Source: Planctomycetota bacterium (GTDB lineage: Bacteria; Planctomycetota; Phycisphaerae; Sedimentisphaerales; Anaerobacaceae). From it: DNA of 37,613 bases. Of the stretch, positions 1 to 37,613 are shown one piece after another. Positions within the stretch are counted from its first letter, which is position 1, and each line of letters begins with the position of its first letter. The position numbers and the translations under genes are program-made. The notes under the pieces were generated by a model. That model saw only the letters and a list, made by a program, of their open reading frames with translations, ran no database searches and was not told where the DNA came from. Location: the NCBI GenBank assembly GCA_012719085.1, contig JAAYBA010000274.1, positions 1 through 37,613 of the forward strand, read 5' to 3'.

Positions 1-752
1 AGAATCTCATTTTCCTGTTGCCAGTCGTAGACGACGGCGTCGAACCGGCAGACCGCAACACACTCGGCGCAGCCGATGCACTTGTCCTGGTCGATGTGGG
101 CCTGGACGTCGTCGAGGGTGATGGCATCGGCGGGGCAGTGCTGCCGGCATTCGCCGCAGCGGGTACACTTGCCCTTCTTGACATGCGGCTTGAGCGACGC
201 ATGCTGGCGCATCTTGCCCTTGCGGCTGGAGCAGCCCATCCCCAGCGTCTTGATCGTCGCGCCAACGCAGGTGGCGCAGTGGCCGGTGAAATGTGCGATC
301 GACAGGATCGACTGGCATCGGACGATGTCGGCGGCGATCATCACCTCCTTGTCCAACTCGCCTTCGATGGGCACCGCCGTCTCGGCGGTCCCGAACAGAC
401 CATCGGGGGCGATGAACGGCACGCCCAGCCCCTCGACGTTGAAACCCCGCTCGGTCGCCAGGACCGTGTGGTCGATGGCGTTGTGCCGTCGGCCCGTGTA
501 CAGCGTGCTGGTGTCGGTGATGAACGGCTTGGTCTTCAGGGCCAGAAGCTCCTCGACGAGCCCCTTGAGGCACGGGGCCTTGATATAGGTATTGTTGGTC
601 TGCTCGCCGACGTGGACCTTCACGGCGGTGAAGTCGTTCTGCCTGAAGCAGTCCGCAAAGCCCCCCGCCCGGAACAGGGCGCGGGCCTTCTGCGAGACCG
701 AGGTCTCGCCCTCGGCCATCGACGCTTTGACGAAATACACCTTCGAACTCAA
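1..752 (-). CDS. DUF362-family 4Fe-4S ferredoxin-like protein, 3' end outside window
   Basis: The reading frame stays open to the left edge, giving 250 codons without a stop. The N-terminal part matches the DUF362 family (residues start SSKVYFVKAS). Two 4Fe-4S ferredoxin motifs follow near the visible end: CTRCGECRQHCP at about residues 204-215 and CIGCAECVAVC about 20 residues later. Such proteins are thought to handle iron-sulfur clusters or electron transfer, but substrates are unknown. The start is a TTG at 752. An in-frame TGA lies seven codons upstream with no ATG or GTG between, and a purine-rich GGGAAGGG sits just before the TTG. The C-terminus is not visible. A minus-strand promoter candidate lies about 285 bases upstream. 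Family call is firm; exact role is unknown. Confidence 0.87.
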   Translation of the reverse strand, partial: MSSKVYFVKASMAEGETSVSQKARALFRAGGFADCFRQNDFTAVKVHVGEQTNNTYIKAPCLKGLVEELLALKTKPFITDTSTLYTGRRHNAIDHTVLATERGFNVEGLGVPFIAPDGLFGTAETAVPIEGELDKEVMIAADIVRCQSILSIAHFTGHCATCVGATIKTLGMGCSSRKGKMRQHASLKPHVKKGKCTRCGECRQHCPADAITLDDVQAHIDQDKCIGCAECVAVCRFDAVVYDWQQENEI

Positions 753-1035
753 TTTCCGCCCTTCCCAGAATCAGCCGAGCCATACCCGCCCGTCGGCTCC
801 ATCCTATACCCGTCCCGACCCCCAGACATAACAGATTGGGTTTGATTGGCTTCGTTCGCAACGGCATATCCCGTTGCCATTCCTCCCATAACCACCTTCT
901 ACAACGGGCCTTACCCGCGTTCTGCAGTTTCCCGAATTGGCTTTGTTTCGCACGGCGACCACCTGAGGCAGTCACGATCCCCCGACCTGAAATTGCCTAT
1001 CAACCATTTGCAGTTGTCAATTCAGTTGCGTAGCT

Positions 1036-1065
1036 ATCATATTCACATTCCGTCTCATTCGTCAA
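1036..1065 (-). promoter_or_regulatory. sigma-70-like promoter for the DUF362 gene
   Basis: On the minus strand TTGACG (1065-1060) and TATGAT (1041-1036) are separated by 18 bases. Each hexamer matches five of six consensus positions. It faces the DUF362 gene; transcription would start near 1029. Confidence 0.5.
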
Positions 1066-1383
1066 CCCCCTTTCCCGTAAACGGCACCATTTTCTTGCCC
1101 CCGTCGCCGACCGCTGAAGTGAGTTCAGACCGACCGATGACGCTCCCGGCCGATACCTCACATTGCCACGCGGCCGGTACAACAATCGAATGGAGTGGAC
1201 CGTGGTGCGTTTGAGCAGACCGTGCGATCGGAGACAGGCGTGAAGAGGAGACGAATGCTCGCTATCGTGGCCGGTGGGGGGATTGGCCCTGCCTTGAGGC
1301 AGGGGGCAGGGTTCTAAGCGATGCCGGCGGGGCGCACGGAACCAAGGGACCCTACGGGGGATCTAACGGTGAAGGTTCGGCCA

Positions 1384-1416
1384 GATGCGCCGACCGGGGG
1401 AACCGGTCGGCGCATC
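1384..1416 (-). terminator. strong hairpin terminating the autotransporter gene
   Basis: A perfect 14-bp stem (GATGCGCCGACCGG and its complement) encloses a 5-base loop. It lies 18 bases beyond the autotransporter stop. No clear T-run follows on the minus strand, so it is a probable rather than classical intrinsic terminator. Confidence 0.6.
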
Positions 1417-1433
1417 GGCCTTCTGTCGTGTGG

Positions 1434-4400
1434 TTACCAGCGGTACTGGAGACCGCCGCTGATCAGATGCGCGGTGTCGTCGGCATTCAGCCGGGTATCG
1501 TAATCCACATAGAGCCGCGTGCTGCGATTCAGTTCGGCGCCGAGACCGAGGCCGAGAACGGCACTGTCCCTGTCGATGCTCTCATTGCGGATATTGAAGA
1601 CCACGGTCGGATCGCTGGCGAAGTACGTGTTCACATCGGACCGCGTATCGCCGAACTCGTGCAGCCAGCGGGCCCGGAACTGCACGGCCAGACGGCTGGT
1701 GGCGCTGTCGCGGAGCAGGTCCTTGCTCACTTTGGCGCCGAGCGAGCCGATGTAGGACTCGAAGCTCTGGCGTTTGAAGCCCAAGGCAGCGTCGCCACCG
1801 GACTCGCGGTAGTTGTCCAGACCGAGATAGGAGAGCTGGAAGCTGGCCAGCGGCTGGACCAGCCAGCCCCCGACGTGCCGCCAATCAAAACCGGTCTCGA
1901 AGTAACCGCTGACGGCATAGCCGCCGAACTCGCCTTCGAGCCGCTCGTCGGTCAGATCGACATAGCGCTGTGTGTCGTAGTCGAGATCGCTGTAGGTCAG
2001 GAGCGAATCGAGGTAGGCACGGCCGGTGTTGACGCTGCCGTAAAAGCCGAAGTGCATTGCCCGCAGATCGCTGTCGTCCCGTGAGCGGTCGTAATTGACA
2101 TGGGTATCGGCATAGCCGCCGGTCAGACCGATCAGCAGCGTTTCGGTGAACTGGTAATCGAGCCCGACACTGAGGCCGTAGGTCCTGTAGTCGTAGCCGG
2201 GGGCTTCGAGGCTGTGGTCCCGATTGCCGAAGAGGCCATACCCCTTGGCCCAGAATCCCCACGGGCTGTCGCTCAGATAAGGGCTGCCGTTGCCGACGGC
2301 GAAGCCGTAGCCGCCCATGTCGATATCATACGACATCCGGCTGCCCGCCGTCCCGTCGGGACCCGCCGAGCCGGACAACTGCGAACCGTTCCAACTGCCC
2401 GAGGCGACCACAGCACTGGGATTCCGCAGCCGGCTGGAAACGCTGCCGAGGAACCGTCCCGTCCCGGCCGCTGCAATCGGCGCCAGCGACGGCCGGGTCC
2501 GTCCGGCGAGCTGGTCGTAGTGGCCCAGCAGCTCTTCGTTCGTCTCGACCATCTGAAGATCCGCGGTGATCGTGTTGCCGCCTTCGTCGGCGATCTCCTG
2601 CAATCCGCCGGCAACCTGGCGCTGGTTGTACGTCCGCAGGAGGGTTGGGTCGTCAAACCGCATCGCGTCGATGTACAGCCACACGGCGTTGGGCTCGTAG
2701 TCCAGCCCGATTTCATTGAAGTAGAGGGTCAAGAGGGCCGTATCGAGGACGTCGAACTCACCGGTCACCGAATTGGCGTCGATGATCGCGTACTCCTGCG
2801 TCCCGACAACGGTGCCCACGGACAGGACTCGTACGGTGGAACCTTCGTCGATCGTCACGTCTCCGGTGGCTGCCAGTTGATCGGCCTCGGTGCCGCCGAT
2901 CTGGACCTCGAAGACGGAATTGGGCTCGAAGACCACGTCGCCCTGAACGGTCAGCGTCCCGATGCCGTCGTCGCCGGGGGCGATGGTGCCATAGTTGTGG
3001 ACGGTCGTCGGCACCGTCACTGTGACCGTACCGTCGCCGGTCAACGTACCGGTTTCCCAGACGATCACCTCGTCGGCGATCACCCGGCCGCCATCGTTGA
3101 CGGCCAGCACACCGGTGCCCATCGCCTGCGTGTCGTTGCCGCCAACGTACAGGTTCTCGTCAACGAGCCACCGCGAGGCATCACCGGTCACCGTCACCGT
3201 GCCGACGCTGTCCACGCTGTCGGCAGCGATCATACCACTAGTACTGGTCACCTCGCCACCGTCGCTGATAACCAGCGTTCCGTCGCCATCATAGCCGACA
3301 TAGAGGTCGCCTTCGACGTCCCAGAGCGAGTCGCTGCCCGTGACCGTAGCGGTGCCCGTTCCCGACCAGAACGCGCCGATCCAAGCCGCGGTGCTGTTCA
3401 TCTGCGCGCCGTCGGAGATCGTCAAGTCACCCTCGCCCCAGGCGCCGATATAGACATCGTTGGCATCCAAGACGGAGCCGGCGCCGGTGACCGTCGCCAC
3501 GCCGACACCAAGGTCCTGCGCCTGTCCAATGAAGACGGTGTTGGCATCCAGAACGCCCCCGCCCGAGATGAGCAAAGTCCCGGTGTTATACGCCCCGACA
3601 ACCACCTCATTGGCGTCCACAGCGCCCCCATTGGCGATCGTCAAGGAACCTTCGCCCACGTAGCCGACGGACAAGTCGCCGTCCACCATCCACGAAGAAT
3701 TCGGATCCGAGACCGTCACGGTTCCCGTACTGCCTTCCAGGTATCCGATGTAGCTGTTCTCGCTGAATACCGTACCACCGTCGAGGATATCCAGGGTCCC
3801 ATCGCCACTGTAGCCGACGTAGAGGGTCCAGCTACCGCCCGCCTGGAGGTAAGAGTCTTCCCCGGTAACCGTCACCGTACCGGTTCCTTCGGGCGTCTCC
3901 TCGATCTCTTCGTCCAGGATGCTCGCATCGAAGCCACCAATGTAGACTTCGCTCGCATAGACCTCACCGCCGTCGGAGATGGTCAGATCGCCGTCGCCGA
4001 AGGCGCCGACGGCCAACGCCTGGGAGATCGCCCACTGCGAGCCGGCGCCCGTGACCGTCGCGGTCCCGGTACTGCCCTCATCGGCGCCGACGGCCGCATA
4101 CTCGCTCGTTACGACACCACCTTCGTTGACATCGAGCGTGCCGGTGCCCGTGTAACCCACATGAAGAAAGTCATCGACGTCCAGTTCCGACCCTGTACCA
4201 GTGACGGTAACGACCCCAATGCCCTCAGGGATATCGTTCATATCCGGATCGCCCATCGCGTCGATATCGAAGCCTCCGATATAGACCTCGTTGGCGTCGA
4301 CGAGACCGCCGGCCGCAATCGTCATGGTACCCCGTCCGAACGCTCCGACGGTCAAACCTTCCGCGATCGTCCATTCGGAGTCAGTCCCGGTGATCGTAGC

Positions 4401-6662
4401 GGTGCCGGTACTGCCCGCGTCGGCGCCCACGGCACCGTACTCACTTGTGACCACACCGCCATCATTGACGTCGAGCGTGCCGGTGCCCGTGTAGCCCACG
4501 TAGAGGAACTCATCGACATCCAGACGCGATCCCGCTCCCGTCACGCTGATTGTTCCGGTGCCCAGGGGATCCCCGAAATCCGCCAACATGTCGGGGTCCA
4601 TGTCGTCCGGCATCTCGCCTCCGCCGATGCGAACCTCCCGGGTCGTCACCTGACCGCCGTTGGCCACCGTCACATCGCCCTGCCCCCAGAATCCGACGGA
4701 CAGTTCCTCCGTCGAAAGCAGGGAATCGGGGTCTTCCACCGTCACGGTGCCGACCGCATCCGGCCCACCGCCGACAACGACCATCTCGCTGTCGACCTGT
4801 CCGCCATCGTTCACGTCGAGAGTGCCGTCGCCGAAATAGCCGATGAAGAGGCTATCGTCGGCGGCAACCACCAGACGCGAGTCGGCCCCGGTCACGATTA
4901 CCGTGCCGGTGCCGTTGGGCAGCAGATCGGGATCGTAACCCTCATCGGTCATCAACTCCAGAGGCGCTCCGCCGACGTACACATCATAGGCTGAAACCTG
5001 GCCGCCTCCGGCGATGGTCAGATCGCCCTGTCCGTAGACACCCACGGTCAATTCGTCGTCGATCGTCCACGTCGAGGTCAAGCCTCGCACGGTGGCGGTA
5101 CCCACGGCATCGGGACCGACGCCGAGTTCGGCCCAGCCGCTGACCACCTGGCCGCCGTCGTTGACGTCCAGCGTACCGTCGCCCCAGAGGCCGACGGACA
5201 GACCGTCCGATTCCAGAACCGCCTCGGTGATCACCGTGATGGTCCCTGTCCCTTCCGGCAACACGGCGTCGGGGTCCAGGAAGTCGGCGAGCGTCTCGAA
5301 GCCCTCTGCGGGGATGTAGCCACCGATCTGCACGTCCCCAGCCGTCACCCGGCCGCGGTCGGACACCACCAGCGTGCCCTCACCGGCACCGCCGACGGTA
5401 AGCACATCGTTCACGTCCCATTGCGAGCCGTCGCCCGTGACCGTGACGGTCCCCACGCTGTCGGCACTGAAGCCGAGCATACCTGACTCGCTGGTGACCA
5501 CGCCGGTGTCGCTGATCTCCAGCGTGCCGGTGCCCGTATAGCCGACGTACAGGTCGCCGGAGAGGTCCCAGCGGGAATCGGCCCCCGTCACTTCCACCGT
5601 ACCGGTTCCATCGAGCGGATCATCGCCGAGGAACGGGCTCATATCGACATGCGGCGCCTCAAGGTCCACACCACCGATGTAGGCATCGGTGGTCGTGACC
5701 TGCCCGCCACTGGTTATGCTCAGGGTCCCGTCGCCCATGATTCCAACGGCCATCGCATCGGTGTTGGTCCACGTGCCACCGCTGCTGACCTCGACGGTGG
5801 CCACACTGTTGGGCCCGACGGCAATGCCGCTCTCCAGGCTGTTCAGAGTCCCACCGTCGGTGACGAACAGGTCGGCGTTGCCGAAGACACCGACACCGAA
5901 GCTCCCGGTGTTGTCCCACAGAGAATTCGCATCGCGGACGGTGCCCAAGCCATAGCTGCCGGCGTAGTAGCCAAGGACGCCATAGAAGCTGCTGACCTGG
6001 CCGCCGTTGGTGATCTGGATTTCGCCCTGCCCATCATACCCCACGGAGATCGACTCGTTCGCACTCAGGTGTGAGCCAGGGTCCGTGACGATAACATCGC
6101 CCATGCCGGTCGCTGCATCACCGACATAGACGTCCGACGCCTCGACGAGTCCACCGTCTTCGATGGTCAGCAGGCCGGTGCCCTCATAACCGACCTCCAG
6201 ATGCTCGTCGATCGTCCAGGCCGAACCGGCACCCGTCACCGTCGCTTCTCCGGTGCTGCCTGCGTCGTTGCCCAGGACACCATCGTAGCTGCTGACCTGG
6301 CCGCCGGAGTTGATCGTCAGGGTGCCGAATCCCTCAAACCCGACGACGAGCCATTCGGAGTTGATCCAGGAAGAGTCAGGTCCGGTAATCGTCGCGCTCC
6401 CTGTAACGCCGGCATAGCTGCCGATCACACCGTCTGCATTGGAGACCGAGCTTCCGCCGTCAACAGTCAACGCACCGTTGTCATCATTTCCCACATAGAG
6501 ATTGCCTTCGAGAATCCACGGGTCCGAGGCGTCGTAAGCCGGAAGCACCTGCCCGGCGGGAGTGATGGCGGCGCGGGCCTGATTCGCACCGAGCAGGCCC
6601 ATGCCTGCCAGCAGAAAAGCACAGGCAATGATTCGGATGCATCCCTTCGCTCGTTTGGTCAT
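1434..6662 (-). CDS. giant autotransporter (type V secretion) with about 22 beta-helix repeats
   Basis: This encodes a 1742-residue surface protein. Residues 1-31 form a signal peptide (MTKRAKGC, then a hydrophobic core ending in ARA). The passenger carries about 22 repeats of the pattern xVGxxGxGTLxIxxGGxV followed by GTxTVTGxxSxW, as in passenger-associated beta-helix repeats. About the last 270 residues read as an autotransporter beta-barrel, with alternating amphipathic strands ending in aromatic residues (final QYRW). A longer frame begins at 6815, but the ATG at 6662 is preceded by AAAGGA with good spacing and starts the signal peptide; an ATG at 6680 is also possible. Alternating passenger repeats bear acidic inserts. 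A hairpin follows the stop. Adhesion or surface-layer roles are typical of the family; the ligand is unknown. Confidence 0.9.
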   Translation of the reverse strand: MTKRAKGCIRIIACAFLLAGMGLLGANQARAAITPAGQVLPAYDASDPWILEGNLYVGNDDNGALTVDGGSSVSNADGVIGSYAGVTGSATITGPDSSWINSEWLVVGFEGFGTLTINSGGQVSSYDGVLGNDAGSTGEATVTGAGSAWTIDEHLEVGYEGTGLLTIEDGGLVEASDVYVGDAATGMGDVIVTDPGSHLSANESISVGYDGQGEIQITNGGQVSSFYGVLGYYAGSYGLGTVRDANSLWDNTGSFGVGVFGNADLFVTDGGTLNSLESGIAVGPNSVATVEVSSGGTWTNTDAMAVGIMGDGTLSITSGGQVTTTDAYIGGVDLEAPHVDMSPFLGDDPLDGTGTVEVTGADSRWDLSGDLYVGYTGTGTLEISDTGVVTSESGMLGFSADSVGTVTVTGDGSQWDVNDVLTVGGAGEGTLVVSDRGRVTAGDVQIGGYIPAEGFETLADFLDPDAVLPEGTGTITVITEAVLESDGLSVGLWGDGTLDVNDGGQVVSGWAELGVGPDAVGTATVRGLTSTWTIDDELTVGVYGQGDLTIAGGGQVSAYDVYVGGAPLELMTDEGYDPDLLPNGTGTVIVTGADSRLVVAADDSLFIGYFGDGTLDVNDGGQVDSEMVVVGGGPDAVGTVTVEDPDSLLSTEELSVGFWGQGDVTVANGGQVTTREVRIGGGEMPDDMDPDMLADFGDPLGTGTISVTGAGSRLDVDEFLYVGYTGTGTLDVNDGGVVTSEYGAVGADAGSTGTATITGTDSEWTIAEGLTVGAFGRGTMTIAAGGLVDANEVYIGGFDIDAMGDPDMNDIPEGIGVVTVTGTGSELDVDDFLHVGYTGTGTLDVNEGGVVTSEYAAVGADEGSTGTATVTGAGSQWAISQALAVGAFGDGDLTISDGGEVYASEVYIGGFDASILDEEIEETPEGTGTVTVTGEDSYLQAGGSWTLYVGYSGDGTLDILDGGTVFSENSYIGYLEGSTGTVTVSDPNSSWMVDGDLSVGYVGEGSLTIANGGAVDANEVVVGAYNTGTLLISGGGVLDANTVFIGQAQDLGVGVATVTGAGSVLDANDVYIGAWGEGDLTISDGAQMNSTAAWIGAFWSGTGTATVTGSDSLWDVEGDLYVGYDGDGTLVISDGGEVTSTSGMIAADSVDSVGTVTVTGDASRWLVDENLYVGGNDTQAMGTGVLAVNDGGRVIADEVIVWETGTLTGDGTVTVTVPTTVHNYGTIAPGDDGIGTLTVQGDVVFEPNSVFEVQIGGTEADQLAATGDVTIDEGSTVRVLSVGTVVGTQEYAIIDANSVTGEFDVLDTALLTLYFNEIGLDYEPNAVWLYIDAMRFDDPTLLRTYNQRQVAGGLQEIADEGGNTITADLQMVETNEELLGHYDQLAGRTRPSLAPIAAAGTGRFLGSVSSRLRNPSAVVASGSWNGSQLSGSAGPDGTAGSRMSYDIDMGGYGFAVGNGSPYLSDSPWGFWAKGYGLFGNRDHSLEAPGYDYRTYGLSVGLDYQFTETLLIGLTGGYADTHVNYDRSRDDSDLRAMHFGFYGSVNTGRAYLDSLLTYSDLDYDTQRYVDLTDERLEGEFGGYAVSGYFETGFDWRHVGGWLVQPLASFQLSYLGLDNYRESGGDAALGFKRQSFESYIGSLGAKVSKDLLRDSATSRLAVQFRARWLHEFGDTRSDVNTYFASDPTVVFNIRNESIDRDSAVLGLGLGAELNRSTRLYVDYDTRLNADDTAHLISGGLQYRW
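3886..5675 (-). repeat. higher-order repeat in the autotransporter passenger: six acidic inserts about 345 bp apart
   Basis: Six insertions rich in Asp, Glu, Met and Pro interrupt every second beta-helix repeat at the same place, after an IGG or VGG and before GTGT or a close variant. Approximate positions are 5605-5675, 5250-5325, 4910-4975, 4558-4622, 4216-4275 and 3886-3940. Examples are EMPDDMDPDMLADF and DIDAMGDPDMNDIPEG. Spacing is close to 115 codons, so the unit is one plain repeat plus one insert-bearing repeat. The insert sequences differ while position and character are conserved. Confidence 0.75.
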
Positions 6663-7060
6663 GACTGAATCCTTTCTCATGAACTCCGACCGCTCGTCAT
6701 ACAACAGACTGTCCCGCAGGACACAGCGATTCTCAAAACCCGATGATCGACCGGACGGCAGTGATTCTGGCGCCCCGTCATAGACTGCCACGATGACACC
6801 TCGAAACAACAACAATTCCCTCTGCTGGAGCCGAAGAGAGAGTATCTCCCAGCGACCATCAGACTCGTGGACTCATCACTATTCTACTTCGGCGCGTCGT
6901 CCGGTTTTTCTCCAATATATTCCACAGGAAATCGTAGCGCATAAGCATAGAAATAGCATAGCTTTGCGCTCTCAATCATGGTCGGAGAGTGAGCCCTCCG
7001 CGATCGTCTGATAAAACCTCGTGCATCACCACAGGCGCCCCCGACATCGATCCACTGTCG
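6663..7060. other. intergenic region upstream of the autotransporter
   Basis: Roughly 400 bases separate the reductase stop from the autotransporter start. The part near 6900-6990 is clearly richer in A and T, as expected of a promoter region for the minus-strand autotransporter. I could not find a well-spaced -35/-10 pair. The in-frame N-terminal extension (6663-6815) does not look like a signal peptide. Confidence 0.5.
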
Positions 7061-7969
7061 CTATGGCACGTCGCGCCCGGTCGAGGCACACCAGATCTCG
7101 AACCACTCATCATGCGGGACGGTCAGTTCGAGGGCCTCGACGGCCTTGTGAATGCGGGAGAGCCGTCCGGTGCCGATGACGGGAACCAGTCGAGCCGGGT
7201 GCACGAGCAACCAGGCCAGGGCCACCTGATCCATCGAGGCCCCACCCAGGCGGCGACCGATCCGGCCCAGGACGTCGCGAAGACGTCGGGCCCGATCGGA
7301 GTCCTCGTGAAACAGCCGGCCGCCGCCCATCGGCGACCAGGCCATCGGCCGAAGGTCCAGCCGCTGACAAAGATCGAGGCTCCCGTCGCTATGGGCGTCG
7401 AGGTGCATCACGGAGTACTCGATCTGGTTCGTCACCAGCGGCACGTCGAGCTTCGAGGCCAGCATCTCGAATTGCGACGGCAGGAAGTTCGAGACCCCGA
7501 AGTGGCGCACTTTGCCTGTACTCTTCAGTTGCAGGAAGGCTTCGTTGACCTGCGCCGGGTCCATTAGCGGATCGGGCCTGTGAATCAACAGCAGGTCGAT
7601 GTAATCGACGCGAAGGTTCTTCAGCGAATTCTCCGCCGAGGCGACGATGTGGGCGGCGGTGGTGTCGTAGCACTTGATGGCGTGGCCCGGGCGATTGCGC
7701 GAGACCAGTTTGATGCCACACTTGGTCACCAACTGAATCTGCGATCGGTCGATCCCGGTGTCGACCAGCGCCCTGCCGAAGAGGGATTCGCAGGTGTAGT
7801 CGCCGTAGATGTCGGCGTGGTCGAATGTCGTGATGCCCACTTCGAGGCAGCCGGTGATCAGCTCTCGAACCTCTGCCTCACCCTTGCTCCAGTCCGCCAG
7901 CCGCCAGAGGCCGTGGACGATTCGGGAACAGCGAGGCCCATTCTCACACAGATCGATCTGAGGAACCAT
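7061..7969 (-). CDS. aldo/keto reductase (YdhF-like)
   Basis: A 302-residue NADPH-dependent oxidoreductase of the aldo/keto reductase superfamily, close in pattern to E. coli YdhF. The catalytic tetrad can be read as Asp50 and Tyr55 (FDHADIYG), Lys83 (VTKCG) and His130 (LLIHRPDP). The GVSNF motif of the barrel and a C-terminal PVIGTGR cofactor-binding segment are also present. Length is normal. The ATG at 7969 has only a weak upstream GGAG. The gene lies downstream of parA on the same strand with a 142-base gap that contains a promoter candidate, so it may be transcribed alone. The physiological substrate cannot be told from sequence. Confidence 0.92.
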   Translation of the reverse strand: MVPQIDLCENGPRCSRIVHGLWRLADWSKGEAEVRELITGCLEVGITTFDHADIYGDYTCESLFGRALVDTGIDRSQIQLVTKCGIKLVSRNRPGHAIKCYDTTAAHIVASAENSLKNLRVDYIDLLLIHRPDPLMDPAQVNEAFLQLKSTGKVRHFGVSNFLPSQFEMLASKLDVPLVTNQIEYSVMHLDAHSDGSLDLCQRLDLRPMAWSPMGGGRLFHEDSDRARRLRDVLGRIGRRLGGASMDQVALAWLLVHPARLVPVIGTGRLSRIHKAVEALELTVPHDEWFEIWCASTGRDVP

Positions 7970-8013
7970 GGTATGAGACTCCGAACGACGTCAAAAGACC
8001 TGTCTTTGGGAGC

Positions 8014-8042
8014 ATCATACAGAAGGACTGGCCGGCGCACAA
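8014..8042 (-). promoter_or_regulatory. promoter candidate for the aldo/keto reductase gene
   Basis: TTGTGC (8042-8037) and TATGAT (8019-8014) on the minus strand are exactly 17 bases apart. The -10 box matches five of six consensus positions; the -35 box matches only the TTG. The predicted leader is about 38 bases. Confidence 0.42.
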
Positions 8043-8111
8043 CCATGCCGCTCACTTCGTGTCCCGTCCGACCGACGGGGAGGGGGAACGCTCGCATCGC
8101 GTCCCGGCGCG

Positions 8112-8906
8112 CTACGTCCCGGCAAAGCTCGGAGCGCTCGTGCGCAGACGGGCTTCGATCTCATCAACCAGCGTGGCGTACTCGCGAGCCGCCTTGCTGT
8201 CAGGGGCAAACGTGAAAATCGACTTGCCCGCATCCGGCGCCTCGACCAGCCGAATCGTCTTATGGATGACCGTGTCGAACACCAGATCGCCAAACAGCTC
8301 GCGCAACTGCAACTGGATCCTGCGGGTGTAGGTCGGTCGGTCCTCGACAAACGTCAACAGCAGCCCCAGCGTCCGCGCCGAGCAGGGGTGAAACCGCTTC
8401 TTGAGCAGCCGGATGGTCTCGAGCAGGCGTTTAAGGCCTTCGAAGGCATAGAAGTGCACCTGCACCGGAATGATCACGTCAGAGCTGGCGACGAGGGCAT
8501 TGAGCATGAGCAGACCCAACGACGGCGGACAATCGATCAGACACATGTCGTAGTGATCGGCGACGCTGTGCAGCCATTCGCCGAGCACAAGCTCCTTGCC
8601 AAGGGCGTTGATCAGCTCCAGTTCGGCCCTGGCCAGCCCCACGTTGCTCGGGGCCAGATCGAGCCACTCGATGTCAGTGCTCACAACCACGCGAGAGATC
8701 GGCAAGTGCTCGCCGGCGAGCCCATCGTAGACGGTCCTCTGAAACGAATCGGGGTCGAAGCCCATGCCCATCGTCGCATGGCCCTGGGGGTCCAGGTCCA
8801 CCAACAGAACACGGCGGCCCGCCTTGGCGAACGCCACAGACAGATTGACCGCAGTGGTCGTCTTGCCACAGCCGCCCTTCTGGTTGACAACAGCGATGAT
8901 CTTCAT
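8112..8906 (-). CDS. ParA/Soj-family ATPase
   Basis: A 264-residue deviant-Walker ATPase. Residues 10-17 read KGGCGKTT, with the signature first lysine of the ParA/MinD group. Walker A' is LLVDLDPQG (residues 34-42) and Walker B is CLIDCPPSLG near residue 120. These proteins dimerise on ATP, bind DNA or membrane and position chromosomes, plasmids or other cargo. No parB-like gene adjoins it and there is no N-terminal DNA-binding extension, so it may be an orphan ParA acting on a non-chromosomal cargo. A parB elsewhere is equally possible. The start ATG is unambiguous because the Walker motif lies ten residues in. Confidence 0.93.
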   Translation of the reverse strand: MKIIAVVNQKGGCGKTTTAVNLSVAFAKAGRRVLLVDLDPQGHATMGMGFDPDSFQRTVYDGLAGEHLPISRVVVSTDIEWLDLAPSNVGLARAELELINALGKELVLGEWLHSVADHYDMCLIDCPPSLGLLMLNALVASSDVIIPVQVHFYAFEGLKRLLETIRLLKKRFHPCSARTLGLLLTFVEDRPTYTRRIQLQLRELFGDLVFDTVIHKTIRLVEAPDAGKSIFTFAPDSKAAREYATLVDEIEARLRTSAPSFAGT

Positions 8907-9255
8907 GGTCCGGTCCCTACATATCCTGCCTCTAGCGCCGCAGGAGCGTCTGCTCGCTCATCGGCCAGATCCGCATCGCACTGAACCGATACGGCGTCAC
9001 GGCACTGCAACCTCACTTCGCACCGAAACCACGCCCGATAACAGAAGGCCTGCGACAGGACAGACAAAGGGCCGCGCGACCACAGTGCGCACGGCGTCAC
9101 GAGCAAATCGAGACAAGATGGAAGAGCAAGGTGAACAAGCGAAGATCGCGCCTACGACATGCAGAACGAAGATATGACTTCAATCACCCCCAAGCCCCAT
9201 TCACCCCATAACTCCGATATATATGCTATTCAAATTAACATGGACGGCCGTCAAA

Positions 9256-9287
9256 AAGCCAGATCCCAAATTAACAGAATCTGGCTT
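9256..9287 (+). promoter_or_regulatory. hairpin just upstream of a small ORF
   Basis: AAGCCAGAT (9256-9264) pairs perfectly with ATCTGGCTT (9279-9287) around a 14-base loop. The stem ends two bases before the purine-rich GGAGGAGGG that precedes the ATG at 9300, so it could influence access to that site. It matches no riboswitch I know. Confidence 0.4.
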
Positions 9288-9299
9288 CGGAGGAGGGTG

Positions 9300-9449
9300 A
9301 TGAAAAGCTTATTACATGCCTTCGAACAGGCCTTGTTTGCTCTCAACAACATCCCTGCTCTTATCATCGTAGCAATGCGCGGAAATTCTTTAGCGAAAAA
9401 GCAAGGATACACAGAAAATACCCGCTGCCGCCCACAAATCAAGGACTAA
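9300..9449 (+). CDS. possible small protein, 49 residues, unknown
   Basis: A short frame starting at ATG 9300, preceded by GGAGGAGGGTG, one of the strongest ribosome sites in the window. The product begins MKSLLHAFEQALFALNN, has a moderately hydrophobic middle (IPALIIVAM) and a basic, polar tail ending in QIKD. I recognise no family. The same frame extends upstream to 9159, but that part lacks a ribosome site. Codon use is richer in A/T than in neighbouring genes (TTA, AAA and AAT are common). It sits between divergent parA and panB. It could be a real small gene, a leader peptide, or chance; conservation in relatives would decide. Confidence 0.35.
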   Translation: MKSLLHAFEQALFALNNIPALIIVAMRGNSLAKKQGYTENTRCRPQIKD

Positions 9450-9526
9450 ATCGGAAAACGGGCATTTTTTTTGCCGTTGCCGACCCAAACGCCTCATTTA
9501 CGACCCTCAATCATTTCATTTTACCC

Positions 9527-9555
9527 TTGCCGACGAGCGTGGGTTCTGCTATTTT
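9527..9555 (+). promoter_or_regulatory. promoter candidate for panB
   Basis: TTGCCG (9527-9532) and TATTTT (9550-9555) are 17 bases apart, and transcription would start about 30 bases before the panB ATG. Each box matches four of six consensus positions. Confidence 0.4.
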
Positions 9556-9592
9556 CACGAAAACTCTGTTACTTGTCTTGGATTCCTGTCGC

Positions 9593-10447
9593 ATGAACGG
9601 CCGCATCACGATTTCCGATCTGCTTGAAGCCAAACGCGACGGTCGCACCATCGCCGCGGTAAGCTGCTACGACTACACCACCGCTCGTCAAGTCAGCCAG
9701 GCCGGCGCCGACATGATTATCGTCGGAGACTCCGCCGCCCAACTGGTGTTCGGCTTCGATTCGACGCTGCCGGCCACGATGGAGATCATGGTCGCGTTGA
9801 CGGCGGCCGTCCGTCGAGGCGCCCCGAACGTCTATCTCGTCGCGGACATGCCTTTCCTATCTTATCAGATCAGCATCGACGAGGCGATTCGAAACGCCGG
9901 TCGATTCCTGGTGGAAGCCGGCGCACAGATGGTCAAGATCGAGGCCACAGGCGCCCATCTGGACACGATCCGAGCCGTCAGTGACGCCGGAATCGCCGTG
10001 ATGGCCCACATCGGCATCCGACCGCAGCGGATCAGCGCCGTCGGGCGGCTTCGCGCCGAGGCCACGACGGCGGAGGTCGCCATGCAATTGATCGACTTGG
10101 CCGGCCAGATGGGTGACGCGGGCGCCGGCGCACTTCTCATTGAGGGAGCGGCGGCCGAAGTCGCCCAGGTTATCACCAAGCGAACCGATCTGCCGGTGAT
10201 CAGTTGCGGGTCGGGTCCGGCCTGCGACGGACAGGTCCTCGTCGCCCCCGACATCCTCGGCCTGACCGAGGGCAAGCTGCCGAAATTTTCCAAGGCATAC
10301 GGCGATCTTGGACCGCGTTCGGTCGAGTCGTTCCGTGCCTACGCCGACGAGGTGAAGGCCCGTCGGTTCCCCGACGACGCGCATAGCTACCATATGAAGC
10401 CGGGCGAATTGCAGCGTCTGACGGAATTGCTCGGCCGCCAAGGCTGA
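9593..10447 (+). CDS. panB: 3-methyl-2-oxobutanoate hydroxymethyltransferase
   Basis: PanB transfers a hydroxymethyl group from methylene-tetrahydrofolate to ketoisovalerate, making ketopantoate for pantothenate and CoA. The 284-residue product has the expected TIM-barrel motifs: VGDS with metal ligand Asp46, VADMPFLSYQ with Asp85, VKIE with Lys115 and Glu117, MAHIGIRPQ, LIEGA with Glu184, and GPACDGQVLV. The frame runs upstream to 9527, but family alignment begins at the ATG at 9593 (MNGRITISDLLEAK). No good Shine-Dalgarno is seen there. Some usually conserved positions differ: GDSAAQ in place of the common GDSLGM, and VKIEATG in place of VKIEGG. panC and panD are not adjacent. A hairpin follows the stop. 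Confidence 0.92.
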   Translation: MNGRITISDLLEAKRDGRTIAAVSCYDYTTARQVSQAGADMIIVGDSAAQLVFGFDSTLPATMEIMVALTAAVRRGAPNVYLVADMPFLSYQISIDEAIRNAGRFLVEAGAQMVKIEATGAHLDTIRAVSDAGIAVMAHIGIRPQRISAVGRLRAEATTAEVAMQLIDLAGQMGDAGAGALLIEGAAAEVAQVITKRTDLPVISCGSGPACDGQVLVAPDILGLTEGKLPKFSKAYGDLGPRSVESFRAYADEVKARRFPDDAHSYHMKPGELQRLTELLGRQG

Positions 10448-10478
10448 CGCCCCCCCGAAAGACCGACATCACAACACC

Positions 10479-10506
10479 GGCGGGCCTGGCCGTGGCCAGA
10501 CCCGCC
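10479..10506. terminator. hairpin between convergent panB and beta-helix gene
   Basis: GGCGGGCCTGGCC and GGCCAGACCCGCC form a 13-bp stem with one mismatch and a 2-base loop. It lies between two convergent stop codons, so it can serve both strands. On the plus strand it is followed by the T-containing stretch TGGTCCTTTCCTG. Confidence 0.6.
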
Positions 10507-10567
10507 TGGTCCTTTCCTGTCCCTTCGTTTCGTCGCAGCGCCTGTTTCCAGGGCCCCTGCATCCGGC

Positions 10568-13500
10568 TCAGTCGGCCGCGACGCTGGCCTGCGCGGTGCC
10601 GCCGTACGCGCCCATGTTGATCCGCGAGTTTCCGACAACAGCGCCGTCGAGTGCCACAGGTTCGTCCAGAATGGAGACGCCCGGGTCCCCTGCATCAATG
10701 CATGGACTGGTCCCTGCATCCGACCGCCAGAGGTCGGCAACGTCATCCCAACGGGCCCCCTGGCTCTGGAGATGGTAATCACCAGCCGTCCACACAGAGT
10801 CCGACCACTGCCCGGAAGAGACGAAGAGCGGGTCGGCGTCGATATTGCCCTCGCCGGGCCAGCCCCCCTGCACGTTGGAGTAGGTCAACTCCGCGCGATT
10901 GTCACCGATCTGAACGCCATCGCTGTCGTTGAAGTAGATGATCGAGTTGGTTACGATCGCCCCGAGAGTGTTCAGCCCGGCCGCGAGGTTCTCCACAACC
11001 GTGCAATTGGTCAGCCACGGCCGTCCGCCCACGACGCCCACGCCGTGATTACCCGCTACGAGACAATTCAGGAACGTCGGCATACTGTGACGAACCGTGC
11101 GCGATCCCGTTGGAATCCACATCTCCACCCCGATGCCGAGGTTGCCGATGATGCGGGACGCGACGACGCTGGGTCGGCTCTGGTTGATAATGAACATCCC
11201 CGTCTCATTGCCTGCGATAGTGCATCGCCTGATCGTAGGTGTGGAGCCGGAGACGAGAACACCGGCCATGCCTCCGGAGACGGTCACGCCATCCAGAACG
11301 CTGTCGGCCTGTTCACCCTCCGCGAACGTGACGACATTGGCATGCCCCTCGATAACGGTAGCGGCCACCACGGCCGGATCGTCCGGGTTCGCAGAGCGGA
11401 CCGTCGCCGCCTTGCCGGCGAAGTCGATCGACTCGCGATGGACACCCTGAGGCAGCACGATCTCGTCGCCCGCCTGGGCCGCGGCGATTGCGTGCTGCAC
11501 GTAGTCGAATCGCTCGCCCGTCGTGGCGTTCTGCACGGCCCCGTCGAGAATGGAGTAACCGAAGGCCAGCCTCAGGCCCTGGATCGGCCCATAGGCGCCG
11601 CCCAGCCACACAAGCGAGGCGCCCTGCAATGAGGGCGACAAGCCATACGGCGCGGCGGGCAGATCGACGTTCATCACGCCGTAGTTGGCCGTGATGCACG
11701 CGAGTCGAATCTGACCGCCGGACTCTTCTCCATCGAGGTACGCAATGAGACAGCCGTCCACGATCGGTTGCCGTTGTCCCTTTCTGGCCTTGGCGATCAC
11801 GAACACCTCAACGTGTTCGGGATCGGCGACGTCGGCGCCGTAGATGTCGCCTTCATCGTCGCGTTCATCGGTCCAGACGACATACCGGCCGGAGACCGAC
11901 GGATCGCGCTGCCGCCCTGGGGCATCGCAGACCGTGAACACCCGGATGTTGTCCAGGTCCGAAAGATCGGCGGCGTAGATATCGCCATCCCCTTCCCAGA
12001 CCGCGAGATTGTCGCAGATGTCGACGACGTCATCGTAGTCGTTGGCCGGATTCTGAATCGGCAGCGGGTCTCTGCGACCGGCGTTCGTGGCCACGGTGAA
12101 GTAGACGGGATTCTGCAGGTCGCCGATATCGGCGCCGCAGATATCGTACGGCATGTTGTTCCATTGGCCTGCGATGTTCTTGTCAATCTCCGCGTGCCGA
12201 ACCCAGACGACCTTGCGGCCTGAGATGGCCGGGTGGCTGTAGGACTCGTAATCCGTGTGCGTTCGCAGGGCGATCTGCTCTTCCGTGGCAAGGTGGCGAA
12301 CGAAGATACTCGTGCACATCCGCGTCAGAGCGCCGCTGGCGCGGTCGCCGCCAGCCCAGACGACCAGGTTGCCATCTACCTTCGGCTGCGTGCTGAATCC
12401 ACCGGCCGAGAACGTCTCGGTCAGTTGCGTGGCGAAATCCGTGTAGGCGATCTGCCAGGCGAGGTTCCCAGGGTCCGAGACCGCCACGACCTTCGTCCCG
12501 GAGACGTCGGTATACCGCGGGGTCTGGTTGCCGATCGGCTCGATTGTCAACGCCCGCAGGTTGGTTGTCGTCCTGACCGCCACGATGCGCACCTGACTCG
12601 GCTCGCTGTCGCCGAACCCGTCGCTGACGATCAACTCGAAGGTGTAGATCCCGCCCGGCTCGGCATCGAAAGCCGGCGTGGCCGTTTCCGGGTTCTGCAA
12701 AACGACGCTCGGTCCGCTCCGTTGGGTCCACTGGTAGCTCAGCCGCCCGACCGGATCGGGATCGTGGGAGCCGCTGCCGTCCAGCGTGATCTGTCCGGGG
12801 GCCGGCCAGACGCGGTCCTGGCCGGCATTGGCCGTGGGAAGGTGGTTGGGCCCGACGTAGACCAGGACCTCGTCCGGCCCGCTGGCGTACCGACTGTCAG
12901 CAACCACCAACTGGAACACGTAACGGCCCTCGGCCGGCGCGACAAATGAGGGATACGCCGAATCAGCATTCTCGATGACAACATCCTGCCCGGAGACCTG
13001 TGTCCACTGGTACGTCTGGGTATCGAAGGAATCGTAGAAGAAACTGTCTGCGCCGTCGAGCGTGACCGTCTGACCCACCTCGAGGACGTGCACGTCGCCG
13101 CCCGCCGAGGCCACCGGCTTGACGTAGCCGACGTACTCATCGGCGCCAATGTCGATCCGGCTGGCATAGACGCGCTGCTCGCCGTCGATGTCGGTCTGGC
13201 CGACTGGGGGGACAAAATCCGGGTCGCCTGCATTGATGCAGGGCGAGTCCAGCGTCAGGTGGAAGTTCCTGCTCGTCGAGGCCAGGAACAGCGGATTGTC
13301 GCTGACATTCCCGTTCACCCCGGTCTGGTCTCCGTCTCCATCGTACACGACCGAGTAGGTCTGCGGGTCCAGGTATCCGTAGTTGCCGGGCACGTTGCCC
13401 CAGACGTTGTTGAACGCAAGCGAGGCATATTCAAGATCGCCTTCCCAGAACATGCCCCCCCCTGATCCGGCCTCGCAGAGGAGGTTGTTGAAGACGCGGG

Positions 13501-14299
13501 CGGATCCATATTCCGGCGCGGCGACGAGATACAGGTTGCCGCCCATGCCCTCGCCGATCCCGATGCCCAGCGTCGATCCGAACTCGCAGTCGTTGCGCAC
13601 AAAGGTATTGTTGTAGACCTGCCCGGCAAATGTCACCAGACCGCCGCCGAGGTAGGCGGAGTTCTCAAAAATCATGTTGTTGTGAATCGTGGGCTCGCCG
13701 AAATAGCCGATGATCCCGGCGCCGACATAGGCGCTGTTGTTGCGAATGGTGTTGTATGTGATCATGGGACTGCACTGCCAGCAGCCGATCCCTCCACCAA
13801 AGCAGAGATCGACCTGCATCTGACTCTCGGAGATGCGGAAGAGGCCCTCGTTGCGGACGATCACGTTCTTCGTGATGGTCGGCGAGCTGCGGTTGCAGTA
13901 GATTCCGCCGCCCATGTAAAGCCTCTCGGTATCGTTGCCGCCAAGCTCAGGGTGGAGCGTGCCGCCGCCGCCGGTGATCGTGAAGCCGGCCAGCACCGCC
14001 TGGGAGGTCTGCCCTCCCGCAAACGTGACCACCGAGCCGTTGGCATCGCCTTTGAGAACGGTGTAGCTGACAATCCTGGGATCGTCGGGGTCCGTGCTGG
14101 TCACTGTGATATTCTTGCGTCGGAAATCGATGGTCTGGAAGTAGACCCCCGGCGCCACCAGCACGGTGTCGCCGTCGACAGCGGCGTCGATTCCCGCCTG
14201 AAGGGTCGGATAGTCGCTCGGAACCCTTCGTACCTCCGCCCAGCCGGCCCCTGCACAGACCACCACCACAAGGACCGCCAATAGACTCGTTCTTTTCAT
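10568..14299 (-). CDS. secreted beta-helix / PKD-like / propeller protein
   Basis: A 1243-residue exported protein. Residues 1-21 are a signal peptide (MKRTSLLAVL core, GWA at the cleavage site). A right-handed parallel beta-helix follows (about 25-390), with Asn-rich turns such as NNMIFENSAYLGGG and the common closing motif SPCINAGDPD. Two PKD-like domains come next (about 395-580, each with YQWTQ.SG and TANAGQD-type motifs). A TolB-like propeller region (about 585-915) carries repeated VVWTDERDDEGDIYGAD-type blades. A second beta-helix (about 915-1185) ends with SPCIDAGDPG and NMGAYGG. Such helices often bind or cleave polysaccharides, but no catalytic triad is evident. Start: ATG 14299 follows AAAGGTGAGG; the frame upstream to 14431 is not signal-like. 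Confidence 0.88.
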   Translation of the reverse strand: MKRTSLLAVLVVVVCAGAGWAEVRRVPSDYPTLQAGIDAAVDGDTVLVAPGVYFQTIDFRRKNITVTSTDPDDPRIVSYTVLKGDANGSVVTFAGGQTSQAVLAGFTITGGGGTLHPELGGNDTERLYMGGGIYCNRSSPTITKNVIVRNEGLFRISESQMQVDLCFGGGIGCWQCSPMITYNTIRNNSAYVGAGIIGYFGEPTIHNNMIFENSAYLGGGLVTFAGQVYNNTFVRNDCEFGSTLGIGIGEGMGGNLYLVAAPEYGSARVFNNLLCEAGSGGGMFWEGDLEYASLAFNNVWGNVPGNYGYLDPQTYSVVYDGDGDQTGVNGNVSDNPLFLASTSRNFHLTLDSPCINAGDPDFVPPVGQTDIDGEQRVYASRIDIGADEYVGYVKPVASAGGDVHVLEVGQTVTLDGADSFFYDSFDTQTYQWTQVSGQDVVIENADSAYPSFVAPAEGRYVFQLVVADSRYASGPDEVLVYVGPNHLPTANAGQDRVWPAPGQITLDGSGSHDPDPVGRLSYQWTQRSGPSVVLQNPETATPAFDAEPGGIYTFELIVSDGFGDSEPSQVRIVAVRTTTNLRALTIEPIGNQTPRYTDVSGTKVVAVSDPGNLAWQIAYTDFATQLTETFSAGGFSTQPKVDGNLVVWAGGDRASGALTRMCTSIFVRHLATEEQIALRTHTDYESYSHPAISGRKVVWVRHAEIDKNIAGQWNNMPYDICGADIGDLQNPVYFTVATNAGRRDPLPIQNPANDYDDVVDICDNLAVWEGDGDIYAADLSDLDNIRVFTVCDAPGRQRDPSVSGRYVVWTDERDDEGDIYGADVADPEHVEVFVIAKARKGQRQPIVDGCLIAYLDGEESGGQIRLACITANYGVMNVDLPAAPYGLSPSLQGASLVWLGGAYGPIQGLRLAFGYSILDGAVQNATTGERFDYVQHAIAAAQAGDEIVLPQGVHRESIDFAGKAATVRSANPDDPAVVAATVIEGHANVVTFAEGEQADSVLDGVTVSGGMAGVLVSGSTPTIRRCTIAGNETGMFIINQSRPSVVASRIIGNLGIGVEMWIPTGSRTVRHSMPTFLNCLVAGNHGVGVVGGRPWLTNCTVVENLAAGLNTLGAIVTNSIIYFNDSDGVQIGDNRAELTYSNVQGGWPGEGNIDADPLFVSSGQWSDSVWTAGDYHLQSQGARWDDVADLWRSDAGTSPCIDAGDPGVSILDEPVALDGAVVGNSRINMGAYGGTAQASVAAD

Positions 14300-14639
14300 G
14301 TCCTCACCTTTCTCAGAGACCCGCACGCAGTGAACAGGTATGCCGGGAGATCGGCCTGCCTCCAGGTACAGGCCAGATACAAAAGTATACCCGAATTTGG
14401 TCGTTATTTCAAGGCATTTCACGGTCTGCACGCCATCGGCGCTGTGGATCGCGTGGCTCCTGCCTTCCCCTATATAGACGCGCCGGACGGGCCGGCATTG
14501 CGCGAAAAATGGCCGATTCAGCCGAAACGAGCGTCGTCACCATACGCCGGGCAATCTACATCGGGCGTGTTACCGGGTTGTTACGGATGTGCCACTTTCG
14601 TGTGATTCTCGGGGTCTCTGGGGTCTTCACGCCGGCAAA
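14300..14639. other. intergenic region upstream of the beta-helix gene
   Basis: About 340 bases between two minus-strand genes. It contains a near-consensus promoter at 14384-14412. I found no clear terminator for the upstream glycosylase gene and no further gene. Confidence 0.55.
14384..14412 (-). promoter_or_regulatory. near-consensus sigma-70 promoter of the beta-helix gene
   Basis: TTGAAA (14412-14407), a 17-base spacer and TATACT (14389-14384) on the minus strand match five of six positions in each box. Transcription would begin near 14377, giving a leader of about 78 bases. This is one of the best promoter matches in the window. Confidence 0.7.
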
Positions 14640-15401
14640 CTACCCCTTGCCGCGATCCGGGACGGGCAGACCCAGCTCGACGAGGACTTTCTTCATGTCC
14701 TCCCAGACCCTGCCACGCGTCTCGGGGGTGTAGTTCCGCAGGATGTAGGCGGGATGGTAAGTGGCCATGAGTTTGATCGGGGGCCGGCCGATCCCAGTCG
14801 AATACTCGTGGAAGTGGCCGCGAAGCTGGCCGATCGGCTTGTCCGTCTCCAGGAGGGTCCTGGCGGCATGGGCGCCGAGAGCGATGATGACCTCAGGCCC
14901 GATCGCCTCGATCTGTCGCTGCAGGTACGGAAGGCAACTGAAGATCTCTTCCTCCCTGGGGTCGCGGTTGCCTGGCGGGCGGCACTTGAGAATGTTGCCG
15001 ATGAAGACATCCTCGCGTTTCAGGCCGCAGGCGCCGATGATCTTGTCCAGCAGTTGTCCTGCACGCCCGACGAAGGGCCGGCCTTGCGCATCTTCATCGG
15101 CCCCCGGCGCCTCACCGACGAACATGATGCGTGCGGTCGAACTGCCCTCGCCCGGCACGGGGTGGGTCCGGGTCGAACCCAGGCCGCACTTGCAGCACTG
15201 GCGGACCTCCGCAGCGACGGCCTCGAGTTCGCCAATCGCACCGGAAGTGCTTGCCTTGACAGGAGGCCCTCCGAGCGGTTCCCGTCGCAGCGGCTCGACC
15301 GATTCGTGCGATTTGGCGCCGCGAATCACATATCCGGTGAAGAACCCTTCCATGTCAAGGTGCTGGCGAACGACCTTGTCCGTATCGACTTCCTTAGCCA
15401 T
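14640..15401 (-). CDS. uracil-DNA glycosylase, family 4 type with iron-sulfur cluster
   Basis: This enzyme removes uracil from DNA to start base-excision repair. The 253-residue product shows [20 protein letters not shown] (about 96-115), the uracil-binding and activating motif of families 4 and 5, and HPAYILRN (216-223), the second active-site motif. Four cysteines suit a 4Fe-4S cluster: Cys69, Cys72, Cys140 and Cys156. Residues 1-60 are a poorly conserved extension seen in many bacterial members. Family 4 is favoured by the GEAPG motif and Cys spacing. It sits alone inside the secreted-protein block and probably has its own promoter. The ATG has little leader before it. Confidence 0.92.
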
Positions 15402-15407
15402 CTCGGT

Positions 15408-15436
15408 ATTCTATCGCAGCGGCCGGACGAGCACAA
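15408..15436 (-). promoter_or_regulatory. promoter candidate for the uracil-DNA glycosylase, possibly leaderless mRNA
   Basis: TTGTGC (15436-15431), a 17-base spacer and TAGAAT (15413-15408) on the minus strand. The -10 box lies six bases before the ATG, so transcription would begin at or next to the start codon. Confidence 0.38.
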
Positions 15437-15472
15437 ACAAAAACAGGGCCCATGCCGTTTGGACATGGGCCC
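15434..15472 (-). terminator. rho-independent terminator of the ThuA-like/LamG gene
   Basis: GGGCCCATG and CATGGGCCC form a perfect 9-bp stem with a 9-base loop (15446-15472). On the minus strand it is followed by TGTTTTTGTTTG. It lies about 55 bases past the stop of the upstream gene. Confidence 0.85.
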
Positions 15473-15526
15473 CGTCGTGTGACACAGGAAGAGCCAACCT
15501 GCGTTCCGCAGGCGGCTGTGATGAGG

Positions 15527-17716
15527 TTACAGACCGGCCAGTTCGGCGATCTCTTCGGCCGACAACGCCCTGTCGTAGAGGCGAACCTCGTCCATCAGGC
15601 CCGGCATCTCACGCTGGAGATCGCCGCCGTTGTTCCAGGCGCCCAGCGCCGCGCCACCGAGAATCAGGTTCTCCAGCGGCGCTTCGAGGATGCGGATGTC
15701 CTCCAGTTGGCCGTTCAGATACAGGGCCACTTCGGTCTCGGAGATCGTCAGGACCATGTGACTCCACGCCGCCGGAAGGACCGGCGTGACACCCTGAAGG
15801 TCCTGATCAACGCCGTTGATCCCCGCGTTGACCATCCCGTAGCTGAGCTTGAAGTGCACAGCGCCGTCGGTCCAGTCGTTCGTGTTGATGCCGCCGGCGA
15901 ACTGCAATCCGCTCAGATCCGCCGTGGGGAACACCCACATCGAGATGCTGCACGCGCCGAAGACCGTCTCGTCGCCGCCGATGCGGGGGACATCCACCGC
16001 ATCGTCGTCGCCGTCGAGAACCAGAACGCCGTCCAGGATCATGGCGTCACCGAGAAGGGTCCCGTCATTGCCGTTGCCCGTGGCATCGCTGGCATCGGCA
16101 TCGAAGGGATAGTGGGCCAGGAGACCCTCGGCCAGCGGATCGGCCGGCTCTTCGGGCTCTTCCGGCTCGATGAGCATGTACGCCACCGCGTTGAGGAACA
16201 TCTGCGCGCCGTCTTCATACAGGTCATACATGCCCGCCGTCTCGGAGTTGATGCCATCCGCCTCGCGCGCGCCGGTGAGGAACACCAGCCGCGGACCGGC
16301 CAGCACATCCGTTCCGGCTCCGCCGTCATGCGTCAACATGGCGCCGGCCGGCCACTCGGCGATCATCATCGCGCCGACAGGCCCCGCGCCCTCGGACGCA
16401 GCGGAAACCGTGGCCAGAACCACGCCTTCGTCATCCGGCGCGTCGGTCACAACTGAAATACCCCGCGCCAGTGTCCCGTCGGCATAGGTCGCAACACCGG
16501 CAAACGGATTGTCCATCGTGCCGTCGGTCAACGCGATCCCCGCGAAGATGGGGTGCTCCGGATCGGTGACGGTCAGGCTGATGTCCCCGGTGGTGTCCGG
16601 GATCGTGTTGCCGGTGGCAAAGCCCATGCGGTTCTGCCGAATCACGTAGCCACCCAGGATCATCATGGGCGCCGAGACATTGTTCCATGTCGTCGCCGCG
16701 TCATTCTGAAAACTGCCGCTGGCAACCGAACGGCCGACGATCACCAGATCCGCCGCGTTGACCACGTTCACGTCGGGCGTACCCGTCTGCACGTATCGCA
16801 TCACGTCGTAGCCGGCGCCCTTGAGCAAATCGGTGTACGCCTTGTCGGCCGCCTCAGTGAAGCCGACCCCGGCCGCGCCGCCCGAAGGGGCGTCATCGGC
16901 CGCATGGAGGGAAACCCACACGACCAGCGACCTGCCGAGCATATAGGAGATGGCGTTGCGCAGCAGTTGCTCGCCATCGGCCGTCAGGTTGAACGCGCCC
17001 TGCGGGGTCGCGTCGACCTCCTGCGTTCCGGCCGAGAACATCATACGCTGGCCGCCGGCGATCTGACCGGCGCCGTCGTAGAACTCCACGCCGGCGTCCC
17101 ACACGGCGATCCAGGCCGCATCGAGATCCGCCCCTTTGGCGATCAACTGACCGTTGCCCATATCGAGGGTACCGATCAGCGAAGTCTGACCGGTGCCCGT
17201 CGTCCCGTCCACCGCCTGCACAAGCACGGCCGGCGAATTCGGATCGTTCGGGTCGGCGGCCGCGAGCGGAACGAACCGGAACACGGAACTCGCCGCGTCC
17301 ACCGCTTCCATCGCCGCCCCGACCGGATTGACGACGTCTGTGCTGTTGACCCATTGCCACCGGCTGCTCCGGACCAGATAGGCGCTCATCTGAATCAGCG
17401 GCGTCGTAACCGAATTCCATTGCGTCACCTTCTCGCCGCCGGCGTAGTCGCCGCTGTTCGTCGCCCGGCTCATGATGATCAGATCGGCGGCATTCAGGGC
17501 CTCGATCTTGTTCGGATCCAGATCGACCCAGTTGCCCCGCTGCACATCGACGGTGTGCCCCTCGGCCACGAGCCAGTCTTCCAGGGCCTGATCGTCCTGG
17601 ACGCCATCTCCATCGGTGTCGTATATCTGGGAGACGAGAATGATGTCCGCCGCCTGTACGGCGGGGACCAGACAGAAGCCAAGTACCGCTAACATGAGAA
17701 CGATTCTTCGTGACAT
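15527..17716 (-). CDS. secreted protein: duplicated ThuA-like domain plus LamG
   Basis: A 729-residue exported protein starting at ATG 17716 after a strong AAGGAGGA. Residues 1-22 are the signal peptide ([14 protein letters not shown], cut after QA). Residues 23-258 and about 265-515 look like two copies of one alpha/beta domain, probably glutamine amidotransferase- or ThuA-like. Each holds an AADLIIMSR or AADLVIVGR strand, a W-N-S/N-V-(T/S)-(T/A)-P segment, [10 protein letters not shown] or [10 protein letters not shown], and a closing helix with AISYML or AVAYML. An acidic linker ([11 protein letters not shown]) leads to a LamG/concanavalin-like domain (about 531-729) ending [15 protein letters not shown]. 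No catalytic cysteine is apparent. It may bind glycans at the surface; the function is unproven. Confidence 0.85.
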
Positions 17717-18155
17717 GCGATAGTCCTCCTTCGAATTCGACATCAGTAACGACATGGTCGCCGAACTCTTCGGTCGTCGGCCTGACGCGACGAATACGTG
17801 GTTCGACGATACGATTTCGCCCGGCTACGATCCGGACGATGTACTTCAGACCAAGGCCCGAAGCACTCGGCAACGGCTCACCGCGATCCGCTCGAAGCCG
17901 GTCGCCTCGACACAGATCCTGCATGTGCGTGCGCGGCCTCCACAAGACACACGGATTGCTGCTGCCCGGAATAGAATTGACCTCCTTCTTTGAACGACGC
18001 ACTGCGATGACGGGAATGACCGTGAGGCACGCCACCTCAACACGCATAGACTGTCACCCACCTCAGAACCGGACTTTCAAGCCTTTCCGCCGCATCGGCC
18101 GTTCACACCCAACTCTCGGCCCCTGAGAATGAGAATCGCAGGATACTCTGACTTC

Positions 18156-18185
18156 CTTATACTCGATTTGCCACCGGGACATCAA
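18156..18185 (-). promoter_or_regulatory. promoter candidate for the ThuA-like/LamG gene
   Basis: TTGATG (18185-18180), an 18-base spacer and TATAAG (18161-18156) on the minus strand. Four and five of six positions match consensus. Confidence 0.4.
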
Positions 18186-18259
18186 GAAGAACCAGGGGCA
18201 TCTGCGCAGAAGTTTCGGCGCCGGGTCACAAACGGCCCCCAGAGCCGGCTGGATAGAAG

Positions 18260-18290
18260 CGGGGCCTGCCCCCTATGGGTGCAGGCCCCG
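18260..18290 (-). terminator. hairpin after the LamG/discoidin-like gene
   Basis: CGGGGCCTGC and GCAGGCCCCG form a perfect 10-bp stem with an 11-base loop, about 60 bases past the stop. The minus strand continues CTTCTATCC, with only a weak T-rich tract. Confidence 0.6.
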
Positions 18291-18348
18291 TGATTGTGCC
18301 TATCACTGCGCCCGGTTGGCCGGGACACATTGTGTCACTCGATGTCCG

Positions 18349-21318
18349 TCAGCGGTCTCCGGCCAAGTAGCGGACCTCGCCGGCCGACAGAGCGCGGTTG
18401 TAGATACGGAACTCGTCGAGCGAGCCGGCAAAATAGGGATCGGCGGTGTACTGGGACCGGGCAAGCCAGTTCTGCGTCGTCTCGCCCATGTCCGCCGGAA
18501 GTGTCCCTGTCTCGACGCTGTCGACGGCCTGGCCATCAACATACATCGTCAGCATCATGCTGTCGGCATCGATCACCACCGCAATGTGGTGCCAGCCCTC
18601 CGTCAGACCCGCCGGCGCCGTCACGATCGACTCGCCTGCGCCGGCGCTGGTCGTAATAGCGAACCGCGGGCTGTTCGTCGCCCCGTTGTTCGGGCTCAGG
18701 AACATGTACACGGTCGCGCCGGTCCCGAAGTCGAAGGCCCGCTGCCAGGTATTGCCCGTCCCGTCGAACAGGATTCGCGTCGAGAACGTCGCGCTGCGCA
18801 GCGAGGCCATCAGCGAACCGATCGGCAACTCGACATAATCGGCAAACCCGTCGAACTGGATCGCCTGGCCGAAGCCGGCCGGGGCCTGAGCATACGACGG
18901 ATCGTTGAACGGCGTGCCGTCATAGCCGTTGCCCGAGCTGTCCTGGACGTTGCCGTCCATCATGTAGTAGGCCGCCAGACCCGCCGTGCCCGGATCGAGC
19001 GGAAGGATCGGCTCCGGCGCCTCGCGATACAGGCGGATGTCATCGACCAGCAGCAGACCCGCGCCGCTGCCGTCGACGCCGATGCTGAACGTCCGAACGT
19101 TCGCCATGTTCGTCCCGATCGACGCCAGATCGATGTTCCACTGCTTCCAGACCGGGCTGGTCAGCACGCCCGGGTAGGTCACCTTCGTGTCGTTGACCGA
19201 GACGTAGAGCTGGCCGGCCCCGTTGTCGGCGGCACCGCGGAAGAACAGCACCAGCGTCGTCGCACCGCCGGCCGTCCAATCCTGAGCGTCCATCGTGAAG
19301 TCGGCCTGCGAATTGCCCTCGTAGAACAGCGGCATCGCCTGACGTCCGCTGTAGACGGCGGCCTGCTCGGCGAACGGCGAACTCATATAGCCGACCGTCG
19401 AGCCGGTGTTGTTGACCCAGCCGTCAATCCAGGTGTCGAAGATGGCCTCGCCGGCGTCGATGTCGTCGGTATAGCTCTCGAAGTTGTCGACGACGGTGAA
19501 TTCCTGCGTCGAGAAGCTCCAGACCGATCCCGTCCAGAGGCCGACGGCCTCGACGTCGTTGACCTCATCGACCTTCCAATAGTAGGTCGCATCGAGCGTC
19601 AGGCCGGCGGGATCGTAGCGGTTCTCGCCGACCGTGGCAACGGGCGCTGCGTCGTCGGCCACCGCCGCTTGCTCCGTGCCCAGATACACCTGGTGCGAGC
19701 CTGCTTCGCGACCGGCACGCCAGTTCAGCTCGGTCCCGATCTCCACATCCGTCGCGCCGTCCGCCGGCTCGGGCTGGCGGGCCTGAACGGGGATATGCAG
19801 GAAGCGGACCTCGCTGAGGCCGTACTGCCCCAGTGAACCGAAGCCGCTGTTGATCGTCAGACGAACGGCCTTGGCGGCCAGGCCCTGGAAATCGATCAGC
19901 GTATTGGCGGCATAGCCGGTCTTGGCGGTGCCTCGACCAAACTCGAAGTCGCCCAGCGTCGCCCATTCGAGGCCATCGGCGGAGTATTCCACCGTCACCT
20001 CCTTGAGTCCGAATCCGAGCATCAGCTCAAACATGACGTTGTAGTTCCACACGTGCATCTCGTGGACCTTGTAGACGCCGTCGAACTCGAACTGAATCCA
20101 GACCGGACCGTCGGCATCGACCAGCTCACCGAGCCACATGTCCGTCGGGTTGATCGAGTGCTTGCCGTCGGCGTCGAGGCCGGAGCCGTTGACGGTGTTC
20201 TCCGGGCCGGTGCCTTCCTCGACGTTGGTGGCGTTGGTCGTGGCCACGACGTTGGCGATCGGATAGACGAACGGCTCGGTGGTGAAGCTCCACAGGTCGC
20301 CCCGGACGATCGTGTTGTCCGACGCGATCTCATCGACACGCCAGTAGTAGGACTGCTCGAAGTCCAGACGCGCCGGCGGCGTGTACGTCGTGCCCGCCTG
20401 CGCCTGGCTGGCCAGCACGCCCATCGGATTGCCCCGTTCGGCCGCCTCGATATCCTCGGCCGAGCCGCCGAAGTAGACATCGTGCGTCGCCGCCGATTCG
20501 CCCGCACTCCAGGCGAGAGCCGCGTCGCGCGGCACGTCGGTCGCCTCGTCCGCCGGCGACGGATCGTAGGCGACGTTGGGATTGAACCCGTCCGGGCCCA
20601 TGCGATGCAGCTTGTCGATCTCCGCGCGTGTCAGAGCGCCGGTCCACAGCCGGACCTCGTTGAAGCTCGCGTTGGCGGTGTTGTCTTCCCATTGCGAGCG
20701 GCCCAGCCAGACGTTGGTGTCGTTCAGCTCCGACAGACGGTTGGTCGACTGGAACGATCCCTTGGCATCGCCGATGCTGTCGCTGTCGGCCGGCGCGGTG
20801 TACCACGTGACCAGCCCCTCGTCGAACACGCAAACGATGTGGTATTGCACACCCAGCGTGTACGGGGCGTTGGTGTTGTCCAGCGTGTTGCTGCCGTTCG
20901 AGCCGAGCCATTCGACGCGATCGCCGGTCAACGTGGTTGCACTGGTCCAGCTCATGAACACGTTCTCCGCCGTGCTCGTGCCGAAATCGAAGATGCGCGA
21001 CCAGTTCTGCACCGAAATCTGGGTGGCCCACGCCTCGAACGTGACGAAATCGCCCAGGCCGCTGACGATGCCGTCGGGCAGGTCGACGTAATCGCTGGTG
21101 CCCTTGGCGCCGCCGGTGAGGGTGACTTCGGCATCGGACAGGATGGCGTCGTTGGCGCCCAGGTCCACAATCACGGCGTCCTGCCCTCCGATCGAGTCTC
21201 TCAGGTCCCCGTTGAAGCTCCAGCGATGCGCCAATTCGGCCGCCCAGCCCTCGGTCGCCACGCCCAGTCCGCCTATGGCGGCCAGGGCCAGCATCAAGAC
21301 CACTTGTTTTCTACACAT
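18349..21318 (-). CDS. secreted multidomain protein: LamG, discoidin-like, LamG
   Basis: A 989-residue exported protein with a strong AAGGAGGA before ATG 21318 and a signal peptide ending near residue 27 (WAAELAHRWSF). A LamG-type jelly-roll occupies about 28-245. A fibronectin-like module follows (SPADEATDVPRDAALAWS). A discoidin-like F5/8-type-C module lies at about 352-510 (VWIQFEFDGVYKVHEMHVWNYN region, then VRLTINSGFG). A second fibronectin-like module has PADGATDVEIGTELNW. A galactose-binding-like segment lies around 611-780, and a second LamG at about 790-989 ends DEFRIYNRALSAGEV, nearly the same ending as the neighbouring LamG protein. These are carbohydrate-binding folds and no catalytic domain is seen. 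It probably acts at the cell surface on glycans; the ligand is unknown. Confidence 0.87.
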   Translation of the reverse strand: MCRKQVVLMLALAAIGGLGVATEGWAAELAHRWSFNGDLRDSIGGQDAVIVDLGANDAILSDAEVTLTGGAKGTSDYVDLPDGIVSGLGDFVTFEAWATQISVQNWSRIFDFGTSTAENVFMSWTSATTLTGDRVEWLGSNGSNTLDNTNAPYTLGVQYHIVCVFDEGLVTWYTAPADSDSIGDAKGSFQSTNRLSELNDTNVWLGRSQWEDNTANASFNEVRLWTGALTRAEIDKLHRMGPDGFNPNVAYDPSPADEATDVPRDAALAWSAGESAATHDVYFGGSAEDIEAAERGNPMGVLASQAQAGTTYTPPARLDFEQSYYWRVDEIASDNTIVRGDLWSFTTEPFVYPIANVVATTNATNVEEGTGPENTVNGSGLDADGKHSINPTDMWLGELVDADGPVWIQFEFDGVYKVHEMHVWNYNVMFELMLGFGLKEVTVEYSADGLEWATLGDFEFGRGTAKTGYAANTLIDFQGLAAKAVRLTINSGFGSLGQYGLSEVRFLHIPVQARQPEPADGATDVEIGTELNWRAGREAGSHQVYLGTEQAAVADDAAPVATVGENRYDPAGLTLDATYYWKVDEVNDVEAVGLWTGSVWSFSTQEFTVVDNFESYTDDIDAGEAIFDTWIDGWVNNTGSTVGYMSSPFAEQAAVYSGRQAMPLFYEGNSQADFTMDAQDWTAGGATTLVLFFRGAADNGAGQLYVSVNDTKVTYPGVLTSPVWKQWNIDLASIGTNMANVRTFSIGVDGSGAGLLLVDDIRLYREAPEPILPLDPGTAGLAAYYMMDGNVQDSSGNGYDGTPFNDPSYAQAPAGFGQAIQFDGFADYVELPIGSLMASLRSATFSTRILFDGTGNTWQRAFDFGTGATVYMFLSPNNGATNSPRFAITTSAGAGESIVTAPAGLTEGWHHIAVVIDADSMMLTMYVDGQAVDSVETGTLPADMGETTQNWLARSQYTADPYFAGSLDEFRIYNRALSAGEVRYLAGDR

Positions 21319-21442
21319 GCCTGTCCTCCTTCAAAAGAACGTCGACTCGGTTATCGCATCAGTCCCAAAACGAACACGTCAATGACACGCTACCTCCTCT
21401 ATCGGCCCGAATCACCGGCATCACAAGCGGCCGCGTCGGAAA

Positions 21443-21569
21443 TCCGAAATCCGAAGCACGAAATCCGAGACAAATCTGAAATCCCAAAATCCCAATGTTC
21501 CCAATCCGTTTCGAGATGGGGATTCCGAGCCTTCAAGCTTGTTTCGGATTTCGTGCTTCGGATTTCGGA
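21443..21569. repeat. inverted repeat of the GAAATCCGAAGCACGAAATC type
   Basis: A 26-bp arm at 21443-21468 is perfectly complementary to 21544-21569, with a 75-base AT-richer spacer holding further AAATCCCAA-like copies. Repeats of this wording are scattered through many planctomycete and other environmental bacterial genomes and yield spurious protein predictions. Arms and spacing suggest a small non-autonomous element. Confidence 0.8.
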
Positions 21570-21630
21570 GTTTGAGGTTTGCCTCTGCTTGGCATTGCTG
21601 CTTGCACCCTTGTATCCTCCCTGTCTCGAC

Positions 21631-21647
21631 GTCCGCCGCTGGCGGAC
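21631..21647. repeat. short palindrome GTCCGCC-GCT-GGCGGAC
   Basis: A 7-bp stem around three bases; one of six TCCGCC-N3-GGCGGA copies in this window and identical to the copy at 25187-25203. Confidence 0.7.
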
Positions 21648-21686
21648 TGGCGGGCGAACCGGACCGGCTACGCGAGAATCGGCCGC

Positions 21687-21701
21687 TCCGCCGCCGGCGG
21701 A
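21687..21701. repeat. short palindrome TCCGCC-GCC-GGCGGA
   Basis: Second copy of the TCCGCC-N3-GGCGGA palindrome, 40 bases from the first. Confidence 0.65.
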
Positions 21702-21874
21702 CCGCCGGACCGGCGTCGATACCGATCACCATTTTGTCGGTCGGCCCGCAGACACAGACCCACCGCCCCCTCCCAAACTGCAGACTCGTAGACTAACTGA
21801 GTATTATGCCTTCCCGACCCCCATCGCAACAACCCCTTATTGCGTTTTCTTCTCACCATTTCGCGAACAGCGCC

Positions 21875-21880
21875 TATTAT
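21875..21880 (+). promoter_or_regulatory. possible -10 box of the ECF sigma operon
   Basis: TATTAT lies about 55 bases before the sigma-factor start. The -35 position 17 bases upstream (CTCACC) is a poor match, so an alternative sigma factor could be involved. Confidence 0.3.
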
Positions 21881-21935
21881 CAGACCCAGGTAGGGGCGGG
21901 AATTCTGTAATGGTCAGCGCCCCAGCGGGTCTAAT

Positions 21936-22508
21936 ATGACAGCCATGGCGAAGATGATTGCGGAGCAGGCCCTGGTGGAGCGTTTCCGCCGGGGAGACGA
22001 TTCCGCGTTCGACGGGATCGTGCAGAGGCATGCCGCCGACGTTGCGGCCCTCGCCAATCGTCTGCTCGGATGGCCCCAGGACGTTGACGACGTCGTACAG
22101 GACGTCTTTCTGGCGGCCTTCACGGGCCTGCGTAGATTCCGGGGCGACTGCGGGCTGCGGACGTGGCTCTTTACCATCACGGTCAATATGTGCCGACGAC
22201 GGCAGCGCCGGCGGGTCTTCCGCATCCGCACGGTCGCAATCGACGAGGATGGCCCTGACTTGTACGCCCCGGAGAACGCCGAGCGAGCGGCGATGGACAC
22301 CGAGACCTTCGCGCGGGTCCGCCGGGCGGTGCGAGCCCTGCCGCCGAAGTACCGCGAGGTCGTGGTCCTGCGATACCTCCAAGGCCTCGAAACCTCTGAG
22401 ATGTGCGAGCTTCTGGGAATCACCGTCAACGCCATGCAGGTGCGGCTGACCCGGGCCAGGGAGCAACTGAGACAGAGCCTGGGCGAATTGATCGAGGAAA
22501 AGACGTGA
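21936..22508 (+). CDS. ECF-type RNA polymerase sigma factor
   Basis: A 190-residue extracytoplasmic-function sigma factor. Region 2 is clear (LVERFRRGDDSAFDGIVQRH, then DVDDVVQDVFLAAF, typical of -10 recognition). Region 4 is clear (LPPKYREVVVLRYLQGLETS, then LLGITVNAMQVRLTRAREQL, the helix-turn-helix for -35 recognition). It would direct transcription of a small regulon, often envelope related. The ATG at 21936 is used here; ATGs at 21945 and 21954 are alternatives because no strong ribosome site marks the first. The stop overlaps the GTG of the next gene (GTGA), so the two are translationally coupled. That layout is usual for sigma/anti-sigma pairs. Confidence 0.93.
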   Translation: MTAMAKMIAEQALVERFRRGDDSAFDGIVQRHAADVAALANRLLGWPQDVDDVVQDVFLAAFTGLRRFRGDCGLRTWLFTITVNMCRRRQRRRVFRIRTVAIDEDGPDLYAPENAERAAMDTETFARVRRAVRALPPKYREVVVLRYLQGLETSEMCELLGITVNAMQVRLTRAREQLRQSLGELIEEKT

Positions 22509-23128
22509 ACGACGAACGAATCAAGAACCTGCTTGAGGATGCCGACCGGGCGGCCGGTCCGCCGCAGTACGGTATGGTTCGTGCTCGCGACATTCGATTG
22601 CGACTGCGTCGTCGACGCTCTATCGCGATAGCAGCGCCCGCCGCCGCAGCGGCGGTTCTGCTGTGCGGCGTGGCCCTCTGGAACCAACACCAGCAGCCGG
22701 CGGAGCCCGCCCCCGTGCCGCAGGAGCGAATCGCCTCACTCGAAGAGCAGGTGCGGCAGTTGCAGGAGCAGACCGAGACCACCATGCGGCTCGTCCAAGA
22801 GGTGCTGGCCAAAGAACGACAGGAGCGGCGACTCGCCGCTTTGCAGGCCGAACTGGCGAGTATCCCCGATCCGGCAGAGGAGCTTCAAAGACAGGCGGAG
22901 AAGGCCGCCTTTGCGCTGGTCTATCAGGCGGACCGGATGATTGGCGAGATGAACCAGACCCAGTCGGCGGTCGAGACCTACGAACAGGTCATCCGTATTT
23001 TCCCCGAGAACCGCTGGGCCGAGGTCGCCAGAGAAAGACTGGCCCGAATCCGGAATCAACGTTTCAACAAATCCCCGATGGAAGGAGAATCCCCATGCGA
23101 ACCACACGAATCACCATCGTCTGTCTGA
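22505..23128 (+). CDS. membrane-anchored coiled-coil protein, possible anti-sigma partner
   Basis: A 207-residue product starting with GTG at 22505, which overlaps the sigma-factor stop and follows GAGGAAAA. A basic cytoplasmic N-terminus (RLRLRRRRS) leads to one hydrophobic segment at about 40-58 (rich in Ala, then VLLCGVALW). A Gln/Glu-rich coiled coil follows (about 73-150), then a tetratricopeptide-like ending (YEQVIRIFPENRWAEVA). No zinc-binding HxxxCxxC anti-sigma motif is visible. Topology and coupling to the sigma gene suggest an anti-sigma or signal-relay role, by inference only. Its last 34 bases overlap the next gene in another frame. Confidence 0.75.
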   Translation: MNDERIKNLLEDADRAAGPPQYGMVRARDIRLRLRRRRSIAIAAPAAAAAVLLCGVALWNQHQQPAEPAPVPQERIASLEEQVRQLQEQTETTMRLVQEVLAKERQERRLAALQAELASIPDPAEELQRQAEKAAFALVYQADRMIGEMNQTQSAVETYEQVIRIFPENRWAEVARERLARIRNQRFNKSPMEGESPCEPHESPSSV

Positions 23129-25002
23129 CCCTGAGCCTGGCCTTGGCTGCAACGCCCGTCTTCGGCGAGGCCGAGGCGACCTCGAACTCGCGATTCGCCA
23201 GTTGTCTGATACGGGTCGCGATCGACGCGGACATCCTGCCCTTGGACCCGACCACGGTCGAGCAACTGATCCGCAGTTCGGCCGTGGCCGGAAAGGCCGC
23301 CAAGGACGTGTTTGGGTTGGAGGCCGAAGCCGCCGGCAACATCCTCCAGGAAATCCGAATCGAACGGCTCTCGCAGACCGTCCAGGAGGCCGCCATGCCC
23401 GAACCACCGCAGAGGAACGCCGCTGAAGATAGCGACATAAGTCGAGAACTGGCGCAAATCTACGGAGGTCGTTTCGCCCTGCCCGAAGGCCAAGACGGCG
23501 ACAAGCCCGAAAGGCAGGAGCCGGCCACTGTCACCCCGCCGGCCGGCGACAATCGGCCCGCAGGGGCGAATGATCATTCGCCCCCACGGGGCATGGGCGG
23601 TGGTATGGGCGGCTATGGCGGAATGGGTGGAGGCATGATGGGTGGCGGTACACGGGGGATGAGCCGCGGCATGGCGATGGGCGGCATGCGAATGGATCCC
23701 TATGGCGGTGGTCCCTACGGCGGGATGGGTGGTTACGGCGGCGGCCTCTACGGCGGCTGGGTCCCGTGGGCACGGGATGCAGAAGATGTCGGCCGGCAGC
23801 AGACCGCGATGATCCGGCTGTCCGTCGAACTGCCCAACGATGTCAAACCGGCGGCCGGCCAATTCGTCAAAGCCCTCGTGGACAACCTGAGGCAAGCATT
23901 GGAGAATTCCTACAACCGGTATGACAGACTCCTGACCGAACAAACCCAATTCGCGGAATTCCGGCGTGAGCAGATTGAGCAACAGATGGGACGAAGCGCC
24001 GCTCCTTCCTCACCCGAGAGCATGAAAATACGCGAGCAGTTGAGCACGATCGTGGACGTATCGGCGTTGACGCCTGGGATGCCATTCTCGGAAGCCGTTG
24101 AGCTGCTGAAGAACGCGGTCGAGCCGCCGCTTCCCATCGTCGTGCTGTGGAAAGAACTTCAACAGTTCTCCGGCATCGATTCTACGACGGCGATTGAGAT
24201 GGACGGCCCATCCAGTATCAGGTTGGAGACCGCCTTGAAGATGGTCCTCGAGGCGGTTGGCGGCGGACAGCGGCCTGCCGTCTCGTATCAGATCGATAAC
24301 GATGTTGTCGTCGTCAGGCTCAAGGACTTGCAGACGGCGCAGGGGGAGTCTGCCGCAACGGGCCATCAGGAGGACGCGCAGGAACTGGCCGCCCATCGGC
24401 GCGACCTGTCCAATCAGATCCGGAATCTGGAGATGCAGATGGCCGGCAGGGAGGCCCGACGCCAGGCCATTGAAGAACAGATCGCCCAGACGAGCTATGA
24501 GGCGGAAAGGAAGCTGGCCCAGGACACCGTGACGAAGGAATTTGAGACACTCGTCCAGATGATCGAGATGCGTCTTTCCCAGGTTCGCAAGGAGGTCGAC
24601 GCCGGTCGACTGCCCCAGTCAGAGCTGACGCAGGCCCAGGAGAACCTGACCAGGGCCCGAATCGAATTAGCCAAGCGGCAGGAGGAGTTGACCAAGGACG
24701 TCGGAGGCGGTCGCCTGGACAGCCTCAACAGTGAATTGAGCCAGATGGCCATCGAGACAGCCGAGCAGAGGGCGCGTCTTGAGGTATTCCGAACTCAACT
24801 CGATGAAACGCAACGCCGACTGGCGCGGGCGTCGGCATTCGATCCGCAGGCGGCACGGCTGCGGACCGCCCAGCAGGCATTGAGTATCGCCGAGCGGCAG
24901 ATCGCGGAACTCACGAATCGGCGGGTCCAGCTCCAGCGTCCCAGCGTGACGGTGATGGCCGCCGATCCGCCGGCGGCGGACCACCAGGAATTTCCCGTAT
25001 GA
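23095..25002 (+). CDS. secreted Gly/Met-rich, STN-like and coiled-coil protein
   Basis: A 635-residue exported protein. ATG 23095 follows GGAGAATCCCC and begins a signal peptide (about 1-24, cut near VFG). A variable region leads to a striking Gly/Met/Tyr-rich tract (about 166-222, GMGGGMGGYGGMGGGMM and similar). A helical part follows (about 232-300), then a segment resembling the STN/secretin short domain (about 315-412: VSALTPGMPFSEAVELL ... VSYQIDNDVVVV). The C-terminal 200 residues are heptad-rich coiled coil. There is no secretin channel, so it is not a full GspD. The frame extends upstream to 22663 but overlaps the previous gene there. Position as third gene of the sigma operon suggests an envelope role; function is unknown. 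Confidence 0.75.
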   Translation: MRTTRITIVCLTLSLALAATPVFGEAEATSNSRFASCLIRVAIDADILPLDPTTVEQLIRSSAVAGKAAKDVFGLEAEAAGNILQEIRIERLSQTVQEAAMPEPPQRNAAEDSDISRELAQIYGGRFALPEGQDGDKPERQEPATVTPPAGDNRPAGANDHSPPRGMGGGMGGYGGMGGGMMGGGTRGMSRGMAMGGMRMDPYGGGPYGGMGGYGGGLYGGWVPWARDAEDVGRQQTAMIRLSVELPNDVKPAAGQFVKALVDNLRQALENSYNRYDRLLTEQTQFAEFRREQIEQQMGRSAAPSSPESMKIREQLSTIVDVSALTPGMPFSEAVELLKNAVEPPLPIVVLWKELQQFSGIDSTTAIEMDGPSSIRLETALKMVLEAVGGGQRPAVSYQIDNDVVVVRLKDLQTAQGESAATGHQEDAQELAAHRRDLSNQIRNLEMQMAGREARRQAIEEQIAQTSYEAERKLAQDTVTKEFETLVQMIEMRLSQVRKEVDAGRLPQSELTQAQENLTRARIELAKRQEELTKDVGGGRLDSLNSELSQMAIETAEQRARLEVFRTQLDETQRRLARASAFDPQAARLRTAQQALSIAERQIAELTNRRVQLQRPSVTVMAADPPAADHQEFPV

Positions 25003-25100
25003 CGATCAGGGATTGTATTACTTGCTGGTCCGAGCCCTCTGTGCTACTGTTGGTCGCGACAGGCAGACATCCATGAGAACGAAACGGAAAGGACGTGCTG

Positions 25101-25862
25101 ATGAAATCGGAACCGTCGCGAAGAGAGGTCGTCCAAGCCGGATCGCTCGGTTTGTTGGGCGCCGGCGCTGTCGGCAGCGGCATTCTGTCCGCCGCTGGCG
25201 GACCGTCACGATCCGCTGCGGCCGTCAGCGGCGCGTACCAGAACAACACCTACACGCTGCCTCCACTGCCTTATGGGTACGATGCATTGGAGCCGCTGTA
25301 CGACGAGCGGACGCTGACGATCCACCACACCAAGCACCACGCCGGGTATGTCAATGGGCTCAACAGCACGCTGGCCAAGCTCGAGGCGGCCCGCGCCTCG
25401 GGCGACTACAGCGCGATCAAGGCGCTGAGCCGAGACCTGGCGTTCAACGGCAGCGGCCACGTGCTGCACACGCTGTTCTGGAACTCGATGAGTCCCGACA
25501 GGCCCGCTCCGCCTCAGGCGGACGACGGTCTCCGTCAGGCGATGACCCGCAGCTTCGGCTCGGTCGAGGCGGCGCAGAAGCAGTTTGCCGCCGCGACGAA
25601 GGCCGCCGAGGCCAGCGGATGGGGCGTGCTGGCCTACGAGCCCATCGCCGACAGGCTGCTGATCCTTCAGGCGGAGAAGCACCAGAACCTCGCCTTCACC
25701 GACACGGTCGCCCTGCTGGTCTGCGACGTGTGGGAGCACGCCTACTACCTGAAATACGCCAACGATCGCGGCGCGTGGGTGGACAACTTCATGAAGATGG
25801 CGAACTGGCCCTTCGCCGCCCAGCGGCTGGAAGCCGCCCGCAAAGGACTGGCAAAGGCATAA
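25101..25862 (+). CDS. superoxide dismutase, Mn/Fe type, with Tat-like signal
   Basis: This enzyme dismutates superoxide. The 253-residue product has an N-terminal SRREVV twin-arginine motif (about 6-11) and a Gly/Ala-rich hydrophobic stretch to about residue 34, implying Tat export to the periplasm or surface. The mature domain starts YTLPPLPYGYDALEP. Metal ligands are His75 (IHHTKHH), His123 (SGHVLHTLFW), Asp209 and His213 (CDVWEHAYY). The Gly before the second His and Gln195 in EKHQ suggest a manganese or cambialistic enzyme. ATG 25101 follows AAAGGA; a GTG at 25095 is an alternative. The short palindrome GTCCGCC-GCT-GGCGGAC at 25187-25203 lies inside the signal region. It is convergent with the alkD-like gene. 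Confidence 0.93.
   Translation: MKSEPSRREVVQAGSLGLLGAGAVGSGILSAAGGPSRSAAAVSGAYQNNTYTLPPLPYGYDALEPLYDERTLTIHHTKHHAGYVNGLNSTLAKLEAARASGDYSAIKALSRDLAFNGSGHVLHTLFWNSMSPDRPAPPQADDGLRQAMTRSFGSVEAAQKQFAAATKAAEASGWGVLAYEPIADRLLILQAEKHQNLAFTDTVALLVCDVWEHAYYLKYANDRGAWVDNFMKMANWPFAAQRLEAARKGLAKA
25187..25203. repeat. short palindrome inside the SOD coding region
   Basis: GTCCGCC-GCT-GGCGGAC is identical to 21631-21647 but lies within codons for the SOD signal region (about residues 29-35, SAAGG). Confidence 0.65.
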
Positions 25863-25902
25863 CCTCGCCAACGCCAGGCAAATGCAAACTCCAAAACAAA
25901 AG

Positions 25903-26022
25903 CAAAGAGCAAAATGCAAAAATGTGGAAGTCATCCGCCGAAGGCGGATTCCGCTATTTTGATTCTTGCTCTTTGGTCTTTTCTTGGATCCTGGCGGATG
26001 ACTTTTTACATTTTGCTCTTTG
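25903..26022. repeat. inverted repeat of the CAAAGAGCAAAATGC type
   Basis: The left arm (25903-25939) and right arm (25993-26022) are complementary over about 30 bases, with a 7-base insertion in the left. More CAAAGAGC/GCTCTTTG copies flank it to about 26060. A short palindrome ATCCGCC-GAA-GGCGGAT lies at 25933-25949. The element occupies the gap between convergent SOD and alkD-like genes and may help end transcription. Confidence 0.75.
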
Positions 26023-26737
26023 ATCTTCGCTCTTGCTTTGATCTGGTTCTTTGCTCTTTGAGGCGGGCCTGGACCTTGTCGCCGGTCAGCTCGCGCAGGG
26101 CGTCGGCGGCGATCCAGCGGGCGCTTCGTGTGCCGAGCGCACGGACCTCGTGGGCCGTTTGAATCGCCCGCTCGCTCAAGCGTCGGTTGCGCTTGCCGAT
26201 CTGGCGGAGGGCCCAGTTGACCGCCTTCTTGACGAAGTTGCGCTCGTCGCCGGCCTGTTCGACGATCAAGGGCAGGAACGCCTCAAATCGTTCGTCGGGC
26301 GCCTTCTTGTCGTGAACCGCCAGAGACGCCATCAGGACGAAGCCGGCTCGCTTGACGTACTCGGCGTCGCGGCGGCTCCACTCGACGGCTTTGTCCCAGG
26401 CATACGGGGTCTTGTCGAACAGGCAGCCGCAGGCGGTGTCGCAAACCGCCCACGAATTGAAGTCCTGGGCCCAGCGTTCCATCTGGTTGGGCGTGACCAG
26501 CGACGGATCGTCGATCAGCGCCGCCAAGCCGCGGGCGTCGTGAATGCCCGTCCGCCATAACTGCGCCGCGAGCCGATGGTCGGTGCCGATTTCCTTCGCG
26601 AGCTTCCGCAACGCAGGCGCCGAGATACCGAGGATGTCAGGGACATTGATCCCGAAGCGGGCCGCTCCTTCAACCGCCTTCGGGTCGCTCATCGACCTCA
26701 ACTCTGCGACCACCTCTTGGGCCATTCTGCTCGACAT
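26006..26737 (-). CDS. AlkD-like DNA alkylation repair protein
   Basis: A 243-residue HEAT-like repeat protein of the DNA alkylation repair family. It fits AlkD-type glycosylases that remove positively charged alkylated bases: helical repeats such as WAVCDTACG, EWSRRDAEYVKRAGFVLM and NFVKKAVNWALRQIGKRN, the last a well-conserved family segment. ATG 26737 follows AAAGG nine bases upstream. The last 17 or so residues (from KEQRTRSK onward, basic and serine-rich) are encoded by the neighbouring CAAAGAGC repeat, which also provides the TAA stop. So the repeat has replaced or extended the native C-terminus. The catalytic core seems intact. Confidence 0.88.
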   Translation of the reverse strand: MSSRMAQEVVAELRSMSDPKAVEGAARFGINVPDILGISAPALRKLAKEIGTDHRLAAQLWRTGIHDARGLAALIDDPSLVTPNQMERWAQDFNSWAVCDTACGCLFDKTPYAWDKAVEWSRRDAEYVKRAGFVLMASLAVHDKKAPDERFEAFLPLIVEQAGDERNFVKKAVNWALRQIGKRNRRLSERAIQTAHEVRALGTRSARWIAADALRELTGDKVQARLKEQRTRSKQERRSKSKM

Positions 26738-26810
26738 CGATTCGGCCTTTGCAAGCGCACCATGCGCATTCGATCCTTATACCGCCTGGATCGGCATCTG
26801 CCAAGCAATG

Positions 26811-26871
26811 TAGGATGGGCTTTAGCCCATGCAGCCGATTGAAGATGCAGCATGGGCTAAAGCCCATCCTA
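26811..26871. repeat. REP-like pair of complementary 22-bp arms
   Basis: TAGGATGGGCTTTAGCCCAT-GC (26811-26832) is perfectly complementary to 26850-26871, with a 17-base spacer. Each arm is itself a hairpin (TGGGCT-TT-AGCCCA), so the sequence forms two small stems or one large one. It fills much of the gap between two minus-strand genes. Repeats of this wording occur in several planctomycete genomes. Confidence 0.8.
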
Positions 26872-26889
26872 CCAGCTTCCACATCTTTG

Positions 26890-26904
26890 TCCGCCTTCGG
26901 CGGA
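26890..26904. repeat. short palindrome TCCGCC-TTC-GGCGGA at the oxidase stop
   Basis: Directly abuts the stop codon of the FAD-linked oxidase. It could serve as a 3' hairpin, but no T-run follows. Confidence 0.6.
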
Positions 26905-28341
26905 TCAGGCCTTGGGCGGGATGTTCAGGGCCCCTTTGAAGACGTTGTCCGGATCGTATTGGGCCTTGATCGTCTGGAGTCGCTTGTAATTGGCCCCGTA
27001 AGCGCCGTGGAGGAGCTTTTCGGTGTCCTCCATGAAGCCGGGGAAGTTCAGATACGTGCCCCGCGAGAACGGCTGGAGCGCGTCGAAGAGCTCTCTGGCC
27101 CAGGCCACATTGGCGTCCGACTCGGCGGGGTCGGTCCAGTTCGATTCGATTCCGATCGCGTACGGGACATCCCGGCGCGCATAGGCGGTGGCGTCGGGCT
27201 GCACGCGCATCGCCGCACCGGCCAGGAACCAGACGTCGATCGAGGTCAGCGGCGAGGGCCGTCGCCGGGCCGCATCAACGAGCACGTCAATGATCTGTTC
27301 GTCCAACTCCGGCAGGTAGACGGACTTCCAGTAGTACAACCGGCCGTCGGGGTAGTCCGCATCGAGAGAGCACTGGACCTGAGCGAACGGCATCGGGCCG
27401 CTGAGGTCGGCCACCGGTTCGCCGAGTTCGCGCAGCGGCTGGATCATCCGCTCGCCCTTCTCGAACGGCCCGCTGTAGCAGCCGAGCAGAACGATCACCG
27501 GCTCGCCTCGGTGCCTCGGCGGAATCGGATCATCGTCAGGCGCCGTCCAGAGCGACGCCAGCACAGCCAATTCTTCGGGAGCCTGCCGCATGAACCGTTC
27601 GAGGAATTGTACGATGCGCTTCGCCTGCGCCATCGGGTACATCGCGACGAGGAACCACACCTCCGGACCGACCGGATGGGCGCGGAACTTGAACGCGGTG
27701 ACGACGCCGAAGTTGCCGCCACCACCCCGGACGGCCCAGAACAGATCGGCGTTTTCGGTCTCGCTGGCCCGGCGCAGCCGACCGTCGGCGGTGACGATCT
27801 CAACGGCGATCAGATTGTCCAGCGTCAGACCATGTTTGCGAGTCAGCCAGCCCATCCCGCCGTGCAGGCACAATCCGGCCACCCCGGTCTGCGAAACCAC
27901 CCCAAGCGGCACGGCCAGACCGAATCCGCCACCGGCGGACGTTTCGCGGTCGATGTCGCCAAGCGTCGCGCCGCCCCCGGCGCGCACCACACGCACATCG
28001 GGATCGACGTGAACGGCCCGCATCGGCGACAAGTCGATGACCAGTCCGTCGTCGCACAGGGCCTTTCCCGCCACGTTGTGACCGCCGCCGCGAACCGACA
28101 GGGGCACGCCGTGCTCGCGCGCAAAGTCCACCGCCGCGATCACATCGGCCGCACCCGTACACCGCGCAATCAACGCCGGCCGCTTGTCGATCATGCCGTT
28201 CCAGATTCTACGGGCCTCGTCGAATGTCTCGTCTTCCTGCACGAGGATCTCGCCCCGAAACGATCGCCTCAACTCGTCGACCGCCGGCTTAACCCATGTG
28301 GTCTCTATCCTGCCTTTCGCCTGGACCTTCAGCGCATCCAT
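26905..28341 (-). CDS. FAD-linked oxidase, berberine-bridge type
   Basis: A 478-residue flavoprotein oxidase. An FAD-binding PP-loop domain comes first (residues about 58-230) with LSVRGGGHNVAGK, in which His88 is the expected covalent FAD attachment site. GLCLHGGMGWLTRKHGLT follows. The C-terminal BBE segment (YLNFPGF ... YDPDNVFKGALNIPP) closes the substrate pocket. Such enzymes oxidise sugars, alcohols or amines; the substrate is not predictable. The second covalent Cys of bicovalent members appears absent at the usual place. ATG 28341 follows GAGAGGTGAG; the frame opens at GTG 28356, which overlaps that site. It lies 40 bases after the OsmC-like stop, so the two probably form one operon. 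No signal peptide is seen. Confidence 0.9.
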   Translation of the reverse strand: MDALKVQAKGRIETTWVKPAVDELRRSFRGEILVQEDETFDEARRIWNGMIDKRPALIARCTGAADVIAAVDFAREHGVPLSVRGGGHNVAGKALCDDGLVIDLSPMRAVHVDPDVRVVRAGGGATLGDIDRETSAGGGFGLAVPLGVVSQTGVAGLCLHGGMGWLTRKHGLTLDNLIAVEIVTADGRLRRASETENADLFWAVRGGGGNFGVVTAFKFRAHPVGPEVWFLVAMYPMAQAKRIVQFLERFMRQAPEELAVLASLWTAPDDDPIPPRHRGEPVIVLLGCYSGPFEKGERMIQPLRELGEPVADLSGPMPFAQVQCSLDADYPDGRLYYWKSVYLPELDEQIIDVLVDAARRRPSPLTSIDVWFLAGAAMRVQPDATAYARRDVPYAIGIESNWTDPAESDANVAWARELFDALQPFSRGTYLNFPGFMEDTEKLLHGAYGANYKRLQTIKAQYDPDNVFKGALNIPPKA

Positions 28342-28381
28342 CGTCTCACCTCTCACTACATCTTTGGGGAACGGAATCGAT

Positions 28382-28942
28382 CTACTTGGGTTCGACGGTG
28401 ATATCTACCTTCGCGCCGTGCGTGATGGTGTTGAACACAGGCGAATATTCCGTCAGCCTTCTGAGGCGCTCCATGTTGTCGGTGTCAGCCTTGACTTTGA
28501 ACTTGATGCGGATGTTGGTGTAGCCCTTCGGAACGTCGTCGGACAAACCGAGGAAGCCGCGCAAATCCAGGTCGCCTTCCAGTTCGGATTCCAGTTCCTC
28601 GATTTGGATGCCGCGCACGGCGGCGTGGGCCACGATGCTCGTCGTCATGCAGCCGGCCAGGGCGTTGAGCAAATGCTCGACCGGGTTCGGCGCCTCGTCG
28701 TCGCCCGCCAGCACGGGCGGCTCATCGGCATGAAGCTCGAACGGCTGTCGGTGCTCGATTTCCTGCCCGGCGCCGTAGAAGCCCGTGATCCGCGTGCGAT
28801 TGTGGCTCCCGTTGATCCACTTATTGCTCGCCCGGAATTTGCACTTGCCCAATCGGGGATTCTTCTCAATCGCGCTGACCGTCTCCTGAAGGACATCCAG
28901 ATCGATTCCGTTGACTTTGCTGATTGTCTGTTGGGTAGCCAT
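28382..28942 (-). CDS. OsmC-like family protein
   Basis: A 186-residue member of the OsmC/Ohr fold family, some of which reduce organic hydroperoxides with two cysteines. Cys98 lies in the conserved helix (HLLNALAGCMTTSIVAHA). At the usual second-cysteine position the sequence reads EYSPVFNTI, with Ser in place of Cys; the only other Cys is Cys34. Two-cysteine peroxidase activity is therefore doubtful, though related one-cysteine members exist with unknown functions. The ATG at 28942 follows GGGAGGTGACCAGG and starts the conserved region; the frame runs back to 29080 without a ribosome site. It is upstream of the FAD-linked oxidase in a probable operon. Confidence 0.87.
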   Translation of the reverse strand: MATQQTISKVNGIDLDVLQETVSAIEKNPRLGKCKFRASNKWINGSHNRTRITGFYGAGQEIEHRQPFELHADEPPVLAGDDEAPNPVEHLLNALAGCMTTSIVAHAAVRGIQIEELESELEGDLDLRGFLGLSDDVPKGYTNIRIKFKVKADTDNMERLRRLTEYSPVFNTITHGAKVDITVEPK

Positions 28943-28976
28943 CCTGGTCACCTCCCAAGCACTGTGCCCACAGCGG

Positions 28977-28991
28977 TCCGCCTGCGGCGGA
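28977..28991. repeat. short palindrome TCCGCC-TGC-GGCGGA
   Basis: Sixth copy of the palindrome, lying in the leader region of the OsmC-like gene. Confidence 0.6.
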
Positions 28992-29142
28992 TCGGCCCGG
29001 CCTACAAGAGTTGCATTGTTCTCAAGAGCGTGCGGCCCGGATTCGGCGCCAAGAACCACGGCCGTCTCTTCACTTACCATAGCTCATCAGTTCCCCTCGC
29101 AATGGAGATGGTACGATCCGAGGACGGGCGGGTTTCGAGAAA

Positions 29143-29148
29143 ATTATA
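29143..29148 (-). promoter_or_regulatory. TATAAT -10 box upstream of the OsmC-like gene
   Basis: A perfect TATAAT in an AT-rich patch, about 200 bases before the ATG. No good -35 hexamer is found 16-18 bases upstream, so the assignment is weak. Confidence 0.33.
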
Positions 29149-29263
29149 TTATTACGGTGGGCATAATAGACTTTGTGGCCGGACCGAGACCTCTCCCACA
29201 GACCCGCAAGGCCGTGGACCTGAGGTCGACAGTCAACGATCACACCGGCAGGTGGATGGAATG

Positions 29264-30874
29264 TCAGTGCTTGAAGTGACGTTTTCCCGTGAAGATCATG
29301 GCGATGCCGTGGGCGTCGGCGGCGGCGATGACCTCGGGGTCCTTCTTCGACCCGCCGGGCTGGACGATGGCGCTGATGCCCGCCTCTGCTGCATTATCCA
29401 CATTGTCGGGGAACGGGAAGAACGCATCGGAGGCCATCACGGCGCCCCGGGCCTCTTCGCCGGCCTGCTTCATCGCGAGCAGGCCCGACTCGACACGGTT
29501 CATCTGGCCGGCGCCGACCCCAAGGATGCGCTTGTTCTTGGCGAGGATGATCGTGTTGCTCTTGGTGTGCTTGGCCACGAGCCAGGCCATCCGCAGATCT
29601 TCAAGCTGCTCGGGCGTGGGCTTGGTCTGGGTCGGGCACGTCATCACATCGGGTTCCCAGCCGACCAGGTCGCGCTTCTGGAGCAGCAGGCCGCCGATGA
29701 TGCAGCGAACGTCGAACTCGGATGTATCGATCTTCGTGCGGTCGATCGGACCGGTCTCGATCAGGCGGACCCGGCTGCCCCAGGTCTTCAGCGTGCGAAT
29801 GATCTCGACGGCATCCTCCTCGAATCGCGGCGAGATGATGACCTCGGCGAAGAAGCCGCTGGCGCCGAGGGCCTTGCCGAAGCGGCCATAGGATTCCATA
29901 ATCGTCTGGGCCAGTTCGACGTCGACGGGACGGTTCAGCGCAATGATCCCGCCGAACGCGCTGACCACGTCGCCTTCGTAGGCCTTGCGGTAGGCGATGT
30001 TGATGTCGTCATCGACGGCGCACCCGCACGGATTCAGATGTTTGACGACCACCGCCGCCGGATCGTCGAACTCCTTGACCAGTTCGAAGGCCGCGTTGGC
30101 ATCGAGCAGATTGTTGAAGCTGATTTCCGTGCCGCCTTCCAGAAGCCTGCCGTTGCAGACCGAAGGCTCGTCGCCGGCCGGCAGCCTGTACAGCGCAGCG
30201 CTCTGATGCGGATTCTCGCCATAGCGAAGGGCTGTCTCTCGCGTCAGGGCAATCGAGATCCGACTCGGGAACTCGACCCCCGCCTTGGCGTTGAGAAATC
30301 GGGCGATCGCCGCGTCATAGGCGGCCGTCAGAGCGAAGGCTGACCGGGCCAGGTCGCTTCGAAGACCGGCGCTGAGAGCGCCGTTGTTGTTTCGCATCTG
30401 TTCGATGACCTGGGCGTACTGGCCGGGGTCGGTGACGACAGCCACGAATTTGTGGTTTTTGGACGCCGAACGGATCATGCTCGGTCCGCCGATGTCGATG
30501 TTCTCGATCGCATCCTCGAACGTGCAGTCCGCTCTGGCCACCGTCGCCTCGAACGGATAGAGATTGACGCAGACCAGATCGATCGGCTCGATCCCATGTC
30601 GGGTCATAGCCTCTGTGTGTTCTCTCTTGTCGCGCAGTCCAAGAAGGGCACCGTGGATCTTGGGATGAAGGGTCTTGACGCGCCCGTCCATCATTTCGGG
30701 GAACCCGGTCACCGCGTCGATGCTCACGACTTCGACGCCGGCCCCGGTCAGCTTGGCGGCGGTGCCGCCCGTGCTGATGATCCGGACCCCCATCTGCGCC
30801 AGGGCCTTGGCAAAATCGACCACCCCCGTCTTGTCGGAAACGCTGATCAGCGCGGTCTTGACTGTGACGTCCAT
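29264..30874 (-). CDS. purH: bifunctional AICAR formyltransferase / IMP cyclohydrolase
   Basis: PurH catalyses the last two steps of IMP synthesis: formylation of AICAR and ring closure. The 536-residue product has full family length. The N-terminal cyclohydrolase (about 1-200) has LISVSDKTGVVDFAKAL, STGGTAAKL, GFPEMMDGRVKTLHPKIHG and ENIDIGGPSMIR. The C-terminal transferase has YGENPHQSAA, VKHLNPCGCA with the catalytic Lys-His pair, KTKSNTIILAKN-type residues (here KHTKSNTI), GAGQMNRV and SDAFFPF. It ends KRHFKH. ATG 30874 follows AGGAGA. Upstream, 72 bases away on the same strand, lies the PQQ-propeller gene. Other purine genes are not in the window. Confidence 0.97.
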   Translation of the reverse strand: MDVTVKTALISVSDKTGVVDFAKALAQMGVRIISTGGTAAKLTGAGVEVVSIDAVTGFPEMMDGRVKTLHPKIHGALLGLRDKREHTEAMTRHGIEPIDLVCVNLYPFEATVARADCTFEDAIENIDIGGPSMIRSASKNHKFVAVVTDPGQYAQVIEQMRNNNGALSAGLRSDLARSAFALTAAYDAAIARFLNAKAGVEFPSRISIALTRETALRYGENPHQSAALYRLPAGDEPSVCNGRLLEGGTEISFNNLLDANAAFELVKEFDDPAAVVVKHLNPCGCAVDDDINIAYRKAYEGDVVSAFGGIIALNRPVDVELAQTIMESYGRFGKALGASGFFAEVIISPRFEEDAVEIIRTLKTWGSRVRLIETGPIDRTKIDTSEFDVRCIIGGLLLQKRDLVGWEPDVMTCPTQTKPTPEQLEDLRMAWLVAKHTKSNTIILAKNKRILGVGAGQMNRVESGLLAMKQAGEEARGAVMASDAFFPFPDNVDNAAEAGISAIVQPGGSKKDPEVIAAADAHGIAMIFTGKRHFKH

Positions 30875-30946
30875 ATCGCTCGTTCTCCTACGCTTGATTT
30901 GGTTGGCAGATTCGACTGATACACACCGTACTCCGGGAACAGATCC

Positions 30947-32068
30947 CTATCGAATCGGTTCTACACAAAGGACTCGTCCATCGCGACCGGCCAGGTAGAT
31001 TCTCGCATCGGTCGTGTTCGTGGCGTGATAGGCGACGCCGGCGCAGTTGACCCAACAAATCTGGCGGCCCGATACGTTGTCCATGACGACGAGCGTATTG
31101 AGCTTCGTAAAGACGTACGCCTTGTTGCCGGCCTCCGCGAGCAATTCGACGCCGTCGGCAAGCGTCCACAGGGCCTCGCCCGACCCGCGGGCGATGGCTG
31201 TGACACCGCGACCGGGCGCGTACTGATAGACGGCCGTCGCCGTCACCCGAGGTTCGCGGTCCAGGATGGCCTCCGTCTGATATCGCCAGGCCATGGAAAC
31301 CTCTGTGGCCTCCGTCATATCGACACGATAGACGCAGGTGTCCTTGCTGGCGAAGAAGAAGGAATCGCCGCTGCGCACGACCGGCCCGGCGATGGCCCCA
31401 GGCACATCGAACTGCCACAGCTTCCGGGGCGCGTCGGTCGCCATCGCAACCAGATTGCCTGCATCCGTACCGAAGACGACCATATCCTCACCAGCCAGGA
31501 CCGAAGTAATCTGCGAATCGTTGTCGGCCGAGGCCATGCGCAGTTTGACCATGTCTTCGGCTCGGAACAGATGAAGCCGCCGATCGGCGGCGCTGACGTA
31601 GAAGTACTCGCTGTTCCGCACCGGCGGTGCAATGATGCTCAGTTCCAGGTTGCTGACCCGTTTTCGCGTCCCGGCGTCGGCATCCAGTTCCACGACCTGG
31701 TTGTCGATCACGGTAATCAGACGGTCGCCATACAGGGTCCATCCGAAGACCGGGAAGCCGGCCGGCGCAACCGAGCGGCTGAACACGATGTCCCCCGTGC
31801 GACGATCGAGCGACCAGGCGTAGTTCTCGGCCGATCGCACATACAGCCGGTCCTGCACGACGTTCACCATTTCGAGTCGCTCATCCGACCGCACCGGAAG
31901 GGTCGTCTGCCAGACCGGCGCCAGCTTGGCCGGTCCCAACAGTTCCTTCGAGACAAGCCAATCCGAGCCGTCCGCCGGCGCGGGGACACCCACGAACAGT
32001 GCCGCCGCCAGAACCAGCGACGCTTTCCGCATCATCAATAGCCTTCGCATTTCCCACATCCTCGTCAA
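30947..32068 (-). CDS. secreted PQQ-type beta-propeller protein
   Basis: A 373-residue protein with an N-terminal signal (basic RRLLMMRK, then SLVLAAALFVGVPAPA) and about seven repeats of the PQQ/propeller type. Examples are VQDRLYVRSAENYAWSLDRR, VFGTDAGNLVAMATD, AIARGSGEALWTLAD and IYLAGRDGRVLCVE. Related folds include BamB and outer-membrane scaffold proteins, but no specific family is certain. Start choice is uncertain. TTG 32068 has AGGAGG five bases upstream and is used here; ATG 32059 and ATG 32035 (the latter after GAAGG) are alternatives. It lies between a small unknown gene and purH on the same strand and could be co-transcribed with both. Loss of the first few residues would not alter the signal. 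Confidence 0.8.
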   Translation of the reverse strand: MTRMWEMRRLLMMRKASLVLAAALFVGVPAPADGSDWLVSKELLGPAKLAPVWQTTLPVRSDERLEMVNVVQDRLYVRSAENYAWSLDRRTGDIVFSRSVAPAGFPVFGWTLYGDRLITVIDNQVVELDADAGTRKRVSNLELSIIAPPVRNSEYFYVSAADRRLHLFRAEDMVKLRMASADNDSQITSVLAGEDMVVFGTDAGNLVAMATDAPRKLWQFDVPGAIAGPVVRSGDSFFFASKDTCVYRVDMTEATEVSMAWRYQTEAILDREPRVTATAVYQYAPGRGVTAIARGSGEALWTLADGVELLAEAGNKAYVFTKLNTLVVMDNVSGRQICWVNCAGVAYHATNTTDARIYLAGRDGRVLCVEPIR

Positions 32069-32099
32069 AAGGGCCTCCTCAACTTGCAGAATATCCCTC

Positions 32100-32117
32100 T
32101 CCCGACGGCCGTCGGGA
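32100..32117. repeat. 18-bp perfect palindrome before the propeller gene
   Basis: TCCCGACGGCCGTCGGGA lies in the gap between the small unknown gene and the propeller gene, flanked by CCCTC and GGGAGGG that may extend the pairing. It could be an operator, an attenuating hairpin or a processing site. Confidence 0.5.
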
Positions 32118-32211
32118 ACGGGAGGGTTGCCCCATGGAGCGCCCGACCCACGGAGCGGCAATCTGCTCACCATGTCCCAGGCGGCGCACGCGGTGTCCTG
32201 TCCCCCGACTC

Positions 32212-32529
32212 TCAGGGCAACTCGACGTGATCCGCCAGATCGACGCCATGATCGGCTTCGAAGCGTTGCATTTGCTCGATGCGCTCGATATCGTCCTGGA
32301 TTCGATTGGCCAGTTTGAAGATATAGGGCTGCCCGGTGAGTCGATTGCGCAGATCATCGAGCATCGGTTCCCACGACCCACCGTATAACTGCGCCTTCAG
32401 GGCAACCAGCATCTTGTGCTCTGGACTGAGATTGTTGACGTAGTCGTCCAGGCTGCTCTGCGGGATACGAGCGGCCTTTTCCGCCTTCACGTCATCGCGG
32501 TCCTTGCTGGTTCGGGTCGGGTCAGCCAT
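32212..32529 (-). CDS. small conserved-looking hypothetical protein
   Basis: A 105-residue soluble, charged, mostly helical protein that I do not recognise. It begins MADPTRTSKDRDDVKAEKAA, has no signal or membrane segment and ends HGVDLADHVELP. It contains one Trp (SWEPMLDDLRN) and amphipathic helices (NRIQDDIERIEQMQ). ATG 32529 follows GAGG with about nine bases spacing; the frame opens at a GTG at 32556 that lacks a ribosome site. It is upstream of the propeller gene and purH on the same strand with a 143-base gap to the former. Codon pattern and lack of a competing frame support a real gene. Confidence 0.65.
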   Translation of the reverse strand: MADPTRTSKDRDDVKAEKAARIPQSSLDDYVNNLSPEHKMLVALKAQLYGGSWEPMLDDLRNRLTGQPYIFKLANRIQDDIERIEQMQRFEADHGVDLADHVELP

Positions 32530-32723
32530 ACCTCGTAACCTCGCCGTCAGGTGCACAGATCAAGCCGGGGCACGTCACGGGAATGGTACCGCCCCATCAG
32601 GAAGAATTCAACAGTTTTTCCCAAATTGACCGCAAGAATCGCCGCCCAGCTTGTCCATATTCAGGCCGCCGACATCGGATCGGCGTCTTTCGGCTGCGAT
32701 GGGCCATTTTGTCCGGTCCGGCT

Positions 32724-32752
32724 TTGACAACACGGCCGGCACCGCGTTCAAT
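32724..32752 (+). promoter_or_regulatory. promoter of the prolyl oligopeptidase gene
   Basis: A perfect TTGACA (32724-32729), 17-base spacer and TTCAAT (32747-32752), with predicted transcription start near 32759, 46 bases before the ATG. Confidence 0.55.
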
Positions 32753-32804
32753 AGGGCCGGTCGTCACCTGCGATCTGGAACCGATCTGGAACGGAGACCT
32801 GCAT

Positions 32805-34955
32805 ATGAAGAAGACGAGCACGTTCATCGCACTGATGAGCACCCTGATCGCCGCGCTGTGCGCGGGTTGTCACCAACTCTCGGCCCCACAGACGAAGTCG
32901 AACCGGCTGGTCTATCCGCAGACCCGCAGGGACACCGTCGTCGATACCTACCATGAGATCGAGATCGCCGACCCCTACCGATGGCTCGAAGACGCCGATT
33001 CGGCCGAGACCCAGGCGTGGGTCGCCAAACAGAACAGACTGACCGAGCGGTTTCTCGCGCGCACCGGCGCCCGGCAACGGATCCGGTCCAGGCTGGAATC
33101 GTTGATGAACTACCCGCGCTTTTCATCCCCCTCGAAACAAGGCCGACGGTACTTCCTCTGGAAGAATGATGGTCTTCAGAACCAGTCGGTCCTGTACGTT
33201 CACGAAACGCTGGACGACGCGGGAAAGGTCGTCATCAACCCGAACCTGCTCAGCGCCGACGGCACGGTGGCCGTGACAACGGCGGCGGTGAGTTGGGATG
33301 GCAGAAAGCTGGCCTATGGGCTGTCACGCGGTGGCAGCGACGAACGGGAGGTGCAGATTCGCCAGATCGACTCGGGGCGGGACTTCGACGAACTCCTGCA
33401 ATGGTGCCGCTTCACGACGATTGCATGGCACCCCGACGGCAGCGGGTTCTTCTACAGCCGCTACCCGGATCCCGATACGGTCGCACCCGAAGACCGGATG
33501 AACTACAACCGTGTCTATTGGCACCGGGTCGGGACACCCCAGTCGGCCGACACGCTCATCTATGAGCGGCCCGACGACAAGGAACTGAGCTTCGCCCCCG
33601 TTGTCACCGAGGATGGCGAGCACCTGGTCCTTTACATTCAGCACGGGACCGACCCCAGGAACCGCGTCTGCTACCGGCCGATCGACGGTGACGGTCCGTT
33701 CATCAGACTTCTCGACGAGGCCGATGCGCGGTACGACTTCCTCGGCAGCATGGGCCCGGTCTTCTACTTCCTGACGGACCTCGATGCCCCGAAAGGGCGC
33801 ATCGTAGCCATCGACACCGAGCGGCCGGAGCCGAGCCAATGGATCACGGTGGTCCCACAAGGCGACGACGTGATCGACTACGCCGCCTGGATCGACAACC
33901 AACTCGTGGTTGTCTATATGCACCACGTGCACCACAAGCTCAAGGTCTTCCATCTCGACGGCCAATACGTTCGCGACATCGACCTGCCCAGTCTCGGGAC
34001 CGTCGCGGGCCTGTCGGGCAAACAGGACGATCCGGAGATGTTCTTCACGTTCACCTCGTTTCTCTATCCGAGCACGAGCTTCCGTTACGACCTCGGCTCG
34101 GACGAATTGCGCGTCGTTCATCAACCCGAGATCGACTTCGATCTGGCGGAGTATGAAACGAAGCAGGTCTTCTGCACCAGCAAGGACGGAACTCGTGTGC
34201 CGATGTTCCTCACGCACCGCAAAGGTCTGGCGCTGGACGGCAGCCATCCGACGCTGCTGTACGGATACGGCGGGTTCAATATCAACATCAAGCCGGGGTT
34301 TTCGACCTCGACGCTCGCCTGGCTCGAGGCCGGCGGCGTCTACGCCCAGGCCAACATGCGGGGCGGCAGCGAGTACGGCGAGGACTGGCATCGGGCCGGC
34401 ATGCTCGACAAGAAGCAGAACGTCTTCGATGACTTCATCGCGGCCGCCGAATGGCTCATCGAAAACAACTACACCCGACCCGAGAAGCTGGCGATTCGCG
34501 GCGGAAGCAACGGGGGCCTCCTGGTCGCCGCCTGCATGCTCCAGCGACCCGACCTTTACGGGGCAGTCGTCTGCCAGGTACCGGTGATTGACATGCTGCG
34601 TTACCACAGATTCACCGCGGGTCGTTTCTGGATCCCCGAATATGGCAACGCCGAAGCCAGCCGGGAGGAGTTCGACTATCTCTACGCCTACTCCCCCCTG
34701 CACAATGTCGAGACCGGCGTCGGCTATCCGGCGATCCTCATCACCTCGGCCGACACCGATGACCGCGTTGTGCCGCTGCACGCCAAGAAGTTCGCCGCGA
34801 CGCTTCAGGAGAAGGCCGGAGGGGATAACCCCATGCTGCTGCGCGTGGAAACCAAGGCCGGGCACGGCGGCGGCAAACCCGTCTCCAAGGCCATCGAAGA
34901 GCAGGCGGACATTTACGCCTTCCTCTTCGAGGCCCTTGGAATGCACACCGACTGA
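32805..34955 (+). CDS. prolyl oligopeptidase family serine peptidase, lipoprotein
   Basis: A 716-residue S9-family peptidase that cleaves short peptides after proline. The signal ends in a lipobox (AALCAGC, Cys at about residue 22), so the enzyme is probably lipid-anchored in the envelope. The propeller domain (about 80-440) starts after DPYRWLED. The alpha/beta-hydrolase domain has LLYGYGGFN, ANMRGGSEYGEDWH, the nucleophile motif GGSNGG (Ser568), the acid motif TDDRVVPLHAKKF and the histidine in GHGGGK. Length fits family S9A. ATG 32805 follows GGAG eight bases upstream; the frame extends back to 32583 without such a site. The stop is five bases from that of the convergent GH100-like gene. 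Confidence 0.94.
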   Translation: MKKTSTFIALMSTLIAALCAGCHQLSAPQTKSNRLVYPQTRRDTVVDTYHEIEIADPYRWLEDADSAETQAWVAKQNRLTERFLARTGARQRIRSRLESLMNYPRFSSPSKQGRRYFLWKNDGLQNQSVLYVHETLDDAGKVVINPNLLSADGTVAVTTAAVSWDGRKLAYGLSRGGSDEREVQIRQIDSGRDFDELLQWCRFTTIAWHPDGSGFFYSRYPDPDTVAPEDRMNYNRVYWHRVGTPQSADTLIYERPDDKELSFAPVVTEDGEHLVLYIQHGTDPRNRVCYRPIDGDGPFIRLLDEADARYDFLGSMGPVFYFLTDLDAPKGRIVAIDTERPEPSQWITVVPQGDDVIDYAAWIDNQLVVVYMHHVHHKLKVFHLDGQYVRDIDLPSLGTVAGLSGKQDDPEMFFTFTSFLYPSTSFRYDLGSDELRVVHQPEIDFDLAEYETKQVFCTSKDGTRVPMFLTHRKGLALDGSHPTLLYGYGGFNINIKPGFSTSTLAWLEAGGVYAQANMRGGSEYGEDWHRAGMLDKKQNVFDDFIAAAEWLIENNYTRPEKLAIRGGSNGGLLVAACMLQRPDLYGAVVCQVPVIDMLRYHRFTAGRFWIPEYGNAEASREEFDYLYAYSPLHNVETGVGYPAILITSADTDDRVVPLHAKKFAATLQEKAGGDNPMLLRVETKAGHGGGKPVSKAIEEQADIYAFLFEALGMHTD

Positions 34956-34960
34956 CGCGG

Positions 34961-36142
34961 TTATGTCTCTGAGCCCTGGCGACAGCGGTCGAAGAACGGC
35001 GTCGTCTGGGTCTGCACGCAATGGGCGGCGTAGAGGTACATGGCGGCCGACCAGGTCTGCCAGTCCTGGCCCCGAGGCGTGCCGTCCTGGGCCCGGTACC
35101 ACTCGTTGAAGCCGAACTCGACGTCGGCCTCGCGTCGCAGGCGAACAAGCTCGGTCAGGGTCAGCAGCATGCGTTCGGCCAGTCGAAACCGTCCGGCGGC
35201 CACCAGAGAGGCAATGTAGAAGCCGCAGATGAAGGGCCAGATCCCGCCGTTGTGGTACTCCCCCGGCTGATTGTATTTCGCATAGCGCGGCATCCAGTCC
35301 GGGTCGTCCGGCCAAACGTACGGAAAGAAGTTCGGGGGCAGTTCCACCGCCAGAAGCTCGTTCTTGCGCAGCGCCGCACATTCGGCTTCGATCCACGTCA
35401 CCAAGTGACTGGCTCGCGTGTGCGAAGCGATCCCGGAGAGGATCGCCAGACTGTTGCCGAGGAGGTCGAAACGCTCACTGCGATACACCTTATACGACCA
35501 CATCGCGTAGTAGGGTTTGTATCGCAACACGAGTCCTTCGTGAACGTGACGCTGCTGCTGCTCGCCCTTGACGGTGAAATGTCCCATCATTTCGCGCAGC
35601 ACGTCGGCCCGATCGTGACAACCGAGAAGTCGCAACGCCGCATAGAGGACCGTGTTGACGTAGAGACCGTAGCCGAGCACCCACTGCTCGTCGCGCCAGT
35701 CACTGGTCGGCAGTTGGGCGACCAGGACGCGGTCACAGGGACTGCGGTAGGCCATCCAGGTCAGTGCCTTGCCGACCGCCTCGTCCAGTAGGTCGTCCTG
35801 GCCCGTGGCGACGCGGAACATCGCGGCAGCCAGCAGGAACAACGGCGTCGTGTCGCTGGCGCCGCGATCGTCGGGATCGTGGACCAGCGAGGGAATGTGA
35901 CCGAGCGGAGTCTGGTTCTTCGCCAGCGTTTCGAGCATGCGGCGCCACGCCTTGGTGAGTCTATCGTTGCCGGCGACCAGGACGCCGAGCGTGGCAATCA
36001 TCAGGTCGCGTGTATAGGGTTCGGGATAGCCCCATCCGGCCGTGCGAGGCAGTCCGCGATATGGACCGTGCAGATTGTGCAGGAGCACCTCGACCGCCGC
36101 CGCTTTGGCGCGATCGACGAGCTTCCAGTCAGGCGATGTCAT
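34961..36142 (-). CDS. (alpha/alpha)6-barrel glycoside hydrolase, GH100-like
   Basis: A 393-residue protein resembling neutral invertases (GH100) and amylo-1,6-glucosidase-type barrels. Visible motifs are GWGYPEPYTRDLMIATLG, where Asp46 occupies the place of the GH100 catalytic acid, and QPGEYHNGGIWPFICGFYIA, the family-typical C-terminal motif with a Glu before YHNGG. There is no signal peptide, so it is probably cytoplasmic. The ATG at 36142 is one base past the glycosyltransferase stop with no strong ribosome site, implying translational coupling. The frame extends back into that gene but lacks a site there. Linkage to a glycosyltransferase suggests a role in making or trimming a sugar such as sucrose or a glucan; the substrate is not settled. 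Confidence 0.78.
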   Translation of the reverse strand: MTSPDWKLVDRAKAAAVEVLLHNLHGPYRGLPRTAGWGYPEPYTRDLMIATLGVLVAGNDRLTKAWRRMLETLAKNQTPLGHIPSLVHDPDDRGASDTTPLFLLAAAMFRVATGQDDLLDEAVGKALTWMAYRSPCDRVLVAQLPTSDWRDEQWVLGYGLYVNTVLYAALRLLGCHDRADVLREMMGHFTVKGEQQQRHVHEGLVLRYKPYYAMWSYKVYRSERFDLLGNSLAILSGIASHTRASHLVTWIEAECAALRKNELLAVELPPNFFPYVWPDDPDWMPRYAKYNQPGEYHNGGIWPFICGFYIASLVAAGRFRLAERMLLTLTELVRLRREADVEFGFNEWYRAQDGTPRGQDWQTWSAAMYLYAAHCVQTQTTPFFDRCRQGSET

Positions 36143-36143
36143 A

Positions 36144-37286
36144 TCAGCCAATTCCGAGCCTCTTCCGGACGATCTCGACGAACCTCCTGGCGACCACGCG
36201 GTAGTCGAAATGCTCGACCACCCGTTTGCGCCCGGCACGACCCATCTTCGTCCTCAACTCGGCGTTCTGCATCAACTCCAGGAGGTGATCTGCAATATCG
36301 TGAACGCTGGCGCGGTAGTCCACGGTGCGAGGGCTCTTGAAGACCACCCGATGGCCGGATTCGTATCCGGATTCGTCGCCCACGATGGTCTCGCGCAGCC
36401 GGATCTCCTGCGCGATGCCGGCCAGATACGCGGTCTCGCCGTGAATCATGGTGTCGAGCAGGCCCATCGCCTTGATGCCGATGACGGGCTTGCCGCAGGC
36501 GTTGGCCTCGACCTGGATCATCCCGAACCCTTCCAGGCGCGACGGCGCCGCGTAGATGTCGCAGGCCGCAATCAAGTAGGGCATGAAGTTTCGCGAGATC
36601 ACGTTCGTCGTATAGGCGACGTTCTTCTCGATACCCAACTGCGTGGCGAGCTGAAGGTCGATGAGGTTCTGATGCTGCGTTCGGGGCTGAGGCCAGACCT
36701 TGCAGACGTACTTCCAGTCCGGCGCCCTTGTGTCGATCGTCGCCAGCGCCTGCATCACCTCCTGCGCGCCCTTGCTGGTGGCGTCGCCGCCGACCGTCAG
36801 GATCATGATCTGGTCGGGCGCCACGCCGAGGGCCTCGCGGACCGTCGCCACCTTGGGGTCGTTGCGATCGCGCGGGATGAACGCATCGGTATCGCAGCCG
36901 ACGGGAAGGACCTCGATGTTCTTGCCGCTAAGCCCGTCGCGCATGTAGACCTGCTTGACCCACTTGCTGGTGACCAGGATCAGGGGCAGGGCTTCGAGCA
37001 CCTCGTGATAGTTGGCCATGTAGCCGTCGGCGACCAGCCAGGGGACCGGCTGCACGCCATAACGCTGCGGATGGAGGACCAGGTACGGCGTGTGCCCCCA
37101 GTATCCGACGCCGAGGACGATGTCCGGCTCGAACCAGCGGTAGTACCACTCCTTTTCCTGCGCCGATTCGAAATGAACCGAATGGACCTCGACGCCCAGT
37201 TCCGCAAGGCCCCGGTGCAGCAGGTGCCCCTGCGTGGCCAGACCGGCCGGAGATGGCGGATAATCGTACAGCAACAGGACCTTCAT
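36144..37286 (-). CDS. GT4-type glycosyltransferase
   Basis: A 380-residue retaining-type glycosyltransferase. The N-terminal domain begins MKVLLLYDYPPSPAGLATQG, with the glycine-rich acceptor-side loop. The C-terminal domain has LTVGGDATSKG, YAAPSRLEGFGMIQVEANAC with the E-x7-E donor motif (EGFGMIQVE), then GKPVIG. This is the usual GT4 layout, using a nucleotide-sugar donor. No signal or membrane segment is seen. ATG 37286 follows GGGAGA. It is 60 bases downstream of the partial gene at the right edge and is coupled to the GH100-like gene, so the three probably form an operon. Donor and acceptor are not predictable. Confidence 0.92.
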   Translation of the reverse strand: MKVLLLYDYPPSPAGLATQGHLLHRGLAELGVEVHSVHFESAQEKEWYYRWFEPDIVLGVGYWGHTPYLVLHPQRYGVQPVPWLVADGYMANYHEVLEALPLILVTSKWVKQVYMRDGLSGKNIEVLPVGCDTDAFIPRDRNDPKVATVREALGVAPDQIMILTVGGDATSKGAQEVMQALATIDTRAPDWKYVCKVWPQPRTQHQNLIDLQLATQLGIEKNVAYTTNVISRNFMPYLIAACDIYAAPSRLEGFGMIQVEANACGKPVIGIKAMGLLDTMIHGETAYLAGIAQEIRLRETIVGDESGYESGHRVVFKSPRTVDYRASVHDIADHLLELMQNAELRTKMGRAGRKRVVEHFDYRVVARRFVEIVRKRLGIG

Positions 37287-37346
37287 GCATTCTCCCGGCG
37301 GTTCTCCCGATCACCATCAGGAGCGAGCTTCGGACACCTGCCCCAC

Positions 37347-37613
37347 TCACTTGCCTTTCCCGAGGACCCAGAACGCCTCCTCTTTCGGCGTGGTCCGAGC
37401 CTCGAAACTGTCCTCATCGAAGCCGTAGACGGTGCGGATGATCTCGTACTTGCGTTCCCAGACATCCTGCGGCAGACGAACGTAGATGTCGGCATCGGGG
37501 ATCGGCCTGGGCAGATATTTCTTCGCACCGTCCTCATACGCGAACATCCATACTTCCTTTGCCAGAAGTCGGCCGCTTTCCCGCAGCGCCATGATCGCCT
37601 TGGCCACCTCCTC
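37347..37613 (-). CDS. unknown protein, 5' part outside window
   Basis: The frame enters from the right edge and ends at a stop at 37347, leaving 88 codons visible. The visible part (EEVAKAIMALRESGRLLAKE, later KYLPRPIPDADIYVRLP and RTVYGFDEDSF) has no motif that I recognise. A GTG at 37607 could be a start, but the frame is open through it and GAGGAG before it reads in frame as Glu-Glu, so the gene probably begins beyond the window. Its position just ahead of the glycosyltransferase suggests the same operon. Confidence 0.6.
   Translation of the reverse strand, partial: EEVAKAIMALRESGRLLAKEVWMFAYEDGAKKYLPRPIPDADIYVRLPQDVWERKYEIIRTVYGFDEDSFEARTTPKEEAFWVLGKGK

Follow-up and report, generated by a model that had tools for sequence, protein, structure and literature searches.

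Loops that protrude from a β-helix are known from Ag43 and UpaB. Ag43 has two, both acidic and 11–14 residues long, which lie between rungs 2–3 and 7–8 and are without an assigned function (PMC8993888). UpaB binds fibronectin through a ladder of rungs that includes an acidic patch, and loops protruding between its turns 2–6 form a groove (PMC6488583). The window analysed here, a 37,613-nucleotide stretch of DNA from a Planctomycetota bacterium, contains an autotransporter gene whose product resembles both. As in Ag43, the passenger is a predicted β-helix (VIA Z of about 15) with protruding acidic loops; unlike in Ag43, there are six loops rather than two, and up to 13 in relatives, recurring with a period of about four coils in a helix of TIGR04393 repeats. 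Where Ag43-like self-association is concerned, the likeness is one of fold only. With UpaB, the protein shares loops protruding between turns and an acidic or polar ladder along the helix, which UpaB uses for binding; however, UpaB has its loops on successive turns, where they form a groove, whereas those described here are spaced four coils apart as part of a recurring module. Other TIGR04393 proteins share the repeat sequence and its length of about 49–50 residues (21 copies here), but the members examined outside this clade have corner loops of about 7–9 residues and no acidic inserts. The locus is best read as a lineage-specific elaboration, within a known kind of protein, on the theme of acidic loops that stand out from the helix, as Ag43 and UpaB have them.

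The gene lies at positions 1437–6680 of the window on the minus strand and encodes 1748 residues from an ATG at 6680, with a second possible ATG at 6662. It comprises a putative signal region, 21–22 β-helix repeats, a linker and a β-barrel. The barrel, an autotransporter β-domain (PF03797; 1470–2255, minus strand, residues 1521–1773 of the open reading frame, coordinates approximate), is matched over its full length (1–255 of 255) at E = 7.7e-59, the C-terminal domain that defines a type Va autotransporter. At the N-terminus, a hydrophobic stretch ending in QARA can be read from the sequence. Display of the passenger at the cell surface is inferred. The passenger (3153–6500, minus strand) consists of TIGR04393 (T5SS/PEP-CTERM-associated) repeats of about 50 residues, each forming two coils. 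The NCBIfam model scored 782.6 bits over the whole protein, with 21 stretches at or above the curated cut-off of 23 bits, and this is the sole protein in the assembly with the repeat; a search for papers naming TIGR04393 found none in the literature collection searched. The 1116 passenger residues encoded by 3153–6500 (minus strand) include no lysine or cysteine, 11 arginines and 172 aspartates and glutamates, and the passengers of relatives are also nearly lysine-free. The closest named record, 80% identical, belongs to a Phycisphaerales metagenome-assembled genome (LVBB01000016.1); the text of one anammox-granule paper makes no mention of LVBB01000016.

Several other features surround the gene. 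Antisense to it runs a 964-residue open frame (2100–4994, plus strand), probably an effect of repetitive, G+C-rich coding sequence. An aldo/keto reductase gene (7064–7969) adjoins it, and on its upstream side the same strand encodes three more large and apparently surface-located or secreted proteins (10571–14431, 15530–17755 and 18352–21318, minus strand), whose domains are PKD, β-helix/NosD and Laminin_G_3 (ConA-like lectin). Further giant autotransporters are encoded in the same genome (L078, G000:C414) and in a congener (L079, G004:C14), in frames of 1879 and 2545 residues respectively; both have a related barrel and quite different repetitive passengers.

An earlier note on this sequence had described six insertions rich in Asp, Glu, Met and Pro at the same place in alternate repeats, about 345 bp apart, unlike in sequence yet constant in position and acidity. 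All of this is borne out. From the N-terminus onwards, and all on the minus strand, the inserts are insert 1, VDLEAPHVDMSPFLGDDPLD (5610–5669, residues 338–357); insert 2, of a type we call alpha, YIPAEGFETLADFLDPDAVLPE (5253–5318, residues 455–476); insert 3, beta, APLELMTDEGYDPDLLPN (4914–4967, residues 572–589); insert 4, gamma, GEMPDDMDPDMLADFGDPL (4563–4619, residues 688–706); insert 5, FDIDAMGDPDMNDIPE (4224–4271, residues 804–819); and insert 6, FDASILDEEIEETPE (3888–3932, residues 917–931), with positions and composition taken from a curated list. They are 15–22 residues long and start 117, 117, 116, 116 and 113 residues apart (351–339 bp). Each replaces the short loop at the corner between 'xIGG' and 'GTGTVTV' in repeats 6, 8, 10, 12, 14 and 16, whereas repeats 7, 9, 11, 13, 15 and 17 have the ordinary short loop. 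Aspartate and glutamate make up 33.6% of the inserts (37 of 110 residues) against 13.4% elsewhere in the passenger (Fisher p = 4e-7), and proline 13.6% against 0.7% (p = 3e-11); methionine is enriched about 7-fold (p = 4e-4), and none of the 110 residues is lysine or arginine. Pairwise comparison of the six finds a likeness between inserts 5 and 6 alone (z of 3.7–4.0).

To place the inserts in three dimensions, residues 310–1002 were modelled with AlphaFold2, with one orthologue as the alignment (pLDDT 86.8, pTM 0.87). The predicted fold is a regular β-helix of three strands and about 25 residues per coil, so that a 50-residue repeat corresponds to two coils. In the model, each insert separates the last of the three strands of one coil from the opening strand of the coil after it, and all six lie at an equivalent corner, with one loop to every four coils; a second, shorter model of 299 residues (pLDDT 86.6) agrees. 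Loops in one corner and four coils apart are expected to line up along one edge of the helix, and the earlier proposal of a row of acidic loops along one face is thus supported by prediction. β-Helices rise by 4.8 Å per coil; at that rise, neighbouring loops would be about 19 Å apart. The inserts themselves have a pLDDT of about 50–65, compared with 86.8 for the whole model; the alpha and gamma types are predicted to contain short helices. Foldseek returned no match in the PDB at E ≤ 0.001, and a sequence search of solved structures gave nothing relevant; VIA realignment of the Foldseek candidates reached Z scores of up to 17.5 and aligned the model with the β-helices of Ag43, TibA, EtpA, pertactin and tapirin (Z 14–17.5). 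The model and these matches give the protein the β-helix passenger, as predicted, of a type Va autotransporter, but a fold shared with them shows no function.

The even spacing has a simple origin in the repeats. With the inserts removed, insert-bearing (A) repeats are 47% identical to one another and insert-free (B) repeats 54%, against 40% between A and B; of the 462 possible ways of splitting the repeats, compared outside the inserts, the true A/B division scores best. Two repeat classes imply that the unit duplicated was a two-repeat module, A plus B, and its duplication explains the spacing with no need for selection on it. In keeping with such a unit, the orthologue L027 (G004) has exactly one module fewer: A14 and B15 (4017–4355, minus strand) are missing, and the single remaining A repeat resembles a mixture of A14 and A16, the repeats that carry the one mutually similar pair, inserts 5 and 6. 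Relatives do not keep strictly to every second repeat, and have inserts also in neighbouring repeats (67–69 residues apart) or at steps of 120–161 residues. The suggestion that the spacing itself had been selected is therefore not needed. Relatives in three genera keep the inserts. Judged from sequence, it is the inserts and their order that are constrained. C-terminal to the last insert, repeats 17–21 (3153–3824, minus strand) are 49–57% identical between orthologues, against 94–99% for the barrel, pointing to rapid turnover in this region of the passenger.

Two rival explanations give the loops no binding role. The first, which we consider rather improbable, is that an ancestral loop was copied along with the two-repeat module and has no role, its spacing being a footprint of duplication. 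The two repeat classes and the module-exact deletion would fit this, as would the existence in the same family of sister autotransporters with the same repeats and without the acidic loops (L106, L035 and L070). The second is the main rival to a binding role, although we hold it unlikely: acidic, proline-rich loops that differ from one another would limit misregister or aggregation during secretion, and recombination between repeats. Consistent with such an aid, the inserts are mutually unlike except for 5 and 6 (z 3.7–4.0), the sole module loss observed, in L027, falls between the modules of precisely those two, and the passenger is lysine-free and acidic. However, one deletion is a single event, and sister autotransporters built from TIGR04393 repeats have coils just as regular and manage without such loops.

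Conservation between orthologues bears on both. Inserts 1–4 are 80–100% identical among our protein, L027 and L029, with ω of 0.045–0.079 against 0.23–0.27 in the neighbouring scaffold; for inserts 5 and 6, the comparison with L027 is confounded by the module loss. Fisher tests of nonsynonymous and synonymous changes in inserts versus scaffold gave p of 0.02–0.10, variable sites amounted to 9 of 79 in inserts and 83 of 387 in scaffold (p = 0.04), and a circular-shift control gave 63/466. At the sequence level, it is firm that the inserts are no less conserved than the scaffold; that they are more conserved is suggested, with weak significance. The identity of 80–100% and ω of, in round figures, 0.05–0.08 speak against loops inherited as mere decoration, and conservation of particular sequences exceeds what would be needed if the loops had only to differ, as an aid to folding would ask.

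Giant autotransporters with such inserts were found in four genomes of two other genera of the family (G012, G378, G438 and G439; the G012 gene is split over two contigs, which were compared apart), with the largest number, 13, in a 2265-residue open frame of G378. Clustering of the inserts yielded distinct types, and our inserts 2, 3 and 4 (alpha, beta and gamma) recur in this fixed order in three genera, with 9 such adjacencies against 2.7 expected (p = 1.4e-4, G439 left out). The block that carries them, units 8–12 (4506–5402, minus strand), is co-linear with all three inserts in the three genera; its 299 residues align between genera without large gaps at 44–50% identity. The block is patchily distributed, in 7 of the family's 89 genomes. 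Samples of the class and the phylum contained no block with inserts outside the family, only partial, insert-free matches, and no match was found among the viral contigs searched. Persistence of types and order across genera again argues against a loop without a role, as does the net charge, which is negative, from −2 to −11, in all 61 catalogued inserts. The extreme is an insert of L105 (G438:C296), YATDFFFDEDEEEEEEDGTFGYGFGPN, with a net charge of −11. A DP[D/N/E] core occurs in 23 of 50 catalogued inserts against 4.7 expected from shuffled sequences. Shared as it is across types, the core suggests that the loops have a single origin, and to that extent favours their copying as passive decoration.

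Acidity of this kind also invites a metal-binding explanation, in which rows of aspartate and glutamate bind calcium and so stiffen the helix or bridge it to acidic polymers. The inserts are 34% Asp and Glu with no Lys or Arg, and DPD is present in four of the six loops. The canonical calcium motif DxDxDG, in contrast, is absent from all 50 catalogued inserts; we accordingly rejected a canonical calcium loop, and its absence makes metal binding less likely. The shorter pattern DxD shows no clear excess (21 against 16.4 expected, p = 0.08), and the predicted loops are not confidently structured. We regard a metal-binding row as quite doubtful.

The explanation that we favour, with little better than even confidence as a whole, is a module-duplicated autotransporter whose row of loops serves as an adhesive binding edge. 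On this view, a Phycisphaerales bacterium would display a β-helix autotransporter on its cell surface, with a passenger that grew by duplication of a module of 113–117 residues and four coils, made of an A repeat with an acidic loop and a B repeat without one; in relatives, multi-module blocks would have been copied too. At one and the same corner of the coil, each A repeat would present a 15–22-residue loop, acidic, proline-rich and partly helical, and together the loops would stand out like the teeth of a comb along a single edge of the helix. By analogy, this comb is probably the binding edge of an adhesin, directed at a matrix polymer, a surface protein of another cell or the protein itself. 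That the loops bind a ligand or a surface polymer, as the earlier note had suggested they might, is plausible given UpaB and Ag43. A more elaborate variant, to which we give only a small chance, holds that a clade of giant planctomycete autotransporters uses a modular coded comb, in which the loop types are ordered and not interchangeable, come one to every four coils and are copied as multi-module blocks, with each type recognising a different partner or a different position on a multivalent ligand.

A hierarchy of growth, from coil to repeat, to two-repeat module, to multi-module block, sets the spacing of the loops without selection on spacing. The family offers a natural series of 6 to 13 acidic loops, conserved in type and order, which makes the role of the loops directly testable.
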